Shown here piece after piece: positions 1-44,952 of a stretch of DNA of 44,952 bases. The notes beneath the pieces were generated by a model, which saw nothing but the letters and a program-made list of their open reading frames with translations, searched no databases and was not told the DNA's origin. Where the stretch lies: contig JAFYER010000010.1 in the NCBI GenBank assembly GCA_017544165.1, positions 1 to 44,952 of the forward strand, written 5' to 3'. Positions within the stretch are counted from its first letter, which is position 1; every line of letters starts with the position of its first letter. Source of the DNA: Bacilli bacterium (GTDB taxonomy: Bacteria > Bacillota_I > Bacilli_A > RF39 > UBA660). The position numbers and the translations under genes were made by a program.

Positions 1-74
1 AAGCTACTCAAATTGACTTTTTACTTAGTTTTCAGAGATCATTCGCAACTGCCAAATTTGCAAGTTGGACGAAT

Positions 75-103
75 AATGTAGCAAACAAGAGGGGCAATGT
101 CAG
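75..103 (-). promoter_or_regulatory. Downstream rRNA-type promoter
   Basis: On the minus strand: CTGACA (103-98), a 17-bp spacer, then TACATT (80-75). This is the same element as at 220-248 in the second repeat copy, with one mismatch in each hexamer, so probably somewhat weaker. Confidence 0.7.
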
Positions 104-219
104 CAAAAAGATTTATAATAAATCTCGATTTTGAAAATTTAATCAAAGCTACTCAAATTGACTTTTTACTTAGTTTTCAAAGATCATTCGCAACTGCCAA
201 ATTTGCAAGTTGCACGAAT

Positions 220-248
220 AATATATCAAACAAGATAGGCAATGTCAA
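220..248 (-). promoter_or_regulatory. Upstream rRNA-type promoter (consensus sigma-A)
   Basis: On the minus strand: TTGACA (248-243), a 17-bp spacer, then TATATT (225-220). Predicted start is near 213. It is the first of two tandem promoters firing leftwards out of the window. Confidence 0.8.
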
Positions 249-351
249 CAAAAAAATTCATTTTTTTACAAAAACACTTGGATTTTACACTTTTAACTTG
301 TTTTTTATCGATTATTCCATATATTTTATGCTTAAAAAATTAAAAAAATGA

Positions 352-882
352 CTATTTTTCCGTTTTAGTCATTTCTTTATACATTTCACAATATTTTTCT
401 ACAGTATCAGCCTTAAATGGAAAATCACCATTTTCTTTCATCTTTATTAATCTATTTAAACTATCCTGAACAATCGTATCGATTTCCTCTGAATATTTCA
501 TAGTCATTTTATGATATTTATATTCATTTTTATCTAATACTTTAAATGAACCATCCGGAAATATTCTTAAATCCAAATCATAATCGATATACTTTATAAT
601 GTTTCCATCAATAATATATGGCGATGCTATATTACAATAATAGAATAATCCATACTTTTTTAGTTGAGCTAATATGTTAAACCATTCTTTTTTATAAAAG
701 AATAATATAGCTATTTCTTTTGTGCGATGAGTACTACCATCATTTTCAGTTAGTTTAACTTTATTATTAGCGCATACAATATAATCATCAGTTATATCTA
801 ATACAACAGCCTCACCACTGATACGATCAATTTTACCATTATGTTTATAACAATGTACGATTAATTTGTCGCCTTTTTTCAT
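352..882 (-). CDS. DUF402 / Ntdp-like nucleoside tri- and diphosphatase
   Basis: A 176-residue protein resembling the DUF402 family (B. subtilis YgaC, S. aureus Ntdp), small cytosolic enzymes that hydrolyse nucleoside tri- and diphosphates. The family pattern is a short beta-barrel N-terminal half, then acidic motifs around IDYDLDLRIFPDGS. The chosen start is the ATG at 882, preceded by AGAGG at 5-nt spacing. A GTG two codons upstream would overlap the ribosome site. It stands alone: the ctp-like gene upstream has its own terminator. Family length is about 175-180 residues, so it looks intact. Confidence 0.75.
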   Translation of the reverse strand: MKKGDKLIVHCYKHNGKIDRISGEAVVLDITDDYIVCANNKVKLTENDGSTHRTKEIAILFFYKKEWFNILAQLKKYGLFYYCNIASPYIIDGNIIKYIDYDLDLRIFPDGSFKVLDKNEYKYHKMTMKYSEEIDTIVQDSLNRLIKMKENGDFPFKADTVEKYCEMYKEMTKTEK

Positions 883-928
883 AAACACCTCTTTAACATT
901 ATATAATCATTTTCTTTTTTAAGCAAAC

Positions 929-953
929 AAAAAATTGCTTATTTACTAAGCAA
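929..953 (-). terminator. Intrinsic terminator of the S41 protease gene
   Basis: Minus strand: stem TTGCTTA/TAAGCAA (953-947 with 941-935), 5-nt loop, then six T. The stem includes the stop codon of the gene. Confidence 0.8.
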
Positions 954-2123
954 TTCTAAAGCTTTATCTAGTTGATTGTCAATAATTTCAATAATTTCAT
1001 TTCCTTCATCATCATATATTATATCATTATCAACTTCAAAATCAGGAGTAATTCCTATTTCATCAATACAAATTCCTGATGGTGTAAGCCAATTTGATGA
1101 AGTATATTTTACCATACCACCTGTATTTAAACGATATGCGTGTTGAACTTTACCTTTACCAAAAGTCTTTTTGCCAACAGTTATTGCTCCATAACTATCT
1201 TTAAGGGCAGCAGTTAATATCTCTGCAGCTGAAGCAGTTGCTTCGTTAGTTAGAACAATTATAGGATAGCTTTTACTATTATCATCAGCATCTTTATAAT
1301 CGGTTTTATTATTGTTCCTATCCAAAAGCGAATATATTATCTTTCCTTTTTCCACAAAAATTGAAGACACCTCAAAAGCTTTATCTAAATAACCTCCGGA
1401 ATCATTTCGAACATCAATTATTAATTTTTCCATTCCTTGTTTTTCTAGTCTATCAAGAATAATATTTACTTCTTTAGGCAAATTAGTAGCAAAAGCATCC
1501 ATTCTAATATAGCCAATTTTATTATCAAACATTTTATATTCAGTGCTAGGCATATCAAGTGTTTCAGGTTTCACGTTAAAAGATAATATGTCTTCTCCTC
1601 TTTGAACACTTATTTTAACTTCACCTTCTGTTTCCTTGATTAATTTTGTGATTTCACTTGCAGCCATTTCAGTTACATCGACATCATTTATTGAACTTAA
1701 AATATCATTTGCTTGAATGCCAACTTTTTCAGCGGGTGAATTTAATACTACACTAACTATCTTATTACCTAATATAGATATACCTATCCCTTCATATGTA
1801 CCATTTAATTGATTAAATAGTATGTCAGTATTAGTATCGTCCAAGTATGTCGTGTATGGTTCATTTAAATAATTCATCATTCCAGCTATGGCACTATTTA
1901 TAATTTCTTTTTTGTCAACATCTTGATAATAATCACTTACAACCTCATTATATGTGTTTAAAAAAGTCTTAATGTTTTCATCGGATACTAAATTTCCATA
2001 ATTAATTCCCAGCCCATTTATGGAATTTTTAGTCAGTAAAACACCCGTGGTTATTGCCGAAACAACAGCCGTTATGATTATAATAATTATTACATGTATT
2101 AAACTATAGACTTTTTTATTCAT
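939..2123 (-). CDS. C-terminal processing peptidase (S41 family, CtpA/CtpB-like)
   Basis: A 394-residue membrane-anchored serine peptidase that would cut proteins near their C-termini outside the membrane. From the chosen start it has one membrane segment (about residues 8-32), a PDZ domain (about 85-180) and the S41 core. The Ser-Lys dyad is visible: Ser298 in NEATASAAEI and Lys323 in GKKTFGKGK. The start is the ATG at 2123, preceded by GGAG at about 7 nt; an upstream start would put 11 residues before the usual Met-Asn-Lys-Lys beginning. It is a separate unit between two terminators. Confidence 0.92.
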   Translation of the reverse strand: MNKKVYSLIHVIIIIIITAVVSAITTGVLLTKNSINGLGINYGNLVSDENIKTFLNTYNEVVSDYYQDVDKKEIINSAIAGMMNYLNEPYTTYLDDTNTDILFNQLNGTYEGIGISILGNKIVSVVLNSPAEKVGIQANDILSSINDVDVTEMAASEITKLIKETEGEVKISVQRGEDILSFNVKPETLDMPSTEYKMFDNKIGYIRMDAFATNLPKEVNIILDRLEKQGMEKLIIDVRNDSGGYLDKAFEVSSIFVEKGKIIYSLLDRNNNKTDYKDADDNSKSYPIIVLTNEATASAAEILTAALKDSYGAITVGKKTFGKGKVQHAYRLNTGGMVKYTSSNWLTPSGICIDEIGITPDFEVDNDIIYDDEGNEIIEIIDNQLDKALELLSK

Positions 2124-2158
2124 AACTATCTCCAATGATAATTTTATCAAATCCAAAT

Positions 2159-2188
2159 AAAAAAAGGAAGAAATTAATTCTTCCTTTT
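2159..2188 (-). terminator. Intrinsic terminator after the thioredoxin-like membrane protein
   Basis: Minus strand: 11-bp stem AAAAGGAAGAA/TTCTTCCTTTT (2188-2178 with 2172-2162), 5-nt loop, then a T run. Confidence 0.8.
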
Positions 2189-2206
2189 AATTCTTTTACG
2201 TCAAAA

Positions 2207-2764
2207 TTAACTTAATTCTTCACTTATTAAATCAATGTCTTCTAAATAAGTGACAACTCGGCCATATCTAACTTTTAAAAGAGTTATTTTTCCAAAAGCA
2301 AAGTCTTCAGTAGTTCTTGCATTAGGATTACCAGTTTCTTCTTCTGAAATATAATCTTTATTAAATGAATTATTTAAATCGCAAAAATATATTTTTAATG
2401 CATTTTCTTTTGAATTATATTTAGTAAATAAGTTAGCATAATAAATGGCATTTGTATCTTCTGAATCATAGACCATAACATAATATTCATCATATGGTCT
2501 ATTTAATAATGTTCCAACAGATACAAGACTATAATCAACTGTAGTCGCAGTTGTATTTGTATTTGTTTTAGTTTTAGATCTTTTATCAACAATTGCTTTA
2601 GAAACAAAATATAAAGCAAGTACAATCACAAGAACAATTATTAAGATGATAAAAAAGTTTTTTACTTCCAACTCATTATCATTTAATATTTTTTGTTCTT
2701 TTAATCTTTTACTAGACTTTCCCTTATTGCTATCTTTTTCTTTTTTTATTGTATATTTAGCCAT
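2207..2764 (-). CDS. Membrane-anchored protein with a possible thioredoxin-like fold
   Basis: 185 residues: a Lys-rich cytosolic N-terminus, one membrane helix (about 36-59), a Thr/Asn linker, then an external domain of about 100 residues. That domain has a short beta strand (YYVMVYDSED), a helix (YYANLFTKY), a second strand (KIYFCDLNNSFNK) and a C-terminal segment GKITLLKVRYGRVVTY, which is the order expected of a thioredoxin fold. There is no CxxC, so a redox role is not supported. The start has AAGGTG at 7 nt. The fold call is inference from strand order; no family is firmly recognised. Confidence 0.55.
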   Translation of the reverse strand: MAKYTIKKEKDSNKGKSSKRLKEQKILNDNELEVKNFFIILIIVLVIVLALYFVSKAIVDKRSKTKTNTNTTATTVDYSLVSVGTLLNRPYDEYYVMVYDSEDTNAIYYANLFTKYNSKENALKIYFCDLNNSFNKDYISEEETGNPNARTTEDFAFGKITLLKVRYGRVVTYLEDIDLISEELS

Positions 2765-2822
2765 ATAATTTCACCTTCAAATAGTATTATATCTTAATAT
2801 AATAGGCAAGTACAAGTATTAA

Positions 2823-3734
2823 TTACCTTTTTATACCACTTGATGGAAGTTTAGTAAGATTTGCAATCTCTATTAAGTCAAGATAATCATATGATAATTC
2901 AGTTTTATTATCTAAACATTTGGCATATACAGATGGCATCGTACTTAATATATTATCTCTTTTATTTAAATATTCAAAAGGAAGCGATTGTAATTCAAAA
3001 CAAGTTCCATATGCTTTTAAAACCTCAGGAGTAAGTTTAATATAACCATCTTTTAGTATCTTGCTAGCAATCTCTTTGCCACCTGGATATCTAACCATAT
3101 GATAACCATGCATTGGCGCATTTTTAGCACGTGTTCCCATATATGGCACAAAATATCTACCAAAGCAGGCTGTAACCGACGAAAAGAATTGCCGATAAGT
3201 TACATCAATTAAATATTGATTGGATTTATCTCCTACAATAGGAATTTTAACTGTCCCAAAGGCATGAAGATAATTACAGTTAGGAAAATTGAACGTATTA
3301 TTAATTGTCGTTTCAACACCTATTTGCTGAAAAGGGACCATTGTTAAAGCCTGTCCATATCCACATTTTCCAAGTAATGAGGAAGTTATAATATCACAAT
3401 CTTTTCCCAGAATTCTGCGAGCGTTTTGAACAACATATTGTAATAGAATGTCAGCTTCTTCTTCGGTAATAGAAAGTCCATCTTTTAATTTATCAACTAT
3501 TGGAATAACCAGTTCTTCAGAAATATTTGTTATTTCGGGCTCACTTGGAATTATATATGCTTTATCAAGAAGGGGCAAAAGTCTTCCAAAAGAACAATCA
3601 AGATTATAATAATAACAATGTAAATAATAGTCATTTAAAACTATTTCTAGTTTTCTTTCGCTTTCTTTATCCTCTACAAGATTATAAATTGTTTTTAAAT
3701 ATGCTTCTTTTTTTAGTTTATGTTTATTTGTCAT
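2823..3734 (-). CDS. Transglutaminase-like (papain-fold) protein, probably cytosolic
   Basis: 303 residues with no signal peptide or membrane segment. The centre carries a pattern like the transglutaminase core: Cys124 in LGKCGYGQA, His157 in LHAFGTVKIP and Asp177 in YLIDVTYRQF. The spacing and surroundings suit a Cys-His-Asp triad (GxC..A; HAxxxV; lDxT). Relatives may act as peptidases, amidases or cross-linking enzymes, so the substrate cannot be told. The N-terminal 110 residues are helical and unassigned. The start has GGTGGG at 3-4 nt. It follows a gene with its own terminator. Confidence 0.55.
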   Translation of the reverse strand: MTNKHKLKKEAYLKTIYNLVEDKESERKLEIVLNDYYLHCYYYNLDCSFGRLLPLLDKAYIIPSEPEITNISEELVIPIVDKLKDGLSITEEEADILLQYVVQNARRILGKDCDIITSSLLGKCGYGQALTMVPFQQIGVETTINNTFNFPNCNYLHAFGTVKIPIVGDKSNQYLIDVTYRQFFSSVTACFGRYFVPYMGTRAKNAPMHGYHMVRYPGGKEIASKILKDGYIKLTPEVLKAYGTCFELQSLPFEYLNKRDNILSTMPSVYAKCLDNKTELSYDYLDLIEIANLTKLPSSGIKR

Positions 3735-3766
3735 TTTCCCACCAAGGATGTACTATAACACAATTT

Positions 3767-3794
3767 AAAAAAATAGTCTATAATGACTATTTTT
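3767..3794 (-). terminator. Intrinsic terminator of the LolA-like lipoprotein gene
   Basis: Minus strand: 10-bp stem AAAAATAGTC/GACTATTTTT, 6-nt loop, T run. It overlaps the gene's stop codon. Confidence 0.8.
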
Positions 3795-4803
3795 CCGCTA
3801 AAGTTGATTTGGCATTACTTAAAGATGTTGCAACCATTGCCATTTCGCTTTCCGTTAAATCGTTGCTAACCAAATAGTAATCGACATCGTTTGAAGTCCA
3901 GTACATTGAGTTATTTGAAATAGCTCCAATTGTATCATTTAACATAATTGGTTCACCATAAACCGGTATTATTTCTAGTTCATTATTAATCTTGGAACTT
4001 TCTTCGACTAAAACAAAGTTTTTATCCCCACTAAAAGTTAATATAATTCTACTATCTAATTCACTATTTACCATTTCTGAAGAATTTAAATAAGTATTCG
4101 CAGGCATATATAAAGGATATATAGCAGTTTCAATCGTGTTCATACTCTTTTTCTCATTACAATTATCATCTTCACAAGGCTTTTCTTCGATAAACTCACT
4201 CAATTCAAAATCTTTTTCTTTTAATCCTGCTTTTAAATCAACATCAGTAAAATTAACCACAATTTTGATAATATCGTTTGAACTATAAACCTCTACTTTT
4301 TTAATCATATAATTATCATCTAAATAAACTTTTTGATATTTTAAATCACTATTGTTTGGATAATTTACAGTCGAAATAATTATATATTCCTTTCCTTTTT
4401 GATCTACCTTAACATTCTTATCATTATTAATGTCCCTTAGTAAAGAGGAAAGTATATATGCTTGTGAAGAATTATCCGGCCAATTGCTTTCAAATTTATA
4501 GCTTTTATTTAATGCTGGCGTAATAACATACAATCCTTCATCATTTCGAAGAATTACTTGCTTTTGATTGTTGCTCTTGTTAGTCATTTCAACTTTATAA
4601 TAATTATCATTTAAATGATATACATTCATATCATATTCATAGATAATTTCGTCATTTTGAATTTCCATAGTTCCTAGTAAATGATACGACTTACTTCTTT
4701 TTATCTCATTTGAAAACTTATCTATAACATTAATTTCATTATTTGCTTTGCAACCAGTTAAAAAACCAACAGTAAGTATTAGTAATAAAAAATATTTTCT
4801 CAT
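3787..4803 (-). CDS. LolA-like outer-surface lipoprotein
   Basis: 338 residues starting with a lipoprotein signal peptide (lipobox LTGC, Cys18). Residues about 30-205 resemble the LolA/YdcC half-barrel: repeated pairs of strands of the form YxxxGTMEI..., YYKVEM, GLYVITPALNKSYKF, then VYLDDNYMIKKVEVYSSND and KAGLKEKDFELSE. The C-terminal third (about 225-338) is a separate domain seen in similar Firmicute lipoproteins. Gram-positives lack an outer membrane, so a lipid-transport role is not implied; members may bind lipids or act as envelope sensors. AAAGGA precedes the start. Confidence 0.65.
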   Translation of the reverse strand: MRKYFLLLILTVGFLTGCKANNEINVIDKFSNEIKRSKSYHLLGTMEIQNDEIIYEYDMNVYHLNDNYYKVEMTNKSNNQKQVILRNDEGLYVITPALNKSYKFESNWPDNSSQAYILSSLLRDINNDKNVKVDQKGKEYIIISTVNYPNNSDLKYQKVYLDDNYMIKKVEVYSSNDIIKIVVNFTDVDLKAGLKEKDFELSEFIEEKPCEDDNCNEKKSMNTIETAIYPLYMPANTYLNSSEMVNSELDSRIILTFSGDKNFVLVEESSKINNELEIIPVYGEPIMLNDTIGAISNNSMYWTSNDVDYYLVSNDLTESEMAMVATSLSNAKSTLAEK

Positions 4804-4903
4804 AAATCACATTCCTTTTCTATTTAAATATATTTTTAATAAAAGGAATTATTACTGTATAAATATAACAATTTAGCAAATAATAAGAAAAGAAAGGGTG
4901 ATT

Positions 4904-5110
4904 ATGGAAACGTTTCAAAAAACAACTCTTATAGTTACAATTATAGGAGCTCTCAACTGGGGACTAATCGGCTTTTTTGATTTTAATTTAGTTGAATCAT
5001 TATTTAGCGAAAACTCAGTTCTTCCTTCGATTATTTATGCAATCGTCGGAATATGTGGGCTTATTAATATAGGAGTATTGTTTACTCATTTTGATGAACA
5101 TGAAAAATAG
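4904..5110 (+). CDS. DUF378 family small membrane protein (YuzA-like)
   Basis: A 68-residue protein with two membrane segments. It has the family signature GALNWGLIGFFDFNLVESLF in the first helix and a second helix ending in a short charged tail. The function of DUF378 proteins is unknown. The start at 4904 has AAAGGGTGATT before it; a GTG two codons upstream lies inside that ribosome site. It is one of only two clear plus-strand genes in the window and is transcribed alone between the divergent lipoprotein gene and convergent cdaR. Confidence 0.85.
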   Translation: METFQKTTLIVTIIGALNWGLIGFFDFNLVESLFSENSVLPSIIYAIVGICGLINIGVLFTHFDEHEK

Positions 5111-5131
5111 CCTTTTTAAGGGCTATTTTTT
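5103..5131. terminator. Bidirectional terminator between DUF378 gene and cdaR
   Basis: Stem AAAAATAGCC/GGCTATTTTT (5103-5112 with 5121-5130) with an 8-nt loop. It carries a T run on the plus strand and an A-rich left arm that gives T on the minus strand. Both converging genes have stop codons inside it. Confidence 0.85.
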
Positions 5132-6482
5132 AATTGGAACTAGATATTCTAACTTTTATCTTTGATGAGACAACATATGTTACCAATGGATTGTTGTTGT
5201 CAATCTTAACTTCTACTTCGTGATCACCAACACCTAAACCTGTCAAATCAACATAGGCATTAATTGAGGAAGCATCAAGGTCTTCGACTACGGAAGATAC
5301 GCCTTTACAAATAACTGATACACTATCTGTTGATATCATATTGGCCTTTAATGAATTACCTAAATTAATTGGATTAATATTATTTATTTCTACCGTTTTT
5401 TGCTCTTCAGCACCAAAAGTTAAAGCAATTGTAACGGTGGAAGCTGACATGTATCTAACACCATTAGGTTTTGTCAAAGTATATTTAAATGATTTAGCGT
5501 TATCTGTTCCTAAACCATCAACGTTAATTGTTACAGGGATTGATTTAAGATCTGCAAGTTCTGCTTCACTACCATATACAGTTACAGAGTAATCGCTTTG
5601 ATTATTGATTAATATTGAAGCAATACTCTTACCTGCGATTAACTTACCAGTTGTCTTAACTACAATTGGAATGGAAGTAGAATAACTATCAAGAACCACC
5701 GTAGCGCTAAGTGTACTAGGTACGATTTCAACATTATTTAGTATTTTACCTTGATTGTCATAAGCAACTAATAAAACATTATCGATATCATATGAACCAG
5801 CTTCGGTTAAATCTGTATTACTTAAATCCACTAGAGCTTTAATCCAAGCTATTTTGTCAAGTGCAGTTTGGCTGCCTTTAACAACAACTTCATTTTTTGA
5901 TAATGTTACACTTTTAACGCTCAATTTTGAATCTAGTTTATCTTGATTTATAAGCTCATAAGAAACAGATGATACACTGCTTACCTTATTTTTAATAGTA
6001 ACTGATACATATGATGGATCTAATTTATATGAAATATTGTCAATGTTTTTTGAATAAGTAAAGTATGCTTTATGTGGAGCATCAGAGGCACTATATTTGC
6101 TTAAATCCAATAATACCTTAAACTCTCCAAGTTGTTTTGCTAAATAGATATCGCTTTTACGTCCTGTTATTGTAATATCGACAGTCGATGGAACGCCTTC
6201 GACAATATAAGCTTCTTCATTATATTTAACTTCAACTGGGACATTTTGAATTACTTCTGCATTATTTTGAACCAATAATATTACTTTATTATCTATAAAT
6301 AAGAAGAAAACAACTGCTAAAATTAACGATAAAAAGATTAAAAATTTTTGTCTATTGAGAAGTTTATCAATAAAATTACCATTTCTACGCATAGCAGTTT
6401 GAATATTATAAACAATGCGGCTTATTGGAACTATGATTAGTTTATCAAGCAAACGATATAAAAATCTAAATAGTTTAATCAT
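5130..6482 (-). CDS. cdaR: CdaR, YbbR-domain regulator of diadenylate cyclase
   Basis: A 450-residue protein with a short cytosolic N-terminus, one membrane helix (about 48-64) and an extracellular part made of several YbbR repeats (strand sets such as VDITITGRKSDI, VVVKGSQTALDKI, VTVYGSEAELADLKSI). In other Firmicutes CdaR binds CdaA and tunes c-di-AMP synthesis. The start at 6482 lies in an 8-nt overlap with the cdaA stop and is preceded by GAGGGTG, so the two genes are translationally coupled. A longer reading with 17 extra residues starts inside cdaA and is less likely. Confidence 0.92.
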   Translation of the reverse strand: MIKLFRFLYRLLDKLIIVPISRIVYNIQTAMRRNGNFIDKLLNRQKFLIFLSLILAVVFFLFIDNKVILLVQNNAEVIQNVPVEVKYNEEAYIVEGVPSTVDITITGRKSDIYLAKQLGEFKVLLDLSKYSASDAPHKAYFTYSKNIDNISYKLDPSYVSVTIKNKVSSVSSVSYELINQDKLDSKLSVKSVTLSKNEVVVKGSQTALDKIAWIKALVDLSNTDLTEAGSYDIDNVLLVAYDNQGKILNNVEIVPSTLSATVVLDSYSTSIPIVVKTTGKLIAGKSIASILINNQSDYSVTVYGSEAELADLKSIPVTINVDGLGTDNAKSFKYTLTKPNGVRYMSASTVTIALTFGAEEQKTVEINNINPINLGNSLKANMISTDSVSVICKGVSSVVEDLDASSINAYVDLTGLGVGDHEVEVKIDNNNPLVTYVVSSKIKVRISSSN

Positions 6483-7299
6483 TTTCTTCACCCTCGCTTT
6501 CCATATGATCATCGGAATCGAAGAATGTTTCACTCTTTGGGCCTAATTCATATATTAACATATTTCTAAATTCCTCGTTAGATAAGTTGTAATGCAATTC
6601 TCCATCAATAGCAATTGAAGCTCTACCACTTTCTTCAGAAACAACTAAAGCAATAGCATCACTTTCTTCAGCTACACCTAAAGCAGCTCTGTGTCTTGTA
6701 CCAAGTCTTTTAGAAAGATTTTGATTCATACTAGTTTTAAAAACTGAACCAGCACAAGTAATTTTATCGCCTTGAATGATTACGCCCCCATCATGAAGTG
6801 GCGAATTTGGAAAGAAAATTGTTTCTAGCAAATATGAATTTATATCGGAATATATTTTAGTAGAATTATTAATATACTCTTGAAGAGATATTTCTCTTTC
6901 GATAACAATCAAAGCTCCAATATGGTTTTTCTTAAACCACTCAATAGCAAGCATTATCTCATTTACTAATTTTTCTCTTTCACCCATTGTTAAAACTTTG
7001 TGTCTTCCTAATAATTGAGTCCTTCCAATCGATTCTAGGACACTTCTTATTTCCGGTTGGAATACCACTATTAAAGCAAGTGGTCCCCATTCAACTGCAT
7101 ATTCTAAAATAACTCCTACTGCATTTAAATTTAATAAATCACTTATTATTTTCACAAATAATATAATGATAACGCCTTTAATAATTAAGATCATCTTGTT
7201 ATTATTACGAACATTTTTTAAGATGTAATAGAAAACAATCCATAATAAACAAATATCAATTACTTTTGTGACTATTGACCAAACAAATGACAAATTCAT
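6475..7299 (-). CDS. cdaA: CdaA, membrane diadenylate cyclase
   Basis: A 274-residue enzyme making cyclic di-AMP from two ATP. It has three N-terminal membrane helices (about 8-80), then a DAC (DisA_N) domain. The active-site motifs are visible: HDGG (about 169-172) and GTRHRAALG (RHR about 202-204). The usual motif is DGA; here it reads DGG, a mild change. The start chosen is the ATG at 7299, with AAAGGAG 10 nt upstream. A GTG at 7308 sits too close to that site. In many Bacilli glmM follows cdaR; here the operon ends at a convergent gene. Confidence 0.93.
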   Translation of the reverse strand: MNLSFVWSIVTKVIDICLLWIVFYYILKNVRNNNKMILIIKGVIIILFVKIISDLLNLNAVGVILEYAVEWGPLALIVVFQPEIRSVLESIGRTQLLGRHKVLTMGEREKLVNEIMLAIEWFKKNHIGALIVIEREISLQEYINNSTKIYSDINSYLLETIFFPNSPLHDGGVIIQGDKITCAGSVFKTSMNQNLSKRLGTRHRAALGVAEESDAIALVVSEESGRASIAIDGELHYNLSNEEFRNMLIYELGPKSETFFDSDDHMESEGEEND

Positions 7300-7326
7300 T
7301 ACATTCACTCTCCTTTAGTCTGCTTT

Positions 7327-7335
7327 ATTATACCA
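7327..7335 (-). promoter_or_regulatory. Extended -10 promoter of cdaA-cdaR
   Basis: Minus strand TGGTATAAT (TGn plus consensus TATAAT at 7332-7327) with no good -35. Predicted start is near 7320, giving a leader of about 20 nt. Confidence 0.6.
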
Positions 7336-7342
7336 AAAAAAT

Positions 7343-7373
7343 AGAAAAAGAAAAAGACCTTATATAGTCTTTT
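7343..7373 (-). terminator. Terminator of the pilin-rnr-smpB-yerB operon
   Basis: Minus strand: stem AAAAGAC/GTCTTTT (7373-7367 with 7358-7352) followed by a T-rich tract. It overlaps the last codons and stop of the small membrane gene and sits just upstream of the cdaA promoter. Confidence 0.65.
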
Positions 7374-7575
7374 ATTGAATAGTATTGTTAGGCTGATTGA
7401 TTACAGGGGTTTCAGTACTTGCCTCAATCTTACCCTTAGTTTTTTTCTTTTTTATTTTAATATCACGACCAGCTCTATTCTCAACATTATAGCCTATCAA
7501 AGCAAGAATTAAAAATGCGGTTACAATTGTAAATATTAAATAATAATGCGTCGCAAATTCGATTATCTTTTCCAT
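7372..7575 (-). CDS. Small single-pass membrane protein, unknown function
   Basis: 67 residues: a membrane helix (about 9-28), then a strongly basic stretch (RDIKIKKKKTKGK) and a polar Thr/Asn/Gln tail. No family recognised. The start at 7575 overlaps the yerB-like stop (7577) and has GGAG about 10 nt upstream. An in-frame start eight codons earlier lies further inside the upstream gene. It is the last gene of the operon and is closed by a terminator. Confidence 0.55.
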   Translation of the reverse strand: MEKIIEFATHYYLIFTIVTAFLILALIGYNVENRAGRDIKIKKKKTKGKIEASTETPVINQPNNTIQ

Positions 7576-7576
7576 A

Positions 7577-8623
7577 TTAATTAATCTCCAAATTACCATT
7601 CGTAGGAATTATTTGTATAAATGTATTACCATCATTAACGATAAGTTCTTTACCATTTTCAAAGCGATATATGGTTTTTGAACTCCTTTTAGCTTTTTCC
7701 CAAGTCATTTTTATAGCTTTTCCTTCGGTAATATAATATCCAGTTCCCTGACCTATATTATATAGTTCTTGGCGTCCTTTTGTGTCCCCGGCGATGCCAA
7801 CATAATCCAAATCATAAACAATTATATTTTTTACATTTAATTGTTTACCCGTATTATAATCAGTATGTTTTTGATTATTTATAAAGCGTTTATATACTTT
7901 ATTGTCTTCATCATATTCATATTCAACTTCATTATAGTTTGAATAAAACACTTTTACACTACTTGCATCTTGAGTATCACCATAAGCACTTAAATCAATA
8001 GATTGAGCACTATAATCAAGTAGCAAACCATCATCAGTATCTTTAGGATAATTTAAATTTGTCCTTGCTTTATCAAGTAAATCTGTGTTTGTAAATCCAG
8101 TATGTTCTACAGCAATACCGAAAGGATTTTCACGATAAAAATATACACCCTCATAAGTTAGTCCGTGAATATTTTGTATGCGCAATGATCCAATATCGCT
8201 TTGAGCCTGTGGCGACCAACCCCAGTGAACAAAAATAGCATCATTTTCAAGAACATAATCCAAGTAATAATGTCTTGCACTTCTAACTGAACCAATTCTT
8301 TCCACTTCGACATCTCTAAAAAGTGCTAAAAATCTAGTTATTCCACCTTCTGCCAAAAGTTCATAGACAAGATAGGCATTACTTAAACCAGATTGGACTT
8401 GTCTTGCTTCATATAAATTATTTATCATTACAGCATATGGTCTAGTTTTTGAATCTAGATCCACTATTTTAACCTCTTCGTCTTGTTCTGGAGTTACCTC
8501 ATTATCAAGTTGTTGAATATTACCTGTTTTTTCCTTTTCAAAAAAAGCAATGCAGCCGAAACATACTGTTAACAAAAGAATTATTGCAACAATCAAAATA
8601 ATAATTATTTTCTTTTTATTCAT
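7577..8623 (-). CDS. YerB-like DUF3048 membrane-anchored protein
   Basis: 348 residues: an N-terminal hydrophobic segment (about 5-26), then a DUF3048 domain and its C-terminal partner. Characteristic stretches are RPYAVMINN, YLVYELLAEGGITRFLALF, RIGSVRSARHYYLDYV, and near the end GQGTGYYITEGKAIKMTWEK with the final NGNTFIQIIPTNG. B. subtilis YerB is a lipoprotein of unknown function. Here the hydrophobic segment ends in Cys, but the box (CFGC) is not a standard lipobox, so lipidation is uncertain. The gene follows smpB by 17 nt. Confidence 0.85.
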   Translation of the reverse strand: MNKKKIIIILIVAIILLLTVCFGCIAFFEKEKTGNIQQLDNEVTPEQDEEVKIVDLDSKTRPYAVMINNLYEARQVQSGLSNAYLVYELLAEGGITRFLALFRDVEVERIGSVRSARHYYLDYVLENDAIFVHWGWSPQAQSDIGSLRIQNIHGLTYEGVYFYRENPFGIAVEHTGFTNTDLLDKARTNLNYPKDTDDGLLLDYSAQSIDLSAYGDTQDASSVKVFYSNYNEVEYEYDEDNKVYKRFINNQKHTDYNTGKQLNVKNIIVYDLDYVGIAGDTKGRQELYNIGQGTGYYITEGKAIKMTWEKAKRSSKTIYRFENGKELIVNDGNTFIQIIPTNGNLEIN

Positions 8624-8640
8624 ACTATCCTCTTTCCTAA

Positions 8641-9066
8641 TTATAACCTACTTTGTTCTCTTTCGATATCTTTTTTCTTAATAGATTCCCTTTTGTCATA
8701 ATTTTTTTTACCTTTACAAACTCCAATTGTTACTTTAGCTTTATTATTCTTTAAATAAATCTTAAGTGGTATTAAAGTATATCCATCGATTGTTACTTTT
8801 TCTTTTAACTTCTTAATCTCTTTTTTATGAAGCAAAAGTTTTCTTTCTTGGTATTCGTCATGATTAAATACTGAGCTACTTTCATATTTGGCTATATACA
8901 TATTGATAATATAAACTTCATCATTTTTAATTCTTATATAACTATCTTTTATATTAACCGATGAATTTCTAACAGATTTTATCTCCGTTCCTTTTAGAAC
9001 GATTCCTGCCTCAATTTCATCTTCGACAAAATAATTAAAATAAGCTTTCTTATTGTTTATTTCCAT
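8641..9066 (-). CDS. smpB: SmpB, tmRNA-binding protein
   Basis: A 141-residue partner of tmRNA in rescue of stalled ribosomes. It has the expected start (NKKAYFNYFVEDEIEAGIVL), the central GTEIKSVR and HDEYQERKLLLHKKEI motifs, and the basic C-terminal tail GVCKGKKNYDKRESIKKKD. The ATG at 9066 overlaps the end of rnr by 17 nt. A start 18 codons further up would place non-SmpB sequence inside rnr. The rnr-smpB order is common in Firmicutes and fits their joint role in removing faulty mRNA. Confidence 0.96.
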   Translation of the reverse strand: MEINNKKAYFNYFVEDEIEAGIVLKGTEIKSVRNSSVNIKDSYIRIKNDEVYIINMYIAKYESSSVFNHDEYQERKLLLHKKEIKKLKEKVTIDGYTLIPLKIYLKNNKAKVTIGVCKGKKNYDKRESIKKKDIEREQSRL

Positions 9067-11149
9067 TTTTTCCACCATCCAGTTCAAAATCGATTGTTCT
9101 TTCCTTTTTAGAAGCCCCAACTACTTTTACTTTTACTTTATTACCTAATGTAAATTTTCTATTGCTTTCACTCACTAAAGATAGTAATTCAGGAACATAA
9201 TTATAAAAACCATCTAATGAGGAAACATGAACCAATCCTTCGACTAAATTAGGTAATTTAACAAAAAAGCCAAAATTAGTTACACCCGAAATAATTCCTT
9301 CGTATACTTCACCAATATGTGATTCCATATACTCAGCCATTTTCATCTCTAAAACGTCTCTTTCAGCTTCGATGGCCGCTTGTTCCTTTTCGCTAGCCTT
9401 TTCACAATAGTTAGGAAGTAACTTTCCATAATAATCTATTGTATCACGATCTATTTTACATTCAAATAAATACCTATGTAATAATGTATGAACTACAAGG
9501 TCTGGAAATCTTCTAATTGGTGAAGTAAAATGCGTATACATTTTACTTGCAAGACCAAAGTGACCTATATTATTAGTACTATAAATGGCTTTTTTCATAC
9601 TTCTTAAAAGCATATCGCTCAAGATTTCAAAGTTCTTATTATCTTTTAAACCATTTAATAGTTCTTGCATCGTTTTAGGAGTAATATTATTTATATTAAC
9701 ACTAACGCTGCAGTTTAACATTTTTAATAAATTGACAAAATCGGATATTTTTTCACCATTGGGTTCCCCATGCACACGATATACAAAAGGAAGATCCATA
9801 TTGGTAATATGCTCTGCGACAGTTTCATTAGCGGCTATCATAAAGTCTTCGATTAGTTTTTCACCTTCTAGTTGCTCTCGTTTAACAACATCAATTGCTT
9901 TACCATCTTTGTCTTGAATTATTTTAGCTTCATCAAGGCCAAAATCTATATATCCTTTGTTTTCTTTATATCTTCTTAAAATATGAGCAAGTTCTTGCAT
10001 CAACTTAAGTGTATCGGCAAATTTTTCATAGCCAGATGGAATACCTTTATCATCCAATATAGAATTAACATTTTTATATGTCATTTTCTTCTTACTATTA
10101 ATAACGGACAAAAAAATATCATGATCTATTATTTTCCCTTCGGGATTGATTGTCATTTCACAGGAAACAGTTAATCTATCAACACCTTCGTTTAAAGAGC
10201 ATATTCCATTTGATAGTTCATGAGGAAGCATAGGAATAACAGTATCTGCTAGATAAGAAGAAGTACCTCTTTGATAAGCACTATCAAAAAGAAGAGTTCT
10301 TTCTGTTACATAATGGGATACATCGGCAATGTGGACACCCAAAATATAATTATCACCTTCTTTTTTGATACTTATGGCATCGTCAATATCTTTAGTATCA
10401 TCTCCATCAATCGTAAAAATCATTTCTTTTCTTAAATCTTTGCGATCTTTTAACTCACTTTCTTTAACCTTGTTTGGAATACTTCCTAGTTCATAATCAA
10501 TTGCTTCAGGAAAATCAATAATAATTCCATGTTCGCAAGCAACAGACATTATATCAACACCAGGATCATTTTTATGTCCCAATATCTTTACTACTTTACC
10601 TAAATAATAATTCGTCCTCAGTTCCTTTATTATTTTAACTAAAACCTTATGACCCTCGACACAATGAGCTAATGACTCCTCAGTTACTTCAACGCCTATA
10701 TCTTTCTTATTGTCGTCAAGTACAAAACATAGATTATTACGTTTCATAACGATTTCACCGACAAGCATAGATAAATCTCTTTTTAAAACGTTAACTATTA
10801 TACCATCTTCACCTTGAACATCAACTTCGACCATATCACCATCAATAGCATTGTTCAAATTTTCTTTTCTAACAAATATATCCTCACTATCTTTAATAGT
10901 AACAAAGCCGTTACCTCTTTTATTGATGTGGACTACACCAGAAAAAAGTGATGAACAATTATCCATCAAAACATATTTATCCTTTTTAGAACGATGTATT
11001 TTACCTTCAGTAACTAGCTCATTAACCTCTTTTTGAAGTTTTTGATATTCTTCGACCGTTGTAAGCCCAAGTAAATCATTTATTTCTATCATAGTCAAAG
11101 CTTTGTTTTCATTTTTTAATTTTTCTAATATTAATTCTTTCATGAACAT
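9050..11149 (-). CDS. rnr: Ribonuclease R
   Basis: A 699-residue 3'-to-5' exoribonuclease. It shows a winged-helix N-terminus (about 1-55), cold-shock domains (about 65-230), an RNB catalytic domain with the acidic cluster TIDGDDTKDIDDAIS (about 247-262) and an S1 domain at the C-terminus (about 625-695). Length is on the short side, without the long basic tail of E. coli RNase R. Two starts are possible two codons apart (11149 and 11143). The second forms an ATGA overlap with the stop of the upstream pilin-like gene. Confidence 0.96.
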   Translation of the reverse strand: MFMKELILEKLKNENKALTMIEINDLLGLTTVEEYQKLQKEVNELVTEGKIHRSKKDKYVLMDNCSSLFSGVVHINKRGNGFVTIKDSEDIFVRKENLNNAIDGDMVEVDVQGEDGIIVNVLKRDLSMLVGEIVMKRNNLCFVLDDNKKDIGVEVTEESLAHCVEGHKVLVKIIKELRTNYYLGKVVKILGHKNDPGVDIMSVACEHGIIIDFPEAIDYELGSIPNKVKESELKDRKDLRKEMIFTIDGDDTKDIDDAISIKKEGDNYILGVHIADVSHYVTERTLLFDSAYQRGTSSYLADTVIPMLPHELSNGICSLNEGVDRLTVSCEMTINPEGKIIDHDIFLSVINSKKKMTYKNVNSILDDKGIPSGYEKFADTLKLMQELAHILRRYKENKGYIDFGLDEAKIIQDKDGKAIDVVKREQLEGEKLIEDFMIAANETVAEHITNMDLPFVYRVHGEPNGEKISDFVNLLKMLNCSVSVNINNITPKTMQELLNGLKDNKNFEILSDMLLRSMKKAIYSTNNIGHFGLASKMYTHFTSPIRRFPDLVVHTLLHRYLFECKIDRDTIDYYGKLLPNYCEKASEKEQAAIEAERDVLEMKMAEYMESHIGEVYEGIISGVTNFGFFVKLPNLVEGLVHVSSLDGFYNYVPELLSLVSESNRKFTLGNKVKVKVVGASKKERTIDFELDGGKNGNKQ

Positions 11150-11652
11150 TTACCCCAATAATCATTTTTATGATATTTTTCTAAACCAGTTGATGCATCG
11201 AATGTATTATCTGATTTAAATGATCCGTTAAGAGATATTTTACAAGATGCATCAGTACATGTTCCAGCACACTTAAGTTCGATGGTTTTAACTCCATTTA
11301 TTTTTTTTATAATTAGTGTTGTCCCATTTGAGTTATTATTTATATTAAAGTTTTTTGCAGTAGAATATATTGGAATGTATTTTTTTGAAATATTCTCATC
11401 TAATAATCCTGCTTCAATAAGTTTAATTATTCTGACATCACAACCCGTGGTATAATTCGAACAAGAAAATGCACTCAATTCAGTATAGACATCGGCTGCT
11501 TTAAATACCTCCCACATTATATCTTTATATTCATTTTTTTGAGCTTTTTTCAATGAAAAATCAGCACTAAGCCCTGCCGAAACGCTTAATGCTAAAATAA
11601 TTGCTATAACAACTAACATCTCTATTAATGTAAACCCTTTATTATTATTCAT
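11140..11652 (-). CDS. Type IV pilin-like / competence pseudopilin (prepilin)
   Basis: 170 residues with a class-III signal: a short leader ending NNNKG, then FTLIEMLVVIAIILAL, where the peptidase would cut after Gly6 and Glu11 is the conserved Glu5 of the mature form. After the helix comes a C-terminal domain with six Cys, suggesting disulfides. It resembles ComGC/PulG-type pseudopilins, but no pilus ATPase, platform protein or peptidase is in the window. It lies first in the rnr operon. No Shine-Dalgarno is seen, and the -10 box ends 6 nt before the ATG. Confidence 0.75.
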   Translation of the reverse strand: MNNNKGFTLIEMLVVIAIILALSVSAGLSADFSLKKAQKNEYKDIMWEVFKAADVYTELSAFSCSNYTTGCDVRIIKLIEAGLLDENISKKYIPIYSTAKNFNINNNSNGTTLIIKKINGVKTIELKCAGTCTDASCKISLNGSFKSDNTFDASTGLEKYHKNDYWGKCS

Positions 11653-11658
11653 AATCTA

Positions 11659-11687
11659 ATTATATATTTTTTCCATGTAAAAAGCAA
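11659..11687 (-). promoter_or_regulatory. Promoter of the pilin-rnr-smpB operon (apparently leaderless)
   Basis: Minus strand TTGCTT (11687-11682), a 17-bp spacer, then TATAAT (11664-11659). The predicted start falls on the ATG at 11652. It overlaps the secG terminator. Confidence 0.5.
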
Positions 11688-11703
11688 CCAATCAGGCTGC
11701 TTT
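11679..11703 (-). terminator. Terminator after secG
   Basis: Minus strand stem AAAGCAGCC/GGTTGCTTT (with one wobble pair), 5-nt loop, then T. It ends the sigma-like-tilS-ftsH-secG unit. Confidence 0.7.
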
Positions 11704-11711
11704 CAAGTTTT

Positions 11712-11930
11712 TTACTTTAAGAATAGTATTAAAGAAATTATAAAGAATAGTATTCCAAGAACAAGTGTAACTCTACTTATAACTAGTTCTAAACCTCTTT
11801 CTTTCATATTTTGAAATAAAGCATCATTTCCTCCGGTAATTACACTACCTGCACTACTTGCTTTGCCACTTTGTAAAAGGACAATTACAATAAGTAGAAT
11901 TGAAACAACTAATAATACACCCTCTAACAT
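11712..11930 (-). CDS. secG: SecG, preprotein translocase subunit
   Basis: A 72-residue partner of SecYE with two membrane helices (about 3-22 and 50-70) and the conserved linker QSGKASSAGSVITGGNDALF. It starts 1 nt after the ftsH stop, which suggests coupled translation. Usual SecG length is 70-80 residues. Confidence 0.93.
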   Translation of the reverse strand: MLEGVLLVVSILLIVIVLLQSGKASSAGSVITGGNDALFQNMKERGLELVISRVTLVLGILFFIISLILFLK

Positions 11931-11931
11931 A

Positions 11932-13911
11932 TTATTCTTCCTCGCTTTCTTTTAGTGCTTTTTCTAACTCTTCTTTAGACATTTTTGTATAGCCTTTAAT
12001 TTTCTTTTCTTTGGCTTGTTCCTTTAAATCGTCAATTGACACTTCTTCAACGCTTTCTTCCTCTGTTGAAATAATAACACCTGTTTCTACTAAAGAATCA
12101 ATTTGTTCTTTTGTAAGTGTTTCATATTTCATTAGGGCATCACTAAGAAGCATTACCAAGCCTTCGTTATCAGCAATTATTTTTTTAGCATTTTGATAAC
12201 ATTCATCAATTATCTTTCTTGTTGCAGTATCAATCTCTAGAGCAACTTGATCAGAAAAGTCACGATTCTTAGTATAATCTCTTCCTAAGAAAACATCTTT
12301 GCCTTGCTCTTCATATTGAGTAGGTCCTAGTTCACTCATACCATATTCAGTTACCATACTTCTTGCAAGACGCGTTGCCTTTTTAAAATCATCAGAAGCG
12401 CCTGTAGATATTTCATGTAAAAAATGTTCCTCGCTGACACGGCCTCCCATAAGTCCTGTAATTCTACCAATCATTTCGTTTTTGGTCATGATAGCAATTT
12501 TTTCCTCTTTAGGAAGCATCATGGTATAACCGCCAGCCATACCACGAGGTATAATTGTAATCTTATGAACTACTTCAGCATCCTCAAGCTTTAGGCCAAT
12601 AACCGCATGGCCAGCTTCATGAATACTTACAAGTTTCTTTTCTTTTTCGGTTATCTTTCTTGTTGTCTTAGCAGGCCCAAGCATAACCCTATCAGTCGCT
12701 TCATCTATCTCATCCATATTGATTTGGTCTTTATTACGACGTACCGCTAAAAGGGCAGCTTCGTTAAGTAGGTTTTCAAGATCTGCTCCAGAAAAACCCG
12801 GAGTACGTGCTGCTAAAGCTTCGAAGTTAATATCTTCACCTAAAACTTTATTTTTAGCATGAACTTTTAGTATAGCTTGTCTTTCATTTGAATCAGGCAA
12901 ACTAACTGTTACTTGACGGTCAAATCTTCCTGGACGAAGTAGAGCTGGGTCTAGAACATCAGGCCTATTAGTTGCCGCTATAATAATAATTCCTTCATTA
13001 GCGCCAAATCCATCCATTTCAGTTAATAATTGGTTTAGTGTTTGCTCTCTTTCATCATGGCCTCCACCAAGACCTGTTCCTCTTTGACGGCCAACAGCAT
13101 CAATTTCATCAATAAATATTAAACAAGGTGCAGTTCTTTTGGCTTCTTTAAACATATCTCTAACACGAGAGGCACCAACACCGACAAATAGTTCAACAAA
13201 ATCAGAACCGCTTATGTAATAAAATGGTACATTTGCTTCACCGGCTATTGCTTTAGCAAGTAAAGTTTTACCTGTTCCCGGAGGACCTACTAGTAAAACA
13301 CCTTTAGGAATACGAGCGCCAAGTTTTTGAAACTTTTTAGGATTTTTTAAGAAATCAATTAATTCTTTAACTTCTTCTTTTTCTTCTTTTAATCCGGCAA
13401 CATCACTAAATGTTTTTTTATTATTATCATCAGAAAGTCTTGCTTTACTACGACCAAAATCCATTGAATTACGATTTGTCGAAGATAATTTTGTAAATAA
13501 CAAATAAGCAGCTACTCCTAAAATTAATATCGGTGCTACATTAACTATAACATATAAAATTTGCGAACTTCCTGGATCTTTTTTAGTATCGTACTTACTT
13601 ATGTTATTTGCTTTAATATAATCTGTTACTGTTGATATTTCATCTTCAACAACTAACGCTTTAAAGGATTCTTCTTCCTCATAGTCTTTTAATTTTCCCT
13701 CAACATAATATACAGATTCATCACTTTTCGGAGTAATAGTAATCTCCGTTACTTCATTATTTGCTAAATTGCTAAGTAATTTTCCTGTTGTAAGTGTATG
13801 AACAGAATCACCTTGAAAATGTAATACTAATAATATTACACCAATAATTATAAAAAGTACTAAATAATGACTTATATTTCTTGCGGTATTATTCTTTTTG
13901 ACATTCTTCAT
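11932..13911 (-). CDS. ftsH: FtsH, ATP-dependent membrane zinc metalloprotease
   Basis: 659 residues: two membrane helices (about 15-32 and 118-140) around an extracellular domain, an AAA+ module with Walker A GPPGTGKT (209-216), Walker [10 protein letters not shown], the second region of homology [19 protein letters not shown], and the zinc motif HEAGH (431-435). It degrades membrane and short-lived cytosolic proteins. The last 30 residues ([19 protein letters not shown] and following) look like a Rho-N/HeH-type helical motif, which is not usual for FtsH. It overlaps tilS by 23 nt, the tilS-ftsH order typical of Firmicutes. Confidence 0.97.
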
Positions 13912-15214
13912 TAAAATTCTTCCTTTCGCATAAAAGTATTATATCATATTTTTCCGTTTTGTCTTTAGCAAATTTGCTTTTTTTCAAACCGGGAATTAGT
14001 AAAATATTGTTATTACTATCACAAATAATTGGCCATAAATCACGTTCATGAAGGCTAATTTTTTCATCAATAAAGATATCTTTAACTTTTTTTGTTCCTA
14101 AATTTTTAACTTGCATTTTATCTCCCTTTGTTCTTGAACGAATAATAAGGGGCATTCTGATACTTTTAGAATCAAGTCTAATTACGTTATTTGAATCATC
14201 TTCTATCTTTTTAACTAATTTTATTAACCAATTATCATCTTCATAAAAGTCAATAAACTCGGTATTGAACCCATTTGCATTAATATCTTTTTTTATATAG
14301 AAACTATCATAATCCTTAATACCAACATAATTATTATTTAAGCAAATAGTGCTATTGCTCTTCGAGGATTTAATCATTTTAAGCATATCTTCAATATTTT
14401 GATCTGATATATCTAATATATCCTTTTTTTGAATATCTACAATGATTTTTTCCAAACATTTTTTAATAATAATATCTGATTGTTTTTTTACCTTTTTAAT
14501 ATCAATTATATTTTTATTAATGAACCTGCTATCAGTTACATATCCATCAATAAACTTATCATATTCCAATAGTTTCTTACTATATGCTAAATATTTTAAA
14601 TGCACTAAAGGATTTTCTTTTTTTAAAAAGGTTAATACATGATGACGATAACGATTTCTGGTATGTTCATTTTTGTTATTTGTTTTATCAATAAAGTATT
14701 TAATATGATTACTTTTTAAATAATTAAGAATTTCTTTTTTATCGACGTATAAAAAAGGATGTAAATAATCGTTATCAATCAGCTTAATGCCTGCATAACC
14801 AGAAAGATTACTACCCCTTGTGATGCGCATTAAAATAGTTTCCACTAAATCATCACCGTGATGAGCTGTAATAATATACTTTGCGTTATATTTGGCTTTT
14901 AAACTTTTGAAAAAAGAATATCTAATACATCTTGCTTCACTTTCAAAATTATTAGGAATTTTGTGAACAATTTCCATTCCCTCAAAAATAATATTGTTAT
15001 CTAAACAATATTGTTCTAAGTATTGATATTCTTTATCACTTTGTTTTCTTACTTTATGATTGACATGGGCTACAACAATATTAAAATCCATTGTCTTTTT
15101 TAAATCACACAATAAAGAAAGTAGACACATAGAATCGGGTCCACCAGAACAAGCAACAATTACTGTAGTATTACAATCTATAATACTTTTTAAATATTTA
15201 ATTGCTTCTTGCAT
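13889..15214 (-). CDS. tilS: TilS, tRNA(Ile)-lysidine synthase
   Basis: A 441-residue ATP-dependent ligase that adds lysine to C34 of tRNA(Ile2) so that it reads AUA. The PP-loop SGGPDS is at residues 23-28, followed by the AHVNHKVR and TAHHGDDLVETILMRITRG motifs. The C-terminal TilS domain is seen in MPLIIRSRTKGDKMQVKN. The length matches the two-domain form. Its start has AAAGGAGGATT before the ATG, and it follows the sigma-like gene by 12 nt. Confidence 0.94.
   Translation of the reverse strand: MQEAIKYLKSIIDCNTTVIVACSGGPDSMCLLSLLCDLKKTMDFNIVVAHVNHKVRKQSDKEYQYLEQYCLDNNIIFEGMEIVHKIPNNFESEARCIRYSFFKSLKAKYNAKYIITAHHGDDLVETILMRITRGSNLSGYAGIKLIDNDYLHPFLYVDKKEILNYLKSNHIKYFIDKTNNKNEHTRNRYRHHVLTFLKKENPLVHLKYLAYSKKLLEYDKFIDGYVTDSRFINKNIIDIKKVKKQSDIIIKKCLEKIIVDIQKKDILDISDQNIEDMLKMIKSSKSNSTICLNNNYVGIKDYDSFYIKKDINANGFNTEFIDFYEDDNWLIKLVKKIEDDSNNVIRLDSKSIRMPLIIRSRTKGDKMQVKNLGTKKVKDIFIDEKISLHERDLWPIICDSNNNILLIPGLKKSKFAKDKTEKYDIILLCERKNFNEECQKE
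13938..13946 (-). promoter_or_regulatory. Possible internal promoter for ftsH (extended -10)
   Basis: Minus strand TGATATAAT inside the 3' end of tilS, about 27 bases upstream of the ftsH ATG. No -35 stands out. Confidence 0.4.
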
Positions 15215-15226
15215 AATCCTCCTTTA

Positions 15227-15910
15227 TTATTTTAAATACCATCTTAAATTAGTAGATCGTAATAAAAGTTTTCTCTGACGACTGGCTTCTTGATTAATAT
15301 AAGCCCTTGAACAATTATTTCTTTCAGCAATTTTGCCAAATGATTCAATTTCAAAATCCGTTATTGGCATACGGCCTGTAATAATTTCTTGTTTTAAAGG
15401 AGATTGAGTATCAACATAACCCCAATATTCGTTTTCAATTTGCCTGTTTATTACTCTATCTTCTGTGTCTCTTAATGACGTTCCTTTATCAGCAATAACC
15501 ATTTCTGGTAATTTTCCATCACTTAAATATTCTTCAATAATATCATAATTAGTATATCTAACATCTTTATTACGTAAATAGATACTAGGACTATTAACTT
15601 TTTTGCCATTAACTTTCTTAGAGTATACAAATATACACGCTAGTGATTTAGCAATTTGTTCTACAATCTTAACGTTAAACTTTTGACACACATGACTTTG
15701 TTTATTTAAATCTATCTCTTCAATTAGTCCCATTACAGCAATTATACAGTCATGTAATATATCTTCATGATATTCTTCAGGGATTTGTAATCTTACTAAA
15801 GTACCTTTAATTCTTTCATAATAATGTAATATATAATTCTCGCGAGCTTCTTTATCACCATTTCTAATTTTTGCAATTATTATTCTTTGTTCACTGTCCC
15901 TTATGTTCAC
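15227..15910 (-). CDS. Divergent sigma-70-like factor (tentative)
   Basis: 227 residues. The N-terminal part (EQRIIIAKIRNGDKEARENY followed by HEDILHDCIIAVMGLIEEID) resembles region 2 of sigma-70 family proteins. The C-terminal FGKIAERNNCSRAYINQEASR resembles the helix-turn-helix of region 4, next to a basic tail. The middle (about 80-170) matches nothing recognised. The start is GTG at 15910, with AGGGGG about 6 nt upstream; no ATG fits. It has its own consensus promoter and heads the tilS-ftsH-secG operon. It may instead be a DNA-binding protein of another class. Confidence 0.5.
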   Translation of the reverse strand: MNIRDSEQRIIIAKIRNGDKEARENYILHYYERIKGTLVRLQIPEEYHEDILHDCIIAVMGLIEEIDLNKQSHVCQKFNVKIVEQIAKSLACIFVYSKKVNGKKVNSPSIYLRNKDVRYTNYDIIEEYLSDGKLPEMVIADKGTSLRDTEDRVINRQIENEYWGYVDTQSPLKQEIITGRMPITDFEIESFGKIAERNNCSRAYINQEASRQRKLLLRSTNLRWYLK

Positions 15911-15936
15911 AAAAATCCCCCTTGCTACAGCGAATT

Positions 15937-15965
15937 ATTATAATCTATTTTTTATTTTTTGACAA
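15937..15965 (-). promoter_or_regulatory. Promoter of the sigma-like-tilS-ftsH-secG operon
   Basis: Minus strand TTGTCA (15965-15960), a 17-bp spacer, then TATAAT (15942-15937). It overlaps the 3' end of prfB. Confidence 0.75.
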
Positions 15966-17008
15966 TATTCTTTAGATTATATTCAAGCATTTCTCTTATT
16001 TCTCCGTTTAATATTTTTTCAGGATTATTGCTTTCAAAATTTGTTCTGTGATCTTTTACTAATTTATATGGTTCTAAAATGTAACTTCTTATTTGGCTAC
16101 CAAAATTTATGCTATCACCTTTTTTAAATTCGTTAATCTCCCCTTCACGTTTTTCAAGTTCCATTGCATATAATTTGCTCTTTATAATATCAATAGCAAT
16201 TTCTTTATTGCGGAGCTGACTTCTTTCATTTTGAACACTAACAACTATTTTCGAAGGTAAATGGGTTATCCTAACAGCCGAATTACTTGTATTAACAGAT
16301 TGACCACCTGCCCCCGAAGAATGAAAAACATCGATTTTTAAATCCTTTTCATCAATTTCAATATCATCAACTTTACCAAACTCGGGAGTAACTGTTACCG
16401 AAGCAAAAGAAGTATGCCTTCTTTTATTAGAGTCAAATGGTGAAATTCTAACCAAACGATGAACACCACTTTCATTTTTTAAATAGCCAAAAGCATTTTC
16501 CCCCGATACTTTTATTAAAACTGATTTAAGTCCGGCTTCCTCGCCATCTTGTGAGGATATTACTTCGCATTTATAATCGTATTTATCACAATATTTTTCA
16601 TACATATCTAAAAGCATGCTAACCCAATCTTGAGCTTCGGTTCCACCAGCCCCAGAATGAATTTCCAGATAACAATTTAAATTATCATATTTACCATTTA
16701 AAAATGTAGATAATTCTAGTTCTTGAACTTGAATTAATAATTCGTTATACTCTTCCTCGGTAAATAAATCAAATAATTCAATCCCAGCATCAATACTTGC
16801 CTCTAAGTTTTCGAAAAGATTAATTTTCTTTTCAATACTTACTATTTGAGAGTTGATTTCACTTGCCTTTTTAATGTCATCATAAAAATTCGAAACAAGC
16901 GTTTCTTTTTTTAAATCATTTAGTTTTTCTTTTAAATTTGGTATGTCAAAGTGACCTCCCGATGTCTTCTATTTTTGTTTTTAAATTTACTAAATCTGTT
17001 TTTTCCAT
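15952..17008 (-). CDS. prfB: Peptide chain release factor 2, made by programmed +1 frameshift
   Basis: RF2 releases peptides at TGA and TAA. Frame 1 starts at ATG 17008 (AAGGAG upstream) and gives 20 codons ending CTT TGA (16951-16946). The +1 frame begins at GAC 16947 and runs to TAA at 15952, for 351 residues in all. Just before the shift is a Shine-Dalgarno-like GGGAGGT, 3 nt from CTT, as in known prfB sites. The tRNA-mimicry domain shows HSGAGGTEAQDWVSML, and the catalytic GGQ lies in SSGAGGQSVNTSNSAVRITH. It follows trmB by 9 nt. A reading that starts at 16617 would be only the C-terminal part. Confidence 0.97.
16944..16964 (-). promoter_or_regulatory. prfB frameshift site
   Basis: Minus strand: SD-like GGGAGGT, TCA, slippery CTT, in-frame TGA, then C. 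Low RF2 slows termination at the TGA and favours slipping to the +1 frame, which is known autoregulation of prfB. Confidence 0.93.
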
Positions 17009-17017
17009 TTTTTCTCC

Positions 17018-17653
17018 TTATTCAAAGAAAGCATCAACATAATATATTGGTCTTTTTTCTTCATAATACTTCTTTTCAAAATCTGTCATTATATTATGAA
17101 TACCTCTTTCATCATTATGTAAATCCAAACTCACCTTTTTAAATACATACCAATAATTTGATAAAGTTTCAAGGGAGTATGCAAAAAGACCTTTATTATC
17201 TGTCTTTAAAATAATATGTTTATCCTTTTTAAAAATACGATCATATAATTTCAAATAATTAATATGAGTAAATCTTTTTTTCTCATCAATTTTTTTAGGC
17301 CATGGCTCTGAAAACGTTAAATAAATAGTTCTTATTTCTTTACCAAAAACTTTATCAAGATCAGCCGCATCCATTTGAATAAATTTTAAATTATTTATTT
17401 TTTTGCCAACTACTCTTTGAGCTGCCGTAGCGGTTTGCGATTCGTTTAATTCAATACCAACATAATTAGTATTAGGATTTTCTAAAGCCATATTGATAAT
17501 GAAATCGCCTCGACCCATACCTAGCTCAATATCGATGGGATTTTTATTACCAAAGAAATCATTCCATTTATTTCTATATTTTTCAGCGTTTTTAACAACA
17601 TAATTGCTACTGCTTAATATGTAGTTTGCATTTTTAACCTTATTATATTCCAT
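17018..17653 (-). CDS. trmB: tRNA (guanine-N7-)-methyltransferase TrmB
   Basis: A 211-residue SAM-dependent enzyme for m7G46 in tRNA. The SAM-binding motif IDIELGMGRGDFI (about 41-53), GIELNESQTATAA, the catalytic-loop LTFSEPWPKK (usually NFSDPWPK) and the C-terminal KTDNKGLFAYS are visible. Length is normal. Start at 17653 with AGGAAGG upstream; it follows the acyltransferase gene by 10 nt. Confidence 0.93.
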   Translation of the reverse strand: MEYNKVKNANYILSSSNYVVKNAEKYRNKWNDFFGNKNPIDIELGMGRGDFIINMALENPNTNYVGIELNESQTATAAQRVVGKKINNLKFIQMDAADLDKVFGKEIRTIYLTFSEPWPKKIDEKKRFTHINYLKLYDRIFKKDKHIILKTDNKGLFAYSLETLSNYWYVFKKVSLDLHNDERGIHNIMTDFEKKYYEEKRPIYYVDAFFE

Positions 17654-17663
17654 ATATACCTTC

Positions 17664-19895
17664 CTAATCTAATAATGTATCTATTAATTTATTTGCTAGT
17701 GCCTTATTACCATTTGTCGATAAATGTATTAAATCGCCAAGCAAGTAATCACTATTATTCTTTAAATCTTTATTAAAGTCAATTATTTGTGTATTATTAT
17801 CCTTAATATCAAAGCTATCATTTAAATATATAATATATATTTTTGTATCCTTAAGTAAGGAAGTTAATTCTTTGTACTGTTTAGTACTCATTTTAAAGGA
17901 TGAATCAAATACAAGTACTATTCTTTTTGATAATTCACCTAAATTGTATTTCTTTTCTAAGTCTTTTTTTAGAGTACTGAAGTCGTAACTTTCGATATTA
18001 AACTTAGAATCGATAAAATCATTAATAATATATTGATATGAACCTAAAAGTAAATCATTGCCATAAAACTCATATTTATTTTTTAAATTATCCTCATAGT
18101 CTTGAATTGTTTGTTCAGATTTAACTTGATATTCCTCCATATAAAGATTATAGATTGCTTCATAGATAGCTTGTGCATATGCAGCTCTTCCAGGAATCGT
18201 TAAATGAATACCATCTGCATAAAAATATTCATCATGGCCTTTTGATATACTTTTCCAATCTAAAATATGTAAGTTAAAATGTTTTTTAGCAAACTCAGTA
18301 ATATTGTCATTAACATAAGCAGTTTCTAAACATGTATTAGTTAGCCAAAATGCTTTACGATTGCCAATAGTTTTCATGATTTCCTCTTTGCATTCTTCAC
18401 TGCAATCGCCATTTGCTCCCATGTTAATAACTACTACATCACCTAACATATTACTCTTGTCTAAATCTTGTAATATGCTATTAACAGTCCATGTTGATCT
18501 AGAAACCTTAGCATCAAAATAGCCATTTGGAAAAATCTCATATAAGTTGTTGACTGCACCAAGCATAACGGAATCACCAACGCCTATAACACTTAAACTT
18601 TTTACATATCCTTCCATGTTGTTTATGTTTTCCTCGATTAGTTCTAACTGTTTAGAAAGTTCATCTTTTTGTTCTTTAATTTTTTTAGCGTAATCGTCTT
18701 GCTTTTTTAAGATTAATTCTTGATTATCCGCTAATTCTTTTTCTAATTGTTTCATCTCTTTTGAATAGTCTTTACTAGTAATTAAAACCACTATTCCATA
18801 ACATGATATCAATAATAAACAGATAAATACAATAAACTTTTTAATGCTAATATCCTTTTTATTATAAAAATTTAATGCATAGTGAATTATATATGATACT
18901 ATTGCAGTTATTATAAATATTAAAAAGTATTTAAGCGAACTACCTATATTAATTGATTGAAAAGCATATATAATTGGGTATTGAACCAAATAGAATTCAT
19001 ATGTTATCTTAGCTGTTTTTTTAATTATAGTTTCTACTGGAGTGTCTTTTGTATTTTGTTTTACCCAAATTGCATAATCAAATATACGACAAGCAATTAT
19101 TGTTACAACAATCATACTTACTTGAAAGAAACGATTCATTACATCGACATTTAAAAAGAAAAGAAGTAAAATTAGCAAATAACATATTATTATTGCTTGA
19201 GGTTTATTACCTTTTTTAAATTCTTCGAGAATTAAGGTGTTTTTACTAGCATGAAGCATGCCAAAAAGCAAACCAAACAACAGGGAAAAACATCTAAATA
19301 AAGTATTGTAGTAGGCTACCATCATATTATTTACTAAGCTAAAATAATAAAAACCTAAAAACGAAAGTAAAGCTAACAAAAAGATTATTACTGAATCACA
19401 TATTTTACTAATGTTGCTTTTAGTTTTATTAATTAGTCTAAATACAATTGGAAATACTAAATCAAATTGCATTAGAATAGCTATAAACCAAAGATGCATA
19501 AACGGAGAATCAATATGTCTTGCAAAATAATCAAGGCTTGCCCCAAGTTGCCAAAAGTTATTATAACCAAGAAGCACACTAAAAGTTTCGGGTTTTAAGT
19601 TAAGCCAATTACTTCGACTAAATAATGGTACAATTGCTAAAGTTAGGAAAACTACCATTACCAAAGGTAAATATATACTTTTTAATCTTTTTAAATAATA
19701 CTTTTTAATTGAAAAATTACTATCTTTACTAGCAGATACAAAGGCTAAATAACCACTTAAAGCAAAAAAAACATTAACAGCTAAAAATCCACCCTTTAAA
19801 AGGCCTAAGTGATAAAGGAAGATTACTATGCATAAAAAAACACGTATTATATCAAGATACTTATAATAATTTTTGTTGGAATTACTACTTCCCAT
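17664..19895 (-). CDS. OatA-type acyltransferase with one intact and one degenerate SGNH domain
   Basis: 743 residues. Residues about 12-375 form an acyltransferase-3 membrane domain (about ten helices, including FFALSGYLAF). A coiled coil follows (about 378-428), then an SGNH esterase-like domain with GDS (440-442), NMGANGD (491-497) and DGIH (561-564), suited to moving acetyl groups onto peptidoglycan or another cell-wall polymer outside the cell. From about 605 a second copy of the same plan appears: YGNDLLLGSYQYI aligns with VGDSVMLGAVNNL, so the catalytic Ser is replaced, while DLIH (721-724) keeps the Asp-His pair. It is first in an operon with trmB and prfB. Confidence 0.88.
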   Translation of the reverse strand: MGSSNSNKNYYKYLDIIRVFLCIVIFLYHLGLLKGGFLAVNVFFALSGYLAFVSASKDSNFSIKKYYLKRLKSIYLPLVMVVFLTLAIVPLFSRSNWLNLKPETFSVLLGYNNFWQLGASLDYFARHIDSPFMHLWFIAILMQFDLVFPIVFRLINKTKSNISKICDSVIIFLLALLSFLGFYYFSLVNNMMVAYYNTLFRCFSLLFGLLFGMLHASKNTLILEEFKKGNKPQAIIICYLLILLLFFLNVDVMNRFFQVSMIVVTIIACRIFDYAIWVKQNTKDTPVETIIKKTAKITYEFYLVQYPIIYAFQSINIGSSLKYFLIFIITAIVSYIIHYALNFYNKKDISIKKFIVFICLLLISCYGIVVLITSKDYSKEMKQLEKELADNQELILKKQDDYAKKIKEQKDELSKQLELIEENINNMEGYVKSLSVIGVGDSVMLGAVNNLYEIFPNGYFDAKVSRSTWTVNSILQDLDKSNMLGDVVVINMGANGDCSEECKEEIMKTIGNRKAFWLTNTCLETAYVNDNITEFAKKHFNLHILDWKSISKGHDEYFYADGIHLTIPGRAAYAQAIYEAIYNLYMEEYQVKSEQTIQDYEDNLKNKYEFYGNDLLLGSYQYIINDFIDSKFNIESYDFSTLKKDLEKKYNLGELSKRIVLVFDSSFKMSTKQYKELTSLLKDTKIYIIYLNDSFDIKDNNTQIIDFNKDLKNNSDYLLGDLIHLSTNGNKALANKLIDTLLD

Positions 19896-19915
19896 ATCAT
19901 TTACTCCATAACATT

Positions 19916-19944
19916 ATTATAATAATTAAAATGAAATAAGTAAA
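19916..19944 (-). promoter_or_regulatory. Promoter of the acyltransferase-trmB-prfB operon
   Basis: Minus strand TTTACT (19944-19939), a 17-bp spacer, TATAAT (19921-19916); start near 19909. Confidence 0.65.
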
Positions 19945-19952
19945 GATAAGCT

Positions 19953-19980
19953 AAAAAAAAGCAATGATTTAACATTGCTT
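19953..19980 (-). terminator. Terminator of the rhodanese gene
   Basis: Minus strand stem AAGCAATG/CATTGCTT (19980-19973 with 19966-19959), 6-nt loop, eight T. Confidence 0.85.
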
Positions 19981-19985
19981 CAAAA

Positions 19986-20690
19986 TTATTCTACTGGCGT
20001 TAAACGATCAAAATCAATGTTGTGATAAGGCACTTTAGAAAAATCACACTTATCAGAACCTTCGATTTTTGTACTTATGGCATTTTTACCATCATAATTC
20101 CAATAACCACCTACATTATAAATCTTTGAGGTATCCCAGCCAAGTGCTCCAAGCATTTGTTTAGTAAAATTAGCATAACCACCAGCACCACACATTAGGA
20201 AAATAGTTTTATCTTTTGGAAAAATATATTCCAAAATACTCATTGATTCTTTGTAGTTAGCTACGTAGTTTCCTTCTTCATCTAGTCTAAATAAAGTTTT
20301 TCCTTCATAAAGACCACTGACATTTTCAGAACGTTTTTGTTCAACATAGGCTTCAGGAAACTCTGTCAAATAAGCATAAGGTATTACTTCAAAGCCTTTA
20401 ACAAAACCTGTAAGGTCCCTTTCACCACCCTTATTTTCCCAAGTAGCTGTATCCTCAAGCATTCTTACATCACGATAAGCAACATCACTGCGTCCCAAAT
20501 AGTTATCAATTGTTTTTTCATTAATGTTTTTATCGATATCGTATGTACCTCTTAAACCTTCTGATTTTTCTTGCACAGGTAATGGTTCGAGAATATTTTC
20601 TTCCTTTTTATTGAAAGCAAAATAACCAATTAATAAACCTAACAAGAAACAAACTAAACATTTTACAAAAATTAACCAAAAATTTTTCAT
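19986..20690 (-). CDS. Membrane-anchored rhodanese-like protein
   Basis: 234 residues from the ATG at 20690 (GGAG before it): one membrane helix (about 4-26), a linker, then a rhodanese fold outside the membrane. YRDVRMLEDTATWE is the early strand-helix motif. The active-site loop is LMCGAGGYAN with Cys about 167, and KIYNVGGYWNYDG is the usual closing motif. Such proteins may transfer sulfur or only bind ligands. A possible insertion (about 85-160) makes the domain longer than usual. It is a single-gene unit with its own terminator. Confidence 0.75.
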   Translation of the reverse strand: MKNFWLIFVKCLVCFLLGLLIGYFAFNKKEENILEPLPVQEKSEGLRGTYDIDKNINEKTIDNYLGRSDVAYRDVRMLEDTATWENKGGERDLTGFVKGFEVIPYAYLTEFPEAYVEQKRSENVSGLYEGKTLFRLDEEGNYVANYKESMSILEYIFPKDKTIFLMCGAGGYANFTKQMLGALGWDTSKIYNVGGYWNYDGKNAISTKIEGSDKCDFSKVPYHNIDFDRLTPVE

Positions 20691-20785
20691 AACTTCTCCT
20701 TCCATGACTAAATGTTATCATAAATAAAATTAAATAATTATATATTTAAAGTAGAATCTACTCAACCAATCGTTGAATTAATTAC

Positions 20786-22168
20786 TTAACTATGATTAGC
20801 ATCTATTATTTCGTAGTAGATACATTCATTTCCTCTTAAACGGGTATTATCTTCGTCGCAAACAAATCCATTAGTTTTATCAGCAGTCTTTTTATAATTG
20901 ATACATCTATCATTATTAACTAAAGTAAAATTATCCGGACATGTTCTATCACGCATTGGATCCATGTCTTCCTCTTTTTCACATTTATTGCCTTTTAATT
21001 TAAAACCATCTTCACACTTATATTCAGTTACTACTGGATCAATATAATTAATAGAGTGCTCACAGTAATCCTCACGACTTGAATACTGTTTGCCATCACG
21101 ATATCCAGCACAAATTAATACATTTGAGGCATCATCCCAACACATGCCGTCTACTTGAATTTTACCAGGACAGCCTTCAGCAATTACAGGAGCTCGATGC
21201 CAGTAACATCTTCCACCGACAAAAGTTCTTTCCGTTGGATCATCTGCAGGTAATTCACATGGTGTTACCGGATGAGTGGCATTTGATAAATCAACACATA
21301 CAACGTAATTAGCATCGCCAGCATCCATATTAGTTAAACCAAGTTCGCCTCTTGTCTTTGCTTCACCTTTTGGACAAGAAAACTCTTTTGGTTCAGCTTC
21401 AATAGTAATAGTTCTTTTGCACTTAGTGCCTTCTAACTCAAATTCATCTTGACAATATAATTCATCAAGTTCTTCGCTTGGTACTTCTTCGTAACATACA
21501 CCTTCATAATCATAATACCCTTCAGGACAAACAAGACCATCTGGGGCTTTTACTCTTTTTACTTCTCTTAAACAAAAATCTCCTTCTAGTTGATAACCTT
21601 CAGAGCAATACCTTCCCGTATTTTTTGTTTCAAGTAACTCTTCAACTGGTTTTTCAACTAGATCTTTTATTTCTATTTTTGCTTTTTCTTCAACTATGGA
21701 ATTAATATATGCGGCTTTTGCTGGACTAATATTATTTTTCTTAGCTAATTTAATATCCTCTTTAGTGATATTTTCAACAGCAATAAATTCAAGTTGAATA
21801 TGCCTTTCATCAAAACTTTTACGGACTATTTCTTCGACATTTTGGCTGCTCGTAGACCCTTGCGAATAAACAAGTACTACTACTCGCCCTTCGTCAGCAT
21901 AACCTTTTTCAATTACCTTATCAGTTAGCTTATTTAGGCTATCCTCTAAAGATGTTCCTTTTAAATCATTAGTAATAATATCTTTAGCATCATCATTTAA
22001 AGCTCTAACACTTTTAACCTTTTCATTTTTACCAAGTTTAATTTCCACGCTTGGGTTAATATCAAGGGTAATTGTTGAAATTGTACGATTATTCCACATT
22101 GCAAATCCTAATATGCCTAAAACAATTAGCAAGCCAATGACCACAAAAACTATTTTTTTATCTTTCAT
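20786..22168 (-). CDS. RsgI-middle-domain surface protein with Cys-rich repeats
   Basis: 460 residues: one membrane helix (about 5-24), then a domain like the extracellular middle part of anti-sigma factor RsgI (STITLDINPSVEIKLGKNEK, KSVRALNDDAKDI, repeated helices to about 180). There is no cytosolic anti-sigma domain. Residues about 186-455 are a chain of short Cys repeats of the form C-x5-[YF]-x-L-x-G-x2-C (QLEGDFC, ELEGTKC, KLKGNKC, RLRGNEC and others), at least six units, probably disulfide-linked. RsgI-type proteins sense polysaccharides in clostridia; a similar surface-binding role here is inference. Confidence 0.7.
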   Translation of the reverse strand: MKDKKIVFVVIGLLIVLGILGFAMWNNRTISTITLDINPSVEIKLGKNEKVKSVRALNDDAKDIITNDLKGTSLEDSLNKLTDKVIEKGYADEGRVVVLVYSQGSTSSQNVEEIVRKSFDERHIQLEFIAVENITKEDIKLAKKNNISPAKAAYINSIVEEKAKIEIKDLVEKPVEELLETKNTGRYCSEGYQLEGDFCLREVKRVKAPDGLVCPEGYYDYEGVCYEEVPSEELDELYCQDEFELEGTKCKRTITIEAEPKEFSCPKGEAKTRGELGLTNMDAGDANYVVCVDLSNATHPVTPCELPADDPTERTFVGGRCYWHRAPVIAEGCPGKIQVDGMCWDDASNVLICAGYRDGKQYSSREDYCEHSINYIDPVVTEYKCEDGFKLKGNKCEKEEDMDPMRDRTCPDNFTLVNNDRCINYKKTADKTNGFVCDEDNTRLRGNECIYYEIIDANHS

Positions 22169-22185
22169 AGAATCCTCCTAGCATA

Positions 22186-22194
22186 ATAATATCA
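22186..22194 (-). promoter_or_regulatory. Extended -10 promoter of the RsgI-like gene
   Basis: Minus strand TGATATTAT, start near 22179, directly upstream of AGGAGG and the ATG. Confidence 0.45.
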
Positions 22195-22207
22195 TATTTT
22201 TAATAAA

Positions 22208-22507
22208 TTACATTTTATTTTTTAAGCCATCACATGTATCTAATATTATATCTCTCATAAGCTCTTGATTATCGATATCATCAATTAAATACATCGGTTT
22301 AGCATTTGGATATGGTATAACTTCTTCCATATTATATTTCTTATTATCATCAACCCTCTTAACCAATACCCTATTATCATAAATGCCGCCGAATAATAAA
22401 CCATTATAATATAACATGTATTCTCCCATCATGGGTCTAAAGGTTATACCCTCTAAAATACTTAATTGTTCTAAAACATAATCCCGATAATCTTTCGTAC
22501 TACTCAT
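22208..22507 (-). CDS. TfoX N-terminal domain protein
   Basis: 99 residues matching the TfoX N-domain: ITFRPMMGEYMLYYNGLLFGGIYDNRVLVK, followed by YPNAKPMYLID. TfoX controls competence in Haemophilus, but small stand-alone N-domain proteins are widespread in Firmicutes and their role is unknown. The ATG at 22507 has AAGGAG at 5 nt; a GTG two codons upstream overlaps that site. Confidence 0.85.
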   Translation of the reverse strand: MSSTKDYRDYVLEQLSILEGITFRPMMGEYMLYYNGLLFGGIYDNRVLVKRVDDNKKYNMEEVIPYPNAKPMYLIDDIDNQELMRDIILDTCDGLKNKM

Positions 22508-22548
22508 ATACACTCCTTACTATTAAGTTAATTATACTATAAGCCAAG

Positions 22549-22572
22549 AAAAAAAGCAGGAAAATCCTGCTT
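22549..22572 (-). terminator. Strong terminator downstream of htrA and the putative small RNA
   Basis: Minus strand stem AAGCAGGA/TCCTGCTT with a 3-nt loop and seven T. Confidence 0.88.
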
Positions 22573-22628
22573 AATAGTTCCTACTGTCATGTTTTGCAAT
22601 ATATAATCATTTATCATCTCCCTTGCAA
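22549..22628 (-). ncRNA. Candidate CiaR-dependent small RNA (csRNA-like) 3' of htrA
   Basis: A TTTAAG-N5-TTTAAG site (22665-22649) with TAAAAT (22638-22633) placed 10 bp downstream predicts a start near 22626-22628. The terminator at 22549-22572 would end a transcript of about 80 nt. Its 5' TTGCAA (22628-22623) can pair with TTGCAA (22599-22594), giving two hairpins joined by a short single-stranded stretch. That layout recalls the csRNAs controlled by CiaR in pneumococcus. The first loop holds GGGAG and, 7 nt on, an ATG opening a 7-codon frame, so a tiny peptide is an alternative. Confidence 0.5.
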
Positions 22629-22632
22629 TTAT

Positions 22633-22665
22633 ATTTTATAAAATATATCTTAAATAAAACTTAAA
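22633..22665 (-). promoter_or_regulatory. CiaR-type site and promoter (putative small RNA)
   Basis: TTTAAG at 22665-22660 and 22654-22649 (11-bp period), 10-bp gap, then TAAAAT at 22638-22633. It lies just 3' of htrA and overlaps no gene. Confidence 0.65.
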
Positions 22666-22669
22666 ATAT

Positions 22670-23854
22670 TTAATTTAATGTAATAGTTATTTCTTTTTCT
22701 TTATATTCATTTCTACTTGCATATTTTACTTTTAAAGTAACTTCGTCACCTTGTTCTTTTTTATTTAATACTTTTCTAATAACTTCGAGTGATGTTACTT
22801 TATTACCATCTATTTCTGTTATGATATTACCTATTTCAAGATCTGATTTTTCAGCATTACCTCCAGAAACGATAGTAGATACATAGAATCCTTCAGGAAG
22901 GCGATAACTAGCAATATTACCAGTATTAGTCATATAGCCTTCGATACCTAATGTTAATCCGCCTGTATCATTTTCACCATTGATTAATTTTTCAATTATA
23001 TCTTCAACATCAGAAATAGGTATAGCAAAACCCATGCCTTCGATGCTAGTAGAAGTACTTGTACCATTTGAGGAGTACTTAACAGAGTTAATCCCTACAA
23101 CTTCACCTTTACTATTAAGTAAGGCACCGCCACTATTTCCACCATTAATGGCGGCATCTATTTGAATCATATCTTGCGTATAATCATCCGTACTAACCTC
23201 CCTATTAAGGGCACTTACAACACCAGTTGTTACTGATTGACCATAACCTAAGGCATTACCAATTGCAATAATACCATTACCAACTTTTAACTCGTTGCTG
23301 TCGCCAATTGTAGCTATCTTTATTTGTTCGAGTGTTTCCTTACTAATATCACTTTTTTTAACAGATACGATAGCAATATCCTTTCGCTCTGAAACACCTT
23401 TTATGATGGCATCATATGTTGAATCATCAATAAACTTAACTGAAAGCTCACTTGAATTTTCTACAACATGATAGTTTGTTAAAATAAATAGTTCACTATC
23501 ATTTTCAGAAACAATTACACCCGAACCAGCTCCCTCGGTTGTATAACTTTCATTTCCAAAAAAGGAATACCCAAATCTTCCGGAATTAATAACCGTTTTA
23601 CTAGTAATAGCCACTATCGAAGGCATTACCTCATCTACCACTTCAGATACGTCCGTGATATAAACACCCTCTGATTTGGTTTTACTCGTAGTTGTGTATT
23701 TTAACGATACTTTCTGCTTTGTTTTATTTGTTAAAAAACTTGTCTTTCCCGATTTAACATACCAAACCGATAAACCTAAAACAACTAAAATTACTACTAT
23801 ACATACAGTAAATATAATTATCCTTTTTTCACTATTATTTTTTTCTTTTTCCAT
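22670..23854 (-). CDS. htrA: HtrA/DegP-like membrane-anchored serine protease
   Basis: 394 residues: one membrane helix (about 11-33), a trypsin-like domain and one PDZ domain (about 295-390). The catalytic triad is His129 (TNYHVV), Asp159 (RKDIAIVSV) and Ser241 (NGGNSGGAL). It would degrade or refold misfolded exported proteins at the membrane surface. The start has AGGAG 8 nt upstream. The promoter carries a perfect TTTAAG-N5-TTTAAG repeat, as does the nearby ciaR-like gene; htrA is a principal CiaR target in streptococci. Confidence 0.95.
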   Translation of the reverse strand: MEKEKNNSEKRIIIFTVCIVVILVVLGLSVWYVKSGKTSFLTNKTKQKVSLKYTTTSKTKSEGVYITDVSEVVDEVMPSIVAITSKTVINSGRFGYSFFGNESYTTEGAGSGVIVSENDSELFILTNYHVVENSSELSVKFIDDSTYDAIIKGVSERKDIAIVSVKKSDISKETLEQIKIATIGDSNELKVGNGIIAIGNALGYGQSVTTGVVSALNREVSTDDYTQDMIQIDAAINGGNSGGALLNSKGEVVGINSVKYSSNGTSTSTSIEGMGFAIPISDVEDIIEKLINGENDTGGLTLGIEGYMTNTGNIASYRLPEGFYVSTIVSGGNAEKSDLEIGNIITEIDGNKVTSLEVIRKVLNKKEQGDEVTLKVKYASRNEYKEKEITITLN

Positions 23855-23873
23855 GCTCTCATCTCCTGATAAT

Positions 23874-23906
23874 AATATATATTATAAAACTTAAATAAAA
23901 CTTAAA
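23874..23906 (-). promoter_or_regulatory. CiaR-type site and promoter of htrA
   Basis: TTTAAG at 23906-23901 and 23895-23890, 10-bp gap, TATATT at 23879-23874; start near 23867. Confidence 0.75.
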
Positions 23907-23936
23907 AAAATAGATTATCTCTACTTTCTTATTTTT

Positions 23937-23969
23937 AGGTAACATTGAAAGGAGTATAACAATTTACCT
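23937..23969. repeat. Inverted repeat between the ABC relic and htrA
   Basis: AGGTAACATTG (23937-23947) faces CAATTTACCT (23960-23969): a 10-bp stem with one bulge and a 12-nt loop. No T run follows on either strand, so it is not a standard terminator. Confidence 0.4.
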
Positions 23970-23972
23970 ATC

Positions 23973-24356
23973 TTAACTTTTAACTAGCTTTAAGTCATAA
24001 ACAACATCAACCATACCACAAACATTTTGCGAATGAGTGACAATAATGACACATTTTTTATCTTCATGAGCTAGTTTCTTAAATATATCCATAATTTCTT
24101 TTTCCGTTTGCTTATCCAAATTGCCTGTTGGTTCATCTGCTACTATCATTTTAGGATTGTAAGAAAGGCTTCTAGCAATAGCAACTCTTTGTTGTTCCCC
24201 TCCGGAAATTCTAAGTACTTTACGATTAACATAAGTTTCCTTTAACCCAACACTTTTCATGAGATTAATTGCTTCTTCTTTTTTATTATCTATTTTAATT
24301 CCACTTGCATCCATTGAAAGAATGATGTTTTCACTAGCAGTCATAAAAGGAAGCAA
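23973..24356 (-). pseudogene. N-terminally truncated ABC transporter ATPase (MacB/LolD type)
   Basis: Only the C-terminal 127 residues of an ABC ATPase remain. They start with NNLLPFMTASENI (the Q-loop side in family members) and include the signature ISGGEQQRVAIARSL, Walker B MIVADEPTGNLD and the switch VTHSQN. The Walker A half (about 90 residues) is missing. The similarity runs right up to the kinase stop codon at 24358, in a different frame, as if a deletion joined the two genes. No permease gene follows. Without Walker A it cannot bind ATP normally. Confidence 0.8.
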
Positions 24357-24357
24357 A

Positions 24358-25584
24358 TTATTTTTGATTCCATGTTATTTTAAAAGTTGTATAACCATCT
24401 GCAGAATGTGCTTTTATCATGCCATTATGTCTTTCAACAATATTTTTAGCAATAGCTAAACCTAAACCATAATTATTTGAATTTCTGTTTCTTGAGCTAT
24501 CTACTTTATAAAATCTTTCAAATATTTTTTCTTCATCTTCTTTTTTAATAGGTAAGCCTTTGTTTTTTACCTCTAAAACGATGTCTTTGTTATCCTTATA
24601 AAGATTTACAAGAACCTTTCCCTTTTCAGATGAGTGTTTTATAGCATTATCGATTAATATACTCATAAGTTCAACAATTAAATCTTCATTACAAGCCATT
24701 TTAATATTTGGGGTAATATCATATTTTAATTTAATACCTTTTTCATAAAAGAGACTTTCAAATGTCAAAATAGATCCTTCGATTATATCAGATAAATTAC
24801 TTTCTTCCATCACAATTTCTTGTTCTTGCTCAGTTTTGGCAAGGTCAAGAAGCTCAGTAACAAGTTTAATCATCCTTTCTGATTCATTCTTCATGTTTTT
24901 GACCCATTTTTCATTTTTATCATTAAAATAGGCATCGGCACTAGCCACCATAACAGAAAGAGGCGTTTTAAGCTCATGCGAGGCATCTGCTATAAAAACT
25001 TTTTGCTTTTCAAATGAATTTTTAACCGGGGTTATTATCCATTTTGTAATTGAATGAGTAATAATAAATATAGCAATCTCACATAAAGTAAATAAAATAA
25101 TACTAGACACAAGCTGACTGACAAGTATTTTATTAATTCCTGTATTATCCATTATTATTAAAGTATTATTTGGTGTAAATACATAAGAATACTTATTTGT
25201 ATATAAATTGCCAATGTAAATGTTATCTTCATGATTATCAATCATATTATTAGCAACCATCTTTATTGATTCTTCATCGTATTCATCATTAAATGTGTGA
25301 TTAATAATATCTTGATAACGTCCGTTATCATCTAAAACAATGGTGTAAATTGTAAAATCCAAATATATTTTTCGACCATCATCATTAGGATTTCGAGGAT
25401 TAAACTCTAAATCATTATCCTCTAATTTACGGTCAAAATTTCTAGGTATCTTGGTAATCATATCAGAAATAGAATTTTTTCTTTCCATATATGTTCTTAC
25501 AACTGATGTTGTTACAACAATTCCATTAAAACCAGTAAGTAATAAAAAGATAATCCAAAATACTTTATTTTTTAACTTTTTCAT
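24358..25584 (-). CDS. ciaH: CiaH-like sensor histidine kinase
   Basis: 408 residues: two membrane helices (about 9-30 and 155-177) around an extracellular sensor of about 125 residues, then the DHp domain with phospho-acceptor His203 (DASHELKTPLS), and the ATPase domain with ILIDNAIKHS and GLGLAIAKNIVERHNG. It overlaps the regulator gene by 20 nt. The CiaH name is inferred from the CiaR-type sites around it; kinases of this class are otherwise hard to tell apart. The protein looks complete even though an ABC fragment abuts its stop. Confidence 0.8.
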   Translation of the reverse strand: MKKLKNKVFWIIFLLLTGFNGIVVTTSVVRTYMERKNSISDMITKIPRNFDRKLEDNDLEFNPRNPNDDGRKIYLDFTIYTIVLDDNGRYQDIINHTFNDEYDEESIKMVANNMIDNHEDNIYIGNLYTNKYSYVFTPNNTLIIMDNTGINKILVSQLVSSIILFTLCEIAIFIITHSITKWIITPVKNSFEKQKVFIADASHELKTPLSVMVASADAYFNDKNEKWVKNMKNESERMIKLVTELLDLAKTEQEQEIVMEESNLSDIIEGSILTFESLFYEKGIKLKYDITPNIKMACNEDLIVELMSILIDNAIKHSSEKGKVLVNLYKDNKDIVLEVKNKGLPIKKEDEEKIFERFYKVDSSRNRNSNNYGLGLAIAKNIVERHNGMIKAHSADGYTTFKITWNQK

Positions 25585-26260
25585 CTGGCACCTCTAAAAC
25601 ATAGCCGATGTTGCGAATGGCTTTAAGATTTATTTTTGATTTTACTAATTTTAACTTTTTTCTAATAAATGATATATAAGCTTCAAGAGTGTTAATATCA
25701 CACTCGGTATCATAACCCCAAATCTTAACAAAAATTTGCTCTTTTTCCATAACCCGATTGGCATTATTCATTAAAAGCTCTAAAAGACTAAACTCTTTAC
25801 CAATAATCTTTACTTTATGATCTTCGTTTTTATTACATAGTTCCATACTATTAATATTTAAGATGATGTCGCCAATTTCTAGTAAATCACTAGAGGTATT
25901 ATTGCTCTTTCTTAGTTGAACATTAACTCTAGCTAATAACTCTTCCATATGAAATGGTTTTGTTAAATAATCATCTGCTCCATTATTAAAGCCAATCATT
26001 TTATCATCAATGGTATTTTTGGCAGTTAACATTATAATTTTTGAACTAATACTTTCCTCTCTTAACTCTTTTAATATTTCAAAACCATTTTTATGAGGTA
26101 GCATGACATCAAGAATAATCAAATCATAAATGTCAGTTAAAGCTTCCTCTAAGCCATCGGCACCATCCGTAATAATTTCAACACTATACTTTTTTGATTT
26201 TAGCATACTTGCAATGGCATCCGCTAAATTATACTCATCTTCAATTATTAATATTTTCAT
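25565..26260 (-). CDS. ciaR: CiaR-like response regulator (OmpR family)
   Basis: 231 residues from the ATG at 26260 (GGTGATGTGG before it): receiver domain with acidic EDE (7-9), phospho-acceptor Asp51 (LIILDVMLP) and Lys in LTAKN, then an OmpR-type winged helix (about 130-228) with IGKEFSLLELLM and YISFIRKKL. Its promoter carries TTTAAG-N5-TTTAAG, matching the streptococcal CiaR site and suggesting autoregulation. The same element sits at htrA and at two more places, so this protein is the likely binder. Orthology is inferred from site, target and gene order. Confidence 0.8.
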   Translation of the reverse strand: MKILIIEDEYNLADAIASMLKSKKYSVEIITDGADGLEEALTDIYDLIILDVMLPHKNGFEILKELREESISSKIIMLTAKNTIDDKMIGFNNGADDYLTKPFHMEELLARVNVQLRKSNNTSSDLLEIGDIILNINSMELCNKNEDHKVKIIGKEFSLLELLMNNANRVMEKEQIFVKIWGYDTECDINTLEAYISFIRKKLKLVKSKINLKAIRNIGYVLEVPDEKVKK

Positions 26261-26279
26261 CCACATCACCGTCAATAAA

Positions 26280-26312
26280 ACTATATATTTTTAAACTTAA
26301 ATAGAACTTAAA
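26280..26312 (-). promoter_or_regulatory. CiaR-type site and promoter of the ciaRH-like operon
   Basis: TTTAAG at 26312-26307 and 26301-26296, 10-bp gap, TATAGT at 26285-26280. It sits about 20 bp upstream of the ATG at 26260. Confidence 0.72.
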
Positions 26313-26324
26313 AAGCAAAAATGA

Positions 26325-26744
26325 TTATAACATATCTTTATTTTTACGCGTTCTAGTAGTTTTTGTTTCTATTTCTACTATTTGTCCTTCACAAAGCTTT
26401 AAATCCAAAACGCCTAAAGCATTAGTCATTTGTGAAGCTATTATAACATCAAGTGGTAATCCCTTGATATAATTAATTCTTTTTAAGATAGATTCTTCAT
26501 CTGCCCTTAAAACATAAAAACTATTTTCATCACGATCTTCCGCATAAAAGAAAAACAAGTCATCGGAAGTTACTGTATGATCAGTTGGTAAATCATGAAT
26601 TTTAGAATTCATTTTTTGAAGATTTTCATTTACTGCTTTTTTGTATTCTTTAGCCTTTTCAAAACTTATCATATTAGCATTTCCCCCAGTTGCTCGATAA
26701 ATATAAATTAAAGCTAGTGAAATTGCTTGGTTTAAAAATATCAT
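26325..26744 (-). CDS. Hypothetical protein, unknown function
   Basis: 139 residues, not recognised. A hydrophobic N-terminal stretch (about 2-16) is followed by charged helices (EKAKEYKKAVNENLQKMN), a mixed acidic centre with aromatic residues (DDLFFFYAEDRDENSFYVLRAD) and a basic C-terminus (KTTRTRKNKDML). AGGA precedes the ATG by about 7 nt. An internal ATG at codon 25 would remove the hydrophobic part and has a G-rich stretch about 10 nt upstream. It lies just upstream of the ciaR-like promoter. Confidence 0.55.
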   Translation of the reverse strand: MIFLNQAISLALIYIYRATGGNANMISFEKAKEYKKAVNENLQKMNSKIHDLPTDHTVTSDDLFFFYAEDRDENSFYVLRADEESILKRINYIKGLPLDVIIASQMTNALGVLDLKLCEGQIVEIETKTTRTRKNKDML

Positions 26745-26775
26745 TTTTTTCCTCGTTTCTTCTTTATTATAGCAT

Positions 26776-26804
26776 AAAAAAAACTAGGAATTATTTTCCT
26801 AATT
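26776..26804 (-). terminator. Terminator of the Cthe_2159-like operon
   Basis: Minus strand stem AATTAGGAA/TTCCTAGTT with one wobble pair, 5-nt loop, eight T. Confidence 0.82.
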
Positions 26805-28367
26805 TTCTTTTTTATTGAATACATAAACTACAGTTATATAGATTACGAATGTAATAATTTCTATTAATAAGACTTTTAATAGTACATTACTTATACCGCT
26901 ATTATTATTTGCATGATTGATACCATTGCTAGCACTATTATAACTGATACTTTCACCGCCAGAATAATTATTTACTTTAGTATATAAACCATTTGTTTCT
27001 TCGCCTTCGATAGTTCCACCGGTATAAATAGTATAAGATTTATAATCTAAATCAGGGCTACTATATAATAAGTTTTGAATATCTCTACCAGTTTTAAATG
27101 CAGTTATTACTTCATTATCTTGATCTTTTATAACTATTAAAGTATCCTCATTAATCTTGTTAAAAGTAGCATATATGAAGTTTTGTTTAGAATCATTTTC
27201 TATTTGATCTGTCATATTACCGGTTGCAATAACTGTTCCGCCATTTATATATGTGCCTTTACCCGAATCAAGGCCAGCATCAGGACCACTTGGATGAGCA
27301 AAAGCATAGATAGTTCCACCATTAATAATTAGTTTTCCATTTGAATCGATGGCATCGCCTTCATCAGCCTTTGGGTCGACATAGGCAAGTAATGAATTAA
27401 CATCTATTGTTAAATCATTTCTCACATTACCATTTCCAGTGGTAGTGGTATTTAAGCAATCATCTTGAGCATATATTTCATAATCACCAGTTCCTCCACT
27501 GAAAGTCAAATTACCTTTAGTTTCGATACCTTCTTTATTCTTGCTTGTTACTTTTAAATAACCTTCACCTTCAAAATATAAATCTATATCTGAACTGATT
27601 GCTCCACTTCCTTTGTAAAAGTAATATGGATCTCCGTCTTGCAAATCTTCATTATCAGCTTGAACAGTTGCAAATAAAATATCATTTATTTCTTCGCTTG
27701 TATAAATACCATAATAATTTGAGTACTTTTGATAATTACTTAGACTATCACCAGAATAATAACTGATGTATTTATCTAATTCATCTGAGCCAATTAAACT
27801 TACTTTTTTTAGCTTTCCACCTTCAATATAATTGTTTGTTCCCTTAACTGTTTTTATTGCAACAATGCAATCGGTATAATTCTTATCCTTATTATATACA
27901 AATATTGCTGGTGCTTTTTTAGAATCAGTATCAACGCTAGCATTATTTAAAATAATATTGATATTGCCTTTAACATTATTTGTATTAACACCAATCATTG
28001 CTCCTGTTATAGAACCAGTTAATTCAATGTTACCAGTGGTATTAAGGTTGATAACAGTAATTTCTAAAGCTTTAATTTTAGTATCATTAGAATCGTTTTC
28101 TATAAAATCGTCCAAATCAGGAGATTTAACGGTAGATACTCCATCAAATAAAAAGTTTGTAATATAAATATTTGGTAAATTGTTTGCGTTATAATCCTCT
28201 AAAAAACTTTCTAAAGAAGTATAGGTAGTGATATCTTGATAACTTTTTTGATCAGTTGAATATTCTAGTGACTCTAGATTAACATAAATATTTTTACTTG
28301 CAGCATTAACATTTAATAATGAAACTAGAACTATGAATATTCCTAAAAATTTAACTATTCTTTTCAT
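26799..28367 (-). CDS. Cthe_2159-like beta-helix carbohydrate-binding surface protein
   Basis: 522 residues: signal peptide (about 1-22), then a long domain rich in strand repeats such as IKALEITVINLNTTGNIELT, SSDIDLYFEGEGYLKVTSKN, GIETKGNLTFSGGTGDYEIYA, DDCLNTTTTG, AIDSNGKLIINGGTIYAFA and LDSGKGTYINGGTVIATG. These match the Cthe_2159 (DUF4353) parallel beta-helix family, which binds plant polysaccharides and calcium. A C-terminal membrane helix (about 492-517) anchors it. It sits 9 nt after the small membrane gene and shares its CiaR-like promoter. Confidence 0.85.
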   Translation of the reverse strand: MKRIVKFLGIFIVLVSLLNVNAASKNIYVNLESLEYSTDQKSYQDITTYTSLESFLEDYNANNLPNIYITNFLFDGVSTVKSPDLDDFIENDSNDTKIKALEITVINLNTTGNIELTGSITGAMIGVNTNNVKGNINIILNNASVDTDSKKAPAIFVYNKDKNYTDCIVAIKTVKGTNNYIEGGKLKKVSLIGSDELDKYISYYSGDSLSNYQKYSNYYGIYTSEEINDILFATVQADNEDLQDGDPYYFYKGSGAISSDIDLYFEGEGYLKVTSKNKEGIETKGNLTFSGGTGDYEIYAQDDCLNTTTTGNGNVRNDLTIDVNSLLAYVDPKADEGDAIDSNGKLIINGGTIYAFAHPSGPDAGLDSGKGTYINGGTVIATGNMTDQIENDSKQNFIYATFNKINEDTLIVIKDQDNEVITAFKTGRDIQNLLYSSPDLDYKSYTIYTGGTIEGEETNGLYTKVNNYSGGESISYNSASNGINHANNNSGISNVLLKVLLIEIITFVIYITVVYVFNKKEN

Positions 28368-28376
28368 TTTTCACCA

Positions 28377-28589
28377 CTAGCTACTTACTTGAGTATTATT
28401 ACCATTTGGCATTTCAGGAGGCTGACCCATTTGACTATTTGGCATACTCGGAGGATTACCACCATTCATCTCCATATTTTGATTACCATTTCCTTTACTT
28501 ACTGCTATGGTATAAACATAAATTGAACCAGTTGCAATAATAGCTCCTATAAAAATTCCTGTAATAAATATAATAATTTTTTCTTTCAT
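28377..28589 (-). CDS. Small membrane protein with Pro/Asn/Met/Gly-rich tail
   Basis: 70 residues: one membrane helix (about 5-28), then a low-complexity outer tail with repeats of the type NPPSMPNSQMGQPPEMPNGN. No enzymatic motif. It is the first gene of the operon with the Cthe_2159-like protein and has GGAAGGAG upstream. Function unknown; the tail might interact with cell wall or the partner protein (inference). Confidence 0.65.
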   Translation of the reverse strand: MKEKIIIFITGIFIGAIIATGSIYVYTIAVSKGNGNQNMEMNGGNPPSMPNSQMGQPPEMPNGNNTQVSS

Positions 28590-28668
28590 TTTCTTCTCTC
28601 CTTCCTATTATAAATATAATATAATTTTCTATCCAATTTTAAATAATTTTCCTCCTTTTCTAAAAAAC

Positions 28669-28701
28669 ACTTTACAACCTAAAACTGAAAGAAAACTGAA
28701 A
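28669..28701 (-). promoter_or_regulatory. CiaR-like variant site and promoter (TTTCAG repeats)
   Basis: TTTCAG at 28701-28696 and 28690-28685 (11-bp period), 10-bp gap, TAAAGT at 28674-28669. The geometry equals the three TTTAAG sites, with one base changed in each half. A second possible promoter, TTGGAT-N18-TATAAT, lies closer to the gene. Confidence 0.5.
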
Positions 28702-28702
28702 A

Positions 28703-29758
28703 TTATTTTAAAAAGAAGGTTAATTTATTAACCAAGCAATCTATTATCTTAACTATTTTTTCACTCAATTTTGATATTTTTAGTATATTTGCCAATTTAC
28801 TACGAATAAACTCTACAATTAAGCCGGCAAGAAATAATAAACCTGCAAAAGCTAATACTAATAGAATTCCTGTAAATATATTTTTATTTACTATAAAAAC
28901 ATAAGCTTTATTTAAATAGTCGTCCCAAATTATTGCATTTAATTGAAATAAATATATGCCTAATGCAAGCGGTGATATTTTAGAAATAATCTTTCCTTTT
29001 AGTTTAATTTTAGAAAACAATAAAACCATTAAAAATCCGCTCATTAATATCGGTGGAGAAATATAATTTACAATAATTTGAATATCAAAGCAAACATATA
29101 ATACCCATGTTGATATTATGGAAACTAACCATAATATTATCAGAAAAAAAACATTCTTTTTTTCAAACATTTTAACTTTTTTTGCTAGAGCGCCAAAGCA
29201 ATACAAAACCATAATCCACAAAGCAGAATACCCACCGTTCATATAAAAAGGATCTTTTAAAAGACTCATGACAGAGAAAAAGGCTACAATAAATATTATC
29301 ATTTTCTTAGCGGTCTTCTCATCAATACTGAATAACAATGGATTTAAAAATGGGATAGCCAAAAATAAACAAAAGTAAGCGCTCATATACCAGTAATAAT
29401 TAGTTGTAATAGGAAAAGCGCTTTTAATCAAAGAAGTAATACTGAAATTTTTATTAAGGCCTATTAAAGTGAGAATCACTGTAAGAATAAAAGAATAAAA
29501 AAACACTTGAAACCATAAATTAACTAGTTTTTCATACTTCTTTGGTTTATTAGTGGCTGTATAACCACTTATAATTGCAAATGAATCAACAGCGCAATAA
29601 GAGAAGATTTCCATAAACCAAAAAACACTATATTGGATAGTTCCCCTGGTACTAGCTCCAAGTATTCCACCTTTTCCTAATGTATGTAACATACAAATCA
29701 TGAGCATTAATACTAAACGCAGTAATTCAATTCCATAATTTCTTTTATCTTTAATCAT
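28703..29758 (-). CDS. Acyltransferase-3 family membrane protein
   Basis: 351 residues, about ten membrane helices, no SGNH domain. The family motif near the N-terminus is GIELLRLVLMLMICMLHTLGKG (His in helix 1), followed by FSYCAVDSFAIISGY. Members transfer acetyl or other acyl groups to sugars of cell-surface polymers. It is expressed alone from an extended -10 promoter (TGATACAAT at 29797-29789). Its 3' end runs into the CiaR-like promoter of the next operon. Confidence 0.88.
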   Translation of the reverse strand: MIKDKRNYGIELLRLVLMLMICMLHTLGKGGILGASTRGTIQYSVFWFMEIFSYCAVDSFAIISGYTATNKPKKYEKLVNLWFQVFFYSFILTVILTLIGLNKNFSITSLIKSAFPITTNYYWYMSAYFCLFLAIPFLNPLLFSIDEKTAKKMIIFIVAFFSVMSLLKDPFYMNGGYSALWIMVLYCFGALAKKVKMFEKKNVFFLIILWLVSIISTWVLYVCFDIQIIVNYISPPILMSGFLMVLLFSKIKLKGKIISKISPLALGIYLFQLNAIIWDDYLNKAYVFIVNKNIFTGILLVLAFAGLLFLAGLIVEFIRSKLANILKISKLSEKIVKIIDCLVNKLTFFLK

Positions 29759-29839
29759 ATATATTAGCCTCTCTTTTTATATATTATTATTGTATCATAT
29801 AATATAATTAACGATAGAATAATTCTTGTTTAATTCATT

Positions 29840-29865
29840 AAAAAAGTAAGTGTTTTCCACTTACT
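29840..29865 (-). terminator. Terminator of the small two-helix membrane gene
   Basis: Minus strand stem AGTAAGTG/CACTTACT (29865-29858 with 29852-29845), 5-nt loop, T run. Confidence 0.85.
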
Positions 29866-30214
29866 CATCATCTTTTAATCCTTCTTTAATACCCTTAGCA
29901 ATTTCCTTAGCAGCTACTCCAGCACTTGGCGCCATTTTTTCCATACCTTCTTTAGCAACTGGCATTTGTGATTGAGCCATATAAGCTGTAATCTCTCTTC
30001 CATGCCCAAGTAATTTAGCTTGACCACCAAAACCAACGAAGGCAAGTCCAATTACTGCAAAAATAAACATACCAAGTTTATGAAATGCAAACGCCATGAC
30101 AAAGCCAAATATTAACATTACGCCACCTACTAGTAGTAAAATAGTACCAATCTTATTTATTTTTTCTTTGCTCTCTTCATACTTTTTCTCATTTAAATAC
30201 TCTTTATTATCCAT
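29861..30214 (-). CDS. Small membrane protein with two helices, unknown function
   Basis: 117 residues: a charged N-terminus, two adjacent membrane helices (about 25-46 and 48-66) with Gly-rich faces (LLLVGGVMLIFGFVMAF), then a soluble tail ending in amphipathic helix AAKEIAKGIKEGLKDDE. Similar short proteins are annotated in many Firmicutes without a function. It is a single-gene unit. Confidence 0.6.
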   Translation of the reverse strand: MDNKEYLNEKKYEESKEKINKIGTILLLVGGVMLIFGFVMAFAFHKLGMFIFAVIGLAFVGFGGQAKLLGHGREITAYMAQSQMPVAKEGMEKMAPSAGVAAKEIAKGIKEGLKDDE

Positions 30215-30293
30215 TTTTCAACGCCTTCCTAAATAAATACTAGCATTTTCACTCTAATTTTTCAATATTTCTAACATTATAAATGTCAACCGA

Positions 30294-30797
30294 TTATTTT
30301 TTTGTTCTCGAACGATATAGTTTTCTTTGCGCGGATAATGGTAAACCGCTTTTAGAAAGTTCAAATAAATAGTCGACATCCATATCTAAAACAAAAAACT
30401 CATTCAAAGCATTAATATAACCATATAATTCATCATCAGCGTCCAAAGCTAAGCAAAAATCCATTATCTCTTTTTTAGAGCAGTCATCTGCATCAGAATC
30501 AAAAGAAAAAACCTGATAATCAAATCCTAAATTATTATTCTTTCCATTTAAAAAAGCCCGTATAGTTCCGTTACTGTTAGATTTAACCATAAATGTTACC
30601 CCAGTAAAAAACTCACTAACACTATCATTTAATATTCCTTTTTTGAAAAAAATTGTTTTTCGTTCATCGGGAATACCATTTTTGTCAAAGAACTCACTTA
30701 ATAACTTAATATCCTCACAAAAAGATATTGAATTATTAACAGCAAAGCATGCTTTTTCAACATTTATAGCATCCATTTTTAAAAACCTTTTACCCAT
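30294..30797 (-). CDS. Hypothetical protein, third gene of an ATPase cassette
   Basis: 167 residues from the ATG at 30797, which has GGGAGG 4 nt upstream. No membrane segment. It has alternating short strands and helices (FFTGVTFMVKSNSNGTIRAF, YQVFSFDSDADDCSKKE) and a basic Arg/Lys C-terminus. No family recognised. It starts 17 nt after the stop of the ATPase gene and so is probably co-transcribed with it. Confidence 0.5.
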   Translation of the reverse strand: MGKRFLKMDAINVEKACFAVNNSISFCEDIKLLSEFFDKNGIPDERKTIFFKKGILNDSVSEFFTGVTFMVKSNSNGTIRAFLNGKNNNLGFDYQVFSFDSDADDCSKKEIMDFCLALDADDELYGYINALNEFFVLDMDVDYLFELSKSGLPLSAQRKLYRSRTKK

Positions 30798-30814
30798 AAA
30801 ACCTCCCAAAAAAA

Positions 30815-31555
30815 TCAATCAAACAATCGATGTTGCATAGCATCTGGTTCATCCAAATACATTTTATAAAGTCCATAAATTTCGGTATCTTTATATTTAA
30901 CTTCTTTAAAATTATTATTAAAATCCAATATTTTTCCATTACGATAACTAATAAGTATGGGTGAGTGGGTTGCTATAATAAACTGACTCCCCTCTTTTAC
31001 TAATTCATCAATTAAACATAATAAAGATAGTTGTCTTTGGGGTGATAAGGCAGCTTCCGGTTCGTCAAGTATATATAAACCATGGTCAGTAAAGCGATTT
31101 TGAACAAGTTTAATAAATGACTCTCCATGGGAACACTCATGTAAATTTCCTCCATATGCAAAGTATAGCGTTCCAAAACCATCTTCCTCGACTAATCTTT
31201 GCAACTCAGATGAAAAATTATAGAAACTTTCTGCTCTTAAGAAAAATTTCATTTTTGGTTTGTTAAAAGTTTCGATTCTTAAATAATCAGATAAAACAGA
31301 GGTTGTATTTTTCGTTTCATATTGAAAATTACTTGTTCCACCTTCAGCTGGTAATCCCAAAGCAACAGCTATTGCCTCAATAAATGTGGATTTACCTATA
31401 CCATTTTCTCCAATAAAAAAAGTAACAGGTGATGAAAATTTTAATTCATTAAAGTTTTTAACAATCTCAATATTAAAAGGATATTTATCAAAAGAAGAAA
31501 TTTTATCTCTATCTAAAACTATTTTTTTAATCATTAAATTGTTATTTAAACTCAT
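30815..31555 (-). CDS. AAA ATPase (COG3910/AAA_21-like, SMC-type fold)
   Basis: 246 residues with Walker A GENGIGKST, an ABC/SMC-type signature region (GESFIKLVQ), Walker B LYILDEPEAALSPQRQ and switch ATHSPIL, the features of predicted ATPases related to RecF/OLD. No nuclease or DNA-binding domain is fused. Small proteins of this group occur in both housekeeping and defence contexts. It lies 7 nt after an unknown gene and 17 nt before another, in one operon. Confidence 0.85.
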   Translation of the reverse strand: MSLNNNLMIKKIVLDRDKISSFDKYPFNIEIVKNFNELKFSSPVTFFIGENGIGKSTFIEAIAVALGLPAEGGTSNFQYETKNTTSVLSDYLRIETFNKPKMKFFLRAESFYNFSSELQRLVEEDGFGTLYFAYGGNLHECSHGESFIKLVQNRFTDHGLYILDEPEAALSPQRQLSLLCLIDELVKEGSQFIIATHSPILISYRNGKILDFNNNFKEVKYKDTEIYGLYKMYLDEPDAMQHRLFD

Positions 31556-31562
31556 AAATCAC

Positions 31563-32159
31563 CTATTCATCATCTTTTTTTCTTTCTCTAATACACATTC
31601 CTTGCTTTTTTCTTCCTAGTTTATCATCATTTTCATTCAGCATATTATTATTGTACGATTCAATCATCCTTTTAAAAACTTCAAAAGAATCGAGCGAGGA
31701 AATATCATCTGATTTATGAGGAATTTTACTTAATCCGAACATTTCATGAATAATTGCTTTTTCTTTACTACTAAATAGTAAATCTAAGTTATCAATGTCT
31801 TCATTACATAAAATTGATATTTTTTTCAGTACTATTTTCCTAAAATCTAATTTAGTTAAATAATCAATTAGTTTTTTACTAGTATGAAGTACCTTTCCTA
31901 AAGGTAATACTTTTCCTTCAATGGGACTAACATTTGTTTCTAAAGAAACTCCTTCTTTTAATTTAAAAATAATTCCATTATAATTTACATATTTGTTAAA
32001 AACTGCACTTAACTCTATATCGCTAAATTCAAACAGCTGCATCTCTTGATTATCAATCGATAATTGCCCTAAAACACAAGTATACAAAAGTGTGTCAACT
32101 TGATCAAAGCCAACTAAAAATAAAGATGATACAACCATTTCAGTATTAATTTTTTCCAT
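31563..32159 (-). CDS. Hypothetical protein, first gene of an ATPase cassette
   Basis: 198 residues, soluble, not recognised. The N-terminal half is strand-rich (MVVSSLFLVGFDQVDTLLYT, MQLFEFSDIELSAVFNKYVN). The C-terminal half is helical and ends in a basic, then acidic tail (GRKKQGMCIRERKKDDE). It starts the operon from an extended -10 promoter (TGTTATACT at 32184-32176), with AGGAGGG before the ATG. Confidence 0.5.
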   Translation of the reverse strand: MEKINTEMVVSSLFLVGFDQVDTLLYTCVLGQLSIDNQEMQLFEFSDIELSAVFNKYVNYNGIIFKLKEGVSLETNVSPIEGKVLPLGKVLHTSKKLIDYLTKLDFRKIVLKKISILCNEDIDNLDLLFSSKEKAIIHEMFGLSKIPHKSDDISSLDSFEVFKRMIESYNNNMLNENDDKLGRKKQGMCIRERKKDDE

Positions 32160-32189
32160 AAAACCCTCCTATACAAGTATAACACATTT

Positions 32190-32615
32190 TTACTTTTACC
32201 AAACTATGAAATCCATGACCATAATTGAAATTTATTAAATAACAAAAACTCTTTACCTATAACGTTAGTTAACTCATTATCAGCTGAAAGAGTATATCCT
32301 ATTATTGTTTTATAATCGATACCATAATGCTCGACTTCCAATTCTTCACCTGGTATTAAACAAGAAACACAATATTTTGTTTAATTCAAAATTATTAATG
32401 GTTTTGCATTATTTTTTTCTAATCTAATATACTTATACTAGATATATAAAGAGTATTAATTAATTCATCAGTATCTAATTCAATAAAAGTACAATGTCCA
32501 TCGTGATACATCGATTTAACTATTCACTTAAATGTGATATATTCTACAACGCCAGTATTCTTACAAAAAATCTTTACTTTTCTATTTATTAAATCTTTTT
32601 TCCATAATTCACCTT
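32190..32615 (-). pseudogene. Decayed gene relic in the 560-base gap upstream of the ATPase cassette
   Basis: Bases 32160-32719 hold no intact gene. On the minus strand, codon-like stretches remain: one reads KIFCKNTGVVEYITFK, then a TGA, then MYHDGHCTFIELDTDELINT in the same frame. Further down, EELEVEHYGIDYKTIIGYTL and NELTNVIGKEFLLF follow after stops and a frame change. These suggest a small soluble protein interrupted by several mutations. The original family is not recognised. Confidence 0.4.
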
Positions 32616-32698
32616 TTTAATACCATTATATCACGATGACATATTATTTTATTATGAAAAGTAGTATAACATCGTTTTTTAAACTGTAATTCCATACT

Positions 32699-32729
32699 AA
32701 AAAAGTAATAATTAAATTACTACTTTTTT
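32699..32729 (-). terminator. Terminator of the TasA-like/sipW/DUF5305 operon
   Basis: A 14-bp stem (minus strand AAAAAAGTAGTAAT with ATTATTACTTTTTT, one wobble), 3-nt loop, ending in six T. It includes the stop codon. Confidence 0.85.
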
Positions 32730-33829
32730 GCTTTCTTACTTTCTGCTATATGATTTTTAATATCACTTACTTTTAAACAATATGTATAAAGTATTTTGGT
32801 GTTGCTTGGGATTATAAAGTACACTCCATCCTTGCTACTATTCTCAACCATTAATATTGGTTGTTGAAGTGTATCTCTTATTTCTAACATGTCACTAAAA
32901 GTATCAACCTTCAATTTTTGATACATAGACAAATTAAATTGGTTATTGATTTTTTGAATATATGAATGATAGTTATTTAATATTTTCTTTAATTCCTTAT
33001 GATAAATATCCTCAGCGGTCCTTGTTTTAACGATGTACCTTATTAATATTATAATAATAATAGTTGTAAAAGCTGACATCAAAATACCAAAGAATAAGAA
33101 CACTATAGTTTTAAAATTGTTATTACTACAAGCCATTATATTGTCTTCTGTTTCAATTAAGTCGTTGCTCATTTCAATATTCATCGTCTTAGTAGTAAGT
33201 GGTATTTCAATCGACATAACAGATTCATTGCTTTTATTGTCTAGATCCTCACAACTGCCTAAAATGTTAACATACATCCTAACAGTTAAAGTTGAATTTG
33301 TATTATCTAGATTATATGTGCTTAAGAAGCTCTTGATTAAATCATTATACTTATTGTAATTGATTCTAACCTTTTCATTAATATAAGCATCACTTTTCTT
33401 TTCACTGTATCTAACTATCTCGTTAATAATGGTTTCTTTATAATTATACAAAGAACTAGTACCATTTTTTTCTTTAACATTGATTTCAGATTCAATAAAA
33501 TACGAATATTTGAAATCTGCATTTTCGTCTTGCAATGATATCTTATAATTAAACGTTGTATCGATATAATCAATTAAACTAGCTATATAACTACGATTAG
33601 GCCCTAAGAATTTTTCTTTAAAGAAATCATTTTCCTTTAAATATACTTTATAATCGATATCACTTGTTTCATTGTATTTAATATAAACTTCTTTGTTTGT
33701 ATATGAATGAAGGAATAAAAAAGCTAAAGCAAGTATTGCATAAAAGACTACTAAACAAGCATATTCAATAATATGTTTTTTTCTTTTAGCTTGTTCAACA
33801 AGTATTTTATCAACATTGCTTTTTTTCAC
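32720..33829 (-). CDS. DUF5305-like two-helix membrane protein
   Basis: 369 residues: one membrane helix (about 22-41), an extracellular domain of about 190 residues with strand patterns (EVYIKYNETSDIDYKVYLKEN, YIASLIDYIDTTFNYKIS, NSTLTVRMYVNILGSCED), a second helix (about 240-264) and a cytosolic tail. This layout and the VYIKYNETSDIDYKVYL motif fit DUF5305 proteins, which in other Firmicutes and archaea sit next to SipW-type signal peptidases. Its exact role is unknown. It is the last gene of the surface operon. Confidence 0.65.
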   Translation of the reverse strand: MKKSNVDKILVEQAKRKKHIIEYACLVVFYAILALAFLFLHSYTNKEVYIKYNETSDIDYKVYLKENDFFKEKFLGPNRSYIASLIDYIDTTFNYKISLQDENADFKYSYFIESEINVKEKNGTSSLYNYKETIINEIVRYSEKKSDAYINEKVRINYNKYNDLIKSFLSTYNLDNTNSTLTVRMYVNILGSCEDLDNKSNESVMSIEIPLTTKTMNIEMSNDLIETEDNIMACSNNNFKTIVFLFFGILMSAFTTIIIIILIRYIVKTRTAEDIYHKELKKILNNYHSYIQKINNQFNLSMYQKLKVDTFSDMLEIRDTLQQPILMVENSSKDGVYFIIPSNTKILYTYCLKVSDIKNHIAESKKAKK

Positions 33830-33862
33830 ATTTCCACTCCTTTCTTCAGTATTCTATGTTTT

Positions 33863-35011
33863 TTAATTAAATAATCGTCTTAACCACAATGTAGGCCAAC
33901 CAATGTATTTAATTTTTAGTTTTACTAGTCCGTTAATATCGGCTTCGGTACGATATCCACTATCATAGCTTTTGTTTGCATCACCCTTAGTAAAATACCT
34001 TACTTCGCCATTAATATTTTTTATTTCTACCACCCTATGAATAGTACTCATATTTCCATAATAAAATACAATTACTTGACCTTTTTGAATTTTACTATTT
34101 TTATTATATTGCTCATATATAATCGCATCACCTACATCTATAGTACCTGTCATACTTTCAGAACCTATAACCATTATTCCATATTTGAATTGGCAAGATA
34201 TTAGCATAATCATTAGTGTAATAAACCCAAAGATGAAACAAGTCCATATAATACTTTTTTTCTTATCCTTATATGCAATAGCTAAATTACTTCTGGCATA
34301 TGTTTGTTCAAATATTAAATAAATAATAAATGGATATAGTATCCTAAGAAATGTCCTTAGGAATAAATACACATCTGGTTGATATGGAATTAAATAAATA
34401 TACAATATGGTTATAAATCTAAATAATATTATCGGTTTAGCGCCAAATCTTTTTGATATATAGTTAAATAGTAAGTTATTAGCCATTGAAGAAAACAGAA
34501 TAAAACCAATAGCAGTCAAAAAATCATCTAGCTTATTTAAGTTATAAATACCGGCATAAATATTATAATCTACTAATACCAATGATAAGTAAATTAGAAC
34601 TAACGATAAATCAAATTTATGACCCTTAATTTTTATAACCATATTTTGATTAATCAAAATAACCCTAATAACTTCTGAAGATATTATAATTATTATTGTT
34701 GGAATAATAATATTAAATATATTTCTGATAGTAAATAGATATTTTGATCTGACAAAACCGAAATGCAAGCCAAGTGCGTATAATACCCCTAAATATATAA
34801 GAGCAAAAATTAGCATCAACAATAGTACTTGTTTATCATAAATAGACTTAATACCTCTCTTCTTAATTAATTGCCTTATGATAAACATAAAAATCAACAA
34901 GAAGGTTGCTAAGAACCACCTTGTTTCTATATATGATGCAAAGAGAGTAAAGAATAGAACTACGATAAGAACAAACTCTAATATATAAAGTCTTAATTTG
35001 TCTTTCTTCAT
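33863..35011 (-). CDS. sipW: SipW-type (ER-like) signal peptidase with a large polytopic N-terminus
   Basis: 382 residues. The catalytic part is C-terminal: GSESMTGTIDVGD with Ser286, STIHRVVEI with His325 (His instead of Lys, as in the ER/archaeal/SipW class) and KGDAN with Asp344. About eight membrane helices (about 8-240) precede it, where B. subtilis SipW has only one plus a C-terminal one. It should cleave the special signal peptides of the two neighbouring SipW-type exported proteins (35046 and 35817). Confidence 0.88.
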   Translation of the reverse strand: MKKDKLRLYILEFVLIVVLFFTLFASYIETRWFLATFLLIFMFIIRQLIKKRGIKSIYDKQVLLLMLIFALIYLGVLYALGLHFGFVRSKYLFTIRNIFNIIIPTIIIIISSEVIRVILINQNMVIKIKGHKFDLSLVLIYLSLVLVDYNIYAGIYNLNKLDDFLTAIGFILFSSMANNLLFNYISKRFGAKPIILFRFITILYIYLIPYQPDVYLFLRTFLRILYPFIIYLIFEQTYARSNLAIAYKDKKKSIIWTCFIFGFITLMIMLISCQFKYGIMVIGSESMTGTIDVGDAIIYEQYNKNSKIQKGQVIVFYYGNMSTIHRVVEIKNINGEVRYFTKGDANKSYDSGYRTEADINGLVKLKIKYIGWPTLWLRRLFN

Positions 35012-35045
35012 TAATTCTTTACCTACTTTCCGTCATATAATTCTA

Positions 35046-35603
35046 TTAAGCTCCTGCAGCTGGTGTAGCATTAATTGAAACACCAATATTAGTAGTACTG
35101 TCGGTTTCTTGAATTGGTGTATTTGTTAATGTAACAATAACCTTAATTGTTGCCTTTTCGCCATGATTTAAGGTTTTTGTACCGCTTGCCCAACTTGAGT
35201 ATGTGCCAGATCCAGATTTAGCGCCATCTTTGTAAGATACACTAACGCTAAAGAAGCTAGATTTAGAATTAGTGATTGTTGGTAATGCCAATGTAGCATT
35301 AACATCAGATTCTTTATTTTGAATCTCAAATTCTAATTCAACAGGAGTATTAAGTACCATATCAGTTACTGTAAATGTTGCTTCTGTTGAGTCATCATTT
35401 GATGTAATAGCAGTAACTTTATTTGATTCACCATTAGTAGTACCAGAGTTAACTCCATCAAATACTACTTTTAAATCTTCGGTCTTTGAAGCACCGGTAC
35501 CAGTAATATTCAATGTTACTTGAGATACAACAGCATAACCTACACCCAAAACTAGAATTAAAACACCTATAACTAATAATAAAATATTCCTCTTATTTTT
35601 CAT
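35046..35603 (-). CDS. TasA/camelysin-like secreted protein with SipW-type signal
   Basis: 185 residues. The N-terminus has the SipW-dependent signal: basic start, hydrophobic core LLLVIGVLILVLGVGYAVVS and the downstream QVTLNITGTG. The mature part (about 155 residues) is a Ser/Thr-rich beta-sandwich without Cys, as in TasA and camelysin, which polymerise into matrix fibres in Bacillus. It is followed by the signal peptidase gene 34 nt downstream. Start with GGGAGGTG upstream. Fibre formation is inferred from the family, not visible. Confidence 0.8.
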   Translation of the reverse strand: MKNKRNILLLVIGVLILVLGVGYAVVSQVTLNITGTGASKTEDLKVVFDGVNSGTTNGESNKVTAITSNDDSTEATFTVTDMVLNTPVELEFEIQNKESDVNATLALPTITNSKSSFFSVSVSYKDGAKSGSGTYSSWASGTKTLNHGEKATIKVIVTLTNTPIQETDSTTNIGVSINATPAAGA

Positions 35604-35816
35604 AATTCACCTCCCTATCTTTTAATATTTTCGGGGTAACAATAAAACCAAACAGGCATATCATTCCCTCATGTCAAAAATTTTTTAAGTAGAACTACCA
35701 TATATTTACTCTACTCTAAAATTAATTATAACACACAATTCGACAAAATCCACCATTTTTTTGTAGAAAAAAAAGCAAAAAATTGCTAAAATAAATATAG
35801 ACTGGGAAAGGGTATA
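35604..35816. promoter_or_regulatory. Divergent regulatory region between the two SipW-substrate genes
   Basis: 213 bases. A consensus TATAAT on the minus strand (within 35725-35732) is a possible -10 for the TasA-like gene, leaving a leader of about 115 nt that contains a hairpin with arms AGTAGA/TCTACT. No convincing -35 or plus-strand promoter is seen. An AGCAA/TTGCT inverted repeat lies at 35774-35787. Confidence 0.35.
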
Positions 35817-38165
35817 ATGAAAAAAGATAGAATATTATTATTAATTATTATTTTTGCTTCATTAATTATGGGAATTGGCTATGCTACAGTTAATAGTGTT
35901 TCTCTATCTATAAGCGGTAATTCAGTGGTTGCTAACAATGGTAATTTTAGTATAATTAGCGTTACCCAAACTGATTTAAAAAATTTAACTGCTTCAGAAA
36001 CACATACTGATACAAGTGTTGAGTTAGCTTTATCTTTTAGCGTTAATAAAAACGATACTTCCTCAACCGATGAACACTCGGTAACATATCAAGTAGTAAT
36101 TTATAATGATTCGATTCAATCTTTTGCTATAGGTTCAGAAATATTTAGCCCACATATTACAACAGCCGCTTCGAACGGTGAATCACTAGAATATATATAT
36201 GAGCCAATTGGAATTACTTTAGGTGAAGAAATTAAAGCAAAACAAACAAAACAATTCTCTATAAAAGTTACCCTGGTTCCTTCGGGTGGTGTCGCAAACT
36301 ATTCAGCTGGTGTTAATACCACTGTTGAGGTTCAAGAGGTTAATTTAGGTATTTTTACTGCAACACTTACCGGAAGTACAAGCGGCGATTTAACCGGTTC
36401 AAATACGGTAACACCTTTTACCGTGACCTTATTAAATAGTCTTGATACAAGTAAAACATATAATTTCTCATTAAGTAATCCAAATTTCCAAATATGTGAT
36501 GCAAGTGGAAATGCACTTGCAAACCAAACAATCGCAGCCGAAACCGAAAATCAAACATTTACTTTCTACATAAAAAATTCGTCAGGCATGAATTTTCCAA
36601 GCAGTCCAATAAATATTAACGTCTTTTTAGTACCAACTGATAGTGATGCATTTAGTATCGGAGTAGTAACCATAGCCGTCAATGTTGATCAGACAATGGC
36701 TGATAACCAAGACCCTGTTATTAGTTCTTTAAATGTTACAAAAGGAAATACCACTAGAACTTTAGAAGTCACCTGGTCAGCCTCTGATAACATCGGTATT
36801 GATCATTATGATGTTTATCTATATAGATCTAATGGACAGGAGGCAGCTTCATCTACGGGTTTAACAACATCAAGTTATACTTTCAACAATGTAAATGATG
36901 GAAGTTATTATATAACTCTAATTGCTTATGACTCTAGAAATAGTGCAACAATGAGTACTGAATCTGTAGCAAGAACCTGGACATATAATGTAACTATTAA
37001 TTGTTCAAATTGTACGGCAAACCCAAATGGTGGTACAGTCGAGGCTGGTGGCACTTATCGAACAACGTTTTCAGGAAGCGGTAACAATTATGATCCACCT
37101 TCATCTATGGGCACAATATACATGTATAATAGTACCACAGGTGTTCGAAGTGAAACTACTTCCTATCACTATAATGATAGTCAAACAAATACTAATCAAC
37201 TTGTTATATCAAATGTAACTGGAGATATTGAAATTAACGCTGCAGGTGTAAATGGCGGTGGCGGTTGCCTAGTTAAAGGGACAAAAATACTACTTGCAAA
37301 TGGTAAAACCAAAAATGTCGAAGATATTAAATATGATGATTTATTGGCAGTATGGAATTATGATACAGGAAGCTTAACATATGTATATCCTCTTTGGATA
37401 GAAAAAGCCTATGAAACAGATACAATAACTAGAATTACTTTCGAAGATGGATCGACACTTGAAATAGTTTATAACCACTCCTTATATGACACTGACCAGA
37501 ATTTATTTGTTGATATGCTAAGTGATAATACATTCCATATAGGCAGTAACGTTGCTAAAATTAATTCTGATGGTACAATTACAAGTGTTAGAATAACAAA
37601 CATCGAAGAAATACCTAAAAAAACAACTTTCTATTTCATTGGATCGACAACTTACTACAACATTATTGCTAATGATTTCTTAACCACTGATCGTTATACA
37701 GCTATTTCTAATCTTTATGGTTTTATAGATAATGCAAAATGGCCGCCATCCAAATATGAACTACTTTCCGATAGTAATAATCTAGTAAGTTATGATTTAT
37801 TCAAGGATTTATTACCTCATTACTTATTCGTAGGATTTAGAGTTCAAGAAGCAGGAATTCTATTTAACAACATGGGAACTAATTTCGAAGAATTTGCCTC
37901 ATATATAGATGCATTTATAACTACTGATAAGTACTTGATTAAGCCAATTCAAAAAAATGGTTACAATTACTGGATGGTAACAACAAGCTTAGATAAAGTT
38001 CGTGATAACAACAAAACAAGCTTCTTGCAAAAAGAAGGATCAACATTTAGGTTACCTATTTCATCGAAAGTAAAAAAATGGTATTCAACAAGTGAAAACA
38101 AATATTACTTACCTGGTGAATATGTAGTTGTTAATCACGGAATGCATTTCGAAGCAATTTATTAA
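35817..38165 (+). CDS. Large secreted protein with SipW-type signal, Ig/FN3-like domains and a Hint domain
   Basis: 782 residues. A SipW-type signal (ending MGIGYATVNSVSLSISG) leads to a TasA-like strand domain (about 30-175), a beta-sandwich (about 175-295), an FN3-like domain (about 298-390, DNQDPVISSLNVTKGNTTRT) and a beta domain with a CSNC pair. After VNGGGG comes Cys484 (CLVKGTKILLANGKTKNVED), the start of a Hint module. Block B shows IVYNHSLYD (His kept, Thr of TxxH changed to Val). YFIGSTTYYNIIANDFLTTD forms the closing block, without the terminal His-Asn of inteins. About 140 unassigned residues follow. It is divergent from the SipW operon. Confidence 0.8.
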   Translation: MKKDRILLLIIIFASLIMGIGYATVNSVSLSISGNSVVANNGNFSIISVTQTDLKNLTASETHTDTSVELALSFSVNKNDTSSTDEHSVTYQVVIYNDSIQSFAIGSEIFSPHITTAASNGESLEYIYEPIGITLGEEIKAKQTKQFSIKVTLVPSGGVANYSAGVNTTVEVQEVNLGIFTATLTGSTSGDLTGSNTVTPFTVTLLNSLDTSKTYNFSLSNPNFQICDASGNALANQTIAAETENQTFTFYIKNSSGMNFPSSPININVFLVPTDSDAFSIGVVTIAVNVDQTMADNQDPVISSLNVTKGNTTRTLEVTWSASDNIGIDHYDVYLYRSNGQEAASSTGLTTSSYTFNNVNDGSYYITLIAYDSRNSATMSTESVARTWTYNVTINCSNCTANPNGGTVEAGGTYRTTFSGSGNNYDPPSSMGTIYMYNSTTGVRSETTSYHYNDSQTNTNQLVISNVTGDIEINAAGVNGGGGCLVKGTKILLANGKTKNVEDIKYDDLLAVWNYDTGSLTYVYPLWIEKAYETDTITRITFEDGSTLEIVYNHSLYDTDQNLFVDMLSDNTFHIGSNVAKINSDGTITSVRITNIEEIPKKTTFYFIGSTTYYNIIANDFLTTDRYTAISNLYGFIDNAKWPPSKYELLSDSNNLVSYDLFKDLLPHYLFVGFRVQEAGILFNNMGTNFEEFASYIDAFITTDKYLIKPIQKNGYNYWMVTTSLDKVRDNNKTSFLQKEGSTFRLPISSKVKKWYSTSENKYYLPGEYVVVNHGMHFEAIY

Positions 38166-38167
38166 AC

Positions 38168-38197
38168 AAAAAAGCTAGCAGATTTTGCTAGTTTTTT
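38168..38197. terminator. Bidirectional terminator between the Hint protein and an ATPase gene
   Basis: Stem CTAGCA/TGCTAG (38175-38180 with 38186-38191), flanked by six A on the left and six T on the right, so it can serve both convergent genes. Confidence 0.85.
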
Positions 38198-39068
38198 AAT
38201 TAAATTCATCTCTATGTTCTTCGAAAAAGCTATTATATACTTTTACATTATCAAGTTCTGTCCATTTTTTAGGTTTAACAGGTTTGCTATCTAAGTCATA
38301 AATTTTTGCCCCGTCTAACGCTAGCAAAAATGGTGAATGAGTTGCTATAATAAACTGACAATTGTAAAATCTTGCTGATTCCTCGATAAACGTTTTTAGT
38401 TTTAATTGGTTTTCAGCAGATAAACTATTTTCTGGTTCATCAATGATATATAGTGAATTATCTTCAATTTCATTTTGCCAAAAATCTAGTGCTGTTTCCC
38501 CATTTGATTCTTGCATAATTGTATTATTTCTTAATCTTGTTCTAACATATTTCGAAGCTGTCATCCTGTTGGAATCAACTTTATTTCTTAAATCTTCATA
38601 TTGGCTTAAAGATGAATTATACTTCTCTGAAGGATTATATTTATACTCAAAATATTCGCTAATTAATTCAGTTTTTCTTCGATTAACACTTGAATTAATT
38701 GCTCTTAAATCAAGTAAGTAATCAAACACGTCATCACTTGAAATATACTTAATGCTTTTACACTCACCTTGATGAATTAATTCGCAATGTTGTTTGCAAC
38801 ACTGAACATATTGATCAAAAAAGATAGTTCTTTTATCAATATTTCTTTTTGAAGCATTAACAGTATCACTTATAATATTTAAAATTGTTGTTTTACCTGA
38901 ACCATTCCCACCATAAAAAATAGTAATTGGTTCAAAATCAATTTTCTCAAATTCTTTTTCAGGAAATATTCTAAGTGGATAAAAATTAGTATGAATATTC
39001 ATTTTATTCATAATCATACCATCTTCATAATCTTCATTTAGTAGTTTAAAATTTTTTAAGTAAATCAT
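38196..39068 (-). CDS. AAA ATPase (AAA_21/COG3910-like), second copy type
   Basis: 290 residues: Walker A GGNGSGKTT (about 54-62), a helical insert with two Cys pairs (QYVQCCKQHCELIHQGECK), a charged middle region, Walker B LYIIDEPENSLSAENQ and switch ATHSPFLLAL. It has the same general design as the ATPase at 30815 but is longer and clearly diverged. Expressed alone. The start has AAGGCGG 5 nt upstream. Physiological role unknown. Confidence 0.82.
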   Translation of the reverse strand: MIYLKNFKLLNEDYEDGMIMNKMNIHTNFYPLRIFPEKEFEKIDFEPITIFYGGNGSGKTTILNIISDTVNASKRNIDKRTIFFDQYVQCCKQHCELIHQGECKSIKYISSDDVFDYLLDLRAINSSVNRRKTELISEYFEYKYNPSEKYNSSLSQYEDLRNKVDSNRMTASKYVRTRLRNNTIMQESNGETALDFWQNEIEDNSLYIIDEPENSLSAENQLKLKTFIEESARFYNCQFIIATHSPFLLALDGAKIYDLDSKPVKPKKWTELDNVKVYNSFFEEHRDEFN

Positions 39069-39111
39069 AAAAACCGCCTTAAATTTATTAATATTATATT
39101 ACAGTCACAAT

Positions 39112-39139
39112 AAAAAAGCCATATTTATCTCATATGGCT
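39112..39139 (-). terminator. Terminator of the Ig-like protein gene
   Basis: Minus strand stem AGCCATAT/ATATGGCT, 7-nt loop, T run (39117-39112). Confidence 0.85.
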
Positions 39140-39142
39140 ATA

Positions 39143-39736
39143 TTAATCAATCGAAAACTCTGTATAAACACTATAAGTCCTTGAATCTGGTCTATTTGCT
39201 TTTCTAAAATTGTTTTTTACTATTCTATATGTTCCACTATTTAATTTACCATAGATATTAGACCACTCAATATATATTTCATGTTCTTCCTTAGATTTTA
39301 TAGTATACACTTGTGGTTCTATTCTTGGTGTCCAGCCAATAATAAGATCCAAATCTACCCAATTTTCTTTTTTGTCAAACCTTTCAATTATGTAATAATC
39401 ATCATAAGCATAATCTACATCTGTATTGTTTTTTAAAATGAATGTTGCTCCTTTATTAGTTAATGTATTACTCTTAATTGCTAAAGTTAAATTAGAATCT
39501 TTTTCTATGGCTTCAACATAAGTATTAATAACCCCACCAACTCTTTTTCCTAATATCTCAAGTTCCCAACCATTCTCGTATCCCGTCAATGATTTTTCAC
39601 TAAATCTATGTATTTTTGTATATTTATATATTGCGGCTTTGAACTCTACTGAACCACCATCTTTTATTCTAATTGGTACAGGTATTAGTAATATTATTAA
39701 AACTATAATTATTAAAATAATAATTTTCTTTTTCAT
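39143..39736 (-). CDS. Membrane-anchored bacterial Ig-like (Big_14-type) protein
   Basis: 197 residues: a hydrophobic anchor (about 4-22), then a region ending in an Ig-like domain (about 85-195). Its pattern, GATFILKNNTDVDYAYDDYY, IERFDKKENWVDLDL, HEIYIEWSNIYGKLNSGTYRIVK, matches the immunoglobulin-like domain found in many Firmicute lipoproteins. No catalytic residues are expected. No Shine-Dalgarno is visible, and a TGATAAAAT -10 (39752-39744) ends 7 nt before the ATG, so the mRNA may be leaderless. Confidence 0.65.
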   Translation of the reverse strand: MKKKIIILIIIVLIILLIPVPIRIKDGGSVEFKAAIYKYTKIHRFSEKSLTGYENGWELEILGKRVGGVINTYVEAIEKDSNLTLAIKSNTLTNKGATFILKNNTDVDYAYDDYYIIERFDKKENWVDLDLIIGWTPRIEPQVYTIKSKEEHEIYIEWSNIYGKLNSGTYRIVKNNFRKANRPDSRTYSVYTEFSID

Positions 39737-39772
39737 ATATAATATTTTATCAAAATTAATTTATGAAGTCTA

Positions 39773-40363
39773 TTAATCTTTAACCTCGATAGCTTCAGTT
39801 CTAGTACATGATCCACCATTATTTTTGACATATGCATCTATTATATCTAAAGCTTGATAGGCATTATCATATTTATCAAACTCAATTACATTAGATAAAT
39901 AACCATCTCCGCCTGCTTCCTTAATTTCCCCGGTTGTTTCATAAAAGTTAAATTCATATCCATATGTTTCGTTATGAAGATTACATTTAATTGAAATATT
40001 CATTAATCTCCCTAAATTATTCTTTCTAATATTTTTATATACTATACTTCCAATTATTAAAAACACAAATACTGAGATAATAAATATTATGGCAAATTTA
40101 ATAAGTTTTAAAATTAAACCAGCAAGTTTTTCAGTATTAGAGGTTTTCTCCACTAGAATATTTTTAATATCATTATCAGTTAATTCATCCAAACTAACAT
40201 TAAATATTTTAGATAGTTCTTTAGCTTGTTTTAAATCTGGTGACGTTTCACCCAATTCCCATTTTGAAATAGTTTGTCTTGTTACTCCTACTTTTTCAGC
40301 AAGATCTTCTTGAGAAAGGCCATTCTTTTTTCTTAATTCCATTATTTTGTTTCCTATTTCCAT
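39773..40363 (-). CDS. XRE-family regulator with a membrane helix
   Basis: 196 residues. The N-terminal HTH (about 3-60) is typical: [50 protein letters not shown] membrane helix follows (about 85-108), then an external domain of about 85 residues with two Cys. It may sense envelope signals and bind DNA at its own promoter. Start at 40363 with AAGGA 6 nt upstream; promoter TGTTATACT at 40397-40389. It precedes the Ig-like gene by 36 nt. Confidence 0.82.
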
Positions 40364-40468
40364 AATCATTCCTTCTTTCCAAAACAATAGTATAACAATT
40401 GATATTAATTCTCTACTAATTTTAGCTGGAATATTCGCCCGTTTTCATAACATTTACTATTTTAGCAC

Positions 40469-40492
40469 AAAAAACAGATATAATTAAATCTG
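40469..40492 (-). terminator. Terminator of the WYL/SIS-like operon
   Basis: Minus strand stem CAGAT/ATCTG, 8-nt loop, six T. Confidence 0.6.
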
Positions 40493-41407
40493 ACCATTAT
40501 ATTTATATAATTTTCTTACTAAAGGTGAATAATCAACTTTTGATAAATCTTTTTTCTTTTTTTCAGCGATATATTTTGTTAAATACATACTTTGTATAAG
40601 CATTTGATAATCATCTAATATTTGATCATCAAATCTTGAATCAATAGCGATAATTCTACTATAATATTGTTTTAGTTCCTCAAGCATCATTCTATCAAAT
40701 TCAGTATTCCTATTATAATAAATCGCCATACCATTATAATTAATACCAAGTGTGCTTCTGCCATGGCAATAAGAGTATTTATCATGAACTATAGGTATTC
40801 CTATTCCTGATTCAACCATCGTTGATTCTAAATATTTTGATGCTGTACTTGTATCATAACCGCTGAATATTTCGTAGACATCACTTTCTATATCAAAATT
40901 GAATGATACTTCTTCAATGCTATCCAATATAGGACTATTCTTTCCATTTAAATAATAATTCATTAGTATGCTAACTGGAATAAGTGTTGCACCAAGTGAT
41001 ATAAAACTTCTTTCTTTATCAATAGTGGTATTATATTTTAAATATGTTACATCATTATCATCAAACGAATTATTAGATAATAAGTATTTTTTTAAGCCTA
41101 TTAAAAAAGATAATTCTACTCCATAATTATTTCCACTGTAGCTACACGCTATTACATTTCTAAAAGCCCCATTATTCCGATATAAAAAATCTCTTGGTTC
41201 ACTGTTAACTGAAACTATACCATTTTTAGTATTAATAACCTTAGCTCCAAATTCACTTACTACACTTGATCCTCCACCTCCACTAAATAATGTTGGTTCA
41301 TTTAATTTGGATAATTCATTTCTAATAAACTCTAAATCAGTATTATCTAATGAATCTGCCACCCTTTCTTTTAAAAAATCAAAATTAACTTTCATGTTCT
41401 TTTCCAT
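40484..41407 (-). CDS. SIS-like protein paired with a WYL regulator (tentative)
   Basis: 307 soluble residues. The N-terminal part shows TLFSGGGGSSVVSEFGAKVI (about 39-58) and NVIACSYSGNNYGVELSF (about 85-102), like the two phosphosugar-contact regions of SIS domains (G-rich loop; SxSG). The C-terminal half has no recognised motif. If SIS-like, it may bind a sugar phosphate or act as an isomerase or sensor. It is 51 bases downstream of a WYL-domain regulator, suggesting a common ligand response. The start has AAGGAG upstream, inside an inverted repeat. Confidence 0.5.
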   Translation of the reverse strand: MEKNMKVNFDFLKERVADSLDNTDLEFIRNELSKLNEPTLFSGGGGSSVVSEFGAKVINTKNGIVSVNSEPRDFLYRNNGAFRNVIACSYSGNNYGVELSFLIGLKKYLLSNNSFDDNDVTYLKYNTTIDKERSFISLGATLIPVSILMNYYLNGKNSPILDSIEEVSFNFDIESDVYEIFSGYDTSTASKYLESTMVESGIGIPIVHDKYSYCHGRSTLGINYNGMAIYYNRNTEFDRMMLEELKQYYSRIIAIDSRFDDQILDDYQMLIQSMYLTKYIAEKKKKDLSKVDYSPLVRKLYKYNGQI

Positions 41408-41416
41408 AAAAAATCT

Positions 41417-41444
41417 CCTTTCAAGTTAAATATAACTCAAAAGG
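41417..41444. repeat. Imperfect palindrome between WYL and SIS-like genes
   Basis: CCTTTCAAGTTA (41417-41428) faces TAACTCAAAAGG (41433-41444), with 10 of 12 positions paired. It covers the ribosome site of the downstream gene and may be an operator or an mRNA hairpin. Confidence 0.4.
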
Positions 41445-41458
41445 AGGAAGTATTTCGT

Positions 41459-42061
41459 CTACTCATATTTTTCATCTAATAATTCATATTTAATTATTCT
41501 TTTTAATTCAAAATGTCTTATGTCTTGTTTCTTTTCACAAAATGCTGCACAATACCAACCATCTTGAAATAAAAACATTTCTGCTGGATCTATAATCCTT
41601 TCGTTTTCACCTTTACCATAAGAGTAATATAATATTTTAACTTTTCTTTTTTCTTTTATAGCTCTTGTTAATAAATTATACTTCTTTCCATTTTCATCTT
41701 TTAAATTTAATTCTTTTTCTTCTTGCTTACTTCCAACATATACCCCTTTAATTTTATCTTGAAGTAATATAAGTTCTTCTTTTATGTCTTTATCACTTTC
41801 TAAAGCAATATATTTATCAAGCAATTTAGCATCTTTCATTTTAAATCTTCTAACAGGCAGACGAACTGATTGATTTAATACATATCCACCATATGGTCCC
41901 ATTATTGTATCTATATAAATACCTGCTTTTTCTAAATCCTCTTTATATACTCTAATCATTCTTTCAGATACTTCAAGTTCATTAGAAAGTTCACTAATAC
42001 TATATTTTCTTCCGGATTGTAATAGTTGTAACATCGTTAATACATTAGAGATTTTAGACAT
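41459..42061 (-). CDS. WYL-domain transcription regulator (YafY type)
   Basis: 200 residues: N-terminal HTH_11 domain (KISNVLTMLQLLQSGRKYSI, ELSNELEVSERMIRVYKEDL), a GPYGGYVL wing and a C-terminal WYL domain (KVKILYYSYG ... IIDPAEMFLFQDGWYCAAFC). WYL domains bind nucleotides or nucleic acids and control DNA damage, defence or metabolic genes. The start at 42061 has GGGTGG before it; promoter TGATATAAT at 42087-42079. Confidence 0.85.
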   Translation of the reverse strand: MSKISNVLTMLQLLQSGRKYSISELSNELEVSERMIRVYKEDLEKAGIYIDTIMGPYGGYVLNQSVRLPVRRFKMKDAKLLDKYIALESDKDIKEELILLQDKIKGVYVGSKQEEKELNLKDENGKKYNLLTRAIKEKRKVKILYYSYGKGENERIIDPAEMFLFQDGWYCAAFCEKKQDIRHFELKRIIKYELLDEKYE

Positions 42062-42167
42062 AAAACCACCCACTTAAAATTATATCATATCTTCTATCTT
42101 GAAAAAACAACAGTGAAAAGGTATCTAAAGGGGCTCTGAACATATAAACTCGCAATTTTTTAGCAAA

Positions 42168-42211
42168 GAAAAAACTCGTGTTTTCCCTTTATTTATGAGA
42201 CTTTACGAGTT
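42168..42211 (-). terminator. Possible terminator after the SEC-C relic
   Basis: Minus strand AACTCGT pairs with ACGAGTT across a 25-nt loop, then T run. Confidence 0.45.
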
Positions 42212-42266
42212 ATTTACCACAACATTGCTTATATTTTTTACCACGGCCACATGGCACTTTTAAACC
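42210..42266 (-). pseudogene. SEC-C motif relic, copy 1
   Basis: Only the end of a gene remains: KVPCGRGKKYKQCCGK, then TAA, preceded in frame by TGA. This is the zinc-binding SEC-C motif (usually PCPCGSGKKYKKCCG) found at the end of SecA and SEC-C proteins. The rest of the interval 42062-42444 shows no gene. A homologous tract lies at about 44439-44521. Confidence 0.65.
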
Positions 42267-42423
42267 TCAATTCCGAGAACTTCTGGCAATTTAGAACTGA
42301 TATAAATCGTTTTAAATCATTATTAAATCTCGTTAATTGCAAATGTAGCTTTTTTTCTAAATATAGCTTTTTTTATTAAAGTGTAGACAAATGTTTAGAT
42401 AAATTTCAATTTTTTAACACATC

Positions 42424-42446
42424 GCAATCTCAAAAGTTTCCGAACT
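42424..42446. repeat. 23-bp direct repeat, copy 1
   Basis: Starts GCAATCTCAAAAG and ends TTTCCGAACT; identical to 44045-44067. Both copies overlap the stop codon of a small minus-strand gene. Confidence 0.8.
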
Positions 42447-42807
42447 AATATGTAATTATTATTTTTCTAAATAATCCTTCATTAACTACTTCATATTTTT
42501 GAATAAATAATCCATCTTTTCGATACCCATAAGTTGTTTCATCTTCAAAGTATTCAAAATCTTTCATATAATTATCTATTTCTTTCTTTAATTCTTTTTC
42601 ACTTCTTAAAGAATAAAAGCTGGCTGCAGTCATACAACATTCCTCTTTAAAATATGAATACTTTGGTATAAATATTTTTTGCCCTTCAACACCTATATAC
42701 TCACTTTTAAAAAATGATTTATTATTCTTTAATACTAAAAAGCAAGCAAATATTGTAATTACTATCACTAATATTATTGATAATATAATTATTCTTTTCT
42801 TTTTCAT
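42445..42807 (-). CDS. Small membrane-anchored hypothetical protein
   Basis: 120 residues: one membrane helix (about 5-26), then a domain of about 90 residues with a Cys pair (KEECCMTAASFY) and a Tyr/Phe-rich end (YGYRKDGLFIQKYEVVNEGL). Not recognised. AAGGTG precedes the ATG. It starts 10 nt after the GNAT gene and is probably in the same operon. Confidence 0.55.
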   Translation of the reverse strand: MKKKRIIILSIILVIVITIFACFLVLKNNKSFFKSEYIGVEGQKIFIPKYSYFKEECCMTAASFYSLRSEKELKKEIDNYMKDFEYFEDETTYGYRKDGLFIQKYEVVNEGLFRKIIITY

Positions 42808-42816
42808 TATTTCACC

Positions 42817-43317
42817 TTATTTCATTACTTTTTCAAATTTAAACATACCATCATTTTCTTCATAACAATCTAATGGCCTATTTGTATCAGGATGTTTTTC
42901 ATTGAAATACTCAACTATATGAAACTTTAATTTGTTTACATAGAAGTGAATATTTCTTTTATCAAAATATGGAGTACATGTTTCCCATACTTCAGTATCA
43001 GGGTATAACTTTTCTATTTCTTTCCAAATAGTTTGACCTATGCCTTTACTTTGAACTCCAACACTAACAAATAAGAAATCTAAATGATTATGATTATTTT
43101 CATTAATAGTTACAATAACTCCACCAACTATTCTCTTATTATCTATCATTTCAAAAGCATAACTATTAGGATCTTTCAAATTTTCATCAATATCTTTATC
43201 TGGTAATACTTGTTCCTTATCACCACCATATACTGATTCATATCCATATTGAAAAGACTCTTGCATAAGCTTTTTAAATTCATTTATATCTTTATCTCTT
43301 AATTTAATTAATTCCAT
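42817..43317 (-). CDS. GNAT family N-acetyltransferase
   Basis: 166 residues from the ATG at 43317 (AGAGG about 8 nt upstream; a GTG three codons earlier overlaps it). The fold pattern is complete: IVGGVIVTINENNHNHLDFLFVS, the acetyl-CoA loop VGVQSKGIGQTIWKEIEK (Q-x2-G-x-G), then TPYFDKRNIHFYVNKLKFHIVEYF. The substrate cannot be told from sequence. It sits between a membrane gene and a small anchored gene. Confidence 0.85.
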   Translation of the reverse strand: MELIKLRDKDINEFKKLMQESFQYGYESVYGGDKEQVLPDKDIDENLKDPNSYAFEMIDNKRIVGGVIVTINENNHNHLDFLFVSVGVQSKGIGQTIWKEIEKLYPDTEVWETCTPYFDKRNIHFYVNKLKFHIVEYFNEKHPDTNRPLDCYEENDGMFKFEKVMK

Positions 43318-43334
43318 TTGAATCACCTCTATAA

Positions 43335-43982
43335 TTAACCACTTATAAATGGTATTCTTATCATAACCGCTAATATTAAACCTACTACTAAACTAATTCC
43401 TAAATTAATTGGGTTCTTATATAATACTATACAAGTCGCAATAAATGTTACTGTATATAAAATACCTCTAAAATCAAAATATATCATTCCAAGACTAAAG
43501 CAACTTGCGAACATAACAAACATTATTAGACTGCTAATTATAATTGATATTTTATTCTCGCTTTTACCATACCAGCATATATATGCAAGTAATGGAGAAA
43601 TAATAGTAAATCCATACCATATCATCATATAGCTTTTAGGATTAAATCCACTAAACATAATAGTATATAAATGATAACTAATACACATACCTACAAAAAA
43701 CAAGAAAACATTGATACTTGCTCTTATAGGCGATTTACTTAATATTGAAATAGTAATAGCTATAAATAACCAAATGGCCAATTTTGAAAAGAAATTATTT
43801 AAATCAAATTTTTCAATAATATTCATCCACCATAATGAATTATCAATGTTTAAATTATCTAGCCATTTAGAAAACATTCCTAATGCTATTCCAAATATAA
43901 ATATTAATGTAGTATTAATTATTTTATTCTTAAGTTTTAAACTATCATCTGATTTTCTAATATTATTTAAAAACTTTTTCAT
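43335..43982 (-). CDS. Polytopic membrane protein, unknown function
   Basis: 215 residues, about six or seven membrane helices, with an early [12 protein letters not shown] motif and a central [17 protein letters not shown]. It may belong to the DUF6518 type, but this is not certain. Start at 43982; promoter TGATATAAT at 44008-44000. First gene of a unit with the GNAT and the small anchored protein. Confidence 0.6.
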
Positions 43983-44011
43983 ACACGTCACTCTATCTAA
44001 TTATATCACAC

Positions 44012-44032
44012 AAAAACGGATTCTCATCCGTT
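44012..44032 (-). terminator. Terminator after the small HTH-like gene
   Basis: Minus strand stem AACGGAT/ATCCGTT, GAGA loop, T run. Confidence 0.85.
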
Positions 44033-44044
44033 CTATTTATTTTT

Positions 44045-44067
44045 GCAATCTCAAAAGTTTCCGAACT
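44045..44067. repeat. 23-bp direct repeat, copy 2
   Basis: Identical to 42424-42446. Its end TTTCCGAACT (44058-44067) also faces an inverted AGTTCGGAAA at 44326-44335, so the next gene lies between 10-bp inverted repeats. Confidence 0.8.
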
Positions 44068-44276
44068 TATTTGTTTAAATAATACTTGTTATCTTTAGTC
44101 CTTACTAATACTTTTTGCTTTATTAATTTTTCATTAATTTTATTAAAACCATTTGGATTAATAATTCCAGCTTCAGAAAATGTTTTAGCAGTTTCATCTG
44201 AAAATGCATTATTTTCCGTTAATTTTTTTATTATATGATTTTTTCTTATTAATGGAATTGCTGGAAAAAATGCCAT
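44067..44276 (-). CDS. Small protein with winged-helix-like sequence, unknown
   Basis: 69 basic residues. After a short hydrophobic start (MAFFPAIPLI) come helices and a final pair of strands (INEKLIKQKVLVRTKDNKYYLNK), like a small winged helix. Not recognised. Expressed from an extended -10 (TGATATAAT at 44308-44300), and flanked by 10-bp inverted repeats. Confidence 0.5.
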   Translation of the reverse strand: MAFFPAIPLIRKNHIIKKLTENNAFSDETAKTFSEAGIINPNGFNKINEKLIKQKVLVRTKDNKYYLNK

Positions 44277-44325
44277 ATTACTAACTCACTTTAAATAGTA
44301 TTATATCACATTTTTCTTAATAGAA

Positions 44326-44335
44326 AGTTCGGAAA
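44326..44335 (+). repeat. Inverted 10-bp partner of the 23-bp repeat end
   Basis: AGTTCGGAAA on the plus strand, the reverse complement of 44058-44067. Confidence 0.45.
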
Positions 44336-44476
44336 ATTATTTATTTTACGAATAAAATCATACCGTATTTTACCCTTTAAAAATTGATGATCTAAAACTA
44401 ATCTAAAGCTATTTTTTGAGTAATTTTTAGAAAAAGGAAAACTCATGTTTTCACTTTATTTATGTGGGTTTGCGGG

Positions 44477-44521
44477 TTATCTTCCACAACAATTTTTATA
44501 CTTCTTGCCAGATCCACATGC
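44477..44521 (-). pseudogene. SEC-C motif relic, copy 2, in a gene-free stretch
   Basis: Minus strand: ACGSGKKYKNCCGR then TAA, with TGA just upstream in frame, so only the last zinc motif survives. The sequence 3' of it resembles that of copy 1 over about 80 bases. The remainder of 44277-44827 is AT-rich with small hairpins (for example ACAAAC/GTTTGT at 44606-44620) and no gene I can support. Confidence 0.65.
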
Positions 44522-44801
44522 TCATACACTTTTAGTATATATAGTACATATGGTATTTATGTTACTATTGTTACTATCAATATTTCACAGTTTACAAACA
44601 AATTACAAACATTGTTTGTATTCGTTTTAATTTTAAACAACGATTTTTCAGGTTACAAAAGATGTTCTCTCTTCCATAACTAAGTAAATCAAATCATAAA
44701 ATGCTAAAAAGGACAACAAAGATGGCAAATCTTAATACAAGAAAAAAAGCAGAAAATATAATCCTACTCTGTTCGTAGAAGATGAAACATTGCGAACACT
44801 T

Positions 44802-44822
44802 AAAAAGACTCCGAAGAGCCTT
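44802..44822 (-). terminator. Terminator of the partial gene at the right edge
   Basis: Minus strand stem AAGGCTC/GAGTCTT (one wobble pair) with a TTCG tetraloop, then T run. Confidence 0.8.
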
Positions 44823-44827
44823 AATAA

Positions 44828-44952
44828 TTATAAATGTCTAAATTCTCCAAAGTTAAATGTTTTACCTGATGCATTAGTTATTTTGTATATATTACTAGTT
44901 TTTGTATCAGTAACTTTATTATTATCTATAGTTACAGAATGTTCTTCCAATT
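44828..44952 (-). CDS. C-terminal end of a gene cut by the window edge
   Basis: 41 codons in frame up to TAA at 44828, ending TNASGKTFNFGEFRHL. Earlier residues are polar (EEHSVTIDNNKVTDTKTSN). The terminator just downstream supports a real gene. Too short to identify. Confidence 0.55.
   Translation of the reverse strand, partial: LEEHSVTIDNNKVTDTKTSNIYKITNASGKTFNFGEFRHL

Follow-up and report, generated by a model that had tools for sequence, protein, structure and literature searches.

The locus at positions 32720-38165 of the window (the whole 44,952-nucleotide stretch of Bacilli bacterium DNA analyzed here) raises the question of whether a Hedgehog/intein-type self-processing domain can belong to a bacterial surface filament and, if so, what it would do there. 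The locus encodes a TasA/AbpX-like fibre subunit, a SipW peptidase, a DUF5305 protein and a divergently oriented Hint protein; the initial annotation, which had read them as one surface system, identified all four genes correctly, with PF17231 and TIGR02228 matched above their cut-offs and the Hint domain starting at Cys484. On the minus strand, the genes for the fibre subunit (185 aa, 35046..35603) and the SipW-like ER-type signal peptidase I (382 aa, 33863..35011) are followed by that for the DUF5305 membrane protein (32720..33829), the third gene of a fibre-sipW-DUF5305 operon. The gene for the 782-aa Hint protein (35817..38165) lies on the plus strand, opposite to the other three, beyond a divergent intergenic region of 213 bases (35604..35816) in which promoter-like sites show no excess over shuffles, and the next gene after it is convergent. 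No RNA families were found within the window. The fibre subunit and the Hint protein do share the signal style that had been noted for both, G-x-G-Y-A-x-V-x-x-V-x-L-x-I-x-G.

The peptidase, already described as ER-type, is placed in that class by NCBIfam TIGR02228 (E-value 7.6e-22, 77.9 bits against a cut-off of 51.85), and it also matches PF10502 (1.2e-5); its residues S...HRV...TKGDAN form the ER-type pattern. With the Bacillus SipW equivalog NF046067 it scores 41.3 bits, short of the cut-off of 190, and its N-terminus consists of a membrane-spanning extension of ~250 residues. The DUF5305 protein matches Pfam PF17231 with an E-value of 4.5e-13 (49.6 bits, above the cut-off of 29). The fibre subunit carries a SipW-type signal by alignment and has the dedicated sipW gene beside it. 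A profile of 104 of its relatives matches the archaeal bundling pilin AbpX (8.6e-8 for 9sj2 and 1.9e-6 for 9rhp), which bears out the earlier description of this protein as fibre-like; TasA itself gives 0.40-0.42 with the fibre profile, which is not significant. The structure model of the subunit is of low confidence (pLDDT 73.5), without a Foldseek match at E<=0.001, and structural proof of a TasA fold, a jelly-roll, was dropped because the model is too poor.

Among relatives, the order fibre-sipW-DUF5305-Hint is rigid, and the four-gene set is present in Bacilli, Clostridia and Saccharibacteria bins. Gene order was counted on 48 long sipW genes, which comprise those of the Hint-fetched loci and that of the window. 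DUF5305 comes after sipW in 48/48 and the fibre gene directly before it in 46/48, and a Hint gene adjoins in 44/48, in 40 cases in the same direction and in 4, the window included, divergently. The neighbourhood survey that the initial annotation had called for thus finds the genes kept together, and the back-to-back layout that it stressed is true of the window; the usual form, however, is one co-directional operon, the divergent arrangement being a minority (4/44; the window and loci L028, L029 and L031). Neither flank is conserved: since no family holds more than three of the 41 upstream or of the 56 downstream genes compared, the unit has sharp borders. A SipW-type peptidase is encoded in the same fetched stretch for 50 of the 56 relatives of the Hint part, against a chance expectation of ~11% (7 such peptidases in the 1.05-Mb genome of the window), and near none of 27 Hint ORFs from more distant kinds. 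The proposed tie between Hint and sipW holds for 50 loci but not for the other six, where sipW is absent nearby; in two of these six the sequence begins within the gene, at the edge of its contig. On both counts the idea of one surface system comes through its refuting conditions nearly intact.

The first domain of the Hint protein (residues 38-175; 35928..36341, plus strand, as are all the segments that follow) was aligned by hhalign to the fibre subunit, signals removed, with a probability of 96 and an E-value of 4.4e-9 (controls: 4.7 and 0.6), and this homology suggests that the Hint protein is a terminal subunit of the filament; the first 300 residues of Hint proteins, searched against the PDB, gave nothing below E 0.5. 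Residues 307-400 (36735..37016) form an Ig/fibronectin-like domain that scores 24.8 bits with PF23608, slightly below the cut-off of 27, and no Pfam match up to E 1 points to a Hedgehog signalling domain before the Hint domain. After the Hint domain (residues 484-625; 37266..37691) comes a C-terminal appendix (residues 626-782; 37692..38162), which can be aligned in 58-60 of 60 rows; in it a helical part precedes a beta part resembling Listeria-Bacteroides repeats, and PF09479 matches 3 of 66 members. The structure searches, whose matches were taken up by the Hint domain, assign the appendix no fold.

Taken as a single sequence, the Hint domain gives weak matches (TIGR01445, 0.0021; PF05203, 0.0068), but the profile of its family recovers Hint structures from the PDB at 2.9e-11. 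The fold prediction (pLDDT 95.1) is unmistakably Hint and matches BIL2, intein and hedgehog structures, with VIA Z values of 16.8 to BIL2 6y75, 15.5 to the Clostridium thermocellum BIL 2lwy and 15.1 to hedgehog 1at0. Cys484 (37266-37268) and the block-B His554 (37476-37478) are present in 71 of 72 rows, the remaining row being a gap at this point, so that they are invariant in the 71 rows with residues; a Hint fold with this N-terminal Cys and block-B His belongs to the Hint superfamily. The C-terminal His-Asn of inteins has been lost and reads Thr624-Asp625 in the window protein and Thr-Asp in most rows. A block-G-like strand still aligns as far as Asp625 (37689-37691), the position where inteins end in Asn, and Asn stands there in 4 of 72 rows, which sets the family apart from type A BILs with their C-terminal His-Asn. 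It could be of type B, whose members lack an intein-like block G and cleave without splicing. The block-B Thr (TxxH, residue 551) is a Thr in 5 of 72 rows, so the Thr-x-x-His of Hog domains is not a feature of the family either, and the likely block-F Asp (residue 607) is an Asp in 2 of 72; with these two departures, the reaction may run slowly or take another course. No nucleophile is fixed after the C-terminus of the Hint domain, and the linker that leads up to Cys484, rich in G/S/T/N, is not conserved (residue 483 is G in 15, T in 14 and S in 14 of 72 rows).

From the order of the genes, their homologies, the conservation of catalytic residues, the predicted fold and the distribution, we think it fairly likely that the locus is a SipW-dependent donor-strand filament operon of the TasA/archaeal-bundling-pilus kind, its large end subunit bearing a Hedgehog/BIL-like autoprocessing domain; that SipW cuts both proteins, that the fibre subunits polymerise, and that the Hint domain reacts, and with what, are steps we infer beyond these observations. 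The fibre subunit and the Hint protein would be exported with the same SipW-type signal, and the dedicated SipW would remove both signals, perhaps with the help of the DUF5305 membrane protein. Signal removal would free N-terminal donor strands, allowing fibre subunits to polymerise, and the Hint protein would join the filament as tip or base via its domain homologous to the fibre subunit. At residue 483/Cys484, the Hint domain could then form a thioester by an N-S acyl shift. It would not splice, because the intein-type C-terminal His-Asn is replaced by Thr-Asp; water, a thiol or an amine/hydroxyl would instead resolve the thioester, and the end subunit would remain in shortened form, possibly bound covalently through its new C-terminus. 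A bolder version, which we hold to be possible but doubtful, makes the Hint domain a one-shot chemical harpoon at the pilus end, forming a main-chain thioester on export and passing the pilus end to the nucleophile of a partner (with mucus, plant fibre, a second cell or the bacterium's own wall as candidates), a Hedgehog-like covalent adhesion in gut Bacilli and Saccharibacteria.

Several other explanations of the Hint protein deserve weighing. The closest to ours, and a serious contender even if we would not bet on it, keeps the filament and has the Hint domain merely cut itself and the appendix off after export by hydrolysis, without covalent attachment. The anatomy would be identical, the non-conserved linker fits simple release, and passages of PMC4031507 describe type B BILs as cleaving without splicing; against this stands the retention of the appendix in nearly every row, as if it were functional, for example in acceptor recognition. 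Another idea is a polymorphic toxin delivered by the filament, with Hint releasing a C-terminal toxin; in polymorphic toxin proteins, HINT domains stand directly before toxins (so described in parts of PMC3482391). The best PDB sequence matches, 6y75 and 6tmm, are indeed labelled as ADP-ribosyltransferase chains; the titles of these structures, however, name the BIL2 domain. We rejected the toxin as very improbable, given that the C-terminal parts of all close relatives align as a single family instead of a changing toxin, that no downstream gene that might confer immunity is conserved in 56 loci, where the largest family has three members, and that the next gene in the window is convergent.

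An anchoring role, in which the Hint protein would replace sortase in fixing the fibre to the wall of bacteria that lack sortase, has in its favour that a Hint domain could form an ester or amide to the wall and that none of the Hint proteins inspected by eye showed an LPXTG-like ending. Of the 288 genomes of the order, however, 270 encode sortase (PF04203), that of the window among them; the Hint protein is therefore not a sortase substitute, and we dropped this reading as unlikely, whereas a part in anchoring as such is conceivable. Finally, the Hint gene of the window, on the other strand from the remaining three, might invite the view that the four neighbours are unrelated and stand together by chance or common inheritance alone. 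This is scarcely credible with an order that is rigid across Bacilli, Clostridia and Saccharibacteria bins while neither flank is kept, and in its strong form it is refuted by the gene-order and flank counts.

The filament operon with an autoprocessing end subunit resembles several known systems in part. Archaeal bundling pili (AbpA/AbpX) provide the best sequence match of the fibre profile, whereas the system here is bacterial, and we know of no Hint partner of these pili. TasA-like archaeal bundling pili are mentioned in sections of PMC9674648. In tapA-sipW-tasA of Bacillus subtilis and sipW-calY of the B. cereus group, a dedicated SipW is found beside a TasA-type subunit, with TapA or CalY as second exported partner (passages in PMC9674648 and PMC10151520). 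Here, too, SipW stands beside a fibre subunit with a SipW signal, accompanied by a second exported partner; departures from tapA-sipW-tasA are the long membrane extension on SipW, the DUF5305 protein that invariably comes next, the multidomain build of the partner, here with a Hint domain, and the lack of significant similarity to TasA. BIL domains have in common with ours the Hint fold, Cys1, the block-B His and the lack of a fixed nucleophile after the C-terminus, and differ in that most sequences here have exchanged His-Asn for Thr-Asp and that the Hint domain is tied to a filament operon. The Hog domain of Hedgehog shares the fold, the residues of N-terminal chemistry, the absence of the intein-type C-terminal His-Asn and an extra region after Hint, but here the signalling domain is absent and the block-B Thr mostly missing. 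In the thioester-domain adhesins SfbI and Cpa, a thioester on a surface fibre reacts with a nucleophile (portions of PMC4450167), and the harpoon would resemble them in this combination; in them, however, a Gln side chain takes part in the thioester and the domain is unrelated, whereas Hint would cut the main chain.

In line with the initial annotation, which knew of no such combination with a Hint protein, no description of a fibre-SipW-DUF5305-Hint system was found in open-licence PMC papers, none of which contained SipW with intein, DUF5305, SipW with DUF5305, or SipW with signal peptidase and Saccharibacteria. The locus links a pilus subunit with a self-processing domain of the Hedgehog/intein type and, if it is true that Hint attaches this subunit to a partner, would represent a new route to covalent adhesion. 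In the animal gut, the pilus operon apparently moves as a whole among Bacilli, Clostridia and Saccharibacteria; carriage of the Hint part by phages or plasmids was rejected, as neither 50,697 phage records nor 72,556 plasmid records gave a tblastn match to its 302 aa. The close relatives are all from uncultured bins. The DUF5305 family, of unknown function, gains a consistent place in SipW-processed filaments: in 40 DUF5305 regions the fibre-SipW-DUF5305 unit is kept, in some of them with other large SipW-signal proteins alongside. Since DUF5305 occurs in 126 of 288 genomes of the host's order against 19 of 288 for Hint, and since such other proteins occupy the fourth position elsewhere, Hint amounts to one optional cargo or terminal partner of a much commoner fibre-SipW-DUF5305 filament system, which qualifies the earlier view of a single surface system including Hint: the genes are kept together, but the Hint gene is optional. 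By parsimony on the SipW+DUF5305 tree, Hint joined such clusters about three times.

The DUF5305 survey identifies the fibre-sipW-DUF5305 cluster as the common unit and the Hint domain as one of several endings of its large partner. In the window, which is one contig of a 13-contig, 1.05-Mb bin, three tightly spaced minus-strand genes encode an exported 185-aa protein, the fibre subunit (35046-35603), a 382-aa signal peptidase (33863-35011) that scores 77.9 bits against TIGR02228 (cut-off 51.85) and falls below the Bacillus SipW equivalog cut-off (41.3 vs 190), and a 369-aa DUF5305 protein that exceeds the Pfam cut-off (32720-33829). The 782-aa Hint protein is encoded 213 bases from these genes on the plus strand (35817-38165) and carries a SipW-type signal, an Ig-like domain match just below cut-off, and a Hint domain beginning at Cys484. 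Two related ABC/AAA-type ATPase genes, 38% identical over 97 aa, flank the locus (30815-31555 and 38196-39068, both minus strand).

Relatives were collected with a 302-aa query starting at residue 481 of the Hint protein. In the family, 5 of 117 genomes carry this part, counting that of the window itself; a profile of it detected 19 positive genomes among 288 of the order, six of them through weak or partial matches. A scan of genome contigs gave 124 relatives, 80 of which were taken further (loci L028-L107); L028-L082 are mostly from gut and rumen bins labelled Bacilli, Bacillales, Erysipelotrichaceae, Tenericutes, Clostridia or Saccharibacteria. All ORFs of at least 60 aa were labelled with profiles derived from the same loci; the SipW, DUF5305 and Hint labels are also supported by independent libraries, and the fibre label mainly by its AbpX match. 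The close relatives are uncultured bins without exception, and the functions of all components are assigned by inference.

The initial annotation had read the four genes as one surface system and called for a survey of sipW neighbourhoods in relatives, which upheld the association: among the 48 long sipW genes of the window and the loci fetched by Hint match, DUF5305 comes next in every case and the fibre gene precedes in 46. Since the loci were fetched by Hint match, the presence of Hint is given, and the informative part is that of the other genes. The Hint gene follows sipW-DUF5305 in the same direction in 40 of the 48 and is divergent in four (the window, L028, L029 and L031); the remaining four comprise second clusters in L028 and L033 with a fourth protein devoid of Hint, L060, which ends in the fourth gene, and L054, whose genes are broken. 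With one row each for the window and L028-L082, a SipW-type peptidase accompanies 50 of 56 Hint relatives within their stretch (45 long, five of the short form of about 160-195 aa), against a chance expectation of about 11% of such stretches, based on seven such genes in the window genome. The peptidase is absent from the stretches of L030, L032, L043, L048, L064 and L078, of which L043 and L048 start inside the gene, and from all 27 of the more distant Hint ORFs (L083-L107). Neither the upstream nor the downstream neighbour of the cluster is conserved, the largest family having three members on either side (41 and 56 compared, respectively). A second kind of Hint protein, sometimes bearing another, TasA-like AYFSD signal, lies near the short SipW in L057, L060, L065, L068 and L070, with a further exported protein between the two in L057, L060 and L065.

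The reverse search started from DUF5305, which 126 of the order's 288 genomes encode, against just 7 of 245 in a phylum-wide draw, five of the seven from the window's family. Thirteen genomes of the order have a strong Hint match (E 4.5e-23 or better, six weaker genomes being excluded), and DUF5305 was found in 11 of them (hypergeometric P 0.0026) but not in the other two, G002 and G054. In the 40 DUF5305 regions taken, namely 39 mostly high-scoring matches and the second copy of the window genome, a long sipW is always nearby and the fibre gene is in the stretch in 38, a contig end being close by in the other two, with a Hint gene in a single region (L174). In those Hint-less clusters that have a large SipW-signal protein beside them, this protein usually has a pilin-like start and a different ending, judged by eye (repeats, glycine-rich or other regions); one such cluster is the second of the window genome (contig C9, 3006-8753), with an 896-aa fourth protein lacking Hint. 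In another locus, L185 (genome G526), an S26 peptidase gene adjoins DUF5305 on a contig whose proteins appear to be haloarchaeal, so that this pair may predate the group or the contig may be a contaminant. Among open-licence papers, we found no publication on the fibre-SipW-DUF5305-Hint combination.

In a quick, midpoint-rooted tree of SipW and DUF5305 (88 rows), 41 rows of a 42-row clade (SH-aLRT 100) belong to Hint-type clusters, the contig of the lone exception, L166_6883, ending inside the fourth gene. The window group with divergent Hint falls outside this clade, beside the Hint-less cluster L177, and L082 also stands apart. A count by hand gives three joinings of Hint, or five label changes if L166 and L033_9853 are included; both were left out, the latter being labelled Hint merely from a nearby Hint of another cluster. 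The Hint tree, obtained in the same way, places the window in an 11-row set (96) with L028-L032, L033, L034, L035, L038 and L077, the last five of which have their SipW in the big clade. The histories of Hint and its SipW thus differ in part, a sign of repeated recruitment. Eight Saccharibacteria rows are nested in two groups among Firmicutes rows of the SipW and DUF5305 tree; the G+C content of their stretches is 39-50% vs 26-29% in five others measured, and three of the contigs are long (59-227 kb; L050, L063 and L072), which weighs to some extent against mis-binning. Transfer of the cluster between Saccharibacteria and Firmicutes is likely.

The terminal-subunit reading builds on the first domain of the Hint proteins, for which, with the signal removed, homology to the fibre subunit was found (probability 96, E 4.4e-9); as controls, the second domain and the Hint part gave 4.7 and 0.6. 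The Hint protein is accordingly read as a proposed terminal subunit of the filament. A fibre profile built from 104 of 134 listed subunits matched AbpX (8.6e-8 and 1.9e-6) and reached just 0.40-0.42 against TasA; the model of the subunit is poor (pLDDT 73.5), and a fold search with it gave no informative match. SipW is reported to cleave TasA and TapA, TasA polymerising by donor-strand exchange (PMC9674648), and a sipW-calY operon is described in B. cereus (PMC10151520).

The model of the Hint domain reaches pLDDT 95.1, and Foldseek with VIA-align matched its residues 1-147 to BIL2 6y75 (Z 16.8, 2.0 A over 141 residues), to BIL 2lwy (Z 15.5), to hedgehog 1at0 (Z 15.1) and to inteins; with a limit of E 0.01, single members match PF01079 (19/66), PF05203 (37/66) or PF14890 (12/66). 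Of 72 aligned relatives, 71 carry both Cys484 and His554, the remaining row being gapped, whereas most have lost the Thr of TxxH (Thr in 5/72 at residue 551). Inteins carry His-Asn at their C-terminal end; Thr624-Asp625 occupies this place, with Asp in 49 of 72 rows, and no fixed Cys, Ser or Thr nucleophile follows residue 625 in the 72 rows. At the position of Glu529, 45 residues past Cys484, 61 of 72 rows have an acidic residue, Glu or Asp; by offset alone and not by structural alignment, this position corresponds to Hedgehog Asp46 (title of 6tyy). The region C-terminal to Hint is alignable in 58-60 of 60 rows. Hedgehog is described as using the N-S acyl shift alone (PMC7664689), and internal thioesters of surface proteins as chemical harpoons (PMC4450167).

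One Hint relative (L013:1492-3153, minus strand) has a type IV prepilin-like N-terminus (GFTLIELLAVIVV) in place of the SipW signal. The window itself contains a lone type IV prepilin-like gene (11140-11652, minus strand; GFTLIEM), beside which no other pilus genes were noticed. Its RF2 gene (15952-17008, minus strand) is split between frames: the first 20 aa end in GRSL-stop and the remainder lies in another frame, presumably the usual programmed frameshift of prfB.

What the first reader, a model, noticed from the sequence alone, without database searches (positions are those of the whole stretch)
35817..38165. SipW-exported surface protein ending in a Hint (intein/Hedgehog-like) domain
Seen: VNGGGG then Cys484 opens a Hint-like module, with the block-B His kept, but Thr of TxxH replaced and no terminal His-Asn. 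Known: Hint domains make a thioester at their first Cys; without the C-terminal Asn step they can hand the N-terminal part to an outside nucleophile, as Hedgehog does with cholesterol. Inference: a roughly 450-residue TasA/FN3 ectodomain might be released or covalently attached to a cell-surface acceptor, next to its own dedicated peptidase.
Basis: partly seen in the sequence, partly recalled or inferred. Interest (0 to 1): 0.85.

Follow-up and report, generated by a model that had tools for sequence, protein, structure and literature searches.

The report
Fibre protein ending in Hedgehog-like module
A gut bacterium's surface-fibre protein ends in a domain folded like the self-processing part of animal Hedgehog, with the key cysteine and histidine kept in nearly all of more than a hundred relatives, which suggests that some bacteria cut or chemically attach their own surface fibres without an added enzyme.

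Summary
ORF 35817-38165 (+, 782 aa) carries a real Hint fold from Cys484: AlphaFold2 pLDDT 96; Z 16.6 over 140 residues to a solved BIL domain and Z 15.8 to Hedgehog. Among 109 relatives (Bacilli, Clostridia, Saccharibacteria, phage tail proteins) Cys1 is kept in 109 and the block-B His in 108; the block-B Thr and the terminal His-Asn are absent. The Hint is followed by a conserved extension of about 155 aa, placed like the sterol/adduct-recognition region of Hedgehog, with no significant match. The sipW link is real: in 50 of 60 relatives with this N-terminal part, sipW and DUF5305 lie within 2.5 kb, mostly as a tight operon TasA-like / SipW / DUF5305 / large subunit. The link is not universal: most copies of that operon carry other C-termini (including a second one in this genome), and the module also closes type IV prepilins and unrelated surface proteins. 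Best reading: a Hedgehog-like module on a fibre subunit that makes a thioester at Gly483-Cys484, resolved by an outside nucleophile. Covalent attachment is slightly favoured over plain release; neither is shown. New variant of a known kind.

The parts
35817..38165 (+). CDS, 782 aa: exported large TasA/FN3-type subunit ending in a Hint module
   Evidence: ribosome-binding-like GGGAAAGGG before the ATG
35817..35885 (+). SipW-type signal peptide, residues 1-23; probable cleavage after GIGYA
   Evidence: G21 and A23 invariant in 41 relatives; cleavage site inferred
35886..36386 (+). TasA-like N-terminal domain, residues about 24-190
   Evidence: hhalign to the small TasA-like family 99%, E 2.4e-18, signal region included
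36714..36986 (+). FN3 domain, residues about 300-390
   Evidence: profile A3 against PDB, fibronectin E 4.5e-10; fn3 in 23 of 41 members
37266..37268 (+). Cys484, first residue of the Hint module
   Evidence: 109 of 109 aligned relatives
37266..37694 (+). Hint domain, residues 484-626
37401..37403 (+). Glu529 (module position 46), lines up with Hedgehog general base D46 in a sequence alignment
   Evidence: 78 of 79 in clade 1; alignment; register not proven
37476..37478 (+). His554 (module position 71), block-B histidine
   Evidence: 108 of 109 relatives
37692..37946 (+). helical part of the C-terminal extension, residues 626-710, with near-invariant R675 and E678
   Evidence: no significant fold match
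37947..38162 (+). C-terminal beta-grasp-like part, residues 711-782, probably a degenerate Listeria-Bacteroides (InlB B) repeat
   Evidence: Flg_new in 4 of 54 members, best E 4e-4; weak structural matches, Z below 5
35604..35816 (.). 213-bp divergent intergenic region between the TasA-like gene and the Hint gene
35046..35603 (-). small TasA-like fibre subunit, 185 aa
   Evidence: family profile A4: AbpX E 0.008, camelysin PF12389 in one member E 0.003
33863..35011 (-). SipW-like (ER/archaeal-type S26) signal peptidase, 382 aa
   Evidence: TIGR02228 over its cut-off, E 7.6e-22
32720..33829 (-). DUF5305 membrane protein, 369 aa, conserved third gene of the operon
   Evidence: PF17231 E 4e-13, over its cut-off; 73 of 193 genomes of the order have DUF5305

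Best explanation
The protein is the large, optional subunit of a TasA-type surface-fibre operon. After SipW cleavage its N-terminal strand can join the fibre, and its C-terminus carries a Hedgehog-like autoprocessing module: a Hint domain (residues 484-626) plus a recognition extension (626-782). Cys484, helped by His554, shifts the Gly483-Cys484 peptide bond to a thioester. There is no terminal His-Asn, so splicing cannot follow; the thioester is resolved by an outside nucleophile chosen by the extension. The TasA/FN3 part thereby ends in Gly483 joined to an acceptor (on the cell envelope or a target surface), or is released if water acts. Shown: fold, conserved Cys and His, absence of the C-terminal step, conserved extension, operon. 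Inferred: place in the fibre, thioester, transfer, acceptor.
For: Hint fold, Z 16.6 to a BIL domain and Z 15.8/15.3 to Hedgehog (Foldseek; profile). C1 109/109, H71 108/109, N132 106/109, although the aligned family spans 28-57% identity to the window. No His-Asn end: TTD in clade 1, other residues in clade 2. Glu at the Hedgehog D46 position in 78/79 of clade 1 and not in phages. Extension with near-invariant R192/E195 kept in 6 of 7 aligned phage sequences. Operon in 50/60 TasA-type relatives; swappable C-termini of the fourth gene.
Against: No activity can be tested here. The block-B Thr is lost in the window and not conserved in the family. The residue before Cys1 is free (T, S, G, W, I, V and even P), and Pro there usually hinders the acyl shift (own knowledge). 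No acceptor is known, and the extension has no recognised binding fold. The genome also has sortases, so such a system is not needed for anchoring.
Confidence: 0.48

Rival explanations
1. Shedding: the Hint makes the thioester and water (or a small thiol) resolves it, so the fibre subunit simply loses its C-terminal 299 residues during maturation or on a signal.
For: Same conserved Cys and His; B-type BIL domains are described as giving N- and/or C-terminal cleavage (PMC5874633); the extension could be a folding aid.
Against: An extension of about 75-155 aa conserved across phyla and phage, and Glu at position 46 in clade 1, are unneeded for plain hydrolysis.
Confidence: 0.27
2. Non-catalytic: the Hint is a structural or binding head of the fibre subunit; Cys1 and His are kept for folding or for redox or metal binding.
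For: The residue before Cys1 is unconstrained and includes Pro; the block-B Thr is lost; other C-termini replace the Hint in the same operon.
Against: C1 is the only Cys of the window's module, so no internal disulfide; exactly the two residues needed for the acyl shift are the most conserved of all while most of the rest varies.
Confidence: 0.17
3. Polymorphic-toxin pre-domain (PT-HINT): the Hint frees a C-terminal toxin.
For: HINT domains next to C-terminal toxins are common in Bacillota (PMC3482391).
Against: The C-terminal part is conserved, not swapped, in clade 1; no shared downstream gene that could be an immunity gene (largest cluster 4 of 57); PF07591 has no match in the genome; no toxin fold.
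Confidence: 0.03
4. Degenerate intein, a selfish relic inserted in a surface protein.
For: Fold and block A are intein-like.
Against: Always at or near the C-terminus, no C-terminal splice residues, no endonuclease, strict keeping of C1 and H71, fused to several unrelated N-terminal parts.
Confidence: 0.03

Closest known systems
Hedgehog C-terminal (Hog) domain: Hint + sterol-recognition region
   Same: Secreted N-part, C-terminal Hint with Cys1 and block-B His, no His-Asn end, a further conserved region after the Hint, Gly before Cys in the window protein, acidic residue at position 46
   Different: Block-B Thr missing; extension unrelated by sequence; bacterial fibre subunit in place of the Hedge domain; acceptor unknown
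Bacterial intein-like (BIL) domains, e.g. BUBL1 BIL2 (6tmm/6y75) and C. thermocellum BIL (2lwy)
   Same: Closest solved folds; found in variable bacterial surface proteins
   Different: No terminal His-Asn; carries an extension; linked to a TasA/SipW/DUF5305 operon
C-terminal Hint proteins of Proteobacteria and Myxococcota noted by Burglin 2008 (PMC2362128)
   Same: Secreted bacterial proteins with a divergent Hint at the C-terminus
   Different: Different N-parts and taxa; no fibre operon or extension reported; sequences not compared here
TasA/TapA/SipW operon of Bacillus and archaeal bundling pili (AbpA/AbpX)
   Same: SipW-type peptidase next to small TasA-like subunits; AbpX is the best solved match of the small subunit
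   Different: DUF5305 as constant third gene; a large fourth subunit whose C-terminus is exchangeable, here a Hint
Thioester-domain adhesins such as SfbI (PMC4450167)
   Same: Idea of a thioester on a surface protein that reacts with an outside amine
   Different: Internal Cys-Gln thioester and unrelated fold; here the thioester would be in the main chain and lead to transfer
Sortase anchoring
   Same: Thioester followed by transfer of a surface protein to a nucleophile
   Different: Here it would act in cis and once; no LPXTG in the protein

Membership tests
Hint superfamily | Horseshoe Hint fold starting at a Cys/Ser/Thr | tested here: met
Hint superfamily | Conserved block-A nucleophile and block-B His | tested here: met
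   C1 109/109, H71 108/109
Hint superfamily | Block-B Thr (TxxH), usual but not universal | tested here: not met
   Val in the window, variable in the family
Hedgehog/Hog | Gly before Cys1 | tested here: not met
   Gly in the window protein, but the family has T, S, G, W, I, V, P and others
Hedgehog/Hog | Asp/His general base (D46) for the acceptor alcohol | tested here: inconclusive
   Glu aligns there, 78/79 in clade 1; sequence alignment only
Hedgehog/Hog | Sterol/adduct recognition region after the Hint | tested here: inconclusive
   A conserved extension is present; no fold match
Hedgehog/Hog | Transfer of the N-part to a sterol | not testable with these tools
   needs biochemistry
Intein | Terminal His-Asn and a +1 nucleophile | tested here: not met
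   TTD or other residues
BIL type A/B | Lies in a variable bacterial, often secreted, protein | tested here: met
BIL type A/B | C-terminal cleavage residues (His-Asn) | tested here: not met
Polymorphic toxin PT-HINT | Exchangeable C-terminal toxin with an immunity gene downstream | tested here: not met
   conserved C-terminus, no shared downstream gene
TasA/SipW fibre operon | ER/archaeal-type SipW peptidase adjacent | tested here: met
TasA/SipW fibre operon | TasA/AbpA-type subunits | tested here: inconclusive
   AbpX E 0.008, camelysin E 0.003 in one member, hhalign between the two families 99%
TasA/SipW fibre operon | Donor-strand polymerisation | not testable with these tools
   needs structure of the fibre

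The most novel reading that the evidence does not exclude
A bacterial counterpart of Hedgehog processing on surface fibres: a cis-acting, one-shot 'built-in sortase' that joins the C-terminus of a fibre subunit covalently to a chosen nucleophile on the own envelope or on a target surface, spread among gut Bacilli, Clostridia and Saccharibacteria and also present on phage tail proteins.
Probability: 0.28. Interest if true: 0.88.

Novelty: new variant of a known kind. Interest (0 to 1): 0.64.

Why it matters
Covalent fixing of surface fibres in bacteria is known through sortases and internal thioesters. A Hedgehog-like module doing the job in cis would be a third way, would bear on the unknown origin of Hedgehog-type transfer, and would give a new protein-ligation tool. 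It also defines a four-gene fibre operon with exchangeable ends that is common in gut and rumen Bacilli and has passed to Saccharibacteria.

Tried and rejected
PF07591 in the own genome: no match. Single-protein scan of viral contigs: no relative. Phage records by tblastn: only short matches of under 60% identity to block A-B stretches, several inside annotated DNA-repair/recombination genes, and none for the phage tail protein itself. L116-L123: those with a RecA-like N-part by eye were left out as likely true inteins. hhalign of the family profile against a single Hedgehog sequence aligned the wrong region and was not used. Matches to Ataxin AXH are short block-A look-alikes. Search of the C-terminal extension alone: no significant fold; an InlB B-repeat is among weak hits only. 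DUF5305: no paper found. Promoter-like sites are no more frequent than in shuffled sequence. The idea that the Hint replaces missing sortases fails: three sortase matches in the genome.

Full report
WHAT IS THERE. ORF 35817-38165 (+) encodes 782 aa. It starts with a signal peptide ending GIGYA, in which G21 and A23 are invariant in 41 relatives. Then come a TasA-like beta domain, a second beta region, an FN3 domain at about 300-390, an Ig-like repeat, VNGGGG, and a module of 299 residues from Cys484 to the end. Single-sequence family scans find only sub-threshold Hint/intein matches.

THE MODULE IS A HINT DOMAIN PLUS AN EXTENSION. An alignment of 66 relatives gave a model with mean pLDDT 96.4 and pTM 0.92. 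Foldseek and VIA-align put residues 1-144 on the Hint fold: BUBL1 BIL2 Z 16.6 (rmsd 2.0, 140 residues), Hedgehog Z 15.8 and 15.3, C. thermocellum BIL Z 15.0, many inteins. The profile alone finds BIL2 at E 1e-8. Residues 145-299 form a helical part and a beta-grasp-like part. Modelled alone they have no significant match (pLDDT 91.6); the last 70 residues probably descend from a Listeria-Bacteroides repeat (Flg_new in 4 of 54 members, best E 4e-4).

CATALYTIC RESIDUES. Over 109 aligned relatives (79 clade 1, 7 phage, 23 from other Bacilli families) Cys1 is kept in 109, His71 in 108 and Asn132 in 106. This count holds for matches that begin at profile position 1 or 2. Of two that do not, L073 is a broken gene whose Hint frame still has the Cys, and L079 is a remnant that lacks block A. 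The block-B Thr is not conserved, and the intein end His-Asn is TTD in clade 1 and other residues elsewhere. Glu46 is kept in 78 of 79 clade-1 sequences and lines up with Hedgehog D46, the general base that activates cholesterol (papers named; PMC7765530), in a MAFFT alignment. No residue-level structural superposition was possible, so this is a lead. The residue before Cys1 is free; Gly in the window protein, as in Hedgehog.

RELATIVES AND SPREAD. The module occurs in 13 of 288 genomes of the order and in 80 fetched loci of gut and rumen Bacilli, Clostridia and Saccharibacteria. The 17 Saccharibacteria copies form one clade (96/85) within a tree otherwise of Bacillota and Mycoplasmatota, which fits one transfer (rooted at the midpoint only). 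Other N-parts carry the same module: type IV prepilins (L040, L043, L046), InlB-repeat proteins (L027), large surface proteins of other Bacilli families where Hint and helical part close the protein, and proteins in phage tail-like gene clusters (L109-L115; tail assignment by eye). In 7 Saccharibacteria copies an acidic linker and a TM-like segment follow. A giant-virus Hint protein matches over 195 columns at 29% identity.

OPERON. With a profile of the N-terminal part as the criterion, 60 relatives had enough upstream DNA; 50 of them have sipW and DUF5305 within 2.5 kb, usually as TasA-like / sipW / DUF5305 / Hint protein on one strand with short or overlapping junctions. The window, L029, L030 and L032 show a divergent version. 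The small TasA-like family has AbpX (E 0.008) as its best solved match and camelysin in one member, and it matches the N-terminal domain of the Hint protein (hhalign 99%, signal region included). ABPx, ABP and TasA fibres are donor-strand fibres (PMC11952670; PMC9674648). DUF5305 occurs in 73 of 193 genomes of the order. In 20 sampled DUF5305 loci no gene carries the Hint, and the large gene after DUF5305, where present, varies. The window's own genome has a second operon whose fourth gene is an 896-aa adhesin-like protein without Hint. So the Hint is one of several exchangeable ends of the fourth subunit, and the peptidase serves the fibre system.

HOW IT MOST LIKELY WORKS. From established Hint chemistry (PMC7765530; PMC5874633), Cys1 and the block-B His make the N-terminal thioester; without His-Asn only N-terminal steps remain. 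The conserved extension, placed like the Hedgehog recognition region, speaks for a specific acceptor and so for transfer over hydrolysis, but modestly. Whether the subunit sits at the tip or the base of the fibre is unknown. Thus the N-part is either attached through Gly483 or released.

ALTERNATIVES. A polymorphic toxin is disfavoured (conserved C-terminus; no shared downstream gene). A relic intein is disfavoured by strict conservation and place. Replacement for sortase by necessity is ruled out, as sortases are present. A purely structural Hint cannot be excluded.

NOVELTY. Hint domains at the ends of secreted bacterial proteins are known as a kind (PMC2362128; PT-HINT PMC3482391). I found no paper on this family, its extension or its tie to TasA/SipW/DUF5305 in the held library; most subscription journals are not in it.

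Noticed in passing
L166 (own genome, contig C9) 1928-8753: Second TasA-like/sipW/DUF5305 operon with an 896-aa InlB/TasA adhesin-like fourth gene and no Hint; a serine recombinase gene lies directly upstream, which could mean phase variation.
   Followed up: partly
own genome: Seven matches to the ER/archaeal-type signal peptidase family (six over the cut-off) in a genome of 1.05 Mb, suggesting many SipW-type export systems.
   Followed up: no
L040 7221-8894, L043 7533-8891, L046 2145-3806: The same Hint + extension fused to the C-terminus of type IV prepilins (GFTLIELLAVIVIL).
   Followed up: partly
L087, L096-L098, L100, L102, L105: Saccharibacteria proteins with the Hint followed by an acidic linker and a C-terminal TM-like segment.
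   Followed up: partly
L109-L115: Proteins in phage tail-like gene clusters that end in the same Hint; all but L115 keep the R and E of the GxRxxE motif of the helical extension; three distinct contigs (L109, L110/L111, L113) have Pro before Cys1.
   Followed up: partly
BFVD A0A3G5A239 (Gaeavirus): Giant-virus Hint protein matching Hint plus start of the extension over 195 columns, rmsd 2.0, 29% identity.
   Followed up: no
window 30815-31555 and 38196-39068: Two short AAA ATPases on the minus strand that score with PtuA/AriA-type models of anti-phage systems; partner genes not sought.
   Followed up: no
window 20786-22168: Membrane protein with an RsgI-like start and Cys-rich 'CPEGYY...GVCYEE' repeats (by eye only).
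   Followed up: no
L073 about 4150-5845; L079 5352-6062: Broken copies: in L073 the N-part and the Hint lie in different frames (Cys kept); L079 is a Hint remnant without block A.
   Followed up: partly
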